A DNA stretch of 64,000 bases from Chloroflexota bacterium (GTDB lineage: Bacteria > Chloroflexota > Anaerolineae > Anaerolineales > Villigracilaceae). Under the pieces are notes generated by a model. It was given only the letters and a program-made list of their open reading frames with translations. It did not search any database and was not told where the DNA came from. A program made the position numbers and the translations under genes. Positions 1 to 64,000 of this stretch are shown piece after piece. The stretch is taken from NCBI GenBank assembly GCA_016234495.1, contig JACRBI010000054.1, positions 62,001 to 126,000 of the forward strand, read 5' to 3'. Position 1 is the first letter of the stretch; each line of letters opens with the position of its first letter.

Positions 1-1712
1 ATTGCCTGTCCGCGCAGACTGATTGGGATGCCTTCCGTTTGCAGGATGGCGGCCAGGGTGCTGAATAATTTTCCGCGCCAGGGCGCATTCTTCGGCGCAT
101 CACGCAGCCAGCGTGCCGCAACAAAAAGCGGACGGTGCATCGGCATTCGTGAAAACTCCAAAAGGGATTGGACGAGTTTACTGGCATCGCCGCGCGCGGC
201 AAAATAATGCATGGCAAGATACTTGCCCGACCAGTCTTTGTGATCGAGAAGTGTTTCCTCGGCTTTGTATTCGTTCAGCGCCTGACCTGCCAGATAACCT
301 GCAAAGACGGGATGCGCAAAACGCATTTTGTTATTGGGACAGTTGATCAGCAAGCCGCTGGCAGCCATCTTTCCAAGCAAACCGGATTTTGGCGCAGCGA
401 CTCGTTTTTCGTTTTTCTCCCCTTTTTTGGGCGGCGCTTCTTCGGCTGGTTCTTCTGCCAAGCCTTCTTCTGCTGCCAGTGTGTCTTCGCTGACTTCAAA
501 TGATTTGACCCACTCGCGCGCCTTGCGCGGATCAAAGTGCGGCTGCGCGCTGAGCAGCACTTGCATGGCGAGTGTTTCCAGCGCGGCGATGGGCGTGTTG
601 GATGGCGAAATACGGCGGATGTGCGTCGCGATCGAATCCAGCACATGCGGCCCAAGGCTGTCGCCAGCGTACGCGCCCCAGGCTTTGAGAGTCAACTCAA
701 GGGGTGATAAATTTCCATTGTCAGCACTCAGCCAGACGTTAAGCAAGATCGGGTCTACCAGAGCAGGGCCAGCCTGCGCCCAGGATTCCATCGCCACCGT
801 TTTTGACCAGAGTTCGCCCCAGCGTTCGATAAATTCATTGCTCTGCGACACAGACCAGGTCATCAATGCCAGCGGCGCAAACCCAAGGCCGATCAGCCCG
901 TCCAAATATTCCGGTGCGCCGGTTGTGATGATGTGCGTTTTGGGAAAGTTATAAATGAGTGTCTTTAAATATTCTGTGACAACCTGCTGGCTATCCGGCG
1001 TGAGTTCGTCGTAGCCGTCCAAAAGAAGAAGGGCGTCGCCGCTGTCAAATGTATTTTCAAAAAAAGACGGCAGGCGGCCCACATCAAATAATGGAGCGGA
1101 TTCGGCTGTGGCATCGATCAGCGGGCCGAGTATGTTTTTGGATTCGATAACAGGCAGTTTCAAGTCTGCGACATGGACGAGGAACGGGACTGCGTTTTGC
1201 AGCCTGCCCAATTTATCGCTTCGATTCGCGGCGAGAGAGGCGATGTGCGCGAGGGAGATTGTCTTGCCGACGCCGGGCTGCCCAATGACCACGATATTTA
1301 CATTGCCCGATAATGCCTGCGCGAGGGTCAGGGTCGGCGCGTGATATGCGGCGGCAATTTCAGGCCAGGCGGGCAGGTAGGGCAGTGTCTGTGAAATGAC
1401 ATCTTCAAACAACGGCGGTTCGCCGGGCATGACGATACTCGGCGGCGCAACGAGCAAAGGTTCCTGAATGATCTCGTCCAGCGCGAAGAGCGGCGCGGCG
1501 AGGTGCATTCCCTGTGCGCGGCGCAAAGTGATGCGGCGGTGATTTTCTTCAACGGCGGTTGTCTTGCGAGTGTGCGCAACCTCGCGTTGTTCCTTCAGGC
1601 TGGCGCGTAATTCGTCCCATAGCGGGCGGGCACGGGCAACCAGCCACCAGAAGATGGATGCAACTGCAAAACCAATGAAGAATGAGAAGGGATCAATTGC
1701 AAATCTGAACAT
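1..1712 (-). CDS. Membrane-anchored NACHT-type STAND NTPase (3' end outside window)
   Basis: The minus-strand frame opens at an ATG at 1712 and is still open at base 1, so the C-terminus is missing. About 570 residues are visible. An N-terminal hydrophobic segment (about residues 6-25, FFIGFAVASIFWW) should anchor it in the membrane. It is followed by a basic stretch and a P-loop near residue 140 (GQPGVGKT), then a Walker B near 230 (LLLLDGYDEL) with the acidic tail typical of NACHT ATPases. A Glu/Ala/Lys-rich low-complexity linker (around bases 400-480) precedes a helical region. NACHT proteins are oligomerising signal-transduction ATPases, some of them in phage defence, but the sensor or effector part is not visible here. 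The call of a NACHT-like ATPase is secure; its role is unknown. Confidence 0.8.
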   Translation of the reverse strand, partial: MFRFAIDPFSFFIGFAVASIFWWLVARARPLWDELRASLKEQREVAHTRKTTAVEENHRRITLRRAQGMHLAAPLFALDEIIQEPLLVAPPSIVMPGEPPLFEDVISQTLPYLPAWPEIAAAYHAPTLTLAQALSGNVNIVVIGQPGVGKTISLAHIASLAANRSDKLGRLQNAVPFLVHVADLKLPVIESKNILGPLIDATAESAPLFDVGRLPSFFENTFDSGDALLLLDGYDELTPDSQQVVTEYLKTLIYNFPKTHIITTGAPEYLDGLIGLGFAPLALMTWSVSQSNEFIERWGELWSKTVAMESWAQAGPALVDPILLNVWLSADNGNLSPLELTLKAWGAYAGDSLGPHVLDSIATHIRRISPSNTPIAALETLAMQVLLSAQPHFDPRKAREWVKSFEVSEDTLAAEEGLAEEPAEEAPPKKGEKNEKRVAAPKSGLLGKMAASGLLINCPNNKMRFAHPVFAGYLAGQALNEYKAEETLLDHKDWSGKYLAMHYFAARGDASKLVQSLLEFSRMPMHRPLFVAARWLRDAPKNAPWRGKLFSTLAAILQTEGIPISLRGQA

Positions 1713-1718
1713 GTTGGT

Positions 1719-2420
1719 TTAGTTTGCAAACAAGATTCGCCCGCAGGATGGACAGTTTGTCAACTGTTTGGGCGAGCGCGCATTTTGCTGTGTGGCAGGA
1801 TTCAATGTTGTGCCGCAGGAGGCGCAGGCGCCGTCAACGATCTCTGCTATGGCTGTACCCCTTTTTTGCTGGCGCAGATTCTCGTATGTTTGCAGCAGGC
1901 TGCCTTCGATGGGACCGAGCGCGGCTTCACGTTCTTCGGCAAACCTTTCGAGTTCGAGCGCGATCCTCGATTGGTCGGCGAGTAAATTTTTATGCTCGTT
2001 ACCGAGGCGCGCCTGAATTAATTCCAGATCGGTTTTTGCGCTTTGCAGGTCATTCTCTGATTTTTCAGCTTTGATCATTGCATCGAGTTCGCGTTCCTCC
2101 AAAGTGGAGAGATGCTTTTTGAGCGAAGCAATATCCTTTTGCAGGTCTTGAAGCTCTTTTGGGTTTTGAACCCTGCCGCCATAAAGACTCGACTCGGCCT
2201 GTTGTATTTTTATTTTTAGAGCCTCGGCTTCCGCGGCTGCATTTTTGAGTTGGTGATCGGAATGGAAGTTTTCGGTCTGGGCGGCTTCAACGCGATTGAG
2301 CGCCTGCTTTAATTCAACGTCGTTTTCAAGTGTGGCGCGGATATTATCCAACTGCGCGCGCGAACGATCCATTTTTCGGTCCACTTGTTGCAAGCGGTAA
2401 AGTCCCAGCGATGCGCTCAT
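1719..2420 (-). CDS. CT398-like coiled-coil protein with C4 zinc ribbon
   Basis: This 233-residue protein is almost entirely a long antiparallel coiled coil (about residues 10-175, rich in Glu/Lys/Gln/Leu). It ends in a C4 zinc ribbon with CxxC pairs (CASCGTTL and CPSCGRIL, about residues 198-230). This is the architecture of the DUF164/CT398 family, which is widespread in bacteria and poorly understood. It lies just upstream of the NACHT gene on the same strand, 6 bp apart, so the two are probably co-transcribed. A TATAAT box ends 7 nt before the ATG and there is no Shine-Dalgarno, which suggests a leaderless mRNA. Confidence 0.82.
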   Translation of the reverse strand: MSASLGLYRLQQVDRKMDRSRAQLDNIRATLENDVELKQALNRVEAAQTENFHSDHQLKNAAAEAEALKIKIQQAESSLYGGRVQNPKELQDLQKDIASLKKHLSTLEERELDAMIKAEKSENDLQSAKTDLELIQARLGNEHKNLLADQSRIALELERFAEEREAALGPIEGSLLQTYENLRQQKRGTAIAEIVDGACASCGTTLNPATQQNARSPKQLTNCPSCGRILFAN

Positions 2421-2427
2421 AGGCCGA

Positions 2428-2433
2428 ATTATA
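2428..2433 (-). promoter_or_regulatory. -10 box of the zinc-ribbon gene (leaderless)
   Basis: TATAAT on the minus strand with 7 nt between it and the ATG at 2420. The expected transcription start coincides with the start codon. No convincing -35 hexamer is visible upstream, where the terminator of the preceding gene lies. Confidence 0.6.
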
Positions 2434-2450
2434 TACGATGTGAGAAAAAA

Positions 2451-2476
2451 AGACCCGTTTTTATGAAAACGGGTCT
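2451..2476 (-). terminator. Rho-independent terminator of the serine hydrolase gene
   Basis: Perfect 11-bp stem (AGACCCGTTTT and its complement) with a 4-nt loop. On the minus strand it is followed by a run of seven T, directly downstream of the stop at 2483. Confidence 0.88.
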
Positions 2477-2482
2477 GTGGAT

Positions 2483-3973
2483 TTATTGAACCGTGATGTT
2501 GAAGTAGTTATAAACAGCTTCGGTCAGGTCGACAAAGAGCGGATTGATATTGTCCCAGATGTTGTTGACCGGGTGATAAGAATAAATGGACAGGACGAAA
2601 TTCCCGCCGGGCGAGTAAACGATGCCGGCGTCGCTTGTATCGTGGACGACTCCATCGGAGGCTGGCACGTAGCCATGCTTGTGCGGAACGAGCGTGCCAT
2701 CCGGCACGCCGCCCTGAATCAACGAGCCGAGTTTATCCTGGGCCATGAAATCAATCAGCAATTGACAGGTGTCTGGGTTGACTTTATCCGGGAAGGCTGC
2801 GATCAACGCGCCGCCGCTGTTATTTGCGCAGTTGTATAAATCGGCGAGCAGGGCGCCCATTTCTGAGGGGGTGGTCTGGGAATACGGGTCGGGGTCGGTG
2901 AACGCGTCAATGCGCTGATTGCCCGGAGTAGTTCTGCCTGGCAATAGGTTGGGTGCGCCGATGTAAAAGAATCCGCCAATGTACGTGCTGGCGAAGCCGA
3001 GCGTTTCCATGTTTTGGGTGACGGTCAGCGGCCCGGTATTTTTTTCGATCGCCGCCAGAACAAGGTCGGTGGCAGAGTTGTCTGATTTTCCCAGCACGCG
3101 CGAAATTATGTTGCTGGTTTCTGCGTCGAGGGCGCTTCCGCGGTTGATCAAATAAGAAGTAACGATCGGAACCTTGATGGTGCTGGAGGCGGTAAAGGCG
3201 ATATCCGGTTCGGCGGGAATTTCCTGTTTGTTGTCCATGATGAAGTGGATTTCCTGACCCGATTGCAAGTCCATCATGTAGAAGCCGATCAACCCATCAA
3301 AATTGGATACAGTTACAAGTTGTTTGAGCAGGATAGTGAGCGTTTCGATCGTCGGGCGGGCGGCGGAACTGCGTGTGAAGGTCAGCGCCACTGAGCGGTT
3401 GGTCGGCGATCGCAGGGCGTCGCCGATGAGTTGCACGGCGCGGTCAAGGTCAAGAGTCTGACCGGGTGTGCCGGGCAGGAATGAAGTCCCGCCTGGAACC
3501 GGCTGTGCGGGGCCGGGGGGCAGGTCATAGCGTGACGCGATCTCATTCTGCAAGTATTCGCGCAGGCGTTCATCTGAATGGTTGGCGCTTAACGGAATCA
3601 CGGTTTCGTTGGATGCTCGATTCCATAAGTAGTCCCAAAATCCGCCCCAGAAAGATCGGCCGGTGCGGCTGAGGTCTGCCGCTGCCAGCATGGTTTCGAT
3701 ATCTGGCTGAAAGCCGACCACGCCCGGGTCAATGTGGATGACCGCGCCGTTATAAAGCACTTCAATGGGGGAGGTGTACACCTCGAGCAGTCTTTGAGAC
3801 GCTTCTTGCGGGGTTAACCCGCCGACGGACACGCCGGCAATGGTCATGCTGGCGGGATAGTTATTGCGTTGACGACTGTATCTGATCAGGGAAACGATGC
3901 TGAGAACGAGCGCGCCGGTCAAAAAAAGGATGGAAACACCCCGAAGGATGGTGTTGGTATTACGATTTCTCAC
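2483..3973 (-). CDS. Membrane-anchored class A beta-lactamase-fold serine hydrolase
   Basis: About 496 residues. I place the start at the GTG at 3973 because GGAGG lies 5 nt upstream; the longer frame to 4024 begins with TTG and has no such site. An N-terminal membrane segment (about residues 8-28) anchors an extracytoplasmic protein. A YoaR/PG_binding_4-like module (about 45-110) precedes the hydrolase domain. Class A motifs are visible: STIK (Ser near residue 264), SDN (KSDNSATD), and HKHG in place of the usual KTG. The fold is that of class A beta-lactamases and D,D-peptidase-like proteins. The changed third motif argues against calling it a resistance enzyme. A role in peptidoglycan or cell-envelope processing is inferred. 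Confidence 0.85.
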   Translation of the reverse strand: MRNRNTNTILRGVSILFLTGALVLSIVSLIRYSRQRNNYPASMTIAGVSVGGLTPQEASQRLLEVYTSPIEVLYNGAVIHIDPGVVGFQPDIETMLAAADLSRTGRSFWGGFWDYLWNRASNETVIPLSANHSDERLREYLQNEIASRYDLPPGPAQPVPGGTSFLPGTPGQTLDLDRAVQLIGDALRSPTNRSVALTFTRSSAARPTIETLTILLKQLVTVSNFDGLIGFYMMDLQSGQEIHFIMDNKQEIPAEPDIAFTASSTIKVPIVTSYLINRGSALDAETSNIISRVLGKSDNSATDLVLAAIEKNTGPLTVTQNMETLGFASTYIGGFFYIGAPNLLPGRTTPGNQRIDAFTDPDPYSQTTPSEMGALLADLYNCANNSGGALIAAFPDKVNPDTCQLLIDFMAQDKLGSLIQGGVPDGTLVPHKHGYVPASDGVVHDTSDAGIVYSPGGNFVLSIYSYHPVNNIWDNINPLFVDLTEAVYNYFNITVQ

Positions 3974-4101
3974 TCGGCCTCCAAAGTAATGACAAAAATC
4001 ACGGAAAAAGTATAACACACCCAATTTGGGGCTTGTGCTATACTCCGTGCCGTCACGAACTGTGCTATGACGTGATAGACCGCCCGCAAAAGGAGAAAAA
4101 C

Positions 4102-4446
4102 ATGGAAGTCAAAATAATTCCATTATCCGGATGCCTATCGCTGATGCTCGGTGTATTCACACTCGGGGTTGCGCCAATTGCCATCAAATTAAAAGAACGC
4201 AACTGGCCCATACTGCTGGACGAGAAAGGTTTGATCACGCGCGGCGGCAAGTTTATTACATGGGGTGAATTTACAAAGATCGAGAAAGTAATAACCAATG
4301 TTCAAGGCACGATAACAGAACGCTACGACCTGCATTCGCCCAAAGGCACAGTGGCGGTTGTCGTTTACCGCCTCGTGGACGGAGAGCAAGCGCTGAACTA
4401 TATTTGGCAGCGATTACCCGAATCAGTTAAACACACTCAGGAATAA
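4102..4446 (+). CDS. Small PH-like membrane-associated protein
   Basis: 114 residues. The ATG at 4102 is preceded by AAAGGAGA, so it is preferred over an upstream TTG at 4033. A hydrophobic N-terminal segment (about residues 8-30) is followed by a beta-rich domain (RGGKFITWGEFTKIEK...) resembling bacterial PH-like domains. A TATACT box at 4039-4044 could be its -10. It is 22 bp upstream of the proline dehydrogenase gene and may be co-transcribed with it. Function is not known. Confidence 0.65.
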   Translation: MEVKIIPLSGCLSLMLGVFTLGVAPIAIKLKERNWPILLDEKGLITRGGKFITWGEFTKIEKVITNVQGTITERYDLHSPKGTVAVVVYRLVDGEQALNYIWQRLPESVKHTQE

Positions 4447-4468
4447 ACTCAGAGAACAAAGGACTGAT

Positions 4469-5428
4469 ATGCTTCGCTCTTTTCTCATTTACTTGTCCAA
4501 AGCCGCCTGGGCTCAAAACCTTGTAACAGGCTGGGGTTTCGCCTGGCGCACCGCCTCGCGTTTTATTGCAGGCACAAAACTCGACGATGCCATGCGCGTC
4601 GTCCGCGAACTGAACGCAAAGGGGATCAACGCCACACTCGACCATCTCGGCGAGCACACCAACACACCCGAAGAAGCCCAACAGGCAACCGACGACATTT
4701 TCGCGACCCTCGACGCCCTCGGAGCGGATTCCTCTGCCCGGGCAAATGTCTCCATCAAGCTGACGCAGATCGGTCTGGGCCTGGACGAAGGGCTGTGTGC
4801 GCAAAACCTCGAGCGGATTCTCGCCCGGGCAAAGAAGAACAACACCTTCGTTCGCGTGGATATTGAAGACACCCCTTATACCGACAAGACCATCAACCTG
4901 TATTATCTGATGCGCGAGAAGGGCTACACAAACGTCGGCACGGCTGTGCAATCCTATCTCTACCGCGCCGAAGCGGATACACACCGTTTGGTGCAGGATA
5001 AAACTCCCATCCGTTTGGTAAAAGGCGCCTACAAGGAACCGCCCGAAAAAGCCTTCCCCAAAAAAGCGGACGTGGATGCGAATTATGACCTGCTGACCAA
5101 GATCATGATAGACGCATCGCTTGCCAACCAGACGAAACTATCAGCCGACTGCCGCTTCCCGCCCATCCCTGCCATTGCATCGCAGGACGAAAAACGCATT
5201 GCCTTTGCCAGACAATACGCTGACAAAGTGGGGCTTCCCAAAGATGGCTTGGAATTTCAAATGCTCTACGGCATCCGCCGTGACTTGCAGGAACAGCTTG
5301 TAAAAGAGGGCTATCCTGTGCGCGTGTACGTTCCCTTCGGCACGCACTGGTATCCGTATTTCATGCGCCGCCTTGCCGAACGCCCGGCAAATATCTGGTT
5401 CTTTATTTCCAACTTCTTCAAGGGATAA
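4469..5428 (+). CDS. Proline dehydrogenase (monofunctional PRODH)
   Basis: 319 residues, matching the short monofunctional FAD-dependent PRODH family that oxidises L-proline to pyrroline-5-carboxylate. Family features include the N-terminal helical segment, the LDHLGE strand, VSIKLTQIG, DIEDTPYTD, the VKGAYKE strand, and a C-terminal VRVYVPFGTHWYPYFMRRLAERP that contributes FAD and substrate contacts. The partner P5C dehydrogenase is not in this window. The gene ends at a strong bidirectional terminator. Confidence 0.93.
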   Translation: MLRSFLIYLSKAAWAQNLVTGWGFAWRTASRFIAGTKLDDAMRVVRELNAKGINATLDHLGEHTNTPEEAQQATDDIFATLDALGADSSARANVSIKLTQIGLGLDEGLCAQNLERILARAKKNNTFVRVDIEDTPYTDKTINLYYLMREKGYTNVGTAVQSYLYRAEADTHRLVQDKTPIRLVKGAYKEPPEKAFPKKADVDANYDLLTKIMIDASLANQTKLSADCRFPPIPAIASQDEKRIAFARQYADKVGLPKDGLEFQMLYGIRRDLQEQLVKEGYPVRVYVPFGTHWYPYFMRRLAERPANIWFFISNFFKG

Positions 5429-5447
5429 AACTTAAACTTACAGCCAG

Positions 5448-5480
5448 GCGCGCGGGAAAATTTCCCGCGCGCTTTTTTTT
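5448..5480. terminator. Bidirectional terminator between convergent genes
   Basis: Near-perfect palindrome of 12-bp arms (GCGCGCGGGAAA and complement) at 5448-5472, followed by eight T on the plus strand. It lies between the convergent PRODH and SnoaL-like genes. Confidence 0.85.
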
Positions 5481-5483
5481 ACC

Positions 5484-5867
5484 CTACCCTTTGACGTAGG
5501 AAAATTTCTCGCAAATCAAATCGTTCTCCACCTGAAAAACATCAACTCCGCGGACGTGCCCCTTTTTGCCAGATTCATCCACCCAGTTGTATTTCCAGCG
5601 CATGATGCAGCGCCTTCCAAAGCCAAAGATTTCCTCGATCTCGATTTTGGCATGTTGCGACTCGCCGAAGAAGTCCCGCCAAAATTGCGTCACTGCTTCC
5701 TTCCCGGAATAGACAGTGCCATCAGGCGCAGGCGACGTATTCTCAAAGACGCAATCATCGCTCATAAGCCGCATCATCCCCGCTACGTCATGCCGATTGA
5801 ACGCCTCATTGAACTCAAGAACAACTCTGATTCCTGACTCTACTTGTGACATGCGGGCTGGACTCAT
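5484..5867 (-). CDS. SnoaL-like / NTF2-like protein
   Basis: 127 residues with the SnoaL/NTF2-like cone fold pattern: N-terminal helix with FNEAFNRHD, MMRLMSDDCVFENT, a glycine/valine turn, QFWRDFF, and C-terminal strands (MRWKYNWVDESGKKGHVRGVDVF). Such proteins are cyclases, isomerases or ligand-binding proteins, and no specific substrate can be read here. A GGAGAAA sequence lies about 10 nt before the ATG. A second Met six codons inside is an alternative start. Confidence 0.8.
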   Translation of the reverse strand: MSPARMSQVESGIRVVLEFNEAFNRHDVAGMMRLMSDDCVFENTSPAPDGTVYSGKEAVTQFWRDFFGESQHAKIEIEEIFGFGRRCIMRWKYNWVDESGKKGHVRGVDVFQVENDLICEKFSYVKG

Positions 5868-6020
5868 GGGGCAAATTTCTCCTTTAATTTGAACTCAAAA
5901 CATCTAAACTTCATTCAACACATAATACAACCATTTTCTTATTTCAGCAAAAGCAATTGAGATCCACTACCTTAATCGACCGCAAGTTGTTAAAAGGGCG
6001 CAATTTGCGACCGCGATGGG

Positions 6021-6026
6021 TATAAT
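6021..6026 (+). promoter_or_regulatory. -10 box of the SDR gene (leaderless)
   Basis: TATAAT with 6 nt to the ATG at 6033. No Shine-Dalgarno is possible in that space, so the transcript would start at or next to the start codon. Confidence 0.6.
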
Positions 6027-6032
6027 CTCTGC

Positions 6033-6782
6033 ATGACCAAACCACTCGCCCTCGTCACCGGCGGCGCGCACAGACTCGGAAAAGCCTTCGCGTTGACTCT
6101 TGCGCGCATGGGCTATGACCTTCTTCTGCATTACAACTCCGCCGAAGAACAAGCCCAACAAACGAAGAAAGAAATAGAATCCCTCGGCGTCAAAGTCCAC
6201 CTCGCCCAAGCCGACCTGACCCAGCCCGACCAGATCCAATCCCTCTTCGCCGCACTCGACACCCTCCTCATTCCTAATTCCTCATTCCTAATTCCTAATT
6301 CCTTTTCCCTTCTCATCAACTCCGCCGCCATCATGCCCGTCGCCAATCCGCGTGAACTTGAACTCAAAGATTGGGACTCCGCCCTCGACCTCAACCTCCG
6401 GGCGCCTTTTCTCCTCGCGCAGGGAGCCGCCAAACGCATGGCCGCAGGCGGACTGATCGTCAACATCTCAGACATCGCCGCGCAAAAATCATGGACTCGC
6501 TACCCATCCTACACAGTCAGCAAAGCGGGATTGGAATCACTTACCAAACTTCTCGCCCGTTCCCTCGCTCCAGACATCCGCGTCAACGCCATCGCCCCCG
6601 GGCTGGTCCTACAATCTGATGTTGTCACTCCCGAAGAATGGGATAAACTTGTCAGCCGGCTGCCGCTCAAACGTCCCGCCGCGCCTGATGAGATCACGTC
6701 TGCCCTTGAATTTCTCGTCAACAATCAATACATCACCGGCCAGACCATCGTTGTTGATGGTGGTTACTCCCTAATTACCTAA
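6033..6782 (+). CDS. Short-chain dehydrogenase/reductase
   Basis: 249 residues, classical SDR. It has the cofactor motif TGGAHRLG at residues 8-15, NSAAIMP in place of the NNAG motif, VNISD, the catalytic YTVSK (Tyr-x-x-x-Lys), and a C-terminal ITGQTIVVDGGYS. It resembles pteridine reductase/FabG-like enzymes, but the substrate is unknown. Residues about 78-90 (LIPNSSFLIPNS) are encoded by a five-unit heptamer array (6267-6301) inserted in frame between the second Rossmann strand region and NSAA. The protein should tolerate this as a loop. Confidence 0.9.
   Translation: MTKPLALVTGGAHRLGKAFALTLARMGYDLLLHYNSAEEQAQQTKKEIESLGVKVHLAQADLTQPDQIQSLFAALDTLLIPNSSFLIPNSFSLLINSAAIMPVANPRELELKDWDSALDLNLRAPFLLAQGAAKRMAAGGLIVNISDIAAQKSWTRYPSYTVSKAGLESLTKLLARSLAPDIRVNAIAPGLVLQSDVVTPEEWDKLVSRLPLKRPAAPDEITSALEFLVNNQYITGQTIVVDGGYSLIT
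6267..6308. repeat. Heptamer array inside the SDR gene
   Basis: Period-7 units CTCATTC, CTAATTC, CTCATTC, CTAATTC, CTAATTC, then a decayed CTTTTCC. It is in frame within the coding sequence. Confidence 0.85.
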
Positions 6783-6804
6783 TCCCTAATTACCAATTAC
6801 CTAC
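6767..6804. repeat. Heptamer-like array at SDR/GT-C junction
   Basis: CCTAATTA/CCTAATC-type units of 7-8 nt span the SDR stop codon and end immediately before the ATG of the next gene. Similar unit sequence recurs at 54487-54511. Confidence 0.7.
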
Positions 6805-8418
6805 ATGCCCTCCCCAAAAAAACTCGACCTCTTGATTGCCATCCTTCTCATCGCCATTGCCCTTCTCTATGCTGTGCAATTCGTGGATTTTTCCATCCCG
6901 CCCTTTGAAGATGCCGCCATGCTCATGCGCTACGCCCAGCACCTGGCAGGTGGTCACGGCATCGTCTGGAACATCGGCGAACATCCCGTAGACGGCGCTA
7001 CAGATTTTCTTTTCATGGTTGCTTCTGCCACGCTTATTAAACTTGGACTCACCGTCGGCCAGTCTGTTCGCGGCCTTGGCTTTATTGCGCATCTTCTGAC
7101 CATCCTCATTGTCTACTGGACAAACCGACGAGTCAACAATGCCAGCGTTTTATTTTCTTTTTTAAGCGGACTGTACCTCGCCTTTGGCACTGGACTCTCC
7201 TACGTAGCTGCCTACTTCGGGACGCCTTTCTTTGCCCTTGCCGCCGCATCCACCTGGACTTTAGGCCTGCTCCTGATTCAAAAAGAGGACTCTCCCTTTT
7301 GGCTTTCCCTCGCCTTTGCCCTCAGCGGACTTGTCACCGGACTCATTCGCCCTGAAGGCGTCATCCTTGCTGCGTTGATGTTACTTGCGGTCATCATCAT
7401 GCGTGGACTTAACAAGTCTATTTCACTCATCGTTATATTTGCGGCGGTTTTTCTTGTGCTTGGTGGCGCATATTTCATCTGGCGTTGGAATTACTTCGGT
7501 TATCCACTGCCCAATCCGTTTTACAAAAAAGGCGGCAGCGCCCTGCACTGGGACTCGTTCAATGGTTCCTTGCTGAACACTTTGCGCCTGTGCCTGCCGA
7601 TGGTCATTGCATTCATTCTTGGCTTTCGTTCGCGCGAAACCACAAGGCTGACTCTTGCATATCTCGTTCCCATCATTGGCTTCGCATCTGCCTTCATTCT
7701 GATCTCGGACGAGATGAACTACGGCGCGCGCTTTCAATACGCACTCGTCCCCATTGCGCTCATGTCGTGGACTCGGCTTGCGGGTGGATTCAAATTCTCG
7801 TGGCCGGACCAACTGTCAGTTAGGGAAAGAAGCGCGCATTTCATCGCGTTAATATTTTTGTCGATGAGTCTCGTCTATTATTCGTGGTTTCAGAATTGCT
7901 TTCTGACATCCTATCAACAGACTTGCACGACTGCTTATGAACGTGACGGCCGTTATGAGATGGGCAAACTTCTGGCGGAATATCGCGGCAAAGGCTATGT
8001 GATCGCGACGACTGAGGCGGGTTTGCTCCCGTATTATTCGGGCTGGGATGCGCTTGATGTGTGGGGCTTGAACGACCAGTTCATCGCGCACAACGAATTG
8101 ACCGCGGAATATTTGGACAAGTACAAGCCCGAGATCATCATGTTCCATGATTATTACTCGCCGCTCGTGCCGCCCAAATTGACCGAAGCCAACCTCGCGC
8201 AAAAATGGTTCGGCATGACCATCAAGTTGAAAGAGTATGCTGAGGCGAATGATTACGTGCTCGCCGCAGTCTTTGGCGACAGCCCGTACGACACGCATTA
8301 TTATTTTGTGAGAAAAGATTTCACCGACAGCAAACGTCTGATCGAGCAGATATCAACGATGAAAAATTATTACTATCCTACAACAGGAAAGAAATCCATT
8401 AATTATGCAAAGCCATAA
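6805..8418 (+). CDS. GT-C type polytopic glycosyltransferase-like protein
   Basis: 537 residues with about 10-11 hydrophobic segments. After the first membrane helix comes an acidic loop motif (FEDAAMLMRYAQ...GHGIVWN). This places it with the large Chloroflexota GT-C families related to ArnT/PMT enzymes, which use polyprenyl-linked sugar donors outside the membrane. The C-terminal soluble part (about 370-537) contains IATTEAGLLPYYSG and DVWGLND, hallmarks shared with the proteins at 54515 and 56043. A role in surface glycan or protein glycosylation is inferred. Confidence 0.75.
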   Translation: MPSPKKLDLLIAILLIAIALLYAVQFVDFSIPPFEDAAMLMRYAQHLAGGHGIVWNIGEHPVDGATDFLFMVASATLIKLGLTVGQSVRGLGFIAHLLTILIVYWTNRRVNNASVLFSFLSGLYLAFGTGLSYVAAYFGTPFFALAAASTWTLGLLLIQKEDSPFWLSLAFALSGLVTGLIRPEGVILAALMLLAVIIMRGLNKSISLIVIFAAVFLVLGGAYFIWRWNYFGYPLPNPFYKKGGSALHWDSFNGSLLNTLRLCLPMVIAFILGFRSRETTRLTLAYLVPIIGFASAFILISDEMNYGARFQYALVPIALMSWTRLAGGFKFSWPDQLSVRERSAHFIALIFLSMSLVYYSWFQNCFLTSYQQTCTTAYERDGRYEMGKLLAEYRGKGYVIATTEAGLLPYYSGWDALDVWGLNDQFIAHNELTAEYLDKYKPEIIMFHDYYSPLVPPKLTEANLAQKWFGMTIKLKEYAEANDYVLAAVFGDSPYDTHYYFVRKDFTDSKRLIEQISTMKNYYYPTTGKKSINYAKP

Positions 8419-8420
8419 GA

Positions 8421-8475
8421 TAGACCGTAGACCATTGACCATGTTTATCGTCCATTGTCCGTTGTCTATCGTCAA
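8421..8475. repeat. Heptamer array with inverted arms
   Basis: Units TAGACCG, TAGACCA, TTGACCA, then after a one-base phase slip TCGTCCA, TTGTCCG, TTGTCTA, TCGTCAA. The right half is a degenerate inverted copy of the left, so the array could fold into a hairpin between two genes. Confidence 0.85.
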
Positions 8476-8492
8476 ATAACAAGGAGCCAACC

Positions 8493-8963
8493 ATGTCCGA
8501 ACCCGCTGAACTTGCAGAGAAATTAAAATCCGAAGGCCAAAAATTTGTTGGCATCTTTTCTGCTTTGACCGACGACCAATGGAACGTTGAAGTCTACACG
8601 GAAGGCACAACCTGGACGATCCGCAATGTGCTGGCGCACTTTGTCACCTCCGAGCGCGGATTGGTCAAACTGTTCGAGCAAATTCGTCAGGGCGGTGCTG
8701 GCGTGGCTGATGATTTTTCCATTGACCGTTATAACGATGCGCAGCAGCAAAAGACAAAGGAATTCACTCCAGCTGAATTGCTGGAACAATATAAATCTGT
8801 GCGCGAAAATTCTGTCGCGTGGGTTTCAGGCTTGCGGGAATCGGAACTGGAAATTCAAGGCCGCCATCCGTTTCTTCAAATGACCACCCTCCGCGAGATG
8901 GTCAAGATGCTGTACCTGCACAACCAGATCCATTACCGTGATCTGAAGAAAGTTCTTTCATAA
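8493..8963 (+). CDS. DinB/YfiT-like four-helix protein
   Basis: 156 residues with the DinB_2 four-helix-bundle pattern. Three metal-ligand-like histidines are in the expected places: LAHFV near residue 48 and LHNQIHYRDL near 145. Members include metal-dependent thiol transferases, but the substrate cannot be told. AAGGAG lies 7 nt before the ATG. It follows the heptamer array directly. Confidence 0.83.
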   Translation: MSEPAELAEKLKSEGQKFVGIFSALTDDQWNVEVYTEGTTWTIRNVLAHFVTSERGLVKLFEQIRQGGAGVADDFSIDRYNDAQQQKTKEFTPAELLEQYKSVRENSVAWVSGLRESELEIQGRHPFLQMTTLREMVKMLYLHNQIHYRDLKKVLS

Positions 8964-9049
8964 CCACGAAGGGTCACTTAAGGAACACAAGGTTGAGAGA
9001 TTTTTCATCGTGTTCTTTGTAACGAAAAGAAATTTAGTAAAAGCGAAAA

Positions 9050-9084
9050 CATAATTCATCCTTCATAATTCATAATTCACCCTT
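9050..9084. repeat. Heptamer array before the aminotransferase gene
   Basis: CATAATT, CATCCTT, CATAATT, CATAATT, CACCCTT: five period-7 units ending 5 bp before the ATG at 9090. Confidence 0.83.
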
Positions 9085-9089
9085 TTCCT

Positions 9090-10214
9090 ATGCATCTCCC
9101 TCCATTCAAACTTGAACGCTACTTTGCCAAATACGAATTCAACACTGAATTCCTGCTCTGCTCATCAGACTGCGAAGCCATGTCCATTGCGGATTTGCTC
9201 GCATTCGAAGATGGAGCAGCGGAGAGGTTCCAGCAGACCTGGCTGGGCTATACCGAATCACAGGGAAGCCCGGCTTTGCGCAAAGAGGTTTGTAATCTCT
9301 ACACTTCCATTCAGCCCGAAGACATCCTTGTCCATAGCGGGGCGGGGGAGGCGATCTACCTTTTCATGCACGCCATGCTGACTGCCGGTGATCATGTTAT
9401 CGTGCATTCACCCGGCTACCAATCCCTTGCAGAAGTGGCGCGTGGAATCGGCTGTGACGTCAGCCCGTGGCTGGCGCGCGAGGAAAATTCCTGGGCGCTC
9501 GACCTTGACGAACTGCGCGGACTCCTCCGACCGAGTACGAAGGTCATTGTCATCAACACACCGCACAACCCGACAGGCTATCTCATGTCCCGCGCGGATT
9601 TTGATGCCCTGAACAAATTCACTCAAGAAAATAACCTGCTTCTATTTTCAGACGAGGTCTACCGCGAATCAGAATATGACCCTGCCAATCGTCTGCCCGC
9701 TGGCTGTGACTATGGCGAGCACGCTGTCTCGCTGGGCGTGACTTCCAAAACGTACGGACTGGCTGGCTTAAGAATCGGCTGGATCGCCACGAAGAATAAA
9801 AAAGTCTACGAAAACATGGCCGCGCTCAAAGATTACACTACCATCTGCAACTCCGCGCCAAGCGAATTTCTCGCGGAAGTAGCCATGCGCCACCGCACAA
9901 GACTGGCCGAGCGGAATCTCAATATCATCAAACATAACCTGACCGTCATTGACGATCTTTTCACTCATTACCCGTCCCTTTTCACCTGGACTCGTCCGCA
10001 GGCAGGTTCGATGGGATTTCCAAAATTGCTTCAAGGTGACATCGAAGACTTCTGCGATAAACTTGTTAAACAGGCCGGCGTTTTGCTTTTGCCTGGCACC
10101 ATGTATGATGAATCCAACAATCATTTTCGATTGGGCCTCGGCAGAAAGAATCTTCCGCAAGCTGTGGCGAGATTGGAAGAGTACCTCTCGCAATTCGCAA
10201 ATCCAAAATCGTAG
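9090..10214 (+). CDS. PLP-dependent class I/II aminotransferase
   Basis: 374 residues, fold-type I. Visible motifs are GAGEAIYLFMHAML (cofactor phosphate region), NTPHNPTGYL, SDEVYRESEY (Asp that pairs with the pyridine nitrogen), SKTYGLAGLRIGW (Schiff-base Lys near residue 220) and a C-terminal FRLGLGR arginine. It resembles the aspartate aminotransferase/capreomycidine synthase-like branch, but substrate specificity cannot be assigned. The start directly follows a heptamer array and no Shine-Dalgarno is obvious. Confidence 0.88.
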   Translation: MHLPPFKLERYFAKYEFNTEFLLCSSDCEAMSIADLLAFEDGAAERFQQTWLGYTESQGSPALRKEVCNLYTSIQPEDILVHSGAGEAIYLFMHAMLTAGDHVIVHSPGYQSLAEVARGIGCDVSPWLAREENSWALDLDELRGLLRPSTKVIVINTPHNPTGYLMSRADFDALNKFTQENNLLLFSDEVYRESEYDPANRLPAGCDYGEHAVSLGVTSKTYGLAGLRIGWIATKNKKVYENMAALKDYTTICNSAPSEFLAEVAMRHRTRLAERNLNIIKHNLTVIDDLFTHYPSLFTWTRPQAGSMGFPKLLQGDIEDFCDKLVKQAGVLLLPGTMYDESNNHFRLGLGRKNLPQAVARLEEYLSQFANPKS

Positions 10215-10230
10215 ATCCAAAATTGATCAA
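10189..10230. repeat. Heptamer array across aminotransferase stop and next start
   Basis: CGCAATT, CGCAAAT, CCAAAAT, CGTAGAT, CCAAAAT, TGATCAA. The array supplies the last codons and stop of the aminotransferase and the TTG start of the following gene. Confidence 0.8.
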
Positions 10231-11080
10231 ACTCACTCGTCCCCTTCACTTGTTGCTCACCGCGCTGACATATACCCTCGGCGCCAGCGTCCCTGCCTAC
10301 CTCGGAAGACCCCTCAACGCCGGGGTATTCTCGCTTGGCTTGGCAGGGATTCTGCTCGCACAACTGAGCATGTTTCTACTGGCTGAAGTTTTTCGCCCGC
10401 ACAACGAACCGCTCGTTGAAAACGAAACTCCCAAACAAAAAGAGACTCTCCGCAATAGTGCCTTATATGTTTCGATTGCCGCGCTGACAGTCACCGCCTT
10501 CATCGCCTATCTTCTTTACATCAATCAAGCTCTTGTTCTTTCCTCTTTCATCTTTCTCATTTCATCCTTCATCCTTATTCTTTTTTATGCCCTCCCACCC
10601 TTCCGCCTGCTTGACCGCGGCTTCGGCGAACTGACTCTCGCCGCGCACATCGCCTATGTCATTCCATCCATCGGATTTCTTCTGCAAGCGAAAGAGAATC
10701 ATCGCCTGCTCATCGTCATCATCCTTCCACTGACCGCGCTCGGCCTTGCATATTTTCTCATCCTCAATTTCATATCTTTTCCCTCCGACCAAAAATATCA
10801 ACGCGCCACACTCCTGCGCCTGCTCACTTGGGAACGCGCCGTGCCTCTCCATCACAGCCTGATCGTGCTGGCTTATGTCATCTTTGCCATCGCGCCTATT
10901 CTCGGCTTCTCCATTCTCTGGCCTGCCTTCCTCACACTTCCATTTGCCATTTTGCAGATTCTTCTCCTGCGCCACATCTCACTCGGCGGTAAACCAAACT
11001 GGACTCTGCTCAACGTCACCGCGCTCGCCGTCTTCGGCCTCACAACTTATTTTCTGACTCTCACCTTTTGGATCCGCTAA
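10223..11080 (+). CDS. UbiA-like integral membrane prenyltransferase homologue (divergent)
   Basis: 285 residues with about 8 hydrophobic helices. The beginning (RPLHLLLTALTYTLGASVPAYLG) is typical of MenA/UbiA prenyltransferases. The first Asp-rich motif expected after helix 2 is absent (LLAEVFRPHNEP instead of NDxxDxxxD). The second is only partly kept (FPSDQKYQRATLLRLL). It may be an inactive or repurposed member, or have altered metal binding. The TTG start 8 bp after the previous stop has no clear ribosome-binding site. Residues about 107-119 are encoded by another heptamer array. Confidence 0.65.
   Translation: MIKLTRPLHLLLTALTYTLGASVPAYLGRPLNAGVFSLGLAGILLAQLSMFLLAEVFRPHNEPLVENETPKQKETLRNSALYVSIAALTVTAFIAYLLYINQALVLSSFIFLISSFILILFYALPPFRLLDRGFGELTLAAHIAYVIPSIGFLLQAKENHRLLIVIILPLTALGLAYFLILNFISFPSDQKYQRATLLRLLTWERAVPLHHSLIVLAYVIFAIAPILGFSILWPAFLTLPFAILQILLLRHISLGGKPNWTLLNVTALAVFGLTTYFLTLTFWIR
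10543..10580. repeat. Heptamer array inside the UbiA-like gene
   Basis: TCTTTCA, TCTTTCT, CATTTCA, TCCTTCA, TCCTTAT. It encodes hydrophobic residues of a membrane helix in frame. Confidence 0.6.
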
Positions 11081-11110
11081 CCTTCAACCTTCAACTTGAA
11101 ACCTTCAACC
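11081..11110. repeat. Heptamer array before moeA
   Basis: CCTTCAA, CCTTCAA, CTTGAAA, CCTTCAA, CCC. It sits between the stop at 11080 and the moeA ATG at 11118. Confidence 0.85.
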
Positions 11111-11117
11111 CAGACTC

Positions 11118-12377
11118 ATGCCTGAATTTTTGACTCTCCTCCCCCCCGACGAAGCTCGGACTCTCCTGCTTTCGCATCTTCCTTCGCCGATAATTGACTC
11201 TGAAACAATAGACATGATTCACGCTTTCGGCCGCTTCACCGCGTCTGACACATTCGCGCCGCACCCATTACCCGACTTCCCCCGCACCACCGTAGACGGA
11301 TACGCCGTCCGCGCACGAGATACCTTTGGTGCGACCGACTCACTCCCCGCATATCTCACCTTGATCGGCGAAGTGCCAATGGGCGACACGCCGTCGTTTG
11401 AAATTGGTTCCGGTCAATGCGCCTTGATCCACACCGGCGGAATGCTCCCAGACGGCGCAGACGCGGTTGTGATGATCGAATACACACAACATATCGTAGG
11501 GGCGGGGTCACCCCGCCCTGAAATTGAAATCTTTAAATCCGTCGCCGATGGCGAGAATCTCATCCGCATTGGCGAAGATGTTTCTCAGGGACAGTTGGTT
11601 CTCCCTAAAGGGGCTTTGATTCGTCCCGCAGAAATCGGCGGATTAATGGCGCTGGGATTCACATCCATCCATGTTGCCAAAAAGCCGCGCGTTGGCTTGA
11701 TCTCAACCGGCGACGAAGTCATTGACCCAAGCCAAACTCCGCGCCCGGGGCAGGTACGCGATATTAATTCATACACCCTTGGTGCGCTGGTTGAGAAATC
11801 TGGCGGGGAGGCGATCCGCTATGGGATTTTTAGTGACAACTTTCAGGTATTAAAAGAAGCGGCGGCGAAGGCGCTATCCGAATGTGACATGCTCATCATC
11901 ACCGCAGGCTCATCCGCATCGACGAGGGACATGACCGCCGAAGTCATCCGCACTTTGGGCGAGCCCGGCGTGCTGGTGCATGGCATCAACACGCGGCCCG
12001 GCAAACCGACGATCTTGGGAGTGTGCAACGGCAAGGCAGTGATCGGCCTGCCGGGTAACCCGGTTAGCGCGCTGGTCAATGGGTATTTGTTCGTTGCGCC
12101 GGTCATCGAAAAAAATTTGGGCGCATTGCCGAAACCCAAAGCCACTGTGCAAGCAAAACTCACAGTGAACTTGCCTTCGCAGGCAGGCAGGGAGGATTGG
12201 TGGCCGGTGAAGCTAGTGGTCAGTGGTCAGTCGTCAGTGGTCAGTTTTCTGGCTGACCCGATCTTCGGCAAATCCAACCTCATCTTCACCCTTGCCTCTG
12301 CCGATGGGCTTTTGCGCATCCATCCCGATGCCACAGGCTTAAGCGCAGGCGAGATGGTTGAAGTTGTGCTGATTTAA
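11118..12377 (+). CDS. moeA: Molybdopterin molybdenumtransferase MoeA
   Basis: 419 residues, the usual MoeA length. It inserts molybdate into adenylylated molybdopterin during molybdenum cofactor synthesis. Family motifs: FPRTTVDGYAVRA (domain I), the GGMLPDGADAVVMIE strand, STGDEVIDP, a MoCF-like domain with ITAGSSASTRD and RPGKPTILG, and GLPGNPVSA. The G-G-(S/A) turn typical of the family reads AGSSA here, a small deviation. Two repeat-derived inserts are in frame: a palindrome at 11496-11519 (residues about 126-134) and a GGTCAGT-type heptamer array at 12217-12245 (about 366-375). Confidence 0.93.
   Translation: MPEFLTLLPPDEARTLLLSHLPSPIIDSETIDMIHAFGRFTASDTFAPHPLPDFPRTTVDGYAVRARDTFGATDSLPAYLTLIGEVPMGDTPSFEIGSGQCALIHTGGMLPDGADAVVMIEYTQHIVGAGSPRPEIEIFKSVADGENLIRIGEDVSQGQLVLPKGALIRPAEIGGLMALGFTSIHVAKKPRVGLISTGDEVIDPSQTPRPGQVRDINSYTLGALVEKSGGEAIRYGIFSDNFQVLKEAAAKALSECDMLIITAGSSASTRDMTAEVIRTLGEPGVLVHGINTRPGKPTILGVCNGKAVIGLPGNPVSALVNGYLFVAPVIEKNLGALPKPKATVQAKLTVNLPSQAGREDWWPVKLVVSGQSSVVSFLADPIFGKSNLIFTLASADGLLRIHPDATGLSAGEMVEVVLI
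11496..11519. repeat. Palindromic element in frame in moeA
   Basis: GC-rich inverted repeat GGGCGGGG-TCA-CCCCGCCC preceded by GTA. It encodes VGAGSPRP within domain III, where other family members have a short loop. Confidence 0.75.
12217..12245. repeat. Heptamer array in frame in moeA
   Basis: GTGGTCA, GTGGTCA, GTCGTCA, GTGGTCA, GTTTTCT. It encodes the repetitive VVSGQSSVVS in the C-terminal domain. Confidence 0.85.
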
Positions 12378-12420
12378 TATTTCACTTTTTACTCCCTGTA
12401 AACTGGAGACTGAAACTGAT
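12372..12420. repeat. Degenerate inverted heptamer array
   Basis: Runs of ACT/AGT spaced by seven: TTTCACT, TTTTACT on the left and AAACTGG, AGACTGA, AACTGAT on the right. The two halves are complementary. It covers the moeA stop and ends at the ATG of the next gene. Confidence 0.6.
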
Positions 12421-13321
12421 GACCTTCTTAACTGCTCTCGCCCAACCCGAAAAACTCATCCTCGACGGAGCAACCGGCACCGAACTCAACCGCCGTGGCG
12501 TGGATACCGGCCTGCCGCTCTGGTCGGCCAATGCTTTGATGAATGACCGCGATGCAAAAATCCTTCAGCAAATTCACGAAGATTATCTCCGCGCAGGCGC
12601 AGACATTATCACCACGAACACCTTCCGCACGCATCGCCGCGCGCTGGCTCCCAGCGGCAACGCAGGCCGCGCCCGCGAACTTACGCATCGCGCAGTAGAA
12701 ATTGCCCGTGCCGCAATTGCAAATGTGCCATCAGATAAGCCGCGCTTCGTGGCAGGCTCGATCTCCACCCTTGAAGATTGTTACCGCCCTGACCTTGTCC
12801 CGTCTGATGATGAACTTCTCGATGAACACTCCGACCGTATCGTTGACCTGATCGAATGCGGTGTGGATTTGATCCTCGTCGAAACCATTAATTCGATCCG
12901 CGAAGCTGTGATCATTGCCAGGCTAGCCACTGCAACTGGAACGCCGGTAGTTGTCAGTTTTGTCTGTGACCGCGAAGGCAGAATCCTCTCCGGTGAAAGT
13001 CTGACCGACGCGGCTGGCGTGCTGCTTCCGCTTGGCATTTCCGCCATCGGAGTCAATTGCGGGCCGACTCCCAATTTAGCAAAGCCGCTTTTTGAATTAC
13101 AAGTTGCGTGTCTGGACGCAAGAACGAGCGGACACCAATTTCCATTGATCGCTTACGGCAACATCGGTTATGCCGATGACGCAGTTGGGTGGGTGAATAC
13201 AGATTCTGAAAACCCTAAAGCCTATTGTGAACATGCCTCTCACTGGCCTGCAAAAATCATCGGCGGCTGCTGTGGGACAACGCCTGAACACATAACAGAA
13301 TTAAAATCAGCCTTGAAATAA
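12419..13321 (+). CDS. Homocysteine S-methyltransferase family protein
   Basis: 300 residues, a TIM-barrel zinc methyltransferase. LDGATGTELNRRGV is the N-terminal motif. The zinc ligands are the Cys of GVNCGPTP and the paired Cys of GGCCGTTPEHI. The family transfers a methyl group from S-methylmethionine, betaine or methylfolate to homocysteine to make methionine. The donor cannot be told from sequence. The short single-domain form favours an MmuM/BhmT-like enzyme over cobalamin-dependent MetH. Confidence 0.9.
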   Translation: MTFLTALAQPEKLILDGATGTELNRRGVDTGLPLWSANALMNDRDAKILQQIHEDYLRAGADIITTNTFRTHRRALAPSGNAGRARELTHRAVEIARAAIANVPSDKPRFVAGSISTLEDCYRPDLVPSDDELLDEHSDRIVDLIECGVDLILVETINSIREAVIIARLATATGTPVVVSFVCDREGRILSGESLTDAAGVLLPLGISAIGVNCGPTPNLAKPLFELQVACLDARTSGHQFPLIAYGNIGYADDAVGWVNTDSENPKAYCEHASHWPAKIIGGCCGTTPEHITELKSALK

Positions 13322-13365
13322 AAGTCGAAGGTCAAAAGTTCACGATCGCCTTTGACTTTCTTCAT
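13321..13365. repeat. Degenerate inverted heptamer array
   Basis: TCGAAGG, TCAAAAG, TTCACGA, TCGCCTT, TGACTTT. Left GGTCAAAAG and right CCTTTGAC are complementary. It lies between the methyltransferase stop and the antiporter ribosome-binding site. Confidence 0.6.
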
Positions 13366-13384
13366 CCTTAAAAAGGTTTCCCAC

Positions 13385-15358
13385 ATGCTTCTCGAACTTT
13401 TCAACAAACCTGTCGGTTTCTTCCTGCTTGCAATGGCAATCATCCTCATCACACCGCTGCTCTCAGAACGGGTGCGATTGCCTGGCATCATAGGTATCAT
13501 TATTGGGGGCATGCTCATCGGACCGCATGGATTTGGCCTCATGGAAGCGGGCGACCGCATTGAATTCCTCGCAACGATTGGCCTTGTCTACCTCATGTTT
13601 AGCGCAGGGCTCGAAGTGGATATTAATCAATTCCTGCGCGTGCGCGGGCGGGCGGTGGTGTTTGGGGTAATCACCTTTCTTTTTCCACAATTGATGGGTA
13701 TGGGGCTTGGGTACATCCTCAGCCTCGACTTTTTAGGAATGATCCTGCTCGGCTCGGCATTTGCTTCACATACGCTCATCGCATTTCCCATTCTGACGAA
13801 ATTTGGCGTGACGCGGAATGAAGCCATCGCAGTTACCACCGGCGCAACTGTCCTCACGGACATTGGCGCATTCGTTGTCCTTGCAGTGGTGCTTGGCGCA
13901 AGGACGGGCGGAATTTCCGCCGCCTACTTTGTTCAGCTCATCATCCTATTAACCATCTTTGCACTTGCGATTGTTTTTGGTTTGCCCCGCCTCGGAAAAT
14001 TCGTATTTCAACGCATATCGGGTCGCGCCGTTGAATTTCAATTTGTGATCGTCACCCTCTTTGTTTCCGCCTTCGTTGCAGAGTTGATCGGCGTGCATGA
14101 AGTTGTCGGCGCATTCCTCGCAGGGCTGGCGATCAATGCCACGCTTCCTCGTCACAGCCCTGTGACAGGTCACGTGCTCTTCATCGGCGAATCGTTTTTC
14201 ATCCCCGTCTTTATCCTGTATAGCGGCCTGATCACTGACCCGCTCACCTTTCTCAAAAGTCCACAGACCATCATCGTCGCGGTCGGCGTGACCATCGTCG
14301 CCTATGTTTCCAAGTTCATTGCCGCATGGCTCATCGCGCGAATCTACAAATATACAAAACCAGAGTTCTGGACCGTCTTTGGTTTATCTCATGCGCAGGC
14401 TGCGGTTACGATTCCAACTTTGGTAATCGGTTTGGAAACTGGACTTTTTGACTCCACCCTGTTCAATGCCGCCATCTTGATGATTCTCCTCACTTCAATC
14501 ACATCCCCTCTACTCGTCCAGCGCTTCGCTCCTGACCTGAAAACTGCCGAGCCAGACGAGGAGATTCTGCCTCTCTTTGGGCGCATCCTTGTCCCTGTCG
14601 CAGATTCGAAACAATCTGAAGGACTGATCACTCTTGCATCGCTCTTGGCGCGCGCTTCAAAGGGAAAAGTGCTCGCTGTCAGCGTGGCACGCGATGCCAA
14701 TATCGAAAAAGATAGAGATACGAACTTCACCCTTCACAAGGATCTGCTGGGACGAGTCCCTGATTTGTTGAATGATCCCGAAACTGAAATTGAGCTAATT
14801 CCCCGACTTGCATCTTCCCACGCGCAGGGTATTTTACAAACCGCACATGAAAGGAATGCCTCACTCATCCTTATGGGCTGGCGCGGCAAACGCACAATCC
14901 GCGAGAGTGTGCTTGGCACAATATTGGATGAAGTTATCTGGGGTTCGGATACGCCTGTGCTGGTCGGTAAACTTTCGCTTCCGCTGAATAGTATGCAGCG
15001 TATTGTTTTCATCATCCCGCCTAAAACTGTTCCACCCATAGTTCTTCGGCGCATGATCGAAGCGAACATAACTCTCTCCAAATCGCTGAACGTCCCCTTG
15101 CACCTCATTGCAGATGGCGGATACCTGCAAATTACCGAGGCGCTGCTTGCTGCAATTCAATCAGACCACCCCGTCAAACTTGACGAGTTAAAGGATCAGT
15201 TAAAGCGCGAGAATCTGGAACACGAATCCGTCAGCAGTTTTATTGTCCTGCCTGGCTTTGGTTCCCGCAAACGCGTAGCAGATACGCTGGGTCATATTCC
15301 TGAGCAACTGGCCCACTCCTTTGATGGCAATCTTGCCATCTTGCACTTCGATCGGTGA
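13385..15358 (+). CDS. CPA2-type monovalent cation:proton antiporter with C-terminal USP domain
   Basis: 657 residues. The ATG at 13385 is preceded by AAAAGG 8 nt upstream and is preferred over an in-frame start at 13352. About 12 membrane helices (residues 1-385) show the Na/H exchanger fold, including LPGIIGIIIGGMLIGPHG and GVHEVVGAFLAGLAINA. The cytoplasmic part contains a universal stress protein-like domain (about 400-530) with the nucleotide-binding signature LMGWRGKRTIRESVLG. The family exports cations or K+ in exchange for protons at the cell membrane. The USP domain suggests regulation by nucleotide, as in related proteins. Confidence 0.9.
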   Translation: MLLELFNKPVGFFLLAMAIILITPLLSERVRLPGIIGIIIGGMLIGPHGFGLMEAGDRIEFLATIGLVYLMFSAGLEVDINQFLRVRGRAVVFGVITFLFPQLMGMGLGYILSLDFLGMILLGSAFASHTLIAFPILTKFGVTRNEAIAVTTGATVLTDIGAFVVLAVVLGARTGGISAAYFVQLIILLTIFALAIVFGLPRLGKFVFQRISGRAVEFQFVIVTLFVSAFVAELIGVHEVVGAFLAGLAINATLPRHSPVTGHVLFIGESFFIPVFILYSGLITDPLTFLKSPQTIIVAVGVTIVAYVSKFIAAWLIARIYKYTKPEFWTVFGLSHAQAAVTIPTLVIGLETGLFDSTLFNAAILMILLTSITSPLLVQRFAPDLKTAEPDEEILPLFGRILVPVADSKQSEGLITLASLLARASKGKVLAVSVARDANIEKDRDTNFTLHKDLLGRVPDLLNDPETEIELIPRLASSHAQGILQTAHERNASLILMGWRGKRTIRESVLGTILDEVIWGSDTPVLVGKLSLPLNSMQRIVFIIPPKTVPPIVLRRMIEANITLSKSLNVPLHLIADGGYLQITEALLAAIQSDHPVKLDELKDQLKRENLEHESVSSFIVLPGFGSRKRVADTLGHIPEQLAHSFDGNLAILHFDR

Positions 15359-15371
15359 TCGGTAAGTTTGC

Positions 15372-15424
15372 GAAAATTAAAAGTGGAATGAGCTTGTGTC
15401 ATGCTCATTCCACTTTTAATTTTC
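15372..15424. terminator. Bidirectional terminator
   Basis: About 22-bp near-perfect stem (arms GAAAATTAAAAGTGGAATGA and complement, 9-nt loop) between the convergent antiporter and GGDEF/EAL genes. A-rich and T-rich ends serve both strands. Confidence 0.8.
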
Positions 15425-15479
15425 AAGTTGGGATCCTGCCCTAAGGTTTTCGTAAAACCTGAAACCCCGTTGTTTGAAC

Positions 15480-17546
15480 CTACATCTCTTTGACCGATTT
15501 GAAGACATCATTGCCATTCATGGGATGGCTGTGAAGGAAGCCCTGAATCCTGTCACAATTCCTTGCCTTTAAAAATTCCAGTTGATTTATTGTCTCAACG
15601 CCTTCTGCCACAACCTCCAGATTAAGTGTGCGTCCGATGGCGATGATGGCAGTTGTGATCGCATCGCTGTTCTTGTTTACGGCAATATCCTGAATAAAGG
15701 ATTTATCGATTTTCAGAACCTTGAGCGGGAAACTCTTTAAATATCCGAGCGAGGAATAACCGTTCCCGAAATCATCAAGCGCTACATGAATCCCGAGGGC
15801 ATTCAACTCTTTGAGGATTTTGACGCTGTAATTAAAATCCTTCATGGCCACTGATTCGGTGATTTCTAGCAGCAGACCGTCGGGGGCGAGGCCGGTTTCA
15901 GCCAATATCTGTTTGATGGTCTTCACCAGTTTCTGGTCTTGAAATTGGCGGCCTGAGATGTTCACCGACACCCATAAATCAGGATAGCCGGTTTTTCTCC
16001 ATTTCACGGCTTGGGTGCAGGCAGCGCGAAGGACGTACTCGCCAATTGGATGGATCAACCCGCTTTCTTCGGCAACATTAATGAATTTCAACGGGGGGAT
16101 CAACCCCCGCTTGGGATGCATCCAGCGGATCAATGCTTCGACACCGAGTATTTTATTGTCAGCCAGCGAGACGATGGGCTGGTATTCAACCAGCCATTCC
16201 TGGTGCTCCACGGCATGTCTCAATTCACCTTCCATTTCAAGCAAGGCGACGGCGTTGGCGTGCATGGTTGAGTCAAATATCTGATGACGGTTTCCGCCCA
16301 GCGCCTTGGCTCGATACATGGCGGTGTCTGCGTTGCGGAGGTAATCATCCGGTTTTGTGCTATTGACATCGAATAGGGCGATTCCGATGCTGGCGGTCGT
16401 GGAGCGTTTTACAGAGTCCAGCATGGAGGTCGAGACGAGCCGCGCAAGGATTCTATCTGCCACCCGGGTTGCATCTGCTGTGTCGCTGACTTCGTTCAGG
16501 AGGATTGCAAATTCGTCTCCGCCGAGACGGGAGACGGTGTCTCCGGGACGCACACACTGCTGCAGACGCTGGGATGTGGCGACAATGAGCTGGTCGCCAA
16601 CTGCATGGCCGAGACTGTCGTTGACCACTTTGAATCGATCAAGATCGACGAACAGGATCGCAAACAATTGTTTGGGATGCCGTTTTGCATTTTCGAGCCG
16701 ATGCTCCAATCGGTCCATAAATAACGCTCGATTGGGCAGCTTGGTCAGCACGTCGTGGAGAGAGTCGTAGGCTAATCGATCCTCTGCCATTTTACGCGTG
16801 GTGATGTCGGTCTGCGACCCTGCCATGCGGTAGGCGTTTCCACCCGCGTCCCGCACAGCCAACCCGCGGCAAAGCACCCAAACATCGCTGCCGTTGGCAT
16901 GTTTGATGCGGTATTCATTTTCAAAGTGAGGGGTGTTTCCATTAATGTGGGAAATGATATTTTCCTGGACACGTTTGCGATCTTCGCGATGGATGCGTTT
17001 TAACCATTCATCCGGGTTATTGCCGATTTCCTCTTCCTTGAAACCGAGCATTGCCTTCCAACGCAGGGAGTAATGGATTTCGTTCTTTTTTAAATTCCAA
17101 TCCCACAGGCCGTCATTCGCGCCGCGTGCGGCGAGTTCGTATCGCTCCTCACTCTCGCGGAGCTTTCTTTCCATGCTGTGTTTGTAGACAGCCATTTCAA
17201 TGGCTATGACCAGTTCGTGGGTCTCGAAAGGCTTGAGGATGTATCCGTATGGCTCAGCCTGGCGGGCGCGCTCGAGGGTGGATTGATTGGCAAAGGCTGT
17301 TAGAAAAATTATGGGCAGGTCGAATTGTGTCCGAATTTGCGAGGCCGCTTCGATGCCGTCCATTTCACCCTTGAGGCTGATATCCATTAGAATCAGGTCG
17401 GGGCGTAACTCCCCTGCTTTTTTAACGGCATCCTCTCCACGGTCAGCCTGACCCGCGATGATATATCCTAAATGTTCCAGATTGTTTTTAATATCCATTG
17501 AGACGATTTGCTCATCTTCAACAATCAATACGCTGGACTTCGACAT
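15480..17546 (-). CDS. Response regulator with PAS, GGDEF and EAL domains
   Basis: 688 residues. The receiver domain (1-125) has the phospho-acceptor Asp in LILMDISLKG. A PAS/PAC sensor follows (about 130-255), then GGDEF (about 265-425, intact RLGGDEF near 340) and EAL (about 440-685, VEALIRW near 467, with EITES and ALDDFGNGYSSL kept). Both catalytic domains look intact, so it could make and break c-di-GMP in response to phosphorylation. It is 276 bp downstream of a stand-alone receiver with nearly the same receiver sequence, on the same strand as the kinase block. Confidence 0.93.
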   Translation of the reverse strand: MSKSSVLIVEDEQIVSMDIKNNLEHLGYIIAGQADRGEDAVKKAGELRPDLILMDISLKGEMDGIEAASQIRTQFDLPIIFLTAFANQSTLERARQAEPYGYILKPFETHELVIAIEMAVYKHSMERKLRESEERYELAARGANDGLWDWNLKKNEIHYSLRWKAMLGFKEEEIGNNPDEWLKRIHREDRKRVQENIISHINGNTPHFENEYRIKHANGSDVWVLCRGLAVRDAGGNAYRMAGSQTDITTRKMAEDRLAYDSLHDVLTKLPNRALFMDRLEHRLENAKRHPKQLFAILFVDLDRFKVVNDSLGHAVGDQLIVATSQRLQQCVRPGDTVSRLGGDEFAILLNEVSDTADATRVADRILARLVSTSMLDSVKRSTTASIGIALFDVNSTKPDDYLRNADTAMYRAKALGGNRHQIFDSTMHANAVALLEMEGELRHAVEHQEWLVEYQPIVSLADNKILGVEALIRWMHPKRGLIPPLKFINVAEESGLIHPIGEYVLRAACTQAVKWRKTGYPDLWVSVNISGRQFQDQKLVKTIKQILAETGLAPDGLLLEITESVAMKDFNYSVKILKELNALGIHVALDDFGNGYSSLGYLKSFPLKVLKIDKSFIQDIAVNKNSDAITTAIIAIGRTLNLEVVAEGVETINQLEFLKARNCDRIQGFLHSHPMNGNDVFKSVKEM

Positions 17547-17750
17547 GAACTATTCTCCCAAACTGTTGTTATGCTGGATTTGAAATGCTGCGCCCGGGCT
17601 TGCGGGTGACGGTGTAACCCTCGGGAGACTGATAAACTTCAACCGATTATAAGGGAGAACGGATTTACAACAAATACCATGACGAATTCTATTCGTTTAT
17701 TTTTTTCTAACCACCTGACGCTTTGTTTTTTTGACGCTGACCCTGGCGCT

Positions 17751-17801
17751 GCCCGCCACACTTGCACCGCGCTGCCGCGCAGCGTGCAGTGCAGGTGGGG
17801 C
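17751..17801. repeat. Imperfect GC-rich inverted repeat
   Basis: Arms of about 23 nt (starting GCCCGCCACACTTGCACC, ending GCAGTGCAGGTGGGGC) pair imperfectly around CGCGCTGCCGCGCAGCG. It lies in the 276-bp gap (17547-17822) that otherwise holds the upstream region of the GGDEF/EAL gene. It may be a REP-like element or a terminator of the upstream operon. Confidence 0.5.
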
Positions 17802-17822
17802 AAGTGAGCGTTCATCTGCGTC

Positions 17823-18245
17823 CTATTTTAAAACTGTCGGGTGGCTAGATTTTTTGTCATTTTTTCCTTCCATACTGTGTCTGGAAAGCGCTGTTTCTAT
17901 GGCCTGGACCAGTTCCTGTTCGTCAAAGGGTTTTAGGAGGTATCCGTAGGGTTCTGCTTCGCGCGCGCGTTCAATGGTGGATTGATTGGAAAAAGCGGTT
18001 AGAAAAATTACAGGCAAATCATACCGCGCCCGAATTTGGATGGCGGCTTCGATGCCATCCATATCACCTTTGAGGCCGATATCCATAAGAACAAGGTCTG
18101 GGTGCAGTTCCCCGGCTTTTTTGATGGCATCTTCTGCACGTTCTGAGTGACCTGCGATGATATACCCAAGATATTTCAGGATGTATAGAATATCGACGGC
18201 AACAATGCCTTCATCTTCGACAATTAGTATGCTGGCTTTTGACAT
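17823..18245 (-). CDS. Stand-alone response regulator receiver protein
   Basis: 140 residues, a CheY-like receiver with no output domain. Acidic pocket in LIVEDEG, phospho-acceptor in LVLMDIGLKG, conserved Thr in FLTAFSN and Lys in LKPFD. It is about two-thirds identical by eye to the receiver of the GGDEF/EAL protein at 15480, pointing to a local duplication. It starts 15 bp after the kinase gene and so is its likely phosphotransfer partner. Confidence 0.88.
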   Translation of the reverse strand: MSKASILIVEDEGIVAVDILYILKYLGYIIAGHSERAEDAIKKAGELHPDLVLMDIGLKGDMDGIEAAIQIRARYDLPVIFLTAFSNQSTIERAREAEPYGYLLKPFDEQELVQAIETALSRHSMEGKNDKKSSHPTVLK

Positions 18246-18260
18246 CGGTAGGCTCCCAAA

Positions 18261-20945
18261 TCAATGCTTAAATGAAACTTTGAATACTGCTCCATGTGAT
18301 CCTTCCACCGTGAGGCTTCCATCCAACTGGTTCACCAGACTGTTGACCAGCTGCAGACCAAGCGATTTATTTTTGAGGATGTCCAAATCTGCAGGGAGTC
18401 CCACTCCGTCATCCGCCACTCGCAAGCTGAGTAAATGTGCAGGGGTGGTGCGTAATTCGATCCAAATAGTTCCGCTTCTGCCGGTTGGGAAGGCGTATTT
18501 CAAGGCGTTGGTTATCAGTTCGTTCAGGATCAAGCCGCATGGAATGGCCTGGTCGATTCCCAGTAAAACTTCATCTGCCTGGATATTTAATTGTATTCCC
18601 TTGAAGGTGCTTTGATAAGAACGCAGCAGGTCAGATGCCAGGCTTTTGACGTATTCACCAAAATTGATCCTGGCCAGACTTTGGGTCTGATATAGTTTTT
18701 CATGGATAAGCGCCATCGAGCGCACGCGCATGCGGCTGTCTCGCAAGGCTTCCAGCATTTGCGGATCTGTGACCTGGCTGGCCTGCAGGTTAAGCAGGCT
18801 GGAGATAATTTGCAGGTTGTTTTTGACGCGGTGGTGGATTTCCTTGAGCAGCACTTCCTTCTCGTGCAGTAATACTACCTGTTCGTCGAGTTTCTTCTGC
18901 GTGAGTTGAAGCAGGCGCGCGTTTTCAATTGAGTAACCGGCCTTGTCTGCAAGAGTGCGCAACAGGGTGACCTGTTCCGGTGAAATTTTTATCCTGTGAT
19001 TGAAATCATAGAGTTCAATCACGCCGATGCGTTCGTTTCCTTTTTGCAGGGGAAAGATCACCAGTGATTCCACGTCCATGATGTCAGCCCCGTCGAAAAC
19101 GACCGCTTTTGCTGTCGTATCCTCTGAGCGGACGAAGGTGACAGTTTTTCCCTGATCAAGCGCCAGCCGCCAGGATTCAAGATCTGGATTGAAACGCGTG
19201 CCTTGACCCTGCTCCCAGGTAATATTGGAAGACACTGCGAGATTAAAGATTCTGTTGTTTGGCTCGTCCCACTCTGAAAAAGAACAGACCTCCCCTCCGC
19301 TGGCTTGAAGTAATGCAGCTTCGATTTCAAATAATTTTTTCGGTTCATTGGCCGATAAGGGCTCAACGATGGATTGTGCTGCGTCTGCTAAAATTTTCTG
19401 GCAGGCGGAAAGGGATTGCTGCTCGAATAAAACGTTCTTCTTGGTTGTGGCTATTTCAACCAGCCCGATGACACTCTCGAAGGAATAAAGGGCGAGTATC
19501 ATGACCGCAGTCCTCTTTAACTCGTCCATCCATTGCCGTTCCTCGGCTTCGAAGTCACCCTGCAAAATGATCGGGACGCCGGTCAGGAGCACCTGGTTGG
19601 AACGGGGATAGTCGCTCATCGGGTATATATCCCTTTTATCCTCCCGCCAAAAGGTCTTGGAATGATCGAGCCGCCCTACAATAGTATTGGCATCTTTATC
19701 CCATTCTGATATGAAGCAGCTTTCAAACCCGCAGATCGCAAGCAACTGCGCCGCCAGAGTATGCATCACTGTATCAAAATCCAGAGAAGATGAGGTGGCT
19801 TCGGATGCTTTTAGCAAAATATCGAGTTCCCGCGCGCGCTGGGATTCATATTCGTAGGCAATTGCCTTTTGCAGGTTCCCCTGCTGCTTTTCGAGGTCGG
19901 CAGCCATGGAATTGAAGGCGGCTGCCAGCCGTCCGAGTTCATCCATGCTGGCTGGGTTGATGCGGTGTTTTAAATCGCCCCGCCCGATTCGGTCTGCCCC
20001 ATCATGCAACTGCTCCATTGGTTTGACGATTTGGAAGCGCACATATCGCGCCGCTATCCAACTGGCTGCGAATAAGAGGAAGAACGCTTCGACCCCCAGG
20101 GCAGTTACTGCGGCGCGGCTGTTGGCAAAAGCCTCAGAGTTGGGCAATTCCATGATCATGATCCAGCTTGTGCCGGGGATAGTGGCGGTGGCGGCTACCA
20201 TTTGCTCGTTATTAAAGTTTTCGTACGAACCATGCCATTCATGATTGGGCGTATTAAGTATTTCCAAAAATTCAGGGCGTCCAAAGATGGTTTGACGGGA
20301 GGTTGCATATTCAGGATTGGTGTGCGCGATGATATCTCCGTCATGATTTATGACAACTACTTCGCCGGATCTTCCAAAGCGGATGTTTTTAACCACATCC
20401 CACAGGACGCTCATCTCCACTCGCGCAGCCACCACGCCCCCGTCTGCGCTGGGCACGGCCATGATCAGGTAGGGCAGATTCTTTGCCGATATCTGCACAT
20501 CGCCAAGAAAGGTTTCTCCCTGCCGGGCTTTCAGGAACCACTGCGATTGCGGAATGGTGATGAGATTGGCGAGCACGCTTTTATCTCGAAATGCGCTTGC
20601 GTAAACATGCCCTTCCTGATCGGTACGGACGATTTCCAGCAATGCGGTGTTTTCTTCAAGCAAGGAGTGCAATTCATCTGAATCAGTGACGAGATGACCG
20701 GGTTCGACAACACCAACGATCAGCATTGCATCGCGTACGCGTTGAATAAATGCGCTTACCGACCCTGCGGCGTTTTGGGCGGCTTCCGACTGACGCCCCT
20801 GCCAGGCTTCACTTTCCGTCTGATTTACAAAATAAATAACACTCAGCGAAAATATGATGAGCGTGAATAGTAAAACATATCCCAGAAGGGACATTACCTT
20901 TCCGCCGAGGCTGTTTTGTTGGATCAGATTAAAGTTCCGTCGCAT
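18261..20945 (-). CDS. Sensor histidine kinase (dCache, HAMP, two GAF, HisKA_2)
   Basis: About 894 residues. I take the ATG at 20945 (MRRNFN), 7 bp after the upstream stop; the longer frame would overlap that gene. Layout: membrane helix (about 20-42), large periplasmic dCache-like sensor (about 45-275), second membrane helix, HAMP (PMEQLHDGADRIGRGDL), two GAF domains (about 380-530 and 545-690), then a HisKA_2-type dimerisation box with HHRVKNNLQ (His near 702) and a HATPase with NELITNALKYAF and DDGVGLP. It is co-directional with two PotD-like lipoproteins upstream, which could present a ligand to the sensor domain. Confidence 0.9.
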   Translation of the reverse strand: MRRNFNLIQQNSLGGKVMSLLGYVLLFTLIIFSLSVIYFVNQTESEAWQGRQSEAAQNAAGSVSAFIQRVRDAMLIVGVVEPGHLVTDSDELHSLLEENTALLEIVRTDQEGHVYASAFRDKSVLANLITIPQSQWFLKARQGETFLGDVQISAKNLPYLIMAVPSADGGVVAARVEMSVLWDVVKNIRFGRSGEVVVINHDGDIIAHTNPEYATSRQTIFGRPEFLEILNTPNHEWHGSYENFNNEQMVAATATIPGTSWIMIMELPNSEAFANSRAAVTALGVEAFFLLFAASWIAARYVRFQIVKPMEQLHDGADRIGRGDLKHRINPASMDELGRLAAAFNSMAADLEKQQGNLQKAIAYEYESQRARELDILLKASEATSSSLDFDTVMHTLAAQLLAICGFESCFISEWDKDANTIVGRLDHSKTFWREDKRDIYPMSDYPRSNQVLLTGVPIILQGDFEAEERQWMDELKRTAVMILALYSFESVIGLVEIATTKKNVLFEQQSLSACQKILADAAQSIVEPLSANEPKKLFEIEAALLQASGGEVCSFSEWDEPNNRIFNLAVSSNITWEQGQGTRFNPDLESWRLALDQGKTVTFVRSEDTTAKAVVFDGADIMDVESLVIFPLQKGNERIGVIELYDFNHRIKISPEQVTLLRTLADKAGYSIENARLLQLTQKKLDEQVVLLHEKEVLLKEIHHRVKNNLQIISSLLNLQASQVTDPQMLEALRDSRMRVRSMALIHEKLYQTQSLARINFGEYVKSLASDLLRSYQSTFKGIQLNIQADEVLLGIDQAIPCGLILNELITNALKYAFPTGRSGTIWIELRTTPAHLLSLRVADDGVGLPADLDILKNKSLGLQLVNSLVNQLDGSLTVEGSHGAVFKVSFKH

Positions 20946-20952
20946 AGGGTTT

Positions 20953-22062
20953 TTAACGAGCGTTAATAAGGCGCTCCCAAATCTCATCGTAAAGCTGTTG
21001 TCCCTGTGGCGACAGGGGCAGTACCAACTCGGCGTTGGCCAGGTCTTTGTTCGGGGGGAAGATCACCGGGTTGTTCAAAATATCCACTTCGACAAAAGGA
21101 TATGCAGCCTCATTCGGCGAGGCATACAGGTTTTCGTTGACAATTCTGGCATTGACCTCTGCGCGCATAAGGAAGTTTAGAAACAACTCGGCAGTGGACT
21201 TGTTTGGGCTGTTCGATGGGATGATGAATGTATCATTCCATAACAGGGCGCCTTCGGCCGGCAGAACATAAGTGATGGCGGGGTTTTGCTCATGCCCATA
21301 CAAATAGTCACTGGCATACCCCATCGTGATCAGCGCCTGGCCATTCGCCAGGATATCTGCAGAATTAACCAGACTGAAATCTTCAAGGACGAGGATATGT
21401 GGTTTGACCTCAAGCAGCCGCTCAAGGGCTGACTCAAGCTCTGCGGGGTTTTCAGAATTGGCTGAATACCCCAACGACTTCAAGGTCAGACTGATCACCT
21501 CGCGGCGCTGACCCATCCACAAGCCGATGCGCCCGTAATAACGAGGTTCCCACAGGTCGGCCCAACGGGTGACCGGTTCGGCCACGAGGTCGCTTCGCAC
21601 GACCAGCCCGGTAGTGCCCCAATTGTAGGGGATGCTGTAACGGTTGCCGGGGTCGTACGCAAGTTCGCGAAAATTTGCGAACAGGTTTTTCGTATTAGGC
21701 AGGTTTCTTTGATCGAATTCAGCCAGCAGGTTTTCCTTCACCAAAAGCGGGATAAAGCGGCTTTCCATCACTACCACATCATAAACTTTTCCCTCTTTCA
21801 TATTTTCGATGGCTTCTTCTTGGGATTCGTAAACCAGGTAATTTACCTTCACTCCGTATTCCTCAGTGAACGCATCCAGCACCGACTGGGGCATGTCTTC
21901 CTCCCAATCATAAAAAGTGATTTCACCCGCCAACGGCTGCGGAATGGGGGTGGAGTGTGGTACAGCTTGAATGCCGCAAGCCGCCAGCAATACGGGAATC
22001 AATGCAGCCAACAACCATCGGGTAGATTTCTTTGGTGGAATTGAAATGCCAGGTAAGATCAT
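20953..22062 (-). CDS. PotD-like periplasmic binding lipoprotein (paralogue 1)
   Basis: 369 residues. N-terminal signal with lipobox LLAAC (Cys near residue 29). The rest matches spermidine/putrescine-binding proteins (PotD/PotF): YDWEEDMPQSVLDAFTEEYG, YSIPYNWGTTGLVV, WADLWEP, a LWNDTF strand and a C-terminal FLNFLMR. From knowledge of E. coli PotD, the Trp and Asp of the late WxD ligand site are kept, while the early Tyr (PotD NWTEY) is replaced (DWEED). Its ligand may therefore differ from spermidine. No permease or ATPase gene is nearby. Confidence 0.88.
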   Translation of the reverse strand: MILPGISIPPKKSTRWLLAALIPVLLAACGIQAVPHSTPIPQPLAGEITFYDWEEDMPQSVLDAFTEEYGVKVNYLVYESQEEAIENMKEGKVYDVVVMESRFIPLLVKENLLAEFDQRNLPNTKNLFANFRELAYDPGNRYSIPYNWGTTGLVVRSDLVAEPVTRWADLWEPRYYGRIGLWMGQRREVISLTLKSLGYSANSENPAELESALERLLEVKPHILVLEDFSLVNSADILANGQALITMGYASDYLYGHEQNPAITYVLPAEGALLWNDTFIIPSNSPNKSTAELFLNFLMRAEVNARIVNENLYASPNEAAYPFVEVDILNNPVIFPPNKDLANAELVLPLSPQGQQLYDEIWERLINAR

Positions 22063-22071
22063 TTTTATCTC

Positions 22072-23154
22072 CTACCGCTCATCTGTGATGAAGCGAGCCC
22101 AAATATCAGCATATAATTTTTGTCCCGCCGGGCTGAGAGGCAGGTACCAATCGAAATTATTAATCTCGAGGTCAACCGGATACAGGATGGGATTGCCAAG
22201 GATGGCCGGATCAATATACGGGATGGCCTGATCATTGGCAATGGCGTATTGATTTTCGTTGACGATTTGTCCGGCAATTTCCGGGCGCAATAAAAAGTTT
22301 AGGAAAACCTCGGCAGTGTATTTGTTTTGACTATTCCTTGAAACCACAAACCGATCACCCCACAACATCGTTCCTTCTTCTGGCATGATATATTGAGTTG
22401 CTGCAGATTGTCCCTGGGCATAAAGCGCATCGCCCGGCCAAGCCAACAAGATGGAAACCTCGCCGTTCAGGAGGGCGTCTACTGCGGTGGTGTCACTTGC
22501 CACAAATATGAGGGAAGGTTTGAGCGCCAGCAAGTGTTGCAAAGCGGCTTCCAACTCTTCCGGATTTTCTGAATTAAGGCGATAGCCCAGAGCTTTGAGA
22601 GCCACGCTGATGAGTTCAACCGGCTCAGGACGGACTGCGATCTTGCCCGGGTATTTGTTCTCCCACAAGTCAACCCAGTGGGTTGGAGGGTCGGCCACCA
22701 GATCAGTGCGGACCAGCAGGCCTGTGGTGCCCCAACTATAGGGTACTGAATGTTTGTCGTCAGGGTCAAAACTCAGGTCACGAAAGTCTGCGGATATATT
22801 TTTGAAGTTGGGAATGTTGCGATAATCCAGTTCTGCCAGCAGGCCACTTGCGGAAAGTTCCAGTATCAGATCATGTTCAACTACCGCCACGTCGAAGGCC
22901 AGGCCGTCCCCTATATTTTGAACAGCCTCATCCATTGTCTCGTATGTCGTGTATTTGACTTTCACTCCGTATTCGGCGGTGAACGCATCCAGCACAGACT
23001 GCGGCATGTAATCCACCCAGTTATATAAGATGATCTCGCCTGCGAGCGGAGTTTGCGTTGGCGATGGGGTGCAGCCTGCACCGACAAGGCCGAAAACCAT
23101 ACACACAGCCAGACAGCCCTGCAAAAGTGAATTGATGTGTCGAATTGCTGTCAT
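22072..23154 (-). CDS. PotD-like periplasmic binding lipoprotein (paralogue 2)
   Basis: 360 residues, a clear paralogue of the gene 9 bp downstream. Lipobox VGAGC with Cys near residue 28. The polyamine-site residues appear better kept than in its neighbour: NWVDY at the first ligand strand, LAWPGDALY and LWGDRF later. It heads the four-gene run lipoprotein, lipoprotein, kinase, receiver. Ligand binding for signalling rather than transport is inferred from the missing transporter genes. Confidence 0.88.
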   Translation of the reverse strand: MTAIRHINSLLQGCLAVCMVFGLVGAGCTPSPTQTPLAGEIILYNWVDYMPQSVLDAFTAEYGVKVKYTTYETMDEAVQNIGDGLAFDVAVVEHDLILELSASGLLAELDYRNIPNFKNISADFRDLSFDPDDKHSVPYSWGTTGLLVRTDLVADPPTHWVDLWENKYPGKIAVRPEPVELISVALKALGYRLNSENPEELEAALQHLLALKPSLIFVASDTTAVDALLNGEVSILLAWPGDALYAQGQSAATQYIMPEEGTMLWGDRFVVSRNSQNKYTAEVFLNFLLRPEIAGQIVNENQYAIANDQAIPYIDPAILGNPILYPVDLEINNFDWYLPLSPAGQKLYADIWARFITDER

Positions 23155-23245
23155 TGTGAATTCTCTCCCAAAAACTGACGTTCATTATACAGCCCCCGTA
23201 TCGGCAGAGAAATTACTTACAACTTTGTCGGTTGCAAGTTTTATA

Positions 23246-23283
23246 AAATATCGGGGCGGCTGTGAAAGGCCGCCCCGATATTT
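23246..23283 (-). terminator. Terminator of the COG2403-type gene
   Basis: 15-bp perfect stem (AAATATCGGGGCGGC and complement), 8-nt loop, immediately after the stop at 23286. On the minus strand it is followed by TATAAAAC. Confidence 0.85.
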
Positions 23284-23285
23284 CT

Positions 23286-24608
23286 TTACTTCTTCATCCC
23301 AAACTTTTTCATCAAAACATCTTTCAACGTGGGCTGACCAATTTCCTGCAATTCATATCTCACGCGCTGACTTGGCTTCGTAATCTTCATCACGCGGCTC
23401 AGGTCAATCGGCGTACCAATGATGACCAGGTCTACGTCCGACCTGTTGATGGTTTCTTCGAGGTCTTTGGTTTGCGCGTCGCCGTATCCCATCGCAGGGA
23501 GGATGGGGCCGGTCTTCGGGTACTTGACATAAGTTGCGGCAATTGACTTCACTGCAAATTGGCGCGGGTCAACAATTTCCTTCGCGCCGAATCTTCGTGC
23601 GGCGATATAACCAGCGCCGTAGGCCATCTCACCGTGAGTCAGAGTCGGGCCGTCTTCCACCACCAAAACACGTTTGCCCTGAATCGCATCAGGGTCATCC
23701 ACAAAAAGGGGAGAGGCCGCTTCAATTTGAACAGCATCAGGATTCAGCTTGCGAAGTGACTCGCGCAGTTTGATGACATTCTCTGCATCGGCGGTATCCA
23801 CTTTGTTGAGGACGAACACATCCGCCATGCGGACATTTGTTTCGCCGGGATAATAAGTTGATTCGTGCCCGGGTCGGTGCGGGTCAGCGACCACAATTTG
23901 CAGGTCAGGCACATAGAACGGGAAATCATTATTGCCGCCATCCCACAAAATAATATCCGCTTCCGCTTCAGCCTTGCGAATGATCTTTTCATAATCGACA
24001 CCCGCATAAATGATGACACCGTTGTCGATGTGCGGTTCGTATTCCTCGCGCTCTTCGATTGTGCAATCGTATTCATCGAGGTCGTCATAATCTGCGTAGC
24101 GCTGGACTTCCTGCGCGACGAGATTTCCATAAGGCATGGGGTGGCGAATTGCGGCGACTTTGTAGCCCATTTCCTGCAGGATCAAAGACACGCGCCTCGT
24201 TGTTTGACTTTTGCCTGATCCCGTCCGAACGGCGCTGATCGACACGACAGGTTTGTTCGCTTTCACTTGCGTGTACTTCGTGCCCATAATGCGGAAGTCC
24301 GCGCCTGCGGCATTGACCATGCTGGCTTTGTGCATGACATATTCATGCGGCACATCGCTGTACGAAAAGACAACCTGCTCCGCGCCGTGCTTCTTGATCA
24401 GGTCAAGCAGTTCCTCCTCAGCACGGATCGGGATGCCCTTCGGATACAAATCGCCTGCCAGTTCTGCCGGGTAGACGCGCCCTTCTATGTCGGGAATTTG
24501 AGTCGCGGTAAATGCGACCACTTCATAATCCTTGTTCCCGCGGAAGAAGGTGTTGAAGTTGTGGAAGTCGCGCCCGGCGGCTCCCATGATGATGGTTTTG
24601 ATAGGCAT
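23286..24608 (-). CDS. COG2403-type P-loop protein (cyclic 2,3-diphosphoglycerate synthetase-like)
   Basis: 440 residues from the ATG at 24608, which has AGGAG 7 nt upstream; an in-frame start at 24734 is less likely. A Rossmann-like N-terminal domain (MGAAGRDFHNFN) is followed by a P-loop domain (AVRTGSGKSQTTRRV, about residues 125-140) and nucleotide-binding NKVDTAD. Relatives are labelled predicted GTPases or cyclic 2,3-diphosphoglycerate synthetases after the archaeal enzyme. Whether the bacterial members make that compound is unclear. A TATAAT box at 24708-24713 on the minus strand may be its -10, leaving a leader of about 100 nt that contains a CAGGTTTC/GAAACCTG hairpin. Confidence 0.82.
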   Translation of the reverse strand: MPIKTIIMGAAGRDFHNFNTFFRGNKDYEVVAFTATQIPDIEGRVYPAELAGDLYPKGIPIRAEEELLDLIKKHGAEQVVFSYSDVPHEYVMHKASMVNAAGADFRIMGTKYTQVKANKPVVSISAVRTGSGKSQTTRRVSLILQEMGYKVAAIRHPMPYGNLVAQEVQRYADYDDLDEYDCTIEEREEYEPHIDNGVIIYAGVDYEKIIRKAEAEADIILWDGGNNDFPFYVPDLQIVVADPHRPGHESTYYPGETNVRMADVFVLNKVDTADAENVIKLRESLRKLNPDAVQIEAASPLFVDDPDAIQGKRVLVVEDGPTLTHGEMAYGAGYIAARRFGAKEIVDPRQFAVKSIAATYVKYPKTGPILPAMGYGDAQTKDLEETINRSDVDLVIIGTPIDLSRVMKITKPSQRVRYELQEIGQPTLKDVLMKKFGMKK

Positions 24609-24716
24609 GATTATTCTCCTATTAAGAAGTCGGGCTGAGGACAGTGTCCGCAGGTTTCCGTTTTGGTTTTGAAACCTGTCGTTTTTACCCAGCACGGCTA
24701 ATGCACGATTATAAAG

Positions 24717-24755
24717 AAAACAGGCTAAACGCACATGGAACGTTTAGCCTGTTTT
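24717..24755 (-). terminator. Terminator of argS
   Basis: 15-bp perfect stem (AAAACAGGCTAAACG and complement) with a 9-nt loop, directly after the argS stop at 24756. On the minus strand TTTTCTTT follows. Confidence 0.85.
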
Positions 24756-26600
24756 TTACATGACCTCTGGCGCTTGAATATCCAGTAAGCGGAGCGCATT
24801 TTCGATGGTTTGCTTTGCCGCCATCACCAATTGCAAACGCGCGTTTCGTATTTTTGCATCGTCTGTCTGCAAGACATTCACCGCATGATAGAACGAGTGA
24901 AATGCGTTCGCCAGATCGTACGCGTAGGCCGCCATCACCAGTGGACGGTACTCATTCGCCGCCTGCTCCACCGTCTGCGGGAAGCGCGAGATGAGTTCGA
25001 TCAATTCGATCTCATGCTTTGTTAATTCGTAGTCGAAGGTCGAAGGTCGAAGGTCGCCCGACTTTTGACCCTTCGACAAGCTCAGGGCAGGCTCTTCAAC
25101 TTTTGACTTCTTCAAAATTGAATTCGCCCGCACATAAGCATTCTGAATATACGGCCCCGTCCTGCCGTCAAAAGATAAAGCCTCGTTGATGTCGAAAACA
25201 ATATCCTTGTTGTTATCCACCGAAAGCATGGAATAGACCAACGCGCCTAAACCAATTTGAGTCGCGATCTTCTCCCGCTCACTGACAGGAACATCGCCGC
25301 TCTTTTCAGATTCAACCGCCAGTACACGCCTGACCGCTTCATCTGCCACGTCCTTGAATAAGACCACATGTCCGCGCCGCGATGACATGGCTCCCTCGGG
25401 CAGGCTCACAAAGCCATATCCCAGATGATGGCATTTCTCGGCCTGCGGGAAACCCCACAACTTCAAAATGGCAAAGGCCTGTTGCAAGTGCAATGATTGG
25501 CGCACATCCACAACGTAGATGGAACGGTCAACCTGATATTGCTCAAACTTCATTTTGGCCAATGCAAGATCTTTTGTAAGATACAGCGTTGTGCCATCTG
25601 AACGTAAAAGAACATTGGTGCGATATTTTTCTTTTGTCAGCCCAAGCTTCTCGTCAATTTTCACGATCACCGCTCCGCCTTGCGGACGTTCATCGGTTGC
25701 AATATCTCTGGCGATCAATTCATCGACGATCACTTTGGATGGCTCATCGACATCGCTTTCGTAGAACCAAACATCCATTTTTACATCGAGCATTTTCAGC
25801 ACTTCGCGCAGTTCTTCCAGACTCCACTCGCGCGTCACGCGCCATAATTCGCGAACATGCTCATCGCCTGCATCCCATTTGCGATACATCTCGCGCCGTT
25901 CGGCTTCATATACTTCGCGCTGGGCGGTCTGTTCAGGCGTTTCATTTTCCTTTTTCTCAAGCAGGGAAGTGGCTTCCACATAAAGTTTCGCCAGCCATTG
26001 ACCGCGCTCATGCACGCCCACAGGTTCCTGCCCTTTATAAAACTTTTCATAAATCCACATCACGGTGATGACGCCCAGTCCCAGGTCACCGGGGTAGGAT
26101 GCGCGGATCGTTTCAAAACCTGCGAACTCCACCAGCCGCGCAAGCACTTCGCCTAAAATTGTATTGCGCGCATGTCCAATATGAAATGAATGATGCGTAT
26201 TCGGCTGGGCGTACTCCACCATGACGCGTTCATTCTTTTTCGTGCCCCGCCCAAAGTCCGCGCCTGAAGAAAGCACCTCATCCACCACGCGCTGGGCATA
26301 TTCGGATGTTTCGAAATAGATGTTCAGATAGCCTTTGACCGCTTCAATGTGACTGATGCCCGGCACGCTTCCCAACTGACCTTTGACCTGCTCAGCCATC
26401 TCCTGCGCTCTCTGCGGGACGGGTTTTCCGCCCTTGCCCGCGCGCGCTTCGTTTGCGGCGGTCTGGAAAAATGATGTGGCAAAACCCCATTCGCCCGAAA
26501 AGGGAATGGGCTGCCACTTAAGCTCTGCCAGCGGAATATCATTTGCGGCACAAAACCCTTTTATTTTTCCTTCGATGATTTGCTGTTCTATATTAAACAT
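24756..26600 (-). CDS. argS: Arginyl-tRNA synthetase
   Basis: 614 residues, class I synthetase that charges tRNA-Arg. The Arg_S N-terminal additional domain (1-95) leads to the HIGH-type signature near residue 135 (NTHHSFHIGHARN). RSDGTTLYLTKDLAL, GAMSSRRGHVV (KMSKS equivalent) and the C-terminal anticodon-binding DALR domain follow. Residues about 496-523 (PALSLSKG and flanks) are encoded by a repeat insertion at 25032-25113. A TATAAT box on the minus strand at 26631-26636 is a likely -10. AGGA lies 11 nt before the ATG. Confidence 0.95.
   Translation of the reverse strand: MFNIEQQIIEGKIKGFCAANDIPLAELKWQPIPFSGEWGFATSFFQTAANEARAGKGGKPVPQRAQEMAEQVKGQLGSVPGISHIEAVKGYLNIYFETSEYAQRVVDEVLSSGADFGRGTKKNERVMVEYAQPNTHHSFHIGHARNTILGEVLARLVEFAGFETIRASYPGDLGLGVITVMWIYEKFYKGQEPVGVHERGQWLAKLYVEATSLLEKKENETPEQTAQREVYEAERREMYRKWDAGDEHVRELWRVTREWSLEELREVLKMLDVKMDVWFYESDVDEPSKVIVDELIARDIATDERPQGGAVIVKIDEKLGLTKEKYRTNVLLRSDGTTLYLTKDLALAKMKFEQYQVDRSIYVVDVRQSLHLQQAFAILKLWGFPQAEKCHHLGYGFVSLPEGAMSSRRGHVVLFKDVADEAVRRVLAVESEKSGDVPVSEREKIATQIGLGALVYSMLSVDNNKDIVFDINEALSFDGRTGPYIQNAYVRANSILKKSKVEEPALSLSKGQKSGDLRPSTFDYELTKHEIELIELISRFPQTVEQAANEYRPLVMAAYAYDLANAFHSFYHAVNVLQTDDAKIRNARLQLVMAAKQTIENALRLLDIQAPEVM
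25032..25113. repeat. Composite repeat insertion in frame in argS
   Basis: Three GAAGGTC heptamers, then a palindromic CCTTCGACAAGCTCAGGG element, then a partial inverted copy of the heptamers (CTTCAACTTTTGACTTC). The reading frame stays open and adds about 27 residues between the catalytic and anticodon-binding domains. Confidence 0.85.
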
Positions 26601-26636
26601 AAGTGATGTGATCCTATGGATGATTTTCGGATTATA

Positions 26637-27197
26637 TCATTTGGATTTTAATTGCTTGAATGCGATTGGTGGGGTCTTCAGCCGTTCAATGACGTGTTTG
26701 GCGCATTGTTCAGGTGTAAGTAGGGAAGTGTCTACTTCGAGGTCGTAGGTTGTGTATTTATGAATGATGTCAAATTGCGCGCGCGCCTGCCCAAGCGTGC
26801 GGTCTTTTCGGTCACGTTCGCGCTGCTCCAATACTTCCAGCGGACAACGGATGCCGATGAGGTAGGCGTTCATGGCTGCAAACAGATTTGCACATTCGTC
26901 CACCCAGGCTTTTTCCACGAAGACATGGTCGGCTAGGATGTTGTTTCCGCGCGAAGCGGCAGCGGCGACAGCGTGGTGCATACCTGAAAACAGAGTCAGC
27001 CCCACAGGTCCTGAATGATGCGCGTTGCCGAGCACGTCATCCCAAAGCGGACGATCAAAATATCGCTTGGGCAGCATCCAGATGAAGCGGTCAATTCCCA
27101 TATCCAGATACGGCTCGTGCAATTGATTTTGCAAAGCCTTGAGCAGGGTGGTCTTACCTGAGGAGGATGTGCCGTTGATGAAGATGATCGTGGACAT
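26637..27197 (-). CDS. Chloramphenicol phosphotransferase-like (CPT family) kinase
   Basis: 186 residues. P-loop NGTSSSGKTTL at 8-18, followed by LDMGIDRFIWMLP with the Asp in the position used as base in CPT. A lid-like RERDRKDRTLGQARAQ resembles the CPT and adenylylsulfate kinase-like fold. CPT itself phosphorylates the 3'-OH of chloramphenicol. Many chromosomal homologues have unknown substrates, so a resistance function should not be assumed. Confidence 0.8.
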   Translation of the reverse strand: MSTIIFINGTSSSGKTTLLKALQNQLHEPYLDMGIDRFIWMLPKRYFDRPLWDDVLGNAHHSGPVGLTLFSGMHHAVAAAASRGNNILADHVFVEKAWVDECANLFAAMNAYLIGIRCPLEVLEQRERDRKDRTLGQARAQFDIIHKYTTYDLEVDTSLLTPEQCAKHVIERLKTPPIAFKQLKSK

Positions 27198-27204
27198 TTA
27201 AGGA

Positions 27205-27236
27205 AAACGGGAGCGCCGGTAAGGGCGTTCCCGTTT
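27205..27236 (-). terminator. Terminator of rpsT
   Basis: AAACGGGAACGCC pairs with GGCGCTCCCGTTT (one G-T wobble) around a 6-nt loop, 26 bp after the rpsT stop. It also lies upstream of the CPT-like gene. Confidence 0.75.
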
Positions 27237-27262
27237 AATGACTAATAGGTGAAGAAGACAAA

Positions 27263-27580
27263 TTACTTCTTTGAGGCAGTTTTCTTCTTCTTGGGAGCGG
27301 CTTCTTCCACGGGGGGGGCGGCAATAAAAGCGGCGAGGCGTTTCATTAAACGTCCTTTGCGGCGGGATGCGTTGTTTGGGTGGATCACACCTTTTTGGGC
27401 GGCTCTATCCAAAGTGCTGATCGCTTTCAAGACAGCTTCTTTTGTATTGGGTTCGTTCTCTGCCAAAGCACCGCGGGCAATGGTGACGGCGGTACGTGCC
27501 GCACCGCGGAAGTTGCGATTGTGAACGCGACGCTTCTCATTCTGACGATTGCGTTTGATTTGTGACTTAATGTTAGCCAA
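27263..27580 (-). CDS. rpsT: 30S ribosomal protein S20
   Basis: 105 residues. MANIKSQIKRNRQNEKRR is the diagnostic N-terminus, and KAISTLDRAAQKGVIHPNNASRRKGRLMKRL the C-terminal core. S20 binds 16S rRNA in the body of the small subunit. About 17 extra residues (APPVEEAAPKKKKTASKK) extend the usual C-terminus. The start codon is TTG, preceded by GGAGG; E. coli rpsT also uses a weak UUG start linked to autoregulation, so this may be a regulatory feature. Confidence 0.96.
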   Translation of the reverse strand: MANIKSQIKRNRQNEKRRVHNRNFRGAARTAVTIARGALAENEPNTKEAVLKAISTLDRAAQKGVIHPNNASRRKGRLMKRLAAFIAAPPVEEAAPKKKKTASKK

Positions 27581-27689
27581 GGTCTTCCTCCAAAAATATA
27601 CTACTTTTCTTAATGACAGCGCGTTATTTTACATGAGAGGGGATGATTTGTCCAGTAAATTTACGAGCCATTCCAAAATGGCAATACAA

Positions 27690-27722
27690 AACCCGTCCCG
27701 CAAAGAAAGTGCGGGACGGGTT
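27690..27722 (-). terminator. Terminator of the LysM gene
   Basis: 12-bp stem AACCCGTCCCGC with complement and a 9-nt loop, 12 bp after the stop at 27735. On the minus strand TTTTGT follows. Confidence 0.82.
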
Positions 27723-27734
27723 GTAAAAGCAGGA

Positions 27735-28523
27735 TTAGTTGACCGGTGTAACGGACGCTGTCGGTGGGGCGGTGCCAGCGCCGGGGGTGCTCGGTGTGCT
27801 TGTGGGTGGACGGGTGGCCGTAGGTGTGACCATGTTGACGGGGATGACGAGCAATTGCCCAACCTGGATGGCATTTGCATCTTCTATACTATTTTCTTCG
27901 ATAATGGCGGCTTCGGTGCTGTTGAAAATTGCGGCAATGCCCGCCAGAGTATCACCGGCACGGACGTTGTACGAAATCTTGGTGCCGCGCGGCAGATCCG
28001 CTGGGATGGGGGTGGAAGTCGGCAGGGGGGCGCCGGGAGCGGGGAGCAGCAACACCTGCCCGGGGACGATGTTTTGTGTGGCCGGATCCACGCCGATCGG
28101 ATACCCCTGCGTGTCTGTTCCGCCGAATGGGTTGAGGAGCAATATCCACGCAACGCCGTCATCGCCGAGATTATATTTCTCAACGATCAAAGCAAGATAG
28201 TCGCCCTGTTGGACGGTGTAATTAAAGTTCGTCGAGAAGGTGGGTGTGGGTGTAATGGTAAATGTCAGGGTTGGTGACGGGGTCTCTGTCGGCGTGGATG
28301 TGTTGGTTGGCGTGAAGGTCAGGGTCGGGGTGGGAGTCTCGGTGGCAAAGAATGTGCTGATGGGCTTGCTCGGTCCAGCCAGCCAGGTGACAAGCAGAAT
28401 CACGCCAGCGAGGACGAACAAACCAGCGGCGATGACTATGATGTTTGGCCGACCTGGTTTTCTGCGTTTGCGGTAGGCATTGATGACATTGGATGATGAT
28501 GAAATTGGAGGTCTATTGTTCAT
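27735..28523 (-). CDS. Membrane-anchored protein with two LysM domains
   Basis: 262 residues from the ATG at 28523, which has AAGGA 8 nt upstream; an upstream in-frame start at 28556 lacks one. One membrane helix (about residues 28-50) is followed by a Thr/Pro-rich linker (TPTPTLTFTPTNTS...) typical of exported Chloroflexota proteins. Two LysM modules follow (YTVQQGDYLALIVEKYNL and YNVRAGDTLAGIAAIF), then a Thr/Pro tail. LysM domains bind peptidoglycan-type glycans, so it probably sits at the cell surface. Confidence 0.85.
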   Translation of the reverse strand: MNNRPPISSSSNVINAYRKRRKPGRPNIIVIAAGLFVLAGVILLVTWLAGPSKPISTFFATETPTPTLTFTPTNTSTPTETPSPTLTFTITPTPTFSTNFNYTVQQGDYLALIVEKYNLGDDGVAWILLLNPFGGTDTQGYPIGVDPATQNIVPGQVLLLPAPGAPLPTSTPIPADLPRGTKISYNVRAGDTLAGIAAIFNSTEAAIIEENSIEDANAIQVGQLLVIPVNMVTPTATRPPTSTPSTPGAGTAPPTASVTPVN

Positions 28524-28628
28524 TCGATGTTTCCTTGTGAATAAAGCGCTTTTCAAAAACGCTTTCGATATTGCTTTTGTAGAGTGAAAAGAATTCTACC
28601 TGAAAAAAAGAAACACGTATACAACAAA

Positions 28629-28664
28629 ACAGGTAGACAAGTTTTTTGGCTTTTGTCTACCTGT
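28629..28664 (-). terminator. Terminator of uvrA
   Basis: Perfect 12-bp stem ACAGGTAGACAA and complement, 12-nt loop, then TTTGTTG on the minus strand. It lies 13 bp after the uvrA stop and a third GGTAGACA copy precedes it. Confidence 0.82.
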
Positions 28665-28677
28665 CTACCTGACTGCC

Positions 28678-31590
28678 CTACTTCATATGTGCTTTCAGAT
28701 ACTTCCCGGTATAAGACTCTTTGACCTTCATCACCTGTTCAGGCGTGCCCTCCGCGATCAACTCTCCGCCGCGGTCGCCGCCTTCGGGACCGAGATCGAT
28801 CAGCCAGTCCGCGATCTTGATGATGTCGAGGTTATGCTCGATGATGACCACCGAGTTGCCGGCGTCCACCAGTCTTTGCAGCACTTCGATTAACTTGTGG
28901 ACATCCGCGGCATGCAACCCGACAGAGGGTTCATCCAAAACATAAAGCGTGCGACCTGTTGCGCGGCGTGATAACTCCTTTGAAAGTTTTACGCGCTGAG
29001 CCTCTCCGCCTGAAAGCGTGGTGGCGGGCTGACCGACGCGCACATATCCCAGACCTACTTCCTGCAATAACTTCAACTTATTTTGCATCGGCGGATAATT
29101 CACGAACTCAGTCAGCGCGTGGTCAACGGTCATATCGAGAATATCTGCGATGCTGTATTGGTCGCGGAACATGACTTGCAGCGTCTCGCGGTTAAATCTC
29201 TTGCCGTGGCACACATCGCAGGGGACATATACATCGGGCAGAAACTGCATTTCGATTCGCAATTCGCCCTGCCCCTGACAAGCCTCGCAGCGTCCGCCAT
29301 GCACGTTGAACGAAAACCGCCCGGGCTTATATCCGCGCACTTTGCTTTCAGGCAGTTCCGCGTAAAGTTTGCGAATCTCATCGAACAGCCCGGTATATGT
29401 CCCTGGGTTCGAGCGCGGCGTGCGCCCGATCGGCGACTGGTCAATGTTGATGATCTTGTCGAGGTGCTCAATGCCCTCGATGCGCTCATGCTCGCCGGGA
29501 CTTGTGCGCGCAAACATCAACTTTGCGGCCAGGGCGTTGTACATGATGTCGCTCATCAAGGTGGACTTGCCCGAGCCTGAAACGCCGGTAATGCAGACCA
29601 TCTTCCCGAGCGGGATCGAGACATCGATGCCCTTCAAGTTGTTTGCTGTGGCGTTGACAATTTTCAGCGCCTTGCCGCTGCCTTCGCGTCTCTTCTTCGG
29701 AACTGCGACCTGCTTGCGCCCCGAGAGGTAGAGTCCTGTCAGTGACTTTGGGTGCGCCAAAATCTGTTTTGGCGTGCCTTCTGCGATGACTTCGCCGCCA
29801 TGCTCGCCGGCAGCCGGGCCGAGGTCAATGATCCAGTCTGCTTCACGGATGGTTTCGTCGTCATGCTCCACCACCAGAACCGTATTGCCGAGGTCGCGCA
29901 GCCCTTTGAGTGTTTCAAGCAGGCGCGAGTTGTCGCGCGGATGCAGGCCGATGGACGGCTCATCCAAAACGTAGAGCACGCCCACTAAACGGGACCCAAC
30001 CTGGGTCGCGAGTCGGATGCGCTGCGCCTCGCCGCCGGATAAAGTCACAGCGGAGCGATTCAAAGTCAGGTAGTCCAACCCGACATTGACGAGGAAATTA
30101 AGCCGTTCATGAATTTCCTTGATGACGCGTTCTGCAATTGCTTTTTGTTTTGATGTCAGTGGAGAATTTTTGCCAGAAATATTTTTGACCCATTCAAGCG
30201 TTTTCAATACAGGCCATGAATTTGCCTCGACGATATTTACATCGTCGACAGTGACTGCCAGCGCGGCGGGGTTCAGCCTCTTGCCGCCGCAGGCCGGGCA
30301 GGGGCGGTCGGACATAAATTCGCTGATCTTCTCGCGGATGTATTCCGAATTTGTTTCGCGGTAGCGGCGCTCCATGTTGGTGATCACGCCTTCGAAGGCG
30401 CGTGTGAATTTGAATTCGTTTCCGTTTGCGCTTTGATATGTCATCGCAATTTGTCTGTCGCCTGTGCCATACAAGACGACCTTCAGCGCTTCTTTGGATA
30501 ATTCTTTTACGGGCTTGTCCAAATCTATTTTGAATGCCTTCGAAGCGTTGATGAGACTCTGCCAGTAGTAGCCGCCTTCCACTTTGGGGCCGCTCCACTC
30601 CATGCTGACGATTGCGCCGTCGTTTAAGGAGACGCTGTCGTCGGGGATGATGCGCTGCGGATCGATCTCCAGCTTCGAGCCGAGTCCCTGACATTCCGGG
30701 CAGGCGCCCTGCGGTGTGTTGAACGAGAAGGTGCGCGGCTCGATTTCACTGATGCTGACGCCGTGTTCCGGGCAGGCGAGGTGCTCGGAGAATTGAATGT
30801 CGTTACCCCCTCCCTTACCCTCCCCCAATTTGGGGGAGGGCTGGGTGGGTGGGGTATTTACAGTAACATACCCTTCCCCAAACTTGAGCGCGGTTTCGAC
30901 CGAATCAGTCAAACGTGTAAGCGCGGCTCTCTTTTCATCCTTGTCGCTGCTGTGTGAAATGACGAGACGGTCAACCACGGCTTCGATGGTGTGCTGTTTG
31001 TAGCGGTCAAGTTCGATTTCATCATCCAATGAATGGACGGTCCCATCCACGCGGGCGCGGGTGAAACCAGCCTTGCGGATTTCCTCAAAGACGGCGGTGT
31101 ATGTCCCTTTGCGGGCGCGGACGAGCGGGGCGAGGATCAGGATGCGCGTGCCGTCGGGTAGTTTGGCGATGTTGTCCACGATCTCCTGCGCCGATTGTTT
31201 GACCACTTCCCGTCCGCAGATGGGGCAGTGCGGAATGCCCGCGCGCGCGAAGAGCAGACGCATGTAGTCGTAAATTTCGGTCACAGTGCCGACCGTCGAG
31301 CGCGGATTGTGGCTGGTGGATTTCTGGTCAATGGAGACGGCGGGGGAGAGGCCGTCGATGTAATCGACATCGGGCTTGTCCATTTGACCGATGAACTGCC
31401 GCGCATACGCCGAGAGCGACTCGACGTAGCGTCTTTGTCCCTCAGCGAAGATGGTGTCAAATGCCAGCGACGATTTGCCCGAACCCGAAAGTCCGGTGAT
31501 GACCACGAACTTGTCGCGTGGAATTTCCACGGTAATGTTTTTTAAGTTGTGAACACGTGCGCCGACGACGCGAATGACATTAGCTGACAT
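28678..31590 (-). CDS. uvrA: Excinuclease ABC subunit A
   Basis: 970 residues, the damage-recognition ATPase of nucleotide excision repair. Two ABC ATPase modules: Walker [13 protein letters not shown] near residue 32 and GVSGSGKST near 665, with signatures [12 protein letters not shown] and [12 protein letters not shown]. Zinc-binding [15 protein letters not shown] and [18 protein letters not shown] are present. AAGGAG lies 10 nt before the ATG. Residues about 245-262 ([16 protein letters not shown]) come from an inserted palindrome at 30804-30855, probably in the damage-recognition insertion region. Confidence 0.97.
30804..30855. repeat. Palindromic element in frame in uvrA
   Basis: Inverted repeat CCCTCCCCCAA-TT-TGGGGGAGGG with flanking C/G-rich arms. 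The reading frame continues through it, encoding a Pro/Gly/Lys-rich loop not expected in UvrA. Confidence 0.85.
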
Positions 31591-31693
31591 ACATGGTTCT
31601 CCTTGGGGTGCGCTGATTGTAGCACAAATGTTTTATTTTTGGTCACATTGTAGGTCACGCTTATGTTTTTTAAGAAAATATTCCCGTAATGTA

Positions 31694-31855
31694 TTTGCGC
31701 AGGGCGCGTTCTCTTACGCGCCTGTCGGCGTGAGAGGACGCCGACTACGCACGGTTACATTATTTGACCTCTTGCATAAGTCAGGCGACGTTAGAGAACG
31801 TCTCCTACACCTGCGCGTATTGTGCGCTCTCTAGCGCACTTTTGCAAGAGGTCTA
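31694..31855. repeat. Nested multi-hairpin element upstream of the sigma factor gene
   Basis: This fills the middle of the 480-bp gap 31591-32070. Nested inverted repeats: GCGCAGG (31697) with CCTGCGC (31810); CGTTCTC near 31706 with GAGAACG near 31794; GACCTCTTGCA (31766) with TGCAAGAGGTC (31843). Local hairpins are GTCGGCGT/ACGCCGAC and GTGCGCT/AGCGCAC. No ORF is supported here. It could be a non-autonomous mobile repeat or a structured RNA. Confidence 0.6.
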
Positions 31856-32070
31856 TTTACTTTTCAATCTTCATCAGCGTGATTAGCGGGGACGATCAGC
31901 TCAAAGGGCGAAAATACTTATCGGGGCGAATCAACTTCCGGTTAAGCGCGAGGCGCGGTTTTCATCCGCAATATGCTTGAAATGAATCTGAAATGCTGCG
32001 TGTTATACTCAGTGCAACTTCTCAAATCCGGCGGGGTTATATTTCAAAACCCGCCGGTAAGGTTTTAAAC

Positions 32071-32643
32071 GTGCCGGAACTGGAATACAACGAAGAGGAA
32101 ATTCTAGTACTCGCTTCAAAGGGTGACCGCGATGCTTTTGGTCAACTCTACGAGCGCTATGTGGAACGCATCTTCAATTATGTGTATTATCGAACAGGGA
32201 ATACCCACGATGCGGAGGATCTCACTGCGCGGGTGTTTCAGCGGGCGATGAATCACATTCAAAAATATACAGATCGCGGCGTGCCTTTCTCTGCCTGGTT
32301 GTATCGAATCGCGCATAACCTTGTTGCGAACTGGCATCGTGACCGCAGCCGCAAACAGGAAATTCCGCTGGATGACCTGCCGATTCTGCCGACCAAGGGC
32401 GATCACCCTGAGAAGAATCTGGTTCGGTCACAAGAGCAGGATTCGCTCTTAAAGATGATCCGAAAACTGCCAGCCGAACGACAAAACCTGTTGATATTAA
32501 AGTTTGTCGAAGATATGTCCAATGCGGAGATCGGCGCCATCATGGGAAGAAGTGAGGGAGCCGTAAAGAGTCTTTACCATCGTACTCTTCTGGCTTTGCG
32601 GGATCAGTTGGAAGATCAAAATCTTAATCTTGAAGGAGAATAG
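32071..32643 (+). CDS. ECF-type RNA polymerase sigma factor
   Basis: 190 residues from a GTG at 32071. A longer frame from ATG 31993 exists, but a TTATACT -10-like box at 32002-32008 lies inside it, so I prefer the GTG. Region 2 is clear (FGQLYERYVERIFNYVYYRTG, HDAEDLTARVF, AWLYRIAHNL), as is region 4 (LPAERQNLLILKFVEDMSNAEIG, SEGAVKSLYHR). It directs RNA polymerase to a specific promoter set. It is 3 bp from a DegV gene, with a small membrane protein gene after that. Confidence 0.88.
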   Translation: MPELEYNEEEILVLASKGDRDAFGQLYERYVERIFNYVYYRTGNTHDAEDLTARVFQRAMNHIQKYTDRGVPFSAWLYRIAHNLVANWHRDRSRKQEIPLDDLPILPTKGDHPEKNLVRSQEQDSLLKMIRKLPAERQNLLILKFVEDMSNAEIGAIMGRSEGAVKSLYHRTLLALRDQLEDQNLNLEGE

Positions 32644-32646
32644 ATC

Positions 32647-33492
32647 ATGATGAGAATTGTAACTGACGGCGCGGTAGATGTTCCAGCGGGGTGGGGACAG
32701 GAATTTGATATCAATGTAATCCCCATTAACGTTCACTTCGGTGAAAAGACCTATATTCAATATGTTGACCTGGATTTTGATGGGTTTTACAAACTGGTTG
32801 ACGACAAATCAAACCCATTCCCGAAAACCTCCCAGCCTTCCCCGCATCAATTCGTGGAATTTTACAAGAAGAATTTTCAACCGGGCGACACCATTCTCTC
32901 GATCCACATCACCAGCAAACTCTCCGGCACCTATGCTTCAGCAGTTGCGGCGGCTGAGGAATTGAAAGGGACGTACAACGTCGTCACCTTTGATTCACTC
33001 GGCGGCTCGATGGGCACGGCTTTCATGTGCCGCGCTGCGCGTGAAATGGAACGCGCCGGCAAAAGCGTGCAAGAGATCATCAGCCACTTGGAGACTCTCC
33101 GCAGCAAGGTCTTCATCATTTTGACTCTCGACACGCTGGAATATGCCCGCCGCAGCGGACGCGTGGGCGCGCTTTCTGCTTCACTCGCGTCTGTCCTGAA
33201 CCTCAAGCCGATCGCCCTGCTGAAGGATGGCCTCGTCGAAACAGTGGACAAGGTCCGCACGCGCAAGGCCGCGCTCGCGCGTGCCATTGCTTTGGGGCAG
33301 GAATTGGTGGGTGACAAGCCCGTGCATCTCGGCATCGTCCATGCCCGTGATATCGAATCCGGCAAGGCTTTGATGGAAGAAGCCAAAAAACATTTCAACG
33401 TAAAAAGCGTGGAATTGACCGACCTCTCGATATCGCTTGCCATCAACTTTGGACCCGGCACAGTCGGATTGGTTTTATATCCCGCAGATTAG
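32647..33492 (+). CDS. DegV family (fatty acid-binding) protein
   Basis: 281 residues with the two-domain DegV fold. VTDGAVDVP opens the protein, HITSKLSGTYASA and DSLGGSMGTAF surround the lipid head-group site, and LDTLEYARRSGRVGALSA marks the second domain. The family binds fatty acids, in some bacteria as FakB delivering them to the kinase FakA; no FakA is in this window. AAGGAG is placed correctly before the ATG at 32647. Confidence 0.92.
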   Translation: MMRIVTDGAVDVPAGWGQEFDINVIPINVHFGEKTYIQYVDLDFDGFYKLVDDKSNPFPKTSQPSPHQFVEFYKKNFQPGDTILSIHITSKLSGTYASAVAAAEELKGTYNVVTFDSLGGSMGTAFMCRAAREMERAGKSVQEIISHLETLRSKVFIILTLDTLEYARRSGRVGALSASLASVLNLKPIALLKDGLVETVDKVRTRKAALARAIALGQELVGDKPVHLGIVHARDIESGKALMEEAKKHFNVKSVELTDLSISLAINFGPGTVGLVLYPAD

Positions 33493-33498
33493 GTGAGA

Positions 33499-33774
33499 AT
33501 GACAAAACGCAGGAAGACAGCTCCCCCCGTGGAAGAATTGGAAATCCTCGAGTCGCATCTGGCTGTGACACTGACGCCGGTTACGCCTTCGAAGGAGATT
33601 GCCCAGCGCCTGAAAGCGCGCATTCAAATGCCGGCGCGCAGCAAAATCGCTTTGCGCCTCGGTGATTGGCGCAAGCTGTTCCTTGTCTTTGGCGGTGTGC
33701 TTTCAGGGATGATGCTGTTGATTACGGTCGCGCGCGCGCTTTATTATTTTACCGGGCGCAGAAGCCTGACCTAG
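33499..33774 (+). CDS. Small single-pass membrane protein after sigma-degV
   Basis: 91 residues from the ATG at 33499; a GTG two codons earlier is possible. A charged N-terminal half (ELEILESHL..., about residues 1-50) is followed by one membrane helix (LFLVFGGVLSGMMLLITVA, about 58-78) and a basic tail. Its place in an ECF sigma operon makes an anti-sigma-like or accessory role conceivable, but there is no zinc-finger motif to support it. Confidence 0.6.
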   Translation: MTKRRKTAPPVEELEILESHLAVTLTPVTPSKEIAQRLKARIQMPARSKIALRLGDWRKLFLVFGGVLSGMMLLITVARALYYFTGRRSLT

Positions 33775-33787
33775 AAAAATTGAGAAG

Positions 33788-33820
33788 TAGACCCTAAAGG
33801 TTTTCTAAACCTTCGGGGTC
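33788..33820. terminator. Terminator after the sigma operon
   Basis: Stem AGACCC...AAGGTTT / AAACCTT...GGGTCT (one internal mismatch region) followed by ATTTTTTTA on the plus strand. It overlaps the stop codon of the convergent gene at 33794. Confidence 0.78.
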
Positions 33821-34147
33821 TATTTTTTTAATTAACTCGTTGCACAAAACCCGCGCCTCGGCGATCAGATCTGCATCGATCGGGAGGGTGAATTCTTCAG
33901 TGACGCGCACTGTCAAATGGTCAGCGATCAGCTTCAAGTCGGCGGGAAGATGCGCTTCTTCCTTGAGCAGGTTCAGCAGATCGACCGCGCTCATGCTTGG
34001 GACCTTGGTCCCGCTGCGGGCAAAATATTCCCGTATCGCGATGCCAGCCGCACGCCGCGCGCAGACCCGCGCCTGCCCTTCGTTTTTGGCGATACGCGCC
34101 TGTTGGGCTTTTTCAAATTCTTTTTGCAGTTCAAGTTTTATGTCCAT
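33794..34147 (-). CDS. Helical protein of unknown function (possibly HEPN-like)
   Basis: 117 residues from the ATG at 34147. A TATAAT box ends 7 nt upstream and an earlier ATG at 34156 lies inside that box, so the mRNA is probably leaderless. The protein looks all-helical (ELQKEFEKAQQARIAKNEGQ, ARRAAGIAIREYF). The pattern recalls HEPN-type domains, but the RxxxxH catalytic motif is not visible. I do not recognise the family with confidence. Confidence 0.6.
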   Translation of the reverse strand: MDIKLELQKEFEKAQQARIAKNEGQARVCARRAAGIAIREYFARSGTKVPSMSAVDLLNLLKEEAHLPADLKLIADHLTVRVTEEFTLPIDADLIAEARVLCNELIKKIDPEGLENL

Positions 34148-34154
34148 TGTGTGC

Positions 34155-34162
34155 ATTATAAT
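34155..34162. promoter_or_regulatory. Shared palindromic -10 of a divergent gene pair
   Basis: ATTATAAT reads as TATAAT on both strands. It lies 7 nt from the leaderless start at 34147 on the minus strand and 26 nt before the ATG at 34189 on the plus strand. Confidence 0.6.
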
Positions 34163-34188
34163 CGCTAAAAATTTTGAAAGAGGTGACC

Positions 34189-36696
34189 ATGAAAACTCGA
34201 TCATTTCAAATTGCGGCATCCATACTCGTGTTGTGCATTGCCATTTTGGCTTGCGCGCCAAAACTTGACACAACGACGGCCACTCCGATACCGACCGAGG
34301 CGACGGTTGCCGTGGTTGAAGGCGGCGGCCCGAAGACGGTCACCGGCACTGTGACATACACCAACTTCTTTTTCACCGAAGGCGTGGCGCAGCCCGTCAT
34401 CATCCTTGAAGATCAGGGCGGGTTCGTGACCCGCGACCGCAAATTTTTAATCCCCGTTGAATCGCAGGTGATCGGCGAGATCACTTCAGATTTTTACACT
34501 TCGCCATTCACGTACAGCATGTCGCTGCCATCAAAGCCGAACGGCACATTGCATGACGTGGATCACGACGGCGTTGAAGAGAACGGCGTGATGATATTCG
34601 CAGTCGCATATTGGACGAACACCTGGGGCGATCCGTTTTTGGAGCGCCGTGATCAGGGCGGCGGCGGCTGGTCTGGCGCGTATGCTTCCACAAAAGTCAC
34701 GGACGATCCTGAATTCTATCTTGAGGTGACCGGCGGAAAATATCTGGTGTACGCAGAGGATGGCAGCCAGCAATTCCCATCGGGATTCGGCGACGACAAA
34801 AAACTTTTCACCGATGACGACCCGATCATGGACTTACCCGCGGGCTGGTCGGTGATCGACCTGGATCAATCTCCCTTTAGCATTGACCGCTCCGAGGAGC
34901 CGACGATTGAACTCTACGAGCCGGAGAGCGCCGCGCATGTCGATTTCTCCGGGCTGTCCTACACCGAAGCCTTTGACGGTATGGCTGAAAAATTCAAGAA
35001 TGAATATGCCTTCACTGAATTAAAGAAAATTGACTGGGATGCCAAAGCCGAGGAATTCCGCCCGCGCTTTGAAGAGGCCGAAAAGAACAAAGACAAACAC
35101 GCGTACGCGCTCGCCTTGCGCGACTATCTGTGGTCCATCCCTGATACCCACGTGGGCTTTGGCACCGACTTGCTCGACGAAGATTTTTCGGTGGAAACCG
35201 CCGGCGGACTTGGCTTTGCCATGCGCGAAACCGATGACGGCAAGATTATCGCCAACTTTGTTTTGGACGGCGGCCCCGCCGCAGAAGCTGGCATGACCTG
35301 GGGCGCAGAGATCATTTCATTGGACGGAGTCTCGACCGCAGACGTGGTGGACAAGGTCACCCCGTGGTCATCACCGTTCAGCAACCCGCAGATTAAACGC
35401 TTGCAGCAATTGCGGTACGCGACCCGCTTCACGATGGACAAGGGTGAAGTGGAAGTCAAGTTCAAGAATCTCGAAGGCGCTGAGAAAACTGCAAAGCTTG
35501 AGGTCGTCAACGAATTCGACAGCTTTAATTTCTCCTCTTTCCGCGCAGGCACGGACGCGGAAGCGCTTCCCGTTGAGTTTGATTTATTGCCCAGCGGCTA
35601 CGGTTACATCAAGATTTCCAGCTTCCTCGATAATGACGTGCTTTCCATTCAAGTTTGGGAACGCGCCATAAAATATTTCAACGATAATCAGGTGCCCGGC
35701 GTCATCCTTGACCTGCGGAATAATGGCGGCGGCAGCGGCTGGCTGGCAGACCAGATGGCCGCCTACTTCTTCGACAAAGAGATCGTCGTTGGTAATTCTG
35801 CTCATTACAATAAAGCCACTGGTGAGTTTTACATGGACCCGGGCGATGAAAATATCATGATTCCCCCGCGCGTCGAACTTCAATACGGCGGCCCGGTCGT
35901 GGTGATGGTCGGCCCGAACTGCGCCAGTGCCTGTGAATTCTTCTCGTATAACATGACCATCAACGACCGCGCAACTGTCGTCGGACAGTATCCAAGCGAG
36001 GGCGCAGGTGGAAGCGTCGAAGACTTTTCGATGCCCGAAGATATCACCGTCCAATTAACCATTGGCCGCGCGGTCGGCGTTGACGGAAATATCCACCTTG
36101 AAGGCAGCGGCGTTGTGCCAGATGTGCGTGTGCCGGTAACTTTTGAGACGCTTCAAAAATCAGCGAATGGCGAGGATGTGGTACTGGCCGCGGCTGAGAA
36201 AGTGATCAGCGAACCGCAGGGCGCAGGCGTGACTCCTTCCGGGCCGCCGGAAATGGCGAGCGCCGCCGCCGCATCTTCCGCACTGACATCTGGGAAGAGT
36301 TTCCTGGAAGATTTAGCCCGCGAGAAGTATGACTCCGCCGACTATGGCGCTCCCGGCACGTTGACCTTTACCATCCCGCTCACCAAGACCGATACATTGG
36401 TCTGGCTGTATGCATGGTGCGCCACATCCACTGAAATCCTCAACCAGAATTTTAAGAACATTGAACTGAAGTTTGTGCTGGGCGGGGAGGAAATTCCGCT
36501 CGAAAAATTCAGGAAGGAAGACCTTGAAAGCGGAGGCCAGCAATGCAGGCTGTATTACACCGCCCTCAGCAAATGGCCGGCTGGCGAACATCACCTGAGC
36601 ACAACGGCAACTTTCACAGCCGCCATCAACGACGGAACTTCAGATTACGAGCCCGGTGATTATGTCCTGGAGTACGCGGTTTATTTGAAGCCGTAA
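34189..36696 (+). CDS. S41 family peptidase lipoprotein
   Basis: About 835 residues from the ATG at 34189 (AGAGG upstream; the TTG at 34174 is less likely). The signal peptide ends in a lipobox ILAC (Cys near 21). A Thr-rich linker and a beta-rich N-terminal domain precede a PDZ domain (about 345-400, GGLGFAMRETDDGKI...GPAAEAGM) and an S41 tail-specific protease core: GYGYIKISSFLDN, GVILDLRNNGGG and the nucleophile region GPNCASACEFFSY. A C-terminal beta domain is unassigned. It is predicted to degrade proteins outside the membrane. The aspartate-rich N-terminal stretch (DVDHDGVEE) could bind calcium. Confidence 0.88.
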   Translation: MKTRSFQIAASILVLCIAILACAPKLDTTTATPIPTEATVAVVEGGGPKTVTGTVTYTNFFFTEGVAQPVIILEDQGGFVTRDRKFLIPVESQVIGEITSDFYTSPFTYSMSLPSKPNGTLHDVDHDGVEENGVMIFAVAYWTNTWGDPFLERRDQGGGGWSGAYASTKVTDDPEFYLEVTGGKYLVYAEDGSQQFPSGFGDDKKLFTDDDPIMDLPAGWSVIDLDQSPFSIDRSEEPTIELYEPESAAHVDFSGLSYTEAFDGMAEKFKNEYAFTELKKIDWDAKAEEFRPRFEEAEKNKDKHAYALALRDYLWSIPDTHVGFGTDLLDEDFSVETAGGLGFAMRETDDGKIIANFVLDGGPAAEAGMTWGAEIISLDGVSTADVVDKVTPWSSPFSNPQIKRLQQLRYATRFTMDKGEVEVKFKNLEGAEKTAKLEVVNEFDSFNFSSFRAGTDAEALPVEFDLLPSGYGYIKISSFLDNDVLSIQVWERAIKYFNDNQVPGVILDLRNNGGGSGWLADQMAAYFFDKEIVVGNSAHYNKATGEFYMDPGDENIMIPPRVELQYGGPVVVMVGPNCASACEFFSYNMTINDRATVVGQYPSEGAGGSVEDFSMPEDITVQLTIGRAVGVDGNIHLEGSGVVPDVRVPVTFETLQKSANGEDVVLAAAEKVISEPQGAGVTPSGPPEMASAAAASSALTSGKSFLEDLAREKYDSADYGAPGTLTFTIPLTKTDTLVWLYAWCATSTEILNQNFKNIELKFVLGGEEIPLEKFRKEDLESGGQQCRLYYTALSKWPAGEHHLSTTATFTAAINDGTSDYEPGDYVLEYAVYLKP

Positions 36697-36712
36697 GTTG
36701 ATCGAATCATGG

Positions 36713-36743
36713 ATGAGCCATGCGAGCATTGCATGGCTCATCT
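36713..36743 (+). terminator. Terminator of the S41 peptidase gene
   Basis: 12-bp stem GATGAGCCATGC with complement, 7-nt loop, then TTATTT, 17 bp after the stop. Confidence 0.78.
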
Positions 36744-36797
36744 TATTTAACGTGAATAATGGATAAGCTCAAACTGATCTAGAATCGCTATTTCTAG

Positions 36798-36862
36798 CCG
36801 CAGAGTCGCAGAGAACGCCGAGAAAACCAGTTAAAAACTCCGTGAACTCCGCGACTCTGCGG
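36798..36862. repeat. Inverted repeat with 12-bp ends
   Basis: CCGCAGAGTCGC at 36798-36809 is perfectly complementary to GCGACTCTGCGG at 36851-36862. The interior also carries degenerate complementary segments (GAGAACGCC, CTCCGTGAACTCC). It looks like a dispersed repeat in the 200-bp gap before the YHS gene. Confidence 0.7.
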
Positions 36863-36896
36863 TGAAAATCCCCTAGCCATTATTGACGTTATTTAT

Positions 36897-37106
36897 ATGA
36901 GAATTGAAATGGAACAGAGCGAAAAACAACCAGTGATCAAATCTGTCTGCGGTGGAATTTTGACAGAGCCCGATAAATATCCCAGCGTGGACTTCAAGGA
37001 TGAACGTCTTTATTTTTGCACGCGCGCCTGCCTGAGGGTCTTTAAGGAAAATCCGCAGGCTTTTTTGGATGGGGAAGTGGAGCATCCGCTTGAAGAGGAT
37101 GCGTAA
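36897..37106 (+). CDS. YHS/TRASH-like metal-binding small protein
   Basis: 69 residues, with a second possible start four codons in. SVCGGIL...YPSVDFKDERLYFCTRACLRVFKENPQAFL follows the YHS pattern: one Cys near the N-terminus, then YFCxxxC and FxxxPxxF. Such domains bind metal ions and are found alone or fused to metal transport and oxygenase proteins. The gene is free-standing here and no promoter stands out. Confidence 0.72.
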   Translation: MRIEMEQSEKQPVIKSVCGGILTEPDKYPSVDFKDERLYFCTRACLRVFKENPQAFLDGEVEHPLEEDA

Positions 37107-37148
37107 CAGATTGCCTTGGCAGATTATCGTCTCTGCTTTATTTGGGCG

Positions 37149-37643
37149 CTATTCCAAATTTTCCAGCCAACGTTTCGTGTCGTCCGCTTTCACGGCCCGC
37201 TCGGCTTCGTGAATTAGCATGTTTAAGCCTCGCCTGCGCCTGAATGGGGCATTGGGCGGCAAATAAGAATTAGGCAAAGGCGTTGGCTGACTGTTCTGCG
37301 ATATATTGAAGCATGGCGACCATCGCTGGATAAGTAACCGTTCAGAGGCATTTAATTCATTGCTCACAGCATCGAATTGCCCGGATTGTGAACTCGACAA
37401 TTCGATTGTGAAATTCATCGATTTTGGCCAATTACACCAAACAAAGCGCCCAATAATGGAGTGGCCTTTAAAGCCGTTGATCAAATGTTCCCAGACTCGG
37501 GCAAATGCAAGAAAAGATTGACCAACATAGAATACTACGTCATCGTCTCGAAACAGATATAAATCCAGACCTTTCCAGGATGCAGGACATTGCTCAACGA
37601 GCAAAAATCGCTTAAGCTGAATCATAATGTTTTGATCGTTCAT
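37149..37643 (-). CDS. GIY-YIG nuclease-like protein
   Basis: 164 residues. The central part has a GIY-YIG-like order: a first strand LYLFRDDDVV, a second strand VFYVGQS, then Arg in FARVWEHL, and a Glu in NASERLLIQRWSPCFN like the catalytic Glu of the family. The GIY tripeptide itself is replaced (DLYLF...VFYVG). The family cleaves DNA in repair, recombination or mobile elements. Activity is uncertain here. Confidence 0.6.
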   Translation of the reverse strand: MNDQNIMIQLKRFLLVEQCPASWKGLDLYLFRDDDVVFYVGQSFLAFARVWEHLINGFKGHSIIGRFVWCNWPKSMNFTIELSSSQSGQFDAVSNELNASERLLIQRWSPCFNISQNSQPTPLPNSYLPPNAPFRRRRGLNMLIHEAERAVKADDTKRWLENLE

Positions 37644-37688
37644 GGGGTGCGTGATCTCTGATTGAAAGGCAAAAAACTCAAACCCTTC

Positions 37689-38372
37689 CTATTCCACGAA
37701 CCGATACTTGAGCAAAGTCCAGACCGCTTCGAAGGCGTCGTGTAGTTTGATCTTCTTGCCCTGATCGTAATCACGCGGGTTGAAGGTGATCGGCACTTCG
37801 AAAATGCGGAAGTTGCGCTTGAGTATCTTGGCGGTAAACTCAGGCTCGAAGTCAAAGCTGTTGGCGCGCAGGGTCATGCCGTTGAGAATCTCGCGCCGGA
37901 AGACCTTGTAGCCGGTTTCCATATCCGTCAGGATGGTGTTGTAGAGAATGTTGGTCATGAGAGTCAGCATCTTGTTGGCAACCAGATGCCAGAACATGGT
38001 GACGCGGTGCGCGCGCCCCAGAAAACGGGAGCCGTACACCACATCCGCCAGACCTTCTTCGATGGGTTGGAGCAGCTGCGGGTAATCGCGCGGATCATAT
38101 TCAAGATCGGCATCTTGAATCAGGAGCACATCGCCCAGCGCCGCCGACATTCCAGTCCGCACCGCCGCGCCCTTGCCTTTGTTGCGTTCATGCAGGATGA
38201 CCCGCACACTATTTTTACCGTCTAACGCGGCAAGCACATCGCGTGTGCCGTCCTTTGAGCCGTCGTCCACGACCACAATTTCATGGACAAGTTTGGTGTC
38301 TTGCACGCGCTTCAAGATGACTTGAATGCTTTCCACTTCGTTATAAACAGGGATGATCACTGAAAGTTTCAT
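37689..38372 (-). CDS. Family 2 glycosyltransferase (DPM1-like)
   Basis: 227 residues. GT-A fold: SVIIPVYNE at the N-terminus, VVDDGSKDGT, a DxD-type QDADLEYDP, and GSRFLG. This is the dolichyl/polyprenyl-phosphate mannose synthase-like branch, which loads a sugar onto a polyprenyl phosphate for GT-C enzymes such as those in this window. It has no C-terminal membrane helix. A TATAAT box 8 nt before the ATG and the lack of a Shine-Dalgarno suggest a leaderless mRNA. Confidence 0.9.
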   Translation of the reverse strand: MKLSVIIPVYNEVESIQVILKRVQDTKLVHEIVVVDDGSKDGTRDVLAALDGKNSVRVILHERNKGKGAAVRTGMSAALGDVLLIQDADLEYDPRDYPQLLQPIEEGLADVVYGSRFLGRAHRVTMFWHLVANKMLTLMTNILYNTILTDMETGYKVFRREILNGMTLRANSFDFEPEFTAKILKRNFRIFEVPITFNPRDYDQGKKIKLHDAFEAVWTLLKYRFVE

Positions 38373-38380
38373 AGAGCGGG

Positions 38381-38386
38381 ATTATA
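38381..38386 (-). promoter_or_regulatory. -10 box of the GT2 gene (leaderless)
   Basis: TATAAT on the minus strand with 8 nt to the ATG at 38372. Confidence 0.55.
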
Positions 38387-38398
38387 AACGAAAAGAAG

Positions 38399-38404
38399 TA
38401 TAAT
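38399..38404 (+). promoter_or_regulatory. -10 box of the AAA ATPase gene
   Basis: TATAAT on the plus strand, 46 nt before the ATG at 38451 and divergent from the GT2 promoter. The -35 is not clear. Confidence 0.5.
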
Positions 38405-38450
38405 CAGATTTGCACGAAAAAAATTCCACCTGCACTTGGATGATGCCATC

Positions 38451-39785
38451 ATGTTGAGACAACCAGCACAACACTCTGCGCCAGTTGGCGGATTTTCACC
38501 GCCGCAGATCAACAACCTTGAAGATACAGGTCTTTCGCCGCTCTGGCTGCAAGACCTGATTCTTAAAGTCCTGTATTTGCGCGGCTACCTGACCGGCTTA
38601 AAGATTTCCGAAGAGATTACCCTGCCGCTTGCCGGCGTGACCGACCAGTTGCTGACCACCTTGAAGCAGGAAAAGTTCATCGAAGTAAAATCCACGCAGG
38701 GCGGTTTGGGAGAAGGATCCTATACTTATGGCATCACAGGTCAGGGCATCCTCCGCGCCCGTGAAGCGATGGATCGCAGTCAATACGCCGGTCCCGCTCC
38801 CGTTCCATTTGAAGTTTATAACGAAGCCATCCGCCGTCAGAAAAGCGGACGCCTGACCGTGACCTCGCGCTCCATGCGCCAGATACTTTCCCAATTGATC
38901 ATCTCTGAATCGACATTCCAAAGACTCGGCCCCGCGCTCAACTCAGGTTCATCCATTTTTATGTATGGCCCGCCCGGCAACGGCAAGACCAGCATCGCGC
39001 GCGCGTTTGGCAACCTCGTCCTCAGCCAGAATATGTACATTCCCTACGCCCTGTATCTGGATGGACAGGTTATTAAAGTGTACGATGCGGTCAGTCACAG
39101 CCTCGCATCGGAACATGAACCAGTCGGCACGACCAGCACCGGCACCGGCAACCTGCGCACGAACACCCGCCGCGATCCCCGCTGGGTAAAGATCCGCAGA
39201 CCGTTCATCGTCGTCGGCGGCGAACTGACCCTCGAAGGGCTTGACCTTGTCTTCGACGATACCACCAAATTTTATGAAGCGCCGTTTCAGGTTAAAGCCA
39301 ATGGCGGCATTTTATTGATCGACGACTTTGGACGCCAGCAGGTGCGTCCGCGTGACTTGCTCAACCGCTGGATCGTGCCGCTTGAAAACCGTGTTGATTA
39401 TCTGCGCCTGCACACCGGCCGCAAAGTTGAAGTGCCGTTTGATGTGCTGATTGTTTTCTCCACCAACCTGCCGCCGAAAGACCTCGTTGACGAAGCTTTC
39501 CTGCGCCGTCTGCGCCACAAGATCGAAATCGGCGATCCCTCCTTTGAAGAGTACCGCGAGATTTTCAAGCGCGTCGCTCAGGATAAACGAGTTGAATATA
39601 ACGACCAGGGGCTGGCGTATCTTTTGCAGGAGTGGTATCTCAAGCGCAACCGCAAACTGCGCGCCTCGCATCCGCGCGACCTGTGCGACCAGATCCTCGA
39701 TATTTCCGCCTACCTTTCTGTTGCCCCATCTATGACCCGCGAGATGATCGACCACGCCTGCAAAGCCTATTTTGTGGATATTTAA
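38451..39785 (+). CDS. AAA ATPase with N-terminal winged-helix-like region
   Basis: 444 residues from the ATG at 38451 (a TTG at 38436 is an alternative). Residues 20-110 look like a winged helix (LQDLILKVLYLRGYLTGLKI, LKQEKFIEVKSTQGG). The AAA core has a Walker A GPPGNGKTSIARAF near 180, a Walker B ILLIDDFGRQQ near 290 and an arginine-finger-type FLRRLRHKIEI. VFSTNLPPKDLVDEAFL follows the sensor 1 pattern. It is annotated in relatives only as an ATPase. Role unknown; no partner gene is adjacent. Confidence 0.8.
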   Translation: MLRQPAQHSAPVGGFSPPQINNLEDTGLSPLWLQDLILKVLYLRGYLTGLKISEEITLPLAGVTDQLLTTLKQEKFIEVKSTQGGLGEGSYTYGITGQGILRAREAMDRSQYAGPAPVPFEVYNEAIRRQKSGRLTVTSRSMRQILSQLIISESTFQRLGPALNSGSSIFMYGPPGNGKTSIARAFGNLVLSQNMYIPYALYLDGQVIKVYDAVSHSLASEHEPVGTTSTGTGNLRTNTRRDPRWVKIRRPFIVVGGELTLEGLDLVFDDTTKFYEAPFQVKANGGILLIDDFGRQQVRPRDLLNRWIVPLENRVDYLRLHTGRKVEVPFDVLIVFSTNLPPKDLVDEAFLRRLRHKIEIGDPSFEEYREIFKRVAQDKRVEYNDQGLAYLLQEWYLKRNRKLRASHPRDLCDQILDISAYLSVAPSMTREMIDHACKAYFVDI

Positions 39786-39789
39786 TTAA

Positions 39790-39852
39790 AGTGTCAAATG
39801 TGTCGAAGTATCAAATGTGACACCTTGACACCTGACACCTCGACACTTCACC
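39790..39852. repeat. Heptamer array with inverted arms before the GDPD gene
   Basis: Left units GTGTCAA, ATGTGTC, GAAGTAT, CAAATGTG; right units ACACCTTG, ACACCTG, ACACCTCG, ACACTTC. Period 7-8, with GTGTC on the left complementary to GACAC on the right. Confidence 0.8.
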
Positions 39853-39855
39853 ACC

Positions 39856-40608
39856 ATGATTTCATCCTTCCCCACTCCCATCATCCTCGCGCATCGCGGC
39901 GACCTCGCCCACGCGCCGGAGAACACCCTTCCGTCGTTTCAACAAGCCCTGCAAAAAGGCGCGGACGGAGTCGAGCTTGACGCGAAACTCACAGCCGATG
40001 GCCATGTGATCGTGATCCACGACCCGACAGTTGAGCGCACCACAGACGGCAAAGGCCGCGTGGCTTCACTCTCGCTCGAAGCGATTCGAAAGCTCGACGC
40101 CGGCTTGTGGTTCAACGAAAAGTTTCGCGGCACACAAGTGCCTTTGCTTGAAGAAGTCTTTGAAACAGTGGGCAATGAAAAATTGATCAACATCGAATTG
40201 ACCAATTACTCCACGCCGCAGGACGGGCTGGTTGTAAAAGTCTGCGAGTTGATCAAAAGACACAATAACCAAAAACAGATCATCTTTTCATCCTTCTTTC
40301 CGTCCAATTTGAAGATTGCAATGCGAACCCTGCCCGAAGTTCCGCGCGGACTGCTTGCCATGCCCGGGCTGGTCGGGTTGTGGGCGCGCTCATTTGGATT
40401 CATGTTCGGCGAGTATCAGGCTTTGCATCCGCATATTTCCAATGCCAGCAGGGAGCAGGTGCAGCGCGCGCACCGACTCAAGCGCCGTGTGCATGTCTGG
40501 ACGGCGAATACGCCCGAGGAGATCGATAAACTCAAAGAGTGGGGCGTGGACGGCATCTTCACGGATGACCCGCAAGCGGCTGTCCGCGCGTTGGGGAGGA
40601 GCGGGTGA
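39856..40608 (+). CDS. Glycerophosphodiester phosphodiesterase
   Basis: 250 residues. The family opening LAHRGDLAHAPENTLPSF carries the catalytic His and Arg, then GVELDAKLTADGHVIVIHDPTVERTTDGKG with the Glu/Asp metal ligands and second His. The C-terminal VWTANTPEEIDKLKEWGVDGIFTDDP is diagnostic. It hydrolyses glycerophosphodiesters from phospholipid turnover to glycerol-3-phosphate. There is no signal peptide, so it is probably cytoplasmic. It starts 4 bp after a heptamer array. Confidence 0.93.
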   Translation: MISSFPTPIILAHRGDLAHAPENTLPSFQQALQKGADGVELDAKLTADGHVIVIHDPTVERTTDGKGRVASLSLEAIRKLDAGLWFNEKFRGTQVPLLEEVFETVGNEKLINIELTNYSTPQDGLVVKVCELIKRHNNQKQIIFSSFFPSNLKIAMRTLPEVPRGLLAMPGLVGLWARSFGFMFGEYQALHPHISNASREQVQRAHRLKRRVHVWTANTPEEIDKLKEWGVDGIFTDDPQAAVRALGRSG

Positions 40609-40744
40609 AGGCGAATTCATCCGAATGCCGGAAGCAGGCAAGGGCGGGGCTTGATGCGAAGCACATCCACGCGGCGCCGTTCCTTGAGCGGCGTCCGTTT
40701 TATCTTTGTTGTTACCATCGGGGCAAAGGCCTGTAGGGTTTCCA

Positions 40745-43486
40745 ATGCGATTGATCCGAGGTTTTCTTTTAGTTGTTTTTTTTGCAGTGTTTGTGACGTC
40801 TCCGCTGGGCGTGCAGGCGCAGGCTCCTGTGCTGCCGCGCGACATCGCGGTTGTCTTGAATTCCATGAGCCCGGAAGAACGCGTGGGGCAATTGTTTCTG
40901 GTTACATTTAAAGGCTCTGATTTTTCTCAAAATTCCGAAATCTATGAATTGATCGTCCGCCATCACATCGGCGGCGTGGTGCTGCTTGGGCAAAATGATA
41001 ATTTCGCCCAAGCGCCAGATACTTTAACTCAAGTTCATACGTTGATCGCAGGGCTTCAACAACTGGAGTGGGATGCTTCGGTAAACCCTGTGGTGGTTGA
41101 CCTTGCCACCGGTGATACTGTTGATTCTGCGTATGTGCCGCTGATGGTCGGCGTTTCGCAGGAAGGCGACGCATATCCCACCGACCAGATTCTGGGCGGG
41201 CTGACTCCGCTGCCGAGTGAAATGGCGATTGGCGCTTCGTGGAATAAAGCTCTTTCTGAAAAAGTGGGCGAAGTGCGCGGGAACGAACTTGCTGCGCTTG
41301 GATTCAATTTATTCTTCGGTCCTTCGCTGGATGTGCTGGAGGTGCCGGTCGTTTCAGGAGGTGACCTGGGAACGCGCGTCTTTGGCGGCGACCCGTTTTG
41401 GGTGGGCGAATTGGGCAGCGCGTACGTCAGCGGTTTGCATAACGGCAGCGATAATAAATTGCTGGTCGTTGCCAAGCATTTCCCAGGCGTGGGCGGCTCT
41501 GACCGTTTGCCCGAAGAGGAAGTTTCGACAGTCCGCAAATCCATTGACCAGCTAAAGCAGATCGAGCTCGCTCCCTTCTTCACAGTTTCAGGGAATGCGC
41601 CTTCGCCTGAAGCCACAGTGGACGGTCTGCTCGTTTCCCACATTCGCTACCAGGGATTTCAGGGAAACATCCGCGCCACCACGCGCCCGATCAGTTTTGA
41701 CCCAACGGCATTAAAGCAAATCTTGGCATTGCCTGAATTTGCGACATGGTATTCTGAAGACGGTCTGATCATCAGCGACGACCTCGGCACGCGCGCGGTC
41801 AGTGACTTTTATGCATCCGGCGGCGGGCAATTTATTGCGCGGACTGCTGCGCGGGATGCCTTTCTCGCCGGGAATGACATGTTGTATCTGGGCAACATCA
41901 CCTCCAGTGAATCGACTGACACATTCACAAGCACGATTCGCGTGATAGATTTCTTTGCCCAAAAATATCGTGAAGACCCTGCCTTCGCCCAGCGGGTTGA
42001 TTCGTCTGTGGCGCGGATTCTCAAGGTGAAGTATGGCTTATATGGAAAATATGACATCGCCAATGTCCTTACGCCGCCGGACCGATTGGCAGAAATTGGT
42101 TCCGCAACCGATGTCACCTTCGATGTGGCGCGGAACTCTGCGACCCTCATCAGCCCTGACCCGCAAGACCTTGCTTCTGTTTTACCCCTGCCGCCCCAGG
42201 CGGATGAGCACCTGGTTTTCATCACAGACACCACCAGCGCAAAACAATGCTCCGAGTGCGCCGACCAGCCGCCGCTGGCGATAGATGCGCTGCAGCAGGC
42301 AGTCCTTCATCTCTACGGCCCGCAATCCGGCAACCTGACAACCAACTTCCGCCTCGCATCCTATTCCCTGCAAAATTTGGAAACCATGCTCGATCAAATT
42401 GAAATCCCGTTGATCGAAGACGATCTCAGCCGCGCCGATTGGGTTGTCATTTCGCTGGCCGATTCTTCGCAGGACCAACCCGCGCTCATCAGCCGTTTTT
42501 TGCGCGAGCGGCCCGACCTTCTGCGTGAGAAACACGTCGTCCTGTTTTCTTTTGGCGCGCCATATTATTTTGACACGACCACCATTTCAAAGCTCAGCGC
42601 ATATTTTGCACTTTACAGCAAACAGCCGCAATTTGTGGATGTGGCTGCGCGGCTGCTCTTTCAGGAATTGACCCCGATCGGGGCTTCACCTGTCAGCATT
42701 TCCGGGATCGGATATGAATTGATCTCGGTACTGACTCCCAACCCGACTCAAATCATCCCGCTCTATCTTGACCTTGAAGTTGCTCCTGAAAACCCCGATT
42801 CAGTTTCCACACCCGAGCCGACTCCGATTCCATTGTTCCAGATCGGCGACACGATTGCCATCCGCACAGGCGTGATCATGGATAACAATGATCACCCCGT
42901 TCCAGACGGCACGCCCGTTCAATTTTCCATGACGTTGACCGGAGAAGGCAGCGGCATCCAGCAGGTGGATGCCGTGACGACGCAGGGCGTGGCGCGTGCC
43001 GCATTTGGATTGGACAAGCCCGGTCTGCTTGAGATTCGTGCGGCAAGCGACCCCGCTGTAAACTCATTGGTGTTGCAATTGGATGTTTCGCAATCCGGCG
43101 CTGTGGCTGTGACGGTGGTCGTTCCCGAGTTGACCCAATCCATTGAGCCGGCGGCGACTGAAACGCCTGTCGTTGAAATCGTGGAGGGGTACATCTCTGT
43201 CGAAGGGTATCCGCGTTTTCCCGCGTGGCTGGTGGCGATGCTCTTTATCGCACTTTCCACTCTTATCGGATTCGCGGTGGGAAGCCGCATCGCAGGCCGC
43301 CGCTCCGCTTCCCGCTGGGCATTGGGAATTGCGCTGGGCGGACTCGCCGCCTACAACTATCTGTCATTTGGGCTGTTCGGAATCATGAACTGGCTTTCAA
43401 CCAACGGGCTTTCCGGACTGATCATGTTTGTCCTGCTTGGGGAATTGCTCGGCTATGTCGCAGGCTGGTTATGGTCGCGGCGGTAG
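40745..43486 (+). CDS. Exported glycoside hydrolase family 3 protein, C-terminally membrane anchored
   Basis: About 913 residues from the ATG at 40745. A signal peptide (about 1-25) leads to a GH3 N-terminal domain: MSPEERVGQLFLVTF, GGVVLL, VVAKHFPGVGG and the nucleophile region IISDDLGTRAV. This is NagZ-like beta-N-acetylhexosaminidase architecture, but the Asp-His pair expected after KHFPGxG is not evident (SDRLPEEE). A Pro/Thr linker, an Ig-like beta domain (about 700-780) and about three C-terminal helices follow. A role in surface glycan or peptidoglycan turnover is inferred. Confidence 0.85.
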   Translation: MRLIRGFLLVVFFAVFVTSPLGVQAQAPVLPRDIAVVLNSMSPEERVGQLFLVTFKGSDFSQNSEIYELIVRHHIGGVVLLGQNDNFAQAPDTLTQVHTLIAGLQQLEWDASVNPVVVDLATGDTVDSAYVPLMVGVSQEGDAYPTDQILGGLTPLPSEMAIGASWNKALSEKVGEVRGNELAALGFNLFFGPSLDVLEVPVVSGGDLGTRVFGGDPFWVGELGSAYVSGLHNGSDNKLLVVAKHFPGVGGSDRLPEEEVSTVRKSIDQLKQIELAPFFTVSGNAPSPEATVDGLLVSHIRYQGFQGNIRATTRPISFDPTALKQILALPEFATWYSEDGLIISDDLGTRAVSDFYASGGGQFIARTAARDAFLAGNDMLYLGNITSSESTDTFTSTIRVIDFFAQKYREDPAFAQRVDSSVARILKVKYGLYGKYDIANVLTPPDRLAEIGSATDVTFDVARNSATLISPDPQDLASVLPLPPQADEHLVFITDTTSAKQCSECADQPPLAIDALQQAVLHLYGPQSGNLTTNFRLASYSLQNLETMLDQIEIPLIEDDLSRADWVVISLADSSQDQPALISRFLRERPDLLREKHVVLFSFGAPYYFDTTTISKLSAYFALYSKQPQFVDVAARLLFQELTPIGASPVSISGIGYELISVLTPNPTQIIPLYLDLEVAPENPDSVSTPEPTPIPLFQIGDTIAIRTGVIMDNNDHPVPDGTPVQFSMTLTGEGSGIQQVDAVTTQGVARAAFGLDKPGLLEIRAASDPAVNSLVLQLDVSQSGAVAVTVVVPELTQSIEPAATETPVVEIVEGYISVEGYPRFPAWLVAMLFIALSTLIGFAVGSRIAGRRSASRWALGIALGGLAAYNYLSFGLFGIMNWLSTNGLSGLIMFVLLGELLGYVAGWLWSRR

Positions 43487-43554
43487 GTTTGTGTTTTTTG
43501 TAGTTCATCAGAAATGATTTCCAGAAACATGCATCGTCTCACAGGAGAAAAAAC

Positions 43555-44565
43555 ATGCCAGCATTGAAAACAGCAAAAAAAGAAAAAGAACCCCCGATCT
43601 TGTTTGATAAAACGCAAGCAATAATCAGGCAGGTCAATAAAATACTGGGCGGCACACTTGTCACTTATTTCAATAACCAGCGCGGAAATGTCTGCCATGA
43701 CGATGTGCTTGCCTTGTATGAATTGCTTGAAAAGATTGGCTATCAGGAAAAAATCTACCTCTTCATCAAATCCAGCGGCGGAAATGGACAGGCCTCCCTG
43801 CGCCTTGTGAACCTGTTGCGCCAATATTGCAAGGAAGTCATCGCAGTCATTCCATTGGAATGTGCCTCCGCCGCGACCATGATCACCCTCGGCGCGAACG
43901 AGATCCAAATGGGACCGATGGCATTTCTCACGCCGGTCGATACCTCGCTGACACATTCCCTGTCGCCGATAGACCGTGACAATGACCGTGTCAGTGTCAG
44001 CCTCGATGAGTTGACTCGCGTTGTCCGCTTGTGGCAGGCGCAGAACGGTGATGCGAAAGAGAACCCGTATCAGGAATTGTTCAGGCATGTTCATCCGCTC
44101 GTGATCGGCGCAGTGGATAGAGCCGAGTCGCTTTCGATCATGCTCAGCAAGGAATTGCTTGCGTATCACATCAAGGATGAGCAAACGCAAGACAAGATCG
44201 CAAGCGCGTTGAATGCAAAATATCCCTCGCATGGCTACCCCATTTTGTTTGAAGAAGCCAAGCGTATCGGCCTCAAGGTCAGCCACCTTGCGCCAGAGAT
44301 CAATTCGCTTTTGCTTGAACTCAATGAACTGTACAGCGAAATGGGTCAGCGCGCCACAACCGACTTTGACGATACGCATGCGCACGGCAACGAAATTCTC
44401 AACATCTGGGAGTCGACCGATGTACTCACTTATTATCAACAGGACAAAGATTGGTTCTACCGCACCGAAGAGCGCCGCTGGATCTCCCTCAATGACATCA
44501 GCAGTTGGCGGCGCGTGTTGAAAGTTGGGAACAAGGTCGAAAAGTCAATTTTGCACATCACGTAA
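43555..44565 (+). CDS. SDH/Clp-fold serine protease-like protein
   Basis: 336 residues. Clp-crotonase fold: LFIKSSGGNGQASLRLVNLL, then a nucleophile-type ECASAATMITLGANEIQMGP as in the SDH_sah (PF01972) group related to SppA/ClpP. No signal peptide or membrane helix is seen. The C-terminal part (about 210-336) is unassigned. AGGAG lies 8 nt before the ATG. The substrate is unknown. Confidence 0.82.
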   Translation: MPALKTAKKEKEPPILFDKTQAIIRQVNKILGGTLVTYFNNQRGNVCHDDVLALYELLEKIGYQEKIYLFIKSSGGNGQASLRLVNLLRQYCKEVIAVIPLECASAATMITLGANEIQMGPMAFLTPVDTSLTHSLSPIDRDNDRVSVSLDELTRVVRLWQAQNGDAKENPYQELFRHVHPLVIGAVDRAESLSIMLSKELLAYHIKDEQTQDKIASALNAKYPSHGYPILFEEAKRIGLKVSHLAPEINSLLLELNELYSEMGQRATTDFDDTHAHGNEILNIWESTDVLTYYQQDKDWFYRTEERRWISLNDISSWRRVLKVGNKVEKSILHIT

Positions 44566-44591
44566 TGTAGTCAAATTCCAAAACACAAAAC

Positions 44592-44629
44592 AAAAAATCC
44601 CCGCAGGCATCAGCCCGCGGGGATTTTTT
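44592..44629. terminator. Bidirectional terminator
   Basis: 13-bp stem AAAAAATCCCCGC with complement and a 12-nt loop between convergent genes; poly-A and poly-T ends serve both strands. Confidence 0.88.
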
Positions 44630-44658
44630 AATGCTTACTCGCCAACAGCTAACTGCTA

Positions 44659-45999
44659 TTATGCGGTTTCCAAATACTTGGTGATTTCGTAATCCGTCAC
44701 ACGCAGGCGGAACTCATCCCACTCTTCCAGCTTGGCGCGCATGTAGGCTTCGAAGAGATACGGTCCAAGCGCAGACTTCAAGACTTCGTTCTTCTCCAAC
44801 TCGGCAAGCGATTCGGCCAGTGAGCCGGGCAGTTCGGTCACGCCCAACTTGGTGCGTTCCTCCTTGTCGAGGTGATACAGGTTGATGTTGTTGAGCGGCT
44901 TGGGCGCGGCGAGATTCCTGTCAATGCCATCGAGGGCGGCGGCCAGCATTACCGTGAAAGCCAGATACGGATTGCAGGATGGGTCAGGGAAACGCAACTC
45001 AGCGCGGACAGCCTTGTCGCGTCCTTCGGTGTAGCGCGGAATGCGTACCAATGCCGAGCGATTCTGCTGCGCCCAGCCGATGTAGACCGGCGCTTCATAA
45101 CCGGGTACCAAACGCTTGTACGAATTCACAGTCGGAGCGACCACACCCGCCAACGCGCGGGCATGTTCCAGTTGACCGGCGATGAACGAATATGCCAGCG
45201 GAGAAAGATGGGCGGTGTCATTCTTGTCGAAGAACAGATTGTTGCCGGTCTTTATGTCGAAGAGAGACTGGTGGCAGTGCATACCAGAGCCATTAATGCC
45301 GTACACAGGCTTCGGCATGAAAGATGCGACTAGTCCATGCTGGGCGGCAATCGCCTTTACGGTGTATTTCAAGGTCAGCACATTATCGGCCGCCTTCAAA
45401 GCATCGGCAAAGCGGAAATCAATTTCGTGCTGGCCGAGCGCAACTTCATGGTGACCCACTTCCACATCCAGACCCATCGCGTCGAGCGCTTCCATCAACG
45501 CGGTGCGCACCACGACGGCTTCGTCGAAGGATGAGAAATCAAAGTAACCGCCCGTATCGTGGGGGACGGGGTGAACGCCATGACCGTTCTCGCCCTTGAA
45601 CAAAAAGAACTCAGGCTCGGGGCCGATGTTGAGCATCCAGCCGCGGTCGGCAATTTTCTTGAGGATGCGCTTCAACGCGCCGCGCGGATCGCCTTCAAAC
45701 GGCTCGCCGCCGGGCGTGTAAATATCGCAGAACACGCGCGCCCGTTTTGAGTCAGCCGCTGACCACGGCAAAACCGCATAAGTATCGGGGTCGATCTTCA
45801 AGCGCATATCGCTTTCCTGAATGCGCGCAAAACCCTCCACCGATGAGCCGTCAAACCACGCGCCGTCTTTCAACACATCCTCGAGATGGCGCACGGGCAT
45901 GTCCACGCTCTTGACCGCGCCCATCACATCGGTGAATTGCAATGAGATGAATTTGACGTTATCTTCTTTTACTTTTTTGACCAAATCTTTTGCATCCAT
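44659..45999 (-). CDS. glnA: Type I glutamine synthetase
   Basis: 446 residues, the length of GSI-alpha enzymes. KFISLQFTDVMGAVKSVDMP, DGSSVEGFARIQESDM, FCDIYTPGG, metal-site PEPEFFLF, GHHEVALGQHEIDF, KPVYGINGSGMHCHQSL and NSYKRLVPGYEAPVYIGWA are all present. The adenylylation-loop signature of GSI-beta is absent, and the C-terminus is not the Firmicutes-type feedback one by eye. It makes glutamine from glutamate, ammonia and ATP. AAGGAG lies 9 nt before the ATG. Confidence 0.97.
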   Translation of the reverse strand: MDAKDLVKKVKEDNVKFISLQFTDVMGAVKSVDMPVRHLEDVLKDGAWFDGSSVEGFARIQESDMRLKIDPDTYAVLPWSAADSKRARVFCDIYTPGGEPFEGDPRGALKRILKKIADRGWMLNIGPEPEFFLFKGENGHGVHPVPHDTGGYFDFSSFDEAVVVRTALMEALDAMGLDVEVGHHEVALGQHEIDFRFADALKAADNVLTLKYTVKAIAAQHGLVASFMPKPVYGINGSGMHCHQSLFDIKTGNNLFFDKNDTAHLSPLAYSFIAGQLEHARALAGVVAPTVNSYKRLVPGYEAPVYIGWAQQNRSALVRIPRYTEGRDKAVRAELRFPDPSCNPYLAFTVMLAAALDGIDRNLAAPKPLNNINLYHLDKEERTKLGVTELPGSLAESLAELEKNEVLKSALGPYLFEAYMRAKLEEWDEFRLRVTDYEITKYLETA

Positions 46000-46027
46000 T
46001 TTTCACTTCTCCTTTTTTGATTTTGAA

Positions 46028-46075
46028 TTGACAACTGATAACTGACGACTTCTCACTGGTCACTCTCCACTATAA
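46028..46075. repeat. Heptamer array at the end of the EamA gene
   Basis: TTGACAA, CTGATAA, CTGACGA, CTTCTCA, CTGGTCA, CTCTCCA, CTATAAA: seven units in strict 7-nt phase. The array runs into the last codons of the EamA gene at 46060. Confidence 0.85.
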
Positions 46076-46983
46076 ACCTCCTTCGCCTCACTACTGACCT
46101 TTGGCCTGCTCCTGCTATTAATAAACATCACCGACCCGATAATGATCGCAGTCGCCAGCCAGATGCGCGATTCCAAAACTTCATTGCCCAGCCAGGCACC
46201 AAGCAGAATTGCCACGATCGGGTTGACATACGCATAGGTTGCCACCAGCGAAATAGGAGCATTTTGCAACAGCCAGATGTATGAGCCAAATCCAACAATC
46301 GAACCGATGGTGATCAGATATCCCAAACCGATCAGGGACCGCGTTGAAACCTCGGCTGGATTCCAGCCATTCAACTCGCCGGTGACCAGCGAGACGATGA
46401 ACAGCCCGATGCTGCCCATCAACATCTCTGCGCCGGTCGTCATCAACGACGACTTTGGCAGGTCGGCCGACTTGCTGTACACAGAGCCTGTCGCCCAAAG
46501 CAGGCAGGCTGAAAGCAATGCAGCGACGCCGTAAATATTTAATCCCGCGCCTGCAACTGCTTCCGCTGGATTGATGAGGACATAAATGCCGATAAAGCCG
46601 ATCACCAACCCGACGATGGATTGCCAGTTGGGTTTTACACCGTGCGGGCGGATCGCCTCTGCCACCACCAAAAACAAGGGCATCGAACCGATGATCAACG
46701 CTGCGATACCCGAAGGGATGAATTGCTCTGCCCACGAAACCAGTCCGTTACCGCCGAGCAGGAGCAAAATGCCGATGATGGCTGTAGATATCCACTGTTT
46801 GCGGGTGGGCATATCGTAGCCTGCGGCGCGCTGCCAGATGACGAGGATCAACCCTGAGACGAGGAAACGCACCCCTGCATGAAAGAACGGGGGGATGGTC
46901 TCGATCGCGACTTTGATTCCAAAATAAGTCGAGCCCCAAACGATGTATAACGCTACCAATGCCAGCCAGATTTTTGTTTTCAT
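46060..46983 (-). CDS. EamA family drug/metabolite transporter
   Basis: 307 residues with ten hydrophobic helices in two EamA repeats (about 5-135 and 150-285). Opening LYIVWGSTYFGIKVAIETIPP is typical of the YedA/RhaT-like branch. Members export amino acids or metabolites; the substrate cannot be assigned. GGAAAAA precedes the ATG. Confidence 0.88.
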   Translation of the reverse strand: MKTKIWLALVALYIVWGSTYFGIKVAIETIPPFFHAGVRFLVSGLILVIWQRAAGYDMPTRKQWISTAIIGILLLLGGNGLVSWAEQFIPSGIAALIIGSMPLFLVVAEAIRPHGVKPNWQSIVGLVIGFIGIYVLINPAEAVAGAGLNIYGVAALLSACLLWATGSVYSKSADLPKSSLMTTGAEMLMGSIGLFIVSLVTGELNGWNPAEVSTRSLIGLGYLITIGSIVGFGSYIWLLQNAPISLVATYAYVNPIVAILLGAWLGNEVLESRIWLATAIIIGSVMFINSRSRPKVSSEAKEVYSGE

Positions 46984-47003
46984 TTTTTCCTTTTGTGATT
47001 AGG

Positions 47004-47095
47004 CCTGACATGTCTCATCACAGTTCTTGTTTATCACAACCTCTGTGCGAGAATGTAAAGATTCCTAACCAATTTCCTGTGGAGACATGTCAGGT
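47004..47095. repeat. Inverted repeat CCTGACATGTCTC
   Basis: CCTGACATGTCTC near 47004 and its exact complement GAGACATGTCAGG near 47083 flank 66 bp containing the upstream region of the EamA gene and the last codons of the HTH-MGMT gene. A related ACCTGACAGGTCT/AGACCTTGCAGGT pair is at 48055-48115. Confidence 0.65.
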
Positions 47096-47964
47096 CTCAT
47101 TTCATGTAACAATAACGCTTTCTTCCTCGCAGACCCGTACCGATAATTCCCAAACTCGCCGTTCTTGCGAATGACCCGGTGACAGGGAATCAACACGGCG
47201 ATCGGGTTATGCCCAACGGCGGTGCCGACTGCGCGCAATGCGTTTGGGTTTCCGATATGCGCGGCGATGTGTTCGTAGGTGGTCACCGAACCAAGCGGGA
47301 TGTTGATCAGCGCTTCCCAGACCTTGATCTGAAAGTTGGTGCCGCGCAGGTGCAGCCTCAAACGCTGATCAGCCTGCTCGAAAGCCGAATCAGTTCCACG
47401 GTCACCCGCAGGGGGCTGCGCCGAAAAGATGCGGGCAATGAGCGGGGCAGTGGATTTGTAATCCTCGATCATTTTCGCCTGATCCCAGTCCGCCACCAGG
47501 TTGTCGATCGCGCTGCCCTCGCTGGTTTGCACAAATCCCAAATGACAGATGCCTCGTTCAGTTGTAGCGATCAGGCATTTTCCAAATGGCGTTTGATGCA
47601 GGCCATATTGAATGGTGAGCCCCGCGCCATGTGATTTGTACTCGCCGGGTGTAACGGCCTCGGTGTTGATAAACAGGTCGTGCAGGCGGCCCAAACTTGA
47701 AAGCCCGACTTGATGAGTGGTTTCGATCAAATTTTCAGAGCGGGCGAGCAGGTCTTTGGCATGTTCCTTGGTCAGGAATTGCATGAAGCGCTTCGGGCTG
47801 ATGCCTGCCCAGCGGGTGAACATTCGCTGGAAGTGGTATTCGCTCAAGCCGACGGCTGATGCGATCTCGCCGAGTTCAGGCTGGCGGTTGACGTTGGCTT
47901 CGATGTATTGAATGGCTTGTTCGACGAGTTGATAATGTTGTGAAGGTGCAGTTGTTGATTCCAT
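47065..47964 (-). CDS. HTH (AraC) - O6-alkylguanine-DNA methyltransferase fusion
   Basis: 299 residues from the ATG at 47964, which has AAGGAG 6 nt upstream; an in-frame start at 48042 is less likely. An AraC-type HTH (about 10-105, GLSEYHFQRMFTRWAG, SPKRFMQFL) is fused to an MGMT domain with the acceptor-Cys motif IPCHRVIRKNGEFGNYRYG near 270. The N-terminal methylphosphotriester domain of E. coli Ada is absent. It repairs O6-methylguanine by irreversible methyl transfer and may also regulate transcription. Confidence 0.92.
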   Translation of the reverse strand: MESTTAPSQHYQLVEQAIQYIEANVNRQPELGEIASAVGLSEYHFQRMFTRWAGISPKRFMQFLTKEHAKDLLARSENLIETTHQVGLSSLGRLHDLFINTEAVTPGEYKSHGAGLTIQYGLHQTPFGKCLIATTERGICHLGFVQTSEGSAIDNLVADWDQAKMIEDYKSTAPLIARIFSAQPPAGDRGTDSAFEQADQRLRLHLRGTNFQIKVWEALINIPLGSVTTYEHIAAHIGNPNALRAVGTAVGHNPIAVLIPCHRVIRKNGEFGNYRYGSARKKALLLHEMRPDMSPQEIG

Positions 47965-48054
47965 ATTAATCTCCTTTTGATGCTGGAGATTGTATTGGTT
48001 CTGTTGATGAGAGGCGACCCGTTTCTTGCTCTTTATTTTCATCTGTTTTTAAAT

Positions 48055-48115
48055 ACCTGACAGGTCTCCAGAAGTGGTTGATGATAAGTGCGCTCATCCA
48101 AAAGACCTTGCAGGT
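48055..48115. repeat. Short inverted repeat
   Basis: ACCTGACAGGTCT at 48055-48067 pairs with AGACCTTGCAGGT at 48103-48115 (two mismatches). It is a probable REP-like unit between the HTH-MGMT gene and the RNA terminator. Confidence 0.5.
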
Positions 48116-48132
48116 TTGCCTATGGAATAAAA

Positions 48133-48162
48133 AAAACAGGTATGCCTGGGCATACCTGTTTT
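48133..48162 (-). terminator. Terminator of the candidate ncRNA
   Basis: 14-bp perfect stem (AAAACAGGTATGCC and complement) with a 2-nt apical gap; on the minus strand it runs into eight T. This strand asymmetry marks transcription toward lower coordinates. Confidence 0.82.
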
Positions 48163-48443
48163 AATACACACTGGTATTAAAAAGAAACGCCCTTCCATTA
48201 AAGCATAAGCAATACTTTCTGCTTATTTTCACTGCGTTCACTTTGTCCCAAACATCACTGTCTGGTTTTCAGTGGGGACAATGGCAAAAGCCATTCCTCA
48301 AAACGCTTGCTTTGGAAGGGAGAAGGAAGCCAGTGCTCTGGCTTCGAAGGCATCCGCTGATCTATCCGATTTTCTTGCCCTGATGATGATTGGGCAATTA
48401 GCGTCCCGTTCGCACGGGAGAACCTTCACCTCGTGATCTTTAT

Positions 48444-48479
48444 GTCATTGCGAGGGCGTTTTTGCCCGAAGCAATCTCC
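48444..48479. repeat. Dispersed palindrome inside the candidate ncRNA
   Basis: GTCATTGCGAGGGCG...CCCGAAGCAATCTCC is a well-known type of bacterial dispersed repeat (variants of GTCATTGCGAGGAGCGAAGCAATC). It folds as GCGAGGGCG/CGCCC-GCAAT arms and sits in the 5' half of the RNA. Confidence 0.7.
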
Positions 48480-48576
48480 TGTTTAAGATGGGGACTGTTT
48501 TACAAAGTACGCTCGCAGTAACATCGAAGACCCAGCCGCTTGTATCTCCGTATTCAATTGTTTTTCAATGGGGCGT

Positions 48577-48605
48577 ATTGTATACGCACCATTGAGGCTC
48601 GTCAA
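48577..48605 (-). promoter_or_regulatory. Near-consensus sigma-70 promoter of the candidate ncRNA
   Basis: Minus strand: -35 TTGACG (48605-48600), 17-bp spacer, -10 TACAAT (48582-48577). Expected start about 48570. Confidence 0.8.
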
Positions 48606-48634
48606 GTGAGAAATTTCTAATTTTGCTTGACAAG

Positions 48635-48809
48635 GAGAACCCCGCTTATGCCGTGTACTGCCAGGTTTTGAACCTGCAAGTGCAGGTGGGTCCCTACCTA
48701 GAAACGCCGCCTTGGCTCAGGCCTATCGCGTTATTTCTATTAAGTTAAGAACCCTTTTAATATGTATTGGCTCAAAACGTGAAGGCAATATCACGAACAC
48801 AGCAGGGCT
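48635..48809 (-). ncRNA. ssrS: 6S RNA
   Basis: About 175 nt on the minus strand. The 5' end AGCCCTGCTGTGTTCG and the 3' segments GACCCACCT...AGGTTCAAAACCTGG and CACGGCA...GCGGGG match the conserved 6S pattern (5' CCCTGCxGTGTTCG, 3' ACCCACCT, AGGTTC, CACGGCA, GGGG). The 5' and 3' ends pair to form the closing stem (CCC-GC with GC-GGGG). TTGAGCC lies near the central bubble, and the GGGT/ACCC pair starts the apical stem. 6S RNA mimics an open promoter and sequesters the housekeeping RNA polymerase, mainly in stationary phase. No clear terminator follows. Exact ends are estimated. Confidence 0.82.
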
Positions 48810-48815
48810 GAAATT

Positions 48816-48821
48816 CTTATA
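48816..48821 (-). promoter_or_regulatory. -10 box of the 6S RNA gene
   Basis: TATAAG on the minus strand with an upstream TG one base away (extended -10, TGGTATAAG). It is 6 nt before the proposed 6S start. Confidence 0.6.
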
Positions 48822-48952
48822 CCATAATCAATGATGCAGGGATAGTGAAAAATTAACCCGCGTTGTTTACAGTTTTATTAATTATTTGCTTTTGATTCGG
48901 AGTTATGCTAACCTTTGTTTATCGTATCCAACCTTAATTAATGGAGGAATGC

Positions 48953-49933
48953 ATGACAACAGTTCCGGGCATTGATGTTTCGTATTGGGATGCAGGCATC
49001 GACTGGCCGAAGGTGCGCGCGACGGGGCAGAGATTTGTGATTGCCAAAGCCACGGAAGGCATCTCATATAAAGACCCCACCTTTGACGATAATTGGTTCG
49101 GCGCAAAGTCGGCTGGCCTTTTGCGCGGCGCGTATCATTTCTTCCGCTGTAACGTGGACGCCAAAAAACAGGCTGATTATTTTATTGAATATGTCCGTAC
49201 TGTAAAAGATGACGGCGAACTTCCGCCAGTCCTTGACCTTGAAACCAATGACGGGGTCACAAAAGAAAAGATCGTCCCTGCCGTAAAGATATGGCTGGAC
49301 CGCGTCGAGTCTGCTTTTGGGAAAAAGCCCATCATCTACTCGGGACAATATTTCCTTCAAGATTATTTGATCGTGGCTGGCGGGGGACCTCCCTCGTGGG
49401 CCAAGGATTATCCGCTATGGCTGGCGCAATATCCGAATCAATATACAGACGGCATGAAGCCGTACCTGCCGCGCGGCTGGTTCGCATGGACGATCTGGCA
49501 GTATTCGGATAAGGGCGTGGTCAACGGCATCAACGCCTCGGTGGACATGAACTTGTTTAACGGCAGTCTTGAAGATTTGTATCAGTTTGCAGGTGTAAAA
49601 ATTGTTGTGGAGAAGCCCCGGACGCATAAAGTAGCAGCGGGAGATTCATTCGAGTCAGTTGCAAACAAATACGGTGTGACTGTCCGCGAGCTTGTTTCGG
49701 CGAATCCGCAGCTGCTCAAGGCTGGCGATACATTGAATGTGCCTGCCGCGGTGGCGATCCCGCAGGAAAGCCCCGGTTCGGCATCATCGCAACGGACATA
49801 TACCATCCAACCCGGCGATACGCTGACGGCTGTTGCTGTCAAATATGGGACGACGGTGGCGGCCATTGCGTCTGCGAATGATATAAAGAATATCAATAAT
49901 GTAAAAGTGGGACAGGTGCTGGTAATTCCATAA
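48953..49933 (+). CDS. GH25 lysozyme with two C-terminal LysM domains
   Basis: 326 residues from the ATG at 48953 (GGAGG 5 nt upstream; the ATG at 48941 contains that site). GH25 domain (about 1-190): GIDVSYWDAGIDWPKV with the conserved Asp, FVIAKATEG, YHFFRC and the catalytic DLETND. Two LysM repeats follow (HKVAAGDSFESVANKYGV and YTIQPGDTLTAVAVKYGT). The family cleaves peptidoglycan as N,O-acetylmuramidase. There is no signal peptide, as in phage-type endolysins, but no other phage gene is nearby. Confidence 0.9.
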   Translation: MTTVPGIDVSYWDAGIDWPKVRATGQRFVIAKATEGISYKDPTFDDNWFGAKSAGLLRGAYHFFRCNVDAKKQADYFIEYVRTVKDDGELPPVLDLETNDGVTKEKIVPAVKIWLDRVESAFGKKPIIYSGQYFLQDYLIVAGGGPPSWAKDYPLWLAQYPNQYTDGMKPYLPRGWFAWTIWQYSDKGVVNGINASVDMNLFNGSLEDLYQFAGVKIVVEKPRTHKVAAGDSFESVANKYGVTVRELVSANPQLLKAGDTLNVPAAVAIPQESPGSASSQRTYTIQPGDTLTAVAVKYGTTVAAIASANDIKNINNVKVGQVLVIP

Positions 49934-49940
49934 GAATTGA

Positions 49941-49972
49941 AGTGAAGAGCCCCGTCTTTATGGCGGGGCTCT
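49941..49972 (+). terminator. Terminator of the GH25 gene
   Basis: 10-bp stem AAGAGCCCCG with complement and a 9-nt loop, 10 bp after the stop, followed by TGATTCT. Confidence 0.75.
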
Positions 49973-50001
49973 TTGATTCTGGTTTGGCAGAATGGAAATC
50001 G

Positions 50002-50397
50002 TTATTGTGACGGGTCGAGGCTTTTCCGTGCTATTTTTGCGCCGCCAATTAAAATGTTGATGCGAATCGCAAGTTCATCGAGATCGAAAGGTTTTGTGAG
50101 GTAGTCATTTGCTCCAAAGGAGGTTGCCTTGCTGTTGCTTTGCTCCACCGCAGAGATGATCAGGATCGGCGTGCGGGAGAACGCGGGAATCGCGCGCAAT
50201 AATCCGCATAGTTTATAGCCGTCAGGCTGCGGCATCATGATGTCAATAATAAAAAGTTCGGGCTGGGTTGAATTTGCAGTTTGAATTGCTTTCGAGCTCT
50301 GGTTGATCGCGGTTACTTCGTGACCTATCGCGGAAAGGAATCTTTTCAGCAGGGTTGTAACCTTTAAGTCATCGTCAACGATCATGATTTTTGCCAT
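50002..50397 (-). CDS. Stand-alone response regulator receiver protein
   Basis: 131 residues from the ATG at 50397 (GGAAAA upstream; a longer frame to 50436 is less likely). CheY-like receiver: IVDDD acidic pair, FIIDIMMPQPDG with the phospho-Asp, IISAVEQ and YLTKPFD. No output domain and no kinase are adjacent. The upstream neighbour on the same strand is the TIR-like gene 120 bp away. Confidence 0.88.
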   Translation of the reverse strand: MAKIMIVDDDLKVTTLLKRFLSAIGHEVTAINQSSKAIQTANSTQPELFIIDIMMPQPDGYKLCGLLRAIPAFSRTPILIISAVEQSNSKATSFGANDYLTKPFDLDELAIRINILIGGAKIARKSLDPSQ

Positions 50398-50517
50398 AAT
50401 ATTTTCCGAGTCTACTGGTGTGGATGGTTTCTGCAATCATACAATTAATAAAGGCAGACAACAAGGTGGAATTCATCAGGGCAATTGCGCCAATATCTTC
50501 GGAATATTGGAAGATGC

Positions 50518-51018
50518 CTATTTATCTTTTCCAAATCTCTCCACATTTCCAACCCACCTTTCAAACGTGGGGATAAATTCTGCCGAGTTCAGGCTGGCGG
50601 GAGTCAGTTCCACGTGGCTGATAAACCAGTCATAGCCATCTTCCAATAGACCTTCGGTCCGCAGATGTGACTCGGCGATGGCCAGCAGGGGATGCCCCAG
50701 CGCGTACGCCATCCCCGCTTCAACTTGATTCCACACTGTGGGCAGACTCACATCTGTCAGCGTGGATTCCTCCGTCCCGCCGCGCAGCTCAACTCCCCCT
50801 TCGTAGTGGAAGCGCTCGAAAGCAATCACGATTGTGCCCGAGCAGTTCTTCATCACGTTCAGAATTTTCTTGAGCGGTTTGCCGGTCGTGAAGTCAGTCC
50901 GCCCGACCGTGCGCGGGCGCAGGTCATATTCCTTGAGCAGGCCTTCCACTGCCGCGACGAAGCGGGCTTGTTCAATTGTCGCTGTTCTGCCGATGCTGAG
51001 AAAAATGTTTGTGGTCAC
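50518..51018 (-). CDS. TIR-like / nucleoside deoxyribosyltransferase-like protein
   Basis: 166 residues. The start NIFLSIGRTATIEQARFV, a strand TIVIAFER and the NQVEAGMAYALGHPLLAIAE segment fit the TIR/SLOG/deoxyribosyltransferase-type Rossmann group. In that group a Glu in the xxExxMAxxLGxPxL motif is the catalytic residue in NAD-consuming TIR proteins and nucleoside hydrolases. It is 6 bp downstream of a SLATT-domain gene, a combination expected for a nucleotide-signal effector system. The exact family is uncertain. Confidence 0.6.
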   Translation of the reverse strand: MTTNIFLSIGRTATIEQARFVAAVEGLLKEYDLRPRTVGRTDFTTGKPLKKILNVMKNCSGTIVIAFERFHYEGGVELRGGTEESTLTDVSLPTVWNQVEAGMAYALGHPLLAIAESHLRTEGLLEDGYDWFISHVELTPASLNSAEFIPTFERWVGNVERFGKDK

Positions 51019-51024
51019 GCTGGT

Positions 51025-51600
51025 TTATTTTTTTCCCAAAGCTCTGGTTTTCAGATCGGGCTTGGCTTCTGATAGGGAGGTCATGGTCTTGAGCGTGGAC
51101 GCGTTTTCCGAGCTGATCAATTCCTCGGTGCGCTCAACGAAATGCTGGTAGGCGTCACCTTTGTCTTTGTTGGCGTAGATTCCGCCTTTGGATGTGAACA
51201 GGAAATACTCATGCCGCAGGTTTTGCTCCGTGCCGCGGTAGTTTGTCCATTGCTCGCGGAAGTGGTACACGCTTTCGAGTGAAACCAGCAGGACGACCAT
51301 TAAGCTGATCAGGGTTGTGACGATGTCAACATACGGCAATTGAATGTTGACCAGCACCGGCACCAGCGCGCCGCCGATGACTGTCGCGGCGCGAGTCCGC
51401 AGGTACAGCTTCTTGTTCTTGTCCGCGCTTTTGTCGTACCACGCAATCGCATCGTTAACCCGTTCGGCGATGAATTCCTCGGATGGGATGGATGCATATT
51501 GGCGCGGCTGCAATCGCGGATATTTAACCTGTGGAGCAGGCGGCTGGGTTTGCGCCGGGGTCTTATCGGTTGGCGCGGAGACTTGAAGTTTGTCGGCCAT
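51025..51600 (-). CDS. SLATT/DUF4231 two-helix membrane protein
   Basis: 191 residues. After a Pro/Gln-rich start comes RVNDAIAWYDKSADKNKKLYLRTR, then two closely spaced membrane helices (about 92-110 and 112-130, GGALVPVLVNIQLPY / IVTTLISLMVVLLVSL) and ESVYHFREQWTNYRGTEQNLRHEYFLF. This is the DUF4231 form of the SLATT superfamily, proposed from comparative genomics to form pores that kill infected cells when activated. AAGGAG precedes the ATG. It forms a two-gene operon with the TIR-like gene. Confidence 0.8.
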   Translation of the reverse strand: MADKLQVSAPTDKTPAQTQPPAPQVKYPRLQPRQYASIPSEEFIAERVNDAIAWYDKSADKNKKLYLRTRAATVIGGALVPVLVNIQLPYVDIVTTLISLMVVLLVSLESVYHFREQWTNYRGTEQNLRHEYFLFTSKGGIYANKDKGDAYQHFVERTEELISSENASTLKTMTSLSEAKPDLKTRALGKK

Positions 51601-51717
51601 TTTTTATTTCTCCTTTTGCAAGAACTACGTGCGTCCAAATTTAATTTTGGGATAATGTCTATTTATTGCTGTTATCATTAGGCAAATTTTTCGGAACAGG
51701 ATAAATTGTATCGCAAT

Positions 51718-52638
51718 ATGCGCCTCAAAGCAGACCTAACCCTCTTAATCGTTTCCGTTATCTGGGGCTCGGCCTTCGTCGCCCAGCGTGTCGCCGGCCA
51801 GATGGGGAGCGTGTACCTGTTCAACGGTGCGCGATATTTATTGGCTGCGCTTGTTGTGCTGCCGCTTGCTCTTAATGCGGGTCGGGCTTCCAGCCCGACA
51901 GGTCAGGTTGCAAACCTGACCTACTTGCCGCGCGAGCAATTCAAGTGGATGTTCGTTGCCGGCTTTCTGCTTTTCCTCGGCAGTGCCTTGCAGCAGGCCG
52001 GCATGGTTTACACCACGGCCGGCAACGCCGGTTTCATTACCAGTTTGTACGTTGTGCTGGTGCCGGTTGCCTTGTTTTTCCTCTGGCGCGAGAAACCGCA
52101 TTGGATGTCCATTGCCGCGGTGGGCTTGGCCGGGGCGGGAGCGTTCCTTCTGTCAACAGGCGGCAGGTTCGAGGTCAGGCCCGGAGACGCGCTTGAACTG
52201 ATCGGCGCATTATTCTGGACATTCCATGTCATTGTGCTGGGCAAATTCGCATCCAAATTCGAAGCGTTGTCTTTTTCAGTGGGGCAACTGCTCGTGTGCG
52301 CGATCCTCAATTTGGGAGTCGGCTTCCTCGCCGAGCCGATGATGACCTTCAACTGGCCGCTCGCCTTCGCAATTGCCTACACTGCTTTCTTCTCGCTGGG
52401 CTTGTGTTACACGCTTCAAGTCTGGGCGCAGCGACACACGCCTCCCGCCGACGCCGCGTTGATTCTGAGTCTCGAATCCGTTTTCGCGGTGATCTCGGGC
52501 TGGCTGATTTTGAACGAGAGGCTTGCCTTGATTCAAATTGCAGGCTGCGTTTTAATTTTTATCGCCGTTGTGCTCTCGCAGTTCAAGGAATGGAGTTCAG
52601 GTACAATGGATCACGAACACTTGGTTGAGGGAAGATAA
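51718..52638 (+). CDS. EamA family transporter with palindrome-derived loop
   Basis: 306 residues from the ATG at 51718; a TTG at 51706 is also open. Ten helices in two EamA repeats: LIVSVIWGSAFVAQRVAGQ opens the first, and LESVFAVISGWLILNERL marks the last part. It is distinct from the EamA protein at 46060. Residues about 54-68 (ASSPTGQVANLTYLP) come from two adjacent palindromes (51881-51922) in the loop after helix 2. Substrate unknown. Confidence 0.88.
   Translation: MRLKADLTLLIVSVIWGSAFVAQRVAGQMGSVYLFNGARYLLAALVVLPLALNAGRASSPTGQVANLTYLPREQFKWMFVAGFLLFLGSALQQAGMVYTTAGNAGFITSLYVVLVPVALFFLWREKPHWMSIAAVGLAGAGAFLLSTGGRFEVRPGDALELIGALFWTFHVIVLGKFASKFEALSFSVGQLLVCAILNLGVGFLAEPMMTFNWPLAFAIAYTAFFSLGLCYTLQVWAQRHTPPADAALILSLESVFAVISGWLILNERLALIQIAGCVLIFIAVVLSQFKEWSSGTMDHEHLVEGR
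51881..51922. repeat. Two adjacent palindromes in frame in the EamA gene
   Basis: GTCGGGCTTCCAGCCCGAC (51881-51899) followed by AGGTCAGGTT-GC-AAACCTGACCT (51900-51922). The frame stays open across both. Confidence 0.85.
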
Positions 52639-52644
52639 TTTTTT

Positions 52645-53232
52645 ATGGAAGAACGAAACCTGATCGAAGAATTGGATTTGTCTTTTCATCCGCTCACACA
52701 AAAATTGTGGCGCGACTTTGAAATGCTTTTCGGCGAGCGTGGAGCTTGCGGCGGATGCTGGTGCATGTATTGGAAGTTGCGCGGAAAGGACTTCAGCGAA
52801 AACACCGGCGATCCCGCGCGGCAGATGCAAAAATCAATCGTCGATTCAAAGACCGTGCCCGGCCTGCTGGCTTATTCCGAAGGCTACCCCGTCGGCTGGA
52901 TCGCCGTCGAACCGCGCGGCTCATATCCAAGGCTGACACATTCGCGCACGCTCAAGCCGGTGGATGATCAGCAGGTTTGGTCGATCACTTGTTTCTTCGT
53001 TGAGAAAAAACACCGGCGCAAGGGCATCACGGTTGAACTGCTCAAAGCCGCAGTTGAGCACGTGAAAAAACAAGGCGGGCAAATTGTCGAGGGGTATCCC
53101 GTTGACGCGAAAACAGATCAACCCGCGCCATTCATTTTTACCGGCGCGGCGTCTGCATTTGAGCAGGCCGGCTTTCATGAAGCCGCCCGCAATTCACCAA
53201 CTCGTCCCATTTTTCGATTCGTAATTCAATAA
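52645..53232 (+). CDS. GNAT family N-acetyltransferase
   Basis: 195 residues. GNAT core with LLAYSEGYPVGWIAVEPR, the acetyl-CoA motif VEKKHRRKGITVELLKAAVEHV and a C-terminal AASAFEQAGFHEAAR. A Cys-rich patch (GACGGCWCMYW) near residue 35 is characteristic of one uncharacterised GNAT subgroup. It starts 6 bp after the EamA gene and may be co-transcribed. The acceptor substrate is unknown. Confidence 0.88.
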   Translation: MEERNLIEELDLSFHPLTQKLWRDFEMLFGERGACGGCWCMYWKLRGKDFSENTGDPARQMQKSIVDSKTVPGLLAYSEGYPVGWIAVEPRGSYPRLTHSRTLKPVDDQQVWSITCFFVEKKHRRKGITVELLKAAVEHVKKQGGQIVEGYPVDAKTDQPAPFIFTGAASAFEQAGFHEAARNSPTRPIFRFVIQ

Positions 53233-53233
53233 C

Positions 53234-54499
53234 TTGAGAGCATCCTTTCAACCCCCGCCAAGATCATTAACGACTCGTGATTATTTATTCATCACACTGG
53301 TTGTGATTTTGTTCCTTGCAATTTCAACGGGGCTTGTCTACTTCAACCTCACGCTCAAAGGCGGCGGCGATTTTTATGTCCACTGGGTTGCAAGCCGCGG
53401 ATTCATTGTTGATCGAATTGACCCATACAGCGGGCGGGTCCCTGCGCTTGTTCAACAATTGGTTTATGACGGCGCGGCGAAGGCAGGGGACGAGCCTTAT
53501 ATTCTGGATACGCCCCTTCAGATTCTCCTGCTCTATTTTCCTTTTTCGCTTCTCTCCGACCCGCAAATTGCCCGGGCGATATATACCTTGATCCTCGAAC
53601 TGGCATTGCTCGGACTCGCCGTCCAAAGCCTGCGCCTCACCGATTGGGAAATGCCGCCAGTCTTTGCAGTTCTATTTGTGGTTTTTGCAGGATTTAATTT
53701 TTATTCCTATCAAGCCATCCTTGAAGCCAGCCCCGTCCTGTTGCTGGGATTTATCTACGCTGAAATTTTGCTCCTGCTCCGCACCGACATGGACGAACTC
53801 ACCGGCGCACTCCTGGCGGTATCCGTTTACTTTTGGGAAGTCGGTACGCCGTTCTTGTTTCTTGTCTGCCTTCGTTTATATTATGAAAAACGTACCCGCG
53901 TTTTTTCCGGCTTCTTCATGTCGGGTGCTGTTCTCCTGATCATTTCGTTCCTCGGCTACCCGGGCTGGATTCTCCCTTTCCTGCGCGCCGTCGCCAACAA
54001 CCTGCGCGCCGACTTTGGGTTTAACGTCTTTGTCGCGTTTGCCCGGCTTTGGCCTTCTCACGGAAATACTGCCGCATGGGTGTTGATTGTCACGCTCGTC
54101 ATTGCCCTCGGGTATGAATGGAATCTGGCGCGCAGCGGCGAGCCGCGCCGCTTTTATTGGGCGGCCTGCCTTTCGCTGGCGGCTGCCCCTTTGCTTGGCT
54201 TCCGCACTGAAATGGAACATCTCGCCGTGCTTGTCATTCCGCTGGCATTGGTCTTTGCCATCATCTATCAGCGCTGGCAAAGGTTTGGCGCTGGCCTGGC
54301 GTATTTGCTCTTGCTGATTGCGCTTTTCGTTCCCTGGGCAATTTACTCTTTCGCTTTCAACCGTTTTGGAGCAATCGCACAAGAGATCACATTCCTATTC
54401 CTGCCGTTTTTCACCATCATTAGCTTATACTGGATTCGCTGGTGGGCGATCCGTCCGCCCCGCATCTGGACCGACCTCGTTCCCCGCCCTAATCTCTAA
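53234..54499 (+). CDS. Polytopic membrane protein, GT87/DUF2029-like
   Basis: 421 residues with about 9-10 hydrophobic helices from a TTG start right after the GNAT stop. GGGDFYVHWVASRGFIVDRIDPYSG is the acidic first extracytoplasmic loop, seen in polyprenol-phosphate-mannose-dependent GT87 enzymes. It is the first of three tandem glycosyltransferase-like proteins and probably works in the same surface glycan pathway. Confidence 0.7.
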   Translation: MRASFQPPPRSLTTRDYLFITLVVILFLAISTGLVYFNLTLKGGGDFYVHWVASRGFIVDRIDPYSGRVPALVQQLVYDGAAKAGDEPYILDTPLQILLLYFPFSLLSDPQIARAIYTLILELALLGLAVQSLRLTDWEMPPVFAVLFVVFAGFNFYSYQAILEASPVLLLGFIYAEILLLLRTDMDELTGALLAVSVYFWEVGTPFLFLVCLRLYYEKRTRVFSGFFMSGAVLLIISFLGYPGWILPFLRAVANNLRADFGFNVFVAFARLWPSHGNTAAWVLIVTLVIALGYEWNLARSGEPRRFYWAACLSLAAAPLLGFRTEMEHLAVLVIPLALVFAIIYQRWQRFGAGLAYLLLLIALFVPWAIYSFAFNRFGAIAQEITFLFLPFFTIISLYWIRWWAIRPPRIWTDLVPRPNL

Positions 54500-54511
54500 T
54501 TACCAATCTCC
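54487..54511. repeat. Heptamer array between glycosyltransferase genes
   Basis: CCCTAAT, CTCTAAT, TACCAAT, CTCC. It covers the stop codon at 54497-54499 and ends 3 bp before the next ATG. Confidence 0.75.
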
Positions 54512-54514
54512 ACG

Positions 54515-56086
54515 ATGTCCTTTCGCGCTTATTTCATCCTCTTCCTTCTCGGGCTTGCACTCCCTGTCATCTTTGCTCAATTCCAACCGATGCCGGGCTA
54601 CCTTGATTCGGATTATTACTTCGCGGGCGGAATTCAACTGGCCACCAGCAAGGGATTCACTGAACCCTATTTATGGAATTACCTCGACGGCTCAACCTCG
54701 CTCCCGCATCCATCTCATAGTTATTGGATGCCTCTCGCTTCCATCGTCGCCGCGCTGGGGATGTGGCTCACAGGTCAAACCACCTATGCTTCGGCGAGAC
54801 TCGTTTTCTTTTTGATCGCGGCGCTCGTCCCGCCTCTCATTGCTGCACTGGCTTACACATTTTCACAGCGGCGCGACCTCGCCGTCACCTCAGGACTCCT
54901 TGCCATCTTTTCCGTTTACAGCGCGCCCTTCGTCGGTGTCACGGACAATTTTGGGCTTTTCATGCTCTTTGGCGGATTGTATTTCTTCGCCGTCACGAAA
55001 CTGATGAACGATCCAACCCGCGCACGGAACTGGCTGATCCTTGGCCTGCTCTCCGGCCTGATGACCCTTTCCCGCAGTGACGGTTTGCTCTGGCTCGCGC
55101 TCACGTTTTTATTTGCGGCGCGTAACCTGCAACTTGCAACACGCACCCCGCCTTCTGCGTTCCGCTTTCCTTATTCCATCTCCCTTGCTTTCCTCGGCTT
55201 CCTCCTCGTCATGTCACCGTGGTATGCGCGGAACTTGAATGTTTACGGCACGCTCATGGCGCCCGGTGGAAGCCGCGCTCTCTGGCTGCAAAACTACGAC
55301 CAGACTTTCACCTATCCGGCGACTTTGCTAACCAGAGAATCATTCCTCGCCTATGGCTGGGACAACATACTCGCCGACAGGCTGTGGGCATTGAACATGA
55401 ATCTGCAAAGCGGATTCGCCGCGCATGGCGCCATCATATTATTTCCGTTCATCATTGCCGGCATCATTTATTACCGCAAAGACGAGCGGGTCAAACTTGC
55501 AGGGTTGGCATGGCTGATTCTTTTTTTCGTCATGACCTTTCTCTTTCCATTTGCAGGAGCGCGCGGAGCGTTCTTTCACGCAGGCGCGGCGCTCCAGCCC
55601 ATGTGGTGGACTCTCGCGCCGTTGGGTCTTGAGGAGATTCTACTGTCCCTGAGAAGACGCAACATTGGCAAGGACCAGAACCGGGTTGTATTCCGAAGCG
55701 CGCTTGTCATGGTGGCGATGATCCTCACATTCTATGTTGTCTATCTCCGCATCTTCACTTTAGGCTGGGGCGAGACCGATGCCGATTACCCCGCAGTGGA
55801 GCAATTCCTTGTGGAAAATGGAATCGAGAAAAACGATATTGTCATCGTCCGCAATGCGCCCGGATATTATTTGCAAACAGGTCGTTCTGCGATCACCATT
55901 CCGTATGGCAGTGAGCAAACAATAATTCAGGTTGCAGAGCAGTTCGATGCCGATTATTTAATTCTTGAACCTGAGGCGGCGTTGAAGCCTTTGCAAAGTT
56001 TGATGAACGAACCTGAGGGTCATAAAAACTTTATTTATCTGGGTGAACTCGATGGCGCGCGACTCTTTAAACTTGAAATTAAATAA
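54515..56086 (+). CDS. GT-C type polytopic glycosyltransferase-like protein
   Basis: 523 residues with about 11 hydrophobic helices. The first loop is MPGYLDSDYYFAGGIQLATSKGF with acidic residues in the GT-C catalytic position. The C-terminal soluble domain (about 420-523) has IVRNAPGYYLQTGRSAITIP. Residues about 202-211 (RNLQLATRTPP) are encoded by a heptamer array at 55121-55147. Its end overlaps the next gene by 35-44 bp, consistent with translational coupling. Confidence 0.75.
   Translation: MSFRAYFILFLLGLALPVIFAQFQPMPGYLDSDYYFAGGIQLATSKGFTEPYLWNYLDGSTSLPHPSHSYWMPLASIVAALGMWLTGQTTYASARLVFFLIAALVPPLIAALAYTFSQRRDLAVTSGLLAIFSVYSAPFVGVTDNFGLFMLFGGLYFFAVTKLMNDPTRARNWLILGLLSGLMTLSRSDGLLWLALTFLFAARNLQLATRTPPSAFRFPYSISLAFLGFLLVMSPWYARNLNVYGTLMAPGGSRALWLQNYDQTFTYPATLLTRESFLAYGWDNILADRLWALNMNLQSGFAAHGAIILFPFIIAGIIYYRKDERVKLAGLAWLILFFVMTFLFPFAGARGAFFHAGAALQPMWWTLAPLGLEEILLSLRRRNIGKDQNRVVFRSALVMVAMILTFYVVYLRIFTLGWGETDADYPAVEQFLVENGIEKNDIVIVRNAPGYYLQTGRSAITIPYGSEQTIIQVAEQFDADYLILEPEAALKPLQSLMNEPEGHKNFIYLGELDGARLFKLEIK
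55121..55147. repeat. Heptamer array in frame in the GT-C gene
   Basis: TAACCTG, CAACTTG, CAACACG, CACC. It encodes a hydrophilic loop in the membrane protein. Confidence 0.65.
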
Positions 56087-57536
56087 ACGCGAGATTGTTA
56101 TCATCGCCGGCGCGGTCGCGTTGAGCGCGGTCATTTATTTGCTCGCGAGTCAATTCACATACGCGATCGGTTTCCCGCTCGACGACTCGTGGATTCACCA
56201 AACTTATGCGCGCAACCTTGCGCTGCGAGGGGAGTGGGCGTTCCGCCCCGGCGTTGCATCGGCAGGCTCAACTTCACCGCTTTGGTCGGCATTGCTTGCG
56301 CTTGGATTTTTGATTCAACTTTCGCCCTATGTTTGGACGTATTTTCTCGGAGCGCTGACTCTCTTTGCATTGGCAGTTTTGTGCGAGTGGGCTGTCCGCA
56401 AAATAGTCGAAACTTATCATCCGCGTTTTCCGTGGGTCGGAATTTTCATCGCCTTTGAATGGCATCTTGCGTGGGCGGCGATGTCTGGCATGGAAACTTT
56501 GCTGCACGGAATGATCGTCACGGCTGTTCTTATTTTGTTGATGACGAACACGCATCGATATCTTCCCCTTGGCCTGTTGACCGGTCTATCGGTCTGGGTG
56601 CGCCCCGACGGTTTGACTCTGCTCGGCCCCGTCCTGATGACGATCCTGCTTGCTGAAAAAGATACCCGCTCAAAGTTTAAAGCAGCGACTCGTTACATCA
56701 TCGGCTTTGGATCCATCTTTGTTTTTTACCTGCTATTTAATCTTGCCATTGGCGATGCTCCCATGCCGAACACGTTTTATGCAAAGCAAGCTGAGTATGC
56801 AGTCTGGCAGACAGTGCCGATCATCGAACGGCTTGGTCAAATGGCTTTGCAATTACTGATTGGCCCGAGCCTTGTGCTGCTGCCCGGAGTGATCGCCTGG
56901 CTGGTGAAATCCATCAAACAAAAAATGTGGGGCAGCCTGGCCGCGTTGATTTGGTGCGCAGGCTATCTTTACATTTACATTTCGCGCCTGCCCGTCTATC
57001 AGCATGGACGTTACCTCATGCCGGCCATGCCCATCTTATTTCTGTTTGGCTTGCTGGCCTTCGCTGAATTTGACGGCGGGAAAATGTTTGTCCGTTATCA
57101 CTGGGTTGCGCAGACGATCTGGCGTGCAAGCGCTGCCATGCTGACCTTTGGTTTTATTGTTATCGGCGCACAATCTTATGCGAAGGATGTGGCTGTTATC
57201 GAAAGCGAAATGGTGGTCACTGCCAAATGGGCAGATGCCAACCTCCCGCAAGACGCGTTGATCGCCGCGCATGACATCGGCGCGTTGGGTTATTTCGATC
57301 ACCACGAATTGATTGACCTTGCCGGGCTGATCTCGCCTGAAGTCATTCCGTTTATCAGGGACGAACCACAGCTCGCGATTTATCTTAATCAACGCGGCGC
57401 TGATTATCTGATCGCCTTCCCGGACTTTTATCCGCTCATGACCGGGAATGTCGAATCCGTTTTCACGGCAGAGAGCCCAATCACCGCTGCCTTTGGCGAG
57501 AAGAGCATGGTTGTGTATCGGTGGAAACGTCCTTAA
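56043..57536 (+). CDS. GT-C type polytopic glycosyltransferase-like protein
   Basis: 497 residues from a GTG at 56043; the ATG at 56052 is also possible. Either way it overlaps the previous gene. About 11 helices, first loop FPLDDSWIHQTYARNLALRGEWAFRPG with the DD pair of GT-C enzymes, and a C-terminal domain with IAAHDIGALGYFDHHELIDLAGLISPE. That motif is seen in membrane glycosyltransferases of Chloroflexota and related to the proteins at 6805 and 54515. Confidence 0.78.
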   Translation: MNSMARDSLNLKLNKREIVIIAGAVALSAVIYLLASQFTYAIGFPLDDSWIHQTYARNLALRGEWAFRPGVASAGSTSPLWSALLALGFLIQLSPYVWTYFLGALTLFALAVLCEWAVRKIVETYHPRFPWVGIFIAFEWHLAWAAMSGMETLLHGMIVTAVLILLMTNTHRYLPLGLLTGLSVWVRPDGLTLLGPVLMTILLAEKDTRSKFKAATRYIIGFGSIFVFYLLFNLAIGDAPMPNTFYAKQAEYAVWQTVPIIERLGQMALQLLIGPSLVLLPGVIAWLVKSIKQKMWGSLAALIWCAGYLYIYISRLPVYQHGRYLMPAMPILFLFGLLAFAEFDGGKMFVRYHWVAQTIWRASAAMLTFGFIVIGAQSYAKDVAVIESEMVVTAKWADANLPQDALIAAHDIGALGYFDHHELIDLAGLISPEVIPFIRDEPQLAIYLNQRGADYLIAFPDFYPLMTGNVESVFTAESPITAAFGEKSMVVYRWKRP

Positions 57537-57545
57537 TGGGTTAAA

Positions 57546-58283
57546 ATGGGAGAACAGATTGTGAAAAAGAATGGGATTGGGATGAACCAGATAACTCTTT
57601 TGATCGTGGATGACCACCCGTTGTTTCGGCAGGGTGTGGTGGATGCTCTTTCTCTGGAACCAGATATGCGAATCGTCGCCCAATCGGCCGCAGGGGATGA
57701 CGCTTTGGAATTGATCCGAACTAAAAAACCGACCATCGCCGTTTTGGATGTCAATTTGCCGGGCATGAACGGCCAGCAGATCACGCACCTCGTCACTCAG
57801 GAAAGATTGCCCACGCGAATTATCTTAATGACCGGGTATGATGATGTCGAACAAGCCATTCATGCCGCGCTCGCCGGGGCGCATGGCTACTGCTCCAAGA
57901 ACATTGAGCCGCAAACCCTCTCCCGTATCATCCGTGAAGTTGCGGAGGGCAGGTATGTTTTCGATGGAAATGTGTTCAGCCGCCGCGAACTGGAACTGTG
58001 GGTGGAAGATAGAATGGAAGGCGCGCGCCGCTCCTATAGCGAGCCTGGCACGCCCTTTCATCCATTGTCGGACCGGGAAATGGAAGTGCTTGAATGTGTC
58101 GTGCGGGGGATGAGCAACAAGGAAATCGCGTCCATGCTTGGGATTAGCCATCAAACCGTCAAGAACCATGTAACGGCGGTGTTAAGAAAGTTTGGCGTTG
58201 AAGATCGAACACAGGCGGTTGTTTACGCCTTGAAGCGGGGATGGGTGACACTGAAAGATACCTCTATGCGGCATTCGGAGTGA
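57546..58283 (+). CDS. NarL/FixJ-type response regulator
   Basis: 245 residues from the ATG at 57546, with MNQITLL at 57582 as an alternative. Receiver domain (about 13-130: LIVDDHPLF, VLDVNLPGMNG) and a LuxR-type HTH (about 175-235: LSDREMEVLECVVRGMSNKEIASMLGIS). It binds DNA when phosphorylated. It is 4 bp upstream of a matching NarX-like kinase and about 1.2 kb ahead of the Tad pilus operon, which it may control. Confidence 0.92.
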   Translation: MGEQIVKKNGIGMNQITLLIVDDHPLFRQGVVDALSLEPDMRIVAQSAAGDDALELIRTKKPTIAVLDVNLPGMNGQQITHLVTQERLPTRIILMTGYDDVEQAIHAALAGAHGYCSKNIEPQTLSRIIREVAEGRYVFDGNVFSRRELELWVEDRMEGARRSYSEPGTPFHPLSDREMEVLECVVRGMSNKEIASMLGISHQTVKNHVTAVLRKFGVEDRTQAVVYALKRGWVTLKDTSMRHSE

Positions 58284-58287
58284 CCTT

Positions 58288-59295
58288 ATGGAATCTAACG
58301 AGACAATGGATTTTCAAAATGAGCTGGAAGAAACACAGCGCGCCTTGCGTGAAGTGACTTTAATGATCGAGCAAAGCCGGGGTGAGTTGACGAAAATTAC
58401 GCAAAGAAATGCCGCCATCTCCTCGCACCTTCAGCAGGTACAAAAAAAGGATGTGGAGATCAGTGAGCTTAAGATGGCTTATGATTCCGCGCTGGATGTC
58501 CAGCAGAGATTGTTCGTCATGCGCGGGCAGTTGGAGAAGCTTCAAAACGACAAAACTCACCTCGAGAAATACCAATCGATTTTGGAAAACCTTGGTTCTG
58601 GCGCGGCAGACGTTTCGAATTCGTCTGCTCCGGCAGTTGCCGGCAAAGGTCAAATGGCGGGAATCGAAATGATCGTCAACGCGCAGGAAGCGGAGCGGCA
58701 GCGCCTCTCCCGTCAAATGCACGACGGTCCCGCGCAGGCGTTATCCAACTTCATTTTACAGACCGAAATTGCCATGCGCCTGTTGGATATTGACCCTGTT
58801 CAAGCCAAGGATGAACTGGGAAACCTAAAGTCATCGGCAATGACCACCTTCCAGAAGGTGCGTAATTTCATTTTTGAATTACGCCCGATGATGCTGGATG
58901 ACCTTGGGCTCATCCCGACCCTGAGAAAATATGCCGAAGCCTTTAAAGAACAGGCTGGCCTTGAGGTCAGCTTGATGGTTACAGGCGCAGAACGGCGTCT
59001 GGAACCATACTTGGAGGTTATGATTTTTCGAGCTGTTCAAGAACTGCTTGGAAACGCCTCACGCCACAGTCAAGCCACGATCGTCAAGGTGCAGATTGAC
59101 ATGGGAAATGATCTTGTGCGGGTGAATGTGGATGATAACGGCAAGGGATTCGACCCCGAAACGCTCAAGGAATCAACGAATTTAGGCTTGAAGTTGATTC
59201 GAGAACGGGCAGAAATGCTGGGCGGCAGTTTTGAAATCGACAGCGTGACCGGGTCCGGCACCCGAATAGCCTTTACTGTCCCATCAAAAGTATAA
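58288..59295 (+). CDS. NarX-like sensor histidine kinase with coiled-coil N-terminus
   Basis: 335 residues. A long N-terminal coiled coil (about 5-105) with no membrane segment is followed by a HisKA_3 box (RLSRQMHDGPAQALSNFI, His near 145) and a HATPase with ELLGNASRHSQA and VDDNGKGFDPE. It is cytoplasmic, so the input is internal or supplied by a partner. It is the cognate kinase of the regulator directly upstream. Confidence 0.9.
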   Translation: MESNETMDFQNELEETQRALREVTLMIEQSRGELTKITQRNAAISSHLQQVQKKDVEISELKMAYDSALDVQQRLFVMRGQLEKLQNDKTHLEKYQSILENLGSGAADVSNSSAPAVAGKGQMAGIEMIVNAQEAERQRLSRQMHDGPAQALSNFILQTEIAMRLLDIDPVQAKDELGNLKSSAMTTFQKVRNFIFELRPMMLDDLGLIPTLRKYAEAFKEQAGLEVSLMVTGAERRLEPYLEVMIFRAVQELLGNASRHSQATIVKVQIDMGNDLVRVNVDDNGKGFDPETLKESTNLGLKLIRERAEMLGGSFEIDSVTGSGTRIAFTVPSKV

Positions 59296-59445
59296 ATTTC
59301 CATTGGAATTACACAAAAGACTCAAGCCTATCAAGATTGTACAGCCTCAGGGCGGAAAATTTCCACAAAAACGGTGGTATATTTTGTTTAATATACCCCC
59401 AGATGTACCATAAGCCTGCTAATTATGCTTTTGTCATTTTTCTTG

Positions 59446-59451
59446 TATAAT
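59446..59451 (+). promoter_or_regulatory. -10 box upstream of the Tad pilus operon
   Basis: TATAAT 51 nt before the cpaB ATG in a 207-bp gap (59296-59502). The -35 is weak (TTATGC at 17-bp spacing), so an activator may be needed. Confidence 0.5.
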
Positions 59452-59502
59452 GACTGTGTTATAAAATCTTTCAAATATCGATCACGATGAGAGGAGAAAG
59501 TT

Positions 59503-60579
59503 ATGCGACGCGGACGAACTCTGATTTTGGTACTTCTGATCATCATTATTGGATTGGTGGTGGGCTATGTAGCTATCCGCCAATTTTTAGTTGCCTCGCC
59601 CCCGGTAACGCAGCAGCCAACGAATGTTGAGGTGTATATTGCAGCTCAAAATATTCCGCAGGGCGGTAAGATCACAGAGGAATTGCTTACAACCATAACC
59701 GTTCCTCAGGAAACAGCCGTTTCGGTCATGTACACGCGGGAAGAATTAGGCGCGCTCATTAATAACAAAGTAGCCAAATTCCCGCTCGACCAAGGTGTCG
59801 TCATCACAGAATCGATGGTCAATGACGCCTCGACCGCTGTGGCGATCTCCGGTCCCCAATGGGCCTCCTTAATTCCGCCCGGTATGACCGCGATGTCTCT
59901 GCCGATCAGCCGCCTCTCAGTCTCTGGGTATGCGATTAATGACGGCGCACATGTCAACCTGAATGCGTGCTTCCTTTTTGTGGATGTGGATCCCGCATTC
60001 CAGACAGCGCTTCCCAACTTGACAGCGACATTAACCGGTACAGGATTCAGCCCCGAGGCTTTGCCCGTCCTGACACTTGGTGCTGGTGCTGCCGGTTCTC
60101 CTCAGGGACGGTTGGAGCTCGACCCATCCCTCCAGCAGCCTTTCTACCTACTTCCCTCTGAAGCACAGCGCCCGAGGATGGTTTGCCAAATGCTGCTTCA
60201 AGATGCGGTTGTCCTAAAATTGGGCAGCTTCCCTCTCAGCCCAGACGCAGCCGTCGCTGCCGCACCAGTTGTCGACCCGAATGCGCCGCAGGCAGCTCCC
60301 GTAACCCCGGACATTATCACCTTGATCGTTTCGCCGCAGGATTCGATCACATTGTCCTATCTAATCTATACAAACGCCCAGATAACCATGACGCTCCGCA
60401 ATCCAACCGATTTGGCGCGCCAGGCGACCGAAGCCTCAACTTTGCAGTTCCTGCTCAGCCAATACAATATCCCCGTCCCTGCGAAACTTCCATATGCCAT
60501 GCAGCCCGCCTTTGACCTTACGTTTGATCCTTTGAAAGCGCCTTCTTTGCCGAATGATGTAGTGCCAGTCGCCCCGTAG
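59503..60579 (+). CDS. cpaB: Flp pilus assembly protein CpaB/RcpC-like
   Basis: 358 residues. An N-terminal membrane helix (LILVLLIIIIGLVVGYVAI) is followed by a SAF-like domain (NVEVYIAAQNIPQGGKITEELLTTI) as in CpaB/RcpC, a periplasmic component of the Tad pilus secretion system. A longer, Pro/Ala-rich C-terminal domain differs from the classical protein. AGGAG lies 7 nt before the ATG. First gene of the operon. Confidence 0.82.
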   Translation: MRRGRTLILVLLIIIIGLVVGYVAIRQFLVASPPVTQQPTNVEVYIAAQNIPQGGKITEELLTTITVPQETAVSVMYTREELGALINNKVAKFPLDQGVVITESMVNDASTAVAISGPQWASLIPPGMTAMSLPISRLSVSGYAINDGAHVNLNACFLFVDVDPAFQTALPNLTATLTGTGFSPEALPVLTLGAGAAGSPQGRLELDPSLQQPFYLLPSEAQRPRMVCQMLLQDAVVLKLGSFPLSPDAAVAAAPVVDPNAPQAAPVTPDIITLIVSPQDSITLSYLIYTNAQITMTLRNPTDLARQATEASTLQFLLSQYNIPVPAKLPYAMQPAFDLTFDPLKAPSLPNDVVPVAP

Positions 60580-60646
60580 CTGGATTGGCTTTGGATGTTA
60601 TTTCGTGATAGTTTAAATATTTAATATTATTGGATTTAAAACATAT

Positions 60647-61888
60647 ATGCCCACAGACAAAATTCGGGTCCTTATCGTAGACGATATTGCTGAGACTCGG
60701 GAGAATATTCGCAAGCTGTTGCAGTTTGAAGCAGATGTGGATGTGACCGGTACTGCGCGCTCAGGCAAGGAAGGTATCCAACTGGCCCAGGAAATGGACC
60801 CCGACGTCGTGCTGATGGACATCAACATGCCCGATATCGATGGGATTTCCGCGACAGAGCAGATTCGCCAGAAAGCGCCCCATATTCAAATTGTGATTTT
60901 GTCTGTGCAGGGCGACCCGCGTTATATGCGCCGCGCGATGCTTGCGGGCGCGCGTGACTTTTTGGAAAAACCTCCGATGGGGGATGAACTGATCTCAGCA
61001 ATACGCCGTGCCGGCGAGGTTGCGCGTGTTGAACGCATGAAGGGCGCCCAACAACGTAATGCCGTTGCCTCCGCCGCTGGTGTTCCAGTTTCGATGGCGG
61101 GATTCGCACCGTTGTCCAAAGGCAAGATCATCACAGTCTATAGCCCGAAGGGTGGCACGGGATGTACGACCATCGCGGTCAATCTCGCAATCGCTTTAAA
61201 TAATGAAGACACCCGCGCCGTGCTTGTTGATGCAAACCTGCAATTTGGCGATGTGGCTGTATTTGTCAACGAACAGGGGAAGAACACCATCCTCGAACTC
61301 GCTCCGCGCGTGGATGACCTTGAGCCTGACGTTGTCGAAGAGATATTGATCAAGCATGAAGCCTCAGGCGTCCGTATTCTCGCTGCGCCGCAACGACCTG
61401 AAATGGCTGAGAGGGTGTCGGCTGATCAGTTTTCAAAAGTGCTCGAGTTTTTGCAGCGCATGTATTCCTACGTTGTCGTGGACACATCCTCCATCCTGAC
61501 CGACGTGATCCTTTCCACAATTGATGTCAGCGATGTGATGGTGCTTGTCACCACGCAGGAAATACCCGCCATTAAGAATGCCCGCCTGTTCCTTGATTTG
61601 TTGAAGACCATGGCAATTAACAAGGATCGTATCGTCTTTGTGATGAACCGATATGACAAGCGGTTCTCCATTACCCCGGAGCGGGTCAGTGAAAATCTCA
61701 AGCATGAAGTCTCAACGACCATCCCGCTCGACGAGAAGGTTGCCATCAACGCGGTTAACCGCGGAGTCCCATTCATGCTGGAAAATAGATCTCAACCTGT
61801 GGGAAAAGGGATTTTTTCACTGGCTGAGACGGTTCGCGCGCGGCTGGCTTTGTTGGAATCTGAAAATGAATTGCCTGTTAAACGTTAA
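60647..61888 (+). CDS. cpaE: CpaE/TadZ-like ATPase with receiver domain
   Basis: 413 residues. An N-terminal receiver with an intact VVLMDINMPDIDG phospho-Asp (1-125) is joined to a MinD/ParA-like ATPase with a deviant Walker A (YSPKGGTGCTTIAVNL, about 165-180). CpaE/TadZ proteins localise the Tad pilus machine at the pole or assembly site. The intact receiver suggests control by phosphorylation. It lies 67 bp after cpaB. Confidence 0.88.
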   Translation: MPTDKIRVLIVDDIAETRENIRKLLQFEADVDVTGTARSGKEGIQLAQEMDPDVVLMDINMPDIDGISATEQIRQKAPHIQIVILSVQGDPRYMRRAMLAGARDFLEKPPMGDELISAIRRAGEVARVERMKGAQQRNAVASAAGVPVSMAGFAPLSKGKIITVYSPKGGTGCTTIAVNLAIALNNEDTRAVLVDANLQFGDVAVFVNEQGKNTILELAPRVDDLEPDVVEEILIKHEASGVRILAAPQRPEMAERVSADQFSKVLEFLQRMYSYVVVDTSSILTDVILSTIDVSDVMVLVTTQEIPAIKNARLFLDLLKTMAINKDRIVFVMNRYDKRFSITPERVSENLKHEVSTTIPLDEKVAINAVNRGVPFMLENRSQPVGKGIFSLAETVRARLALLESENELPVKR

Positions 61889-61899
61889 GGAGTTTTACC

Positions 61900-63342
61900 A
61901 TGTCATTGCTTCGGCGTATTGAGCAAGGTCAGGGTGGGCAGCAGGATGGCAGCGGAACACCTTCCGCGCCACAAAAATCCGGTGGCGAAAATCCGCCTCT
62001 CGGCGGGGGAGAGTCCCGTCTTTCGTCAATGCAGGCCCGTCGGGTTAGCGCTCCAATTACATCTCCGCAGGCAGGTTCGTATTTTGACCTAAAAACACGT
62101 GTCCAAAATAAATTGCTGGCCGAAATTGACCCGTCGATGGATGTTTCCAGAACGGATGATGTTCGGCGCACGATTCAAGGGCTATTTGAGCAGATCCTTA
62201 CTGAAGAAAACATCGTCCTTTCACGACCTGAGCGCGCCCGATTATTTGAACAAATAGCGGCTGAAATCCTCGGGTTGGGACCGCTGCAGGCGCTGCTTGA
62301 AGACGACACGATTACAGAAATCATGGTGAACGGTCCAAAGAATATATATATTGAACGAAAAGGCAAACTCCATCGGGTGCCAATTACCTTTGAAAGCAAT
62401 GAACATGTGATGCGCATCATTGACCGCATCGTTGCTCCGCTGGGGCGCCGCATTGACGAGTCCAGCCCGTATGTTGATGCCCGCTTGCAGGATGGTTCCC
62501 GCGTAAATGCCGTGATCCCGCCGATCTCACTGGTTGGGCCGGTGTTGACCATCCGTAAGTTTTCAAGGAATCCGATCACCATCGATCAGTTAATTCAATT
62601 CGGCTCCATTACAAATGAGGCCATGCAGTTTCTAAAAGCATGTGTTGAATCCCGCCTGAATATTATTATCTCCGGCGGTACAGGCTCCGGCAAGACGACT
62701 CTATTAAATGTGCTTTCGAGTTTTATCCCTGCCGATGAACGTATTTTAACGATTGAAAACGCAGCTGAATTACAACTGCGTCAGGAACACGTGGTGACGC
62801 TTGAATCGCGCCCGCCCAATATTGAAGGACGGGGAGAAATCACCATCCGCGACCTGGTTATCAATGCCCTTCGTATGCGCCCTGAGCGAATCATCGTCGG
62901 AGAGTGCCGCGGCGGCGAAACCCTGGATATGTTACAAGCCATGAACACAGGCCATGACGGCTCAATGACCACGGCTCATGCGAATAGCCCGCGCGATGCC
63001 ATTGCCCGTATCGAAACCATGTGTTTGATGGCAGGCATGGATCTACCCGTCCGCGCGATCCGCGAACAAATCGCAGGCGCGGTTGATGTGATCTGTCAGC
63101 AGGAGCGTATGCGTGACGGCACCCGTAAGGTCACGACCATTGCGGAAGTCAGCGGCATGGAAGGGGATGTCATAACCATGACGGATATTTTTGTCTTTGA
63201 ACATACTGGCATGGAAAATGGCCGGATCGTGGGGCGCACACGCCCGACAGGCTTGAGACCCAAATTCATGGATAAGATCGAAGGCGCGGGCATCCACTTG
63301 CCTCCCTCGATCTTCGGCATTGGTGAACGTCATCGTTATTAA
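61900..63342 (+). CDS. cpaF: CpaF/TadA-type pilus assembly ATPase
   Basis: 480 residues. GSPE/VirB11-like secretion ATPase: [16 protein letters not shown] Walker A near 260, [27 protein letters not shown] Walker B region and a TTAHANSP His box. It powers Flp pilus extension. A disordered N-terminus (1-50, Gly/Ser/Pro-rich) precedes the core. AAGGAG lies 7 nt before the ATG, 11 bp after cpaE. Confidence 0.95.
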
Positions 63343-63434
63343 AAAATTAACTGTAACGGGCTTTTACCTGCCTGGGTTGTTGGAGAGCATGGCTTAATGA
63401 AATTAAATCTGATGGAATACCTAGAAGGACTACA

Positions 63435-64000
63435 ATGACTTCCTGGATCATTATCATTGGCGGCTTGATTTTAATTGTTCTGCTAATAATCGGCGTTGTC
63501 GCTTCTTCAAACAGCGAACGCACCATTGTTGAACAACGCCTTAGTCAGTATCTCGACGACGATAGGAAAAATGCAGACCGCGACGCACAACGTTCGGTCA
63601 TCACCGATTGGGTGTCGAAGCGGGTGGAAAAAACCTCCATCGGTGACCGGGTCGCCCGCGACCTTGCCCGCGCGGATCTAAAATTCAAAGTTGCTGAATA
63701 TTTTGTCTTGATCGCGGTAAGCATTTTAATAGGCGGATTGTTCGCCTGGTTCCTGGGAAATAGACACCCGATCTCGGCTCTGATCGGAGCTGTTGCAGGC
63801 GCTTTCGCCCCGGGGTTTTATGTAAAACGACAACAAAGACAGCGCCTTCAAAAATTCAACGACCAGTTATCCGACATGCTTAACTTGATGGTCAACGGTC
63901 TTCGCGCCGGTTATTCCACCATGCAGGCCATGGAGGCGATCAGCAAGGAATTGCCGTCACCGATCAATGATGAGTTTCGGCGTGTCGTGCAGGAAATGCA
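63435..64000 (+). CDS. tadB: TadB-like pilus assembly membrane protein (5' part)
   Basis: Start at ATG 63435 with AGAAGGA 5-7 nt upstream; the frame is open to the window end, giving about 188 residues. Two or three membrane helices near the N-terminus, then FNDQLSDMLNLMVNGLRAGYSTMQAMEAISKELPSP, the type II secretion F (T2SSF) domain signature. In Tad systems TadB/TadC form the inner membrane platform; the partner tadC is expected next. Confidence 0.88.
   Translation, partial: MTSWIIIIGGLILIVLLIIGVVASSNSERTIVEQRLSQYLDDDRKNADRDAQRSVITDWVSKRVEKTSIGDRVARDLARADLKFKVAEYFVLIAVSILIGGLFAWFLGNRHPISALIGAVAGAFAPGFYVKRQQRQRLQKFNDQLSDMLNLMVNGLRAGYSTMQAMEAISKELPSPINDEFRRVVQEM

Follow-up and report, generated by a model that had tools for sequence, protein, structure and literature searches.

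Local period-7 repeat arrays at gene junctions and inside coding slots of Villigracilaceae and other Chloroflexota

Background

Heptamer arrays are a known kind of bacterial repeat, and some of them lie inside genes. The tandem heptanucleotides of cyanobacteria, termed STRR, were reportedly described by Mazel et al. in 1990, and the tRNA-Leu intron of Nostoc carries degenerate heptamer hairpins. The arrays described here share with STRR a period of 7 nt and a multi-copy nature, in support of the likeness to cyanobacterial heptamer repeats drawn in the initial annotation of this DNA, but they occur in Chloroflexota relatives instead of filamentous cyanobacteria, use many unit sequences and also occupy coding slots.

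Several further systems have been published and are cited here from the available portions of the respective papers. TAACTGA direct repeats occur in Beggiatoaceae, Cyanobacteria and Bacteroidetes (PMC4679880). These heptamer tandems, mostly intergenic and near start codons, are mixed with other heptamers in some genomes, differ mostly by 7-nt indels between two close Cyanothece strains and are absent from matching junctions of some relatives (PMC4679880). The present arrays are likewise heptamer tandems, but one word is dominant in the main genome of the TAACTGA system, with related heptamers rare or absent as repeats, whereas many words occur here; moreover, TAACTGA copies in ORFs are mostly peripheral, whereas ours fill internal slots of conserved enzymes (PMC4679880). 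TAACTGA is not the unit of the present arrays: single arrays do carry the word, as in the SDR-GT junction of locus L044, but most units in the window differ from it.

Calothrix has three tandem heptanucleotides, and GGGNATC heptamers of Xanthomonas and Nostoc, with one main word, form quadruplexes and are prominent at differing genes in two related species (PMC4692102). They share period 7 and dispersal with the present arrays, are often in inverted pairs and are mostly intergenic (only 7-11% intragenic); they differ in being G-rich, whereas the present arrays use many words and are mostly G-poor, with locus L070 as an exception (PMC4692102). The same paper noted the over-representation of heptamers in bacteria, and its available part offered no explanation for it. 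In Geobacter metallireducens, four tandem heptanucleotides occur in 49 copies within and between genes, and heptamers inside genes are therefore not new in themselves; these elements, however, have one consensus, GGGACCG, and can be aligned at the nucleotide level, and slot turnover is not reported in the available part of the paper (PMC2700814). Like the tandem repeats of Borgs, 43-65% of which lie within ORFs, the present arrays evolve rapidly, but Borg ORF units are divisible by three, whereas the ORF arrays here, that of moeA included, have a 7-nt unit and stay in frame only through their total length (PMC9879509). The available parts of PMC4060949 and PMC7015867 contained nothing on heptamers.

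The claim that no named family exists in Chloroflexota was nearly right, the exception being Chloroflexus aurantiacus, in which 22 satellites derived from the heptamer (GATAGRA)n have been reported; these belong to the same phylum and are heptamer-derived, but comprise one word in one species (PMC6749651). Beyond these satellites, a literature search with most subscription journals outside its scope did not find heptamer repeats and Chloroflexota names joined, nor, within the same scope, orthologous in-frame slots with concerted heptamer words or palindrome swaps.

Results

Period-7 arrays in the window

The window, by which we mean the whole 64-kb stretch analyzed, contained 12 lag-7 islands (at least 15 matches in 21; a threshold of 14 was used for the junction-presence and indel analyses), compared with 0 in three Markov shuffles, and the period of 7 nt is thus real. 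Other lags gave 0-6 islands, the higher values belonging to harmonics of 7 or multiples of 3.

The initial annotation had listed ten arrays. Judged singly against 9,588 shuffled 80-nt segments, with p values uncorrected for the prior picking of the sites, five were strong (6767, p=0.0001; 8421, 10189 and 11081, each p=0.0005; 9050, p<0.0001) and three were moderate (46028, p=0.0026; 54487, p=0.0077; 39790, p=0.0077 and a better score at lag 8, p=0.001). Site 8421 comprises two of the 12 islands. Site 12372 was weak (p=0.029), and 13321 had no significant lag-7 signal against these segments (p=0.086). The arrays were also not confined to gene junctions, as had been thought: five strong arrays that had escaped the list lay inside called ORFs (6259-6316, 10533-10589, 12208-12254, 25023-25064 and 55122-55177). 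The features are as follows, with lag-7 matches in parentheses.

6259..6316, forward strand: heptamer array TTCCTAA/TTCCTCA in the SDR gene 6033-6782 (19/21), a coding slot near residue 75 found in 58 aligned orthologs
6773..6805, forward strand: array AATTACC/AATCCC at the SDR-GT junction, reaching the start codon (16/21, p=0.0001)
8415..8475, forward strand: array GACCRTN, then a degenerate inverted copy, between GT and DinB and upstream of an AAGGAG site (two islands of 15/21, p=0.0005; fold z -2.4)
9046..9089, forward strand: array CATAATT/CATCCTT at the DinB-aminotransferase junction (17/21, p<0.0001)
9957..9989, forward strand: aminotransferase coding slot, residues 290-300, of a fixed 33 nt (33 nt in 46/46 aligned rows), heptameric (CTNNTCA) in several orthologs and sub-threshold in the window itself
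10188..10217, forward strand: array AAATCGN/AAATCCA, lying across the aminotransferase gene end (15/21, p=0.0005)
10533..10589, forward strand: array TTTCATC in the UbiA-like gene 10223-11080 (16/21)
11074..11110, forward strand: array AACCTTC at the UbiA-MoeA junction (15/21, p=0.0005)
12216..12251, forward strand: 36-nt in-frame slot of moeA, residues 367-378, VVSGQSSVVSFL, with GTGGTCA/GTCGTCA (19/21)
25023..25064, reverse strand: array GACCTTC forming one palindrome arm, within the minus-strand called ORF 24756-26600 (18/21, fold z -3.8)
39786..39848, forward strand: palindromic array of mixed 7/8-nt period, upstream of ORF 39856 (fold z -2.7; p=0.001 at lag 8 and p=0.008 at lag 7)
44570..44599, no strand assigned: array CAAAACA between ORFs (15/21)
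46014..46057, reverse strand: array TGACAAC/TGATAAC between minus-strand ORFs (14/21, p=0.0026)
54480..54520, forward strand: short array CTAATCT/CTAATTA at the 54499/54515 junction (13/21, p=0.0077)
55122..55177, forward strand: degenerate array in the called ORF 54515-56086 (16/21)

Rfam, searched at the gathering score over the whole window, gave no match on the arrays. Its sole match, away from the arrays, was a 6S RNA (RF00013, 87.1 bits; 48635-48811, minus strand).

Distribution in the genome, the family and the phylum

The source genome comprises 4.10 Mb in 57 contigs, and its statistics were derived from 464 kb (11%). The genome-wide excess of lag-7 identity over shuffles that had been predicted was present in this sample: 44 islands were found versus 4 after shuffling, and 18 of the 44 fell for the most part within the 35 kb that was called noncoding. 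Lags 5, 10, 11 and 13 gave 0-4 islands, and lags 6, 9 and 12 gave 27-28, mostly in coding DNA. The window was richer than the rest of the sampled DNA (12 islands/64 kb versus 32/400 kb).

Across 77 Chloroflexota loci (1.30 Mb, many from Anaerolineales), 226 islands were counted versus 13 after shuffling. Villigracilaceae (family f1) stretches, own genome excluded, gave 37 versus 4. Beyond this family, the counts were 5 versus 2 in other families of the order, 5 versus 3 in other orders of the class and 35 versus 4 in other Chloroflexota classes, where 31 islands came from four genomes (G074, G101, G300 and G381). Lags 6, 9, 12 and 15 were also raised in the family and phylum samples (7-31 islands; 25-31 in f1 versus 37 at lag 7), an effect that codon structure would have. 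In one sample ten of 40 stretches, and in another two, were short because of contig ends and weigh less. Period-7 arrays are thus patchy across the phylum.

An exact three-copy ACTGATN pattern was found in 20 of 400 Chloroflexota genomes, namely 12 among the 25 genomes sampled from f1 and 8 among the 375 others, with 1 match in the own genome. Of 151 genomes from the order, 10 carried GACYTTY arrays, and each of these belongs to f1. Several GACYTTY arrays are head-to-head pairs a few nt apart (G095, G104, G058 and G000); in the pairs inspected, the minus-strand member comes first (GTCRAAR then YTTYGAC).

Most of the records compared are metagenome assemblies, and assembly artefact, like chance low complexity, has to be weighed for this reason. 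However, the excess over shuffles, the frame-keeping length ladder described below and the recurrence of arrays in many independent assemblies reduce the probability of such an origin to a negligible level, and we count it as refuted.

Units, vocabulary and folding

The initial annotation took the units at different sites to be unrelated, and this did not hold: they share a degenerate grammar and a vocabulary. Only 142 distinct canonical units were found among 294 arrays, compared with 228-241 after letters were shuffled within units. A common degenerate pattern, approximately S-A-H-T-T-W-Y, carried 3.91 bits versus 2.2-2.9 in shuffled controls, and 3.02 versus 1.9-2.5 bits with duplicate units removed. 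On the strand read, G made up 280 and C 536 of the 2058 unit letters.

A limited vocabulary copied about genomes by transposition or ectopic conversion, in the manner of small dispersed repeats, would produce such an economy of words. The recurrence of words at other loci and in other classes fits a mobile family of this kind, as do six Y1 transposase matches in the genome. However, the proportion of shared 8-mers within a genome was 0.105 for all pairs and 0.091 for pairs more than 400 nt apart, compared with 0.092 between genomes, and permutation gave a mean of 0.093 and a maximum of 0.127. Because there is no clear within-genome excess, copying between arrays is not needed, and the vocabulary belongs to the family, not to single genomes; ectopic copying within the genome was rejected on the same ground. 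In addition, a slot of fixed length is periodic without net insertion and the units of 36-nt arrays differ in concert (both described below), and we consider a mobile heptamer family quite unlikely.

An inverted right half, claimed for many arrays, proved to be a minority trait. A fold z below -2 was obtained for 15% of the junction arrays (n=169) and 9% of the interior ones (n=130), compared with 14% of random noncoding segments (n=148). Exchange of the right half with that of another array left the fold unchanged on average (mean z 0.01). Of the listed sites, 8421 (z -2.4) and 39790 (z -2.7) form modest palindromes and 46028 forms none (z 0.0). Extreme palindromes, with z from -4.0 to -7.3, were limited to ten arrays, which use several types of word; despite these, the hairpin was rejected as the common principle.

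Position, strand bias and orthologous junctions

Among 288 arrays in 2.03 Mb, 149 lay at junctions (131 between co-directional, 12 between divergent and 6 between convergent genes), 115 were inside ORFs and 24 were unclassified; the interior and junction counts are approximate, as the ORF caller was simple and greedy. For the 131 co-directional arrays, the median gap was 0 nt on the side of the upstream stop codon and 7 nt on that of the next start. The G content of the sense strand was 0.15-0.16 in arrays versus 0.21 in background spacers, which hints at selection or strand bias.

Many relatives retain the gene order SDR-GT-DinB-AT-UbiA-MoeA, and orthologous junctions can therefore be compared. 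The UbiA-MoeA junction measures 0-4 nt in L038, L050, L053, L055, L058-L061, L067, L068, L110 and others, and holds an array of the AACCTTC, GACCTTY or CCTGATA type in the window, L039, L044, L045, L052, L057, L062-L065 and L108. Similarly, the GT-DinB junction carries differing words, palindromes or neither among relatives. Array presence at five junctions (31, 31, 43, 44 and 63 loci) fitted the MoeA tree no better than shuffled labels did; AT-UbiA junctions and the UbiA slot were in part counted by script, not by eye. Base-for-base conservation in distant relatives, which would have marked the arrays as ordinary regulatory sites, was seen neither at these junctions nor at the MoeA slot.

These data bear on a selected RNA function, in which C/A/T-rich, G-poor leaders would bind a protein such as S1 and tune the translation of operons, as has been proposed for TAACTGA repeats (PMC4679880, available part). 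Although the 131 of 288 arrays between co-directional genes, the short median distance to the next start and the G-poor sense strand (0.16 versus 0.21) are what such a role would predict, it is distinctly improbable, given that arrays are not conserved at orthologous junctions, that 115 of 288 are interior and that the G-rich GTGGTCA orientation occurs in moeA.

Period-8 arrays (GTAGACAN and similar) that contain variable positions were also observed, namely in the DinB-AT junctions of L062, L059 and L071 and the UbiA-MoeA junction of L102. In the DinB-AT spacer of L062, a period-8 array is joined to 7-nt arrays of other words.

Periodicity and indels in coding slots

The four coding slots compared were picked on account of arrays already observed in them; their rows were then taken without selection. 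Lag-7 identity exceeded that of synonymous resampling in all four: 0.43 versus 0.28 in AT, 0.36 versus 0.28 in SDR, 0.50 versus 0.36 in MoeA and 0.39 versus 0.30 in UbiA (72 rows). Among lags 4-16, lag 7 had the highest z in each slot, and lag 14 gave the second-highest z or one close to it; these z values treat related rows as independent. Nucleotide-level periodicity in these slots therefore exceeds what the protein sequence accounts for. Lags 4 and 11 were raised too in UbiA (z 11.6 and 8.0), so part of its signal is general low complexity. The AT slot measures 33 nt in 46/46 rows, and its periodicity thus came without net insertion. In coding DNA outside detected arrays, no lag-7 excess over synonymous shuffles was found. 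A diffuse lag-7 mutation bias is hereby ruled out, and the process is not general.

In 40 hand-picked locus pairs, isolated indels were multiples of 7 in 13 of 35 cases within arrays versus 10 of 112 outside, and the remaining 22 of the 35 were not multiples of 7. One set of the compared pairs, approximately 77-89% identical in DNA, was too far apart for single events to be seen. Separately, L042 and L110 carry a 24-nt in-frame insert starting with CCCTTCGAGAGCCTCAGGG inside the heptameric UbiA slot.

The MoeA slot

MoeA has the Pfam domains MoeA_N, MoCF_biosynth and MoeA_C, and its slot lies between the motifs W-W-P-V-K-L and A-D/E-P-I-F-G-K. In an AlphaFold model (mean pLDDT 70.3), the slot falls between strands 360-369 and 376-381, as if at the tip of a beta-hairpin of the C-terminal domain. 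Such a modeled position would suit selection at the protein level for repeated peptides, with the DNA period as a by-product. We regard this as extremely unlikely: in each of the four slots, periodicity at the nucleotide level lies above that of synonymous resampling, and the same period occurs in noncoding junctions.

From the named loci and 40 fetched moeA ORFs, counting only slots that fitted the flank pattern, 89 distinct slot sequences were obtained. A heptamer array filled 29, a CCCTCTCC-type palindrome 21, a CACAGAG palindrome 3 and other sequence 36, nine of the latter being 36-nt stretches below the array threshold. States (H, P, C and N) were assigned by thresholds and word patterns that were extended after the rows had been viewed, L049 being a weak P. 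Slot words include GTGGTCA, ATCGTCA, ATCGAAA, ATCGGGA and GTCGAAA, and the slot of L070 repeats GGGAATC by rotation.

Array lengths at this slot form a ladder. Twenty-five of the 29 fit 36+21k (21 x 36, 2 x 57, 78 and 99 nt), and those off the ladder measure 33, 39, 48 and 69 nt, the last two again 21 apart. The 21-nt ladder has the look of 7-nt steps seen through a reading-frame filter. In the 36-nt arrays (n=21), unit identity was 0.819 within an allele and 0.650 between alleles at the same position; within exceeded between in 21/21 alleles, and the maximum of 2000 column shuffles was 0.703. For all thirty 36-nt alleles, unselected for arrays, the values were 0.710 versus 0.558 (24/30). The units of 36-nt arrays thus change in concert at a fixed length.

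Slot state was compared with a quick tree of 67 MoeA proteins from which the slot had been removed (SH-aLRT support only). It required at least 30 changes, compared with a mean of 32.3 (26-39) in 200 label shuffles, and heptamer and palindrome rows alone required 15 versus 13.0 (9-16). Slot state therefore has no phylogenetic signal. At 18 two-row forks, nine pairs agreed in state and nine differed, seven of them heptamer versus palindrome: L072/L078 (SH-aLRT 100), L049/L054 (98), L063/L065 (96), L091/L096 (95), L052/L062 (93), L077/L107 (89) and L064/L067 (85).

The missing phylogenetic signal and the nine discordant forks are expected if species living together share a pool of heptamer, palindrome and plain versions of each slot and swap them by homologous recombination in the conserved flanks, which would leave the species tree blind to the slot. 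Allele exchange of this type is the main rival for the swapping of slots, and it may act alongside a local slippage process. However, nine forks agree in state, and exchange alone yields no period 7, no 21-nt ladder and no concerted units; we judge it unlikely as the explanation of the arrays.

The CCCTCTCC palindrome is a dispersed repeat in its own right. Its exact cores were found in 15 of 21 genomes, with up to 47 per genome, whereas reversed-pattern controls gave 0-4. Rickettsia palindromic elements, which are approximately 100 nt or more and are tolerated in frame inside genes, resemble the CCCTCTCC alleles more than the heptamer arrays. Palindromes with CACAGAG/CTCTGTG arms were seen at the GT-DinB junctions of L072 and L078 and in the moeA slot of L083, L088 and L278. 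A second variable slot of moeA (11496-11519) holds an in-frame, GTAG-led palindrome, GGGCGGGG-TCA-CCCCGCCC, and several orthologs have other palindromes there. Six Y1 transposase (PF01797) matches in the own genome are possible movers of palindromic repeats.

Discussion

The arrays have a period of 7 nt, step along a 21-nt ladder in a coding slot and carry an excess of 7-nt indels, which supports the common generating mechanism suggested in the initial annotation. The explanation that we favor, and regard as an even call, is local 7-nt slippage and realignment at permissive sites. Under this proposal, the arrays would stem from a process that acts locally on DNA with a 7-nt step of its own, wherever the sequence tolerates it, the permissive sites being gene junctions and the loop-coding stretches of proteins. 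If a 7-nt misalignment is transient and realignment follows, substitutions would be copied from the base 7 nt away, and such templated substitution would homogenize units with the length unchanged. A misalignment left unresolved would add or remove a unit, and in coding slots only frame-keeping steps (21 nt = 3 x 7) would survive. Arrays would thus arise, homogenize, change their word in concert, decay and give way to other repeats, e.g., palindromes, with a turnover that would be quick relative to speciation. The agent is probably misalignment and realignment in replication or repair, the process is presumably intracellular rather than allele exchange, and the arrays are probably mostly neutral. 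The shared unit grammar counts against this proposal, because plain slippage from random seeds predicts none.

Two candidate agents were rejected. Loss of mismatch repair is not the cause, as MutL is present in 24/24 genomes. A Y-family polymerase (PF00817) was found in 15/24 genomes and was absent from G074, although the 20-kb stretch of G074 held more lag-7 islands than any other stretch.

A countable readout of the process is provided by a coding slot whose units are concerted and whose 21-nt ladder is filtered by the reading frame. MoeA-family matches were found in 147 of 152 family genomes, some of which have a distant paralogue only, so this readout can be enlarged. The cause of period 7 thereby becomes a testable question.

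More broadly, an active mutational process that has a 7-nt register built into it and locally rewrites noncoding spacers and enzymes might exist in some bacterial lineages, a suggestion that we offer tentatively and hold to be rather doubtful. If it were true, templated substitution would proceed without a change of length, protein loops would be overwritten time and again by new heptamer words, and slots would be exchanged with palindromic elements faster than species diverge. Moreover, the patchy period 7 and the overlapping words (TAACTGA in L044, GGGAATC in L070) would go back to a feature of replication or repair that Cyanobacteria, Beggiatoaceae, Xanthomonas and several Chloroflexota classes have in common. 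The coding slots described here show in any case that repeat turnover can keep rewriting the loops of conserved enzymes.
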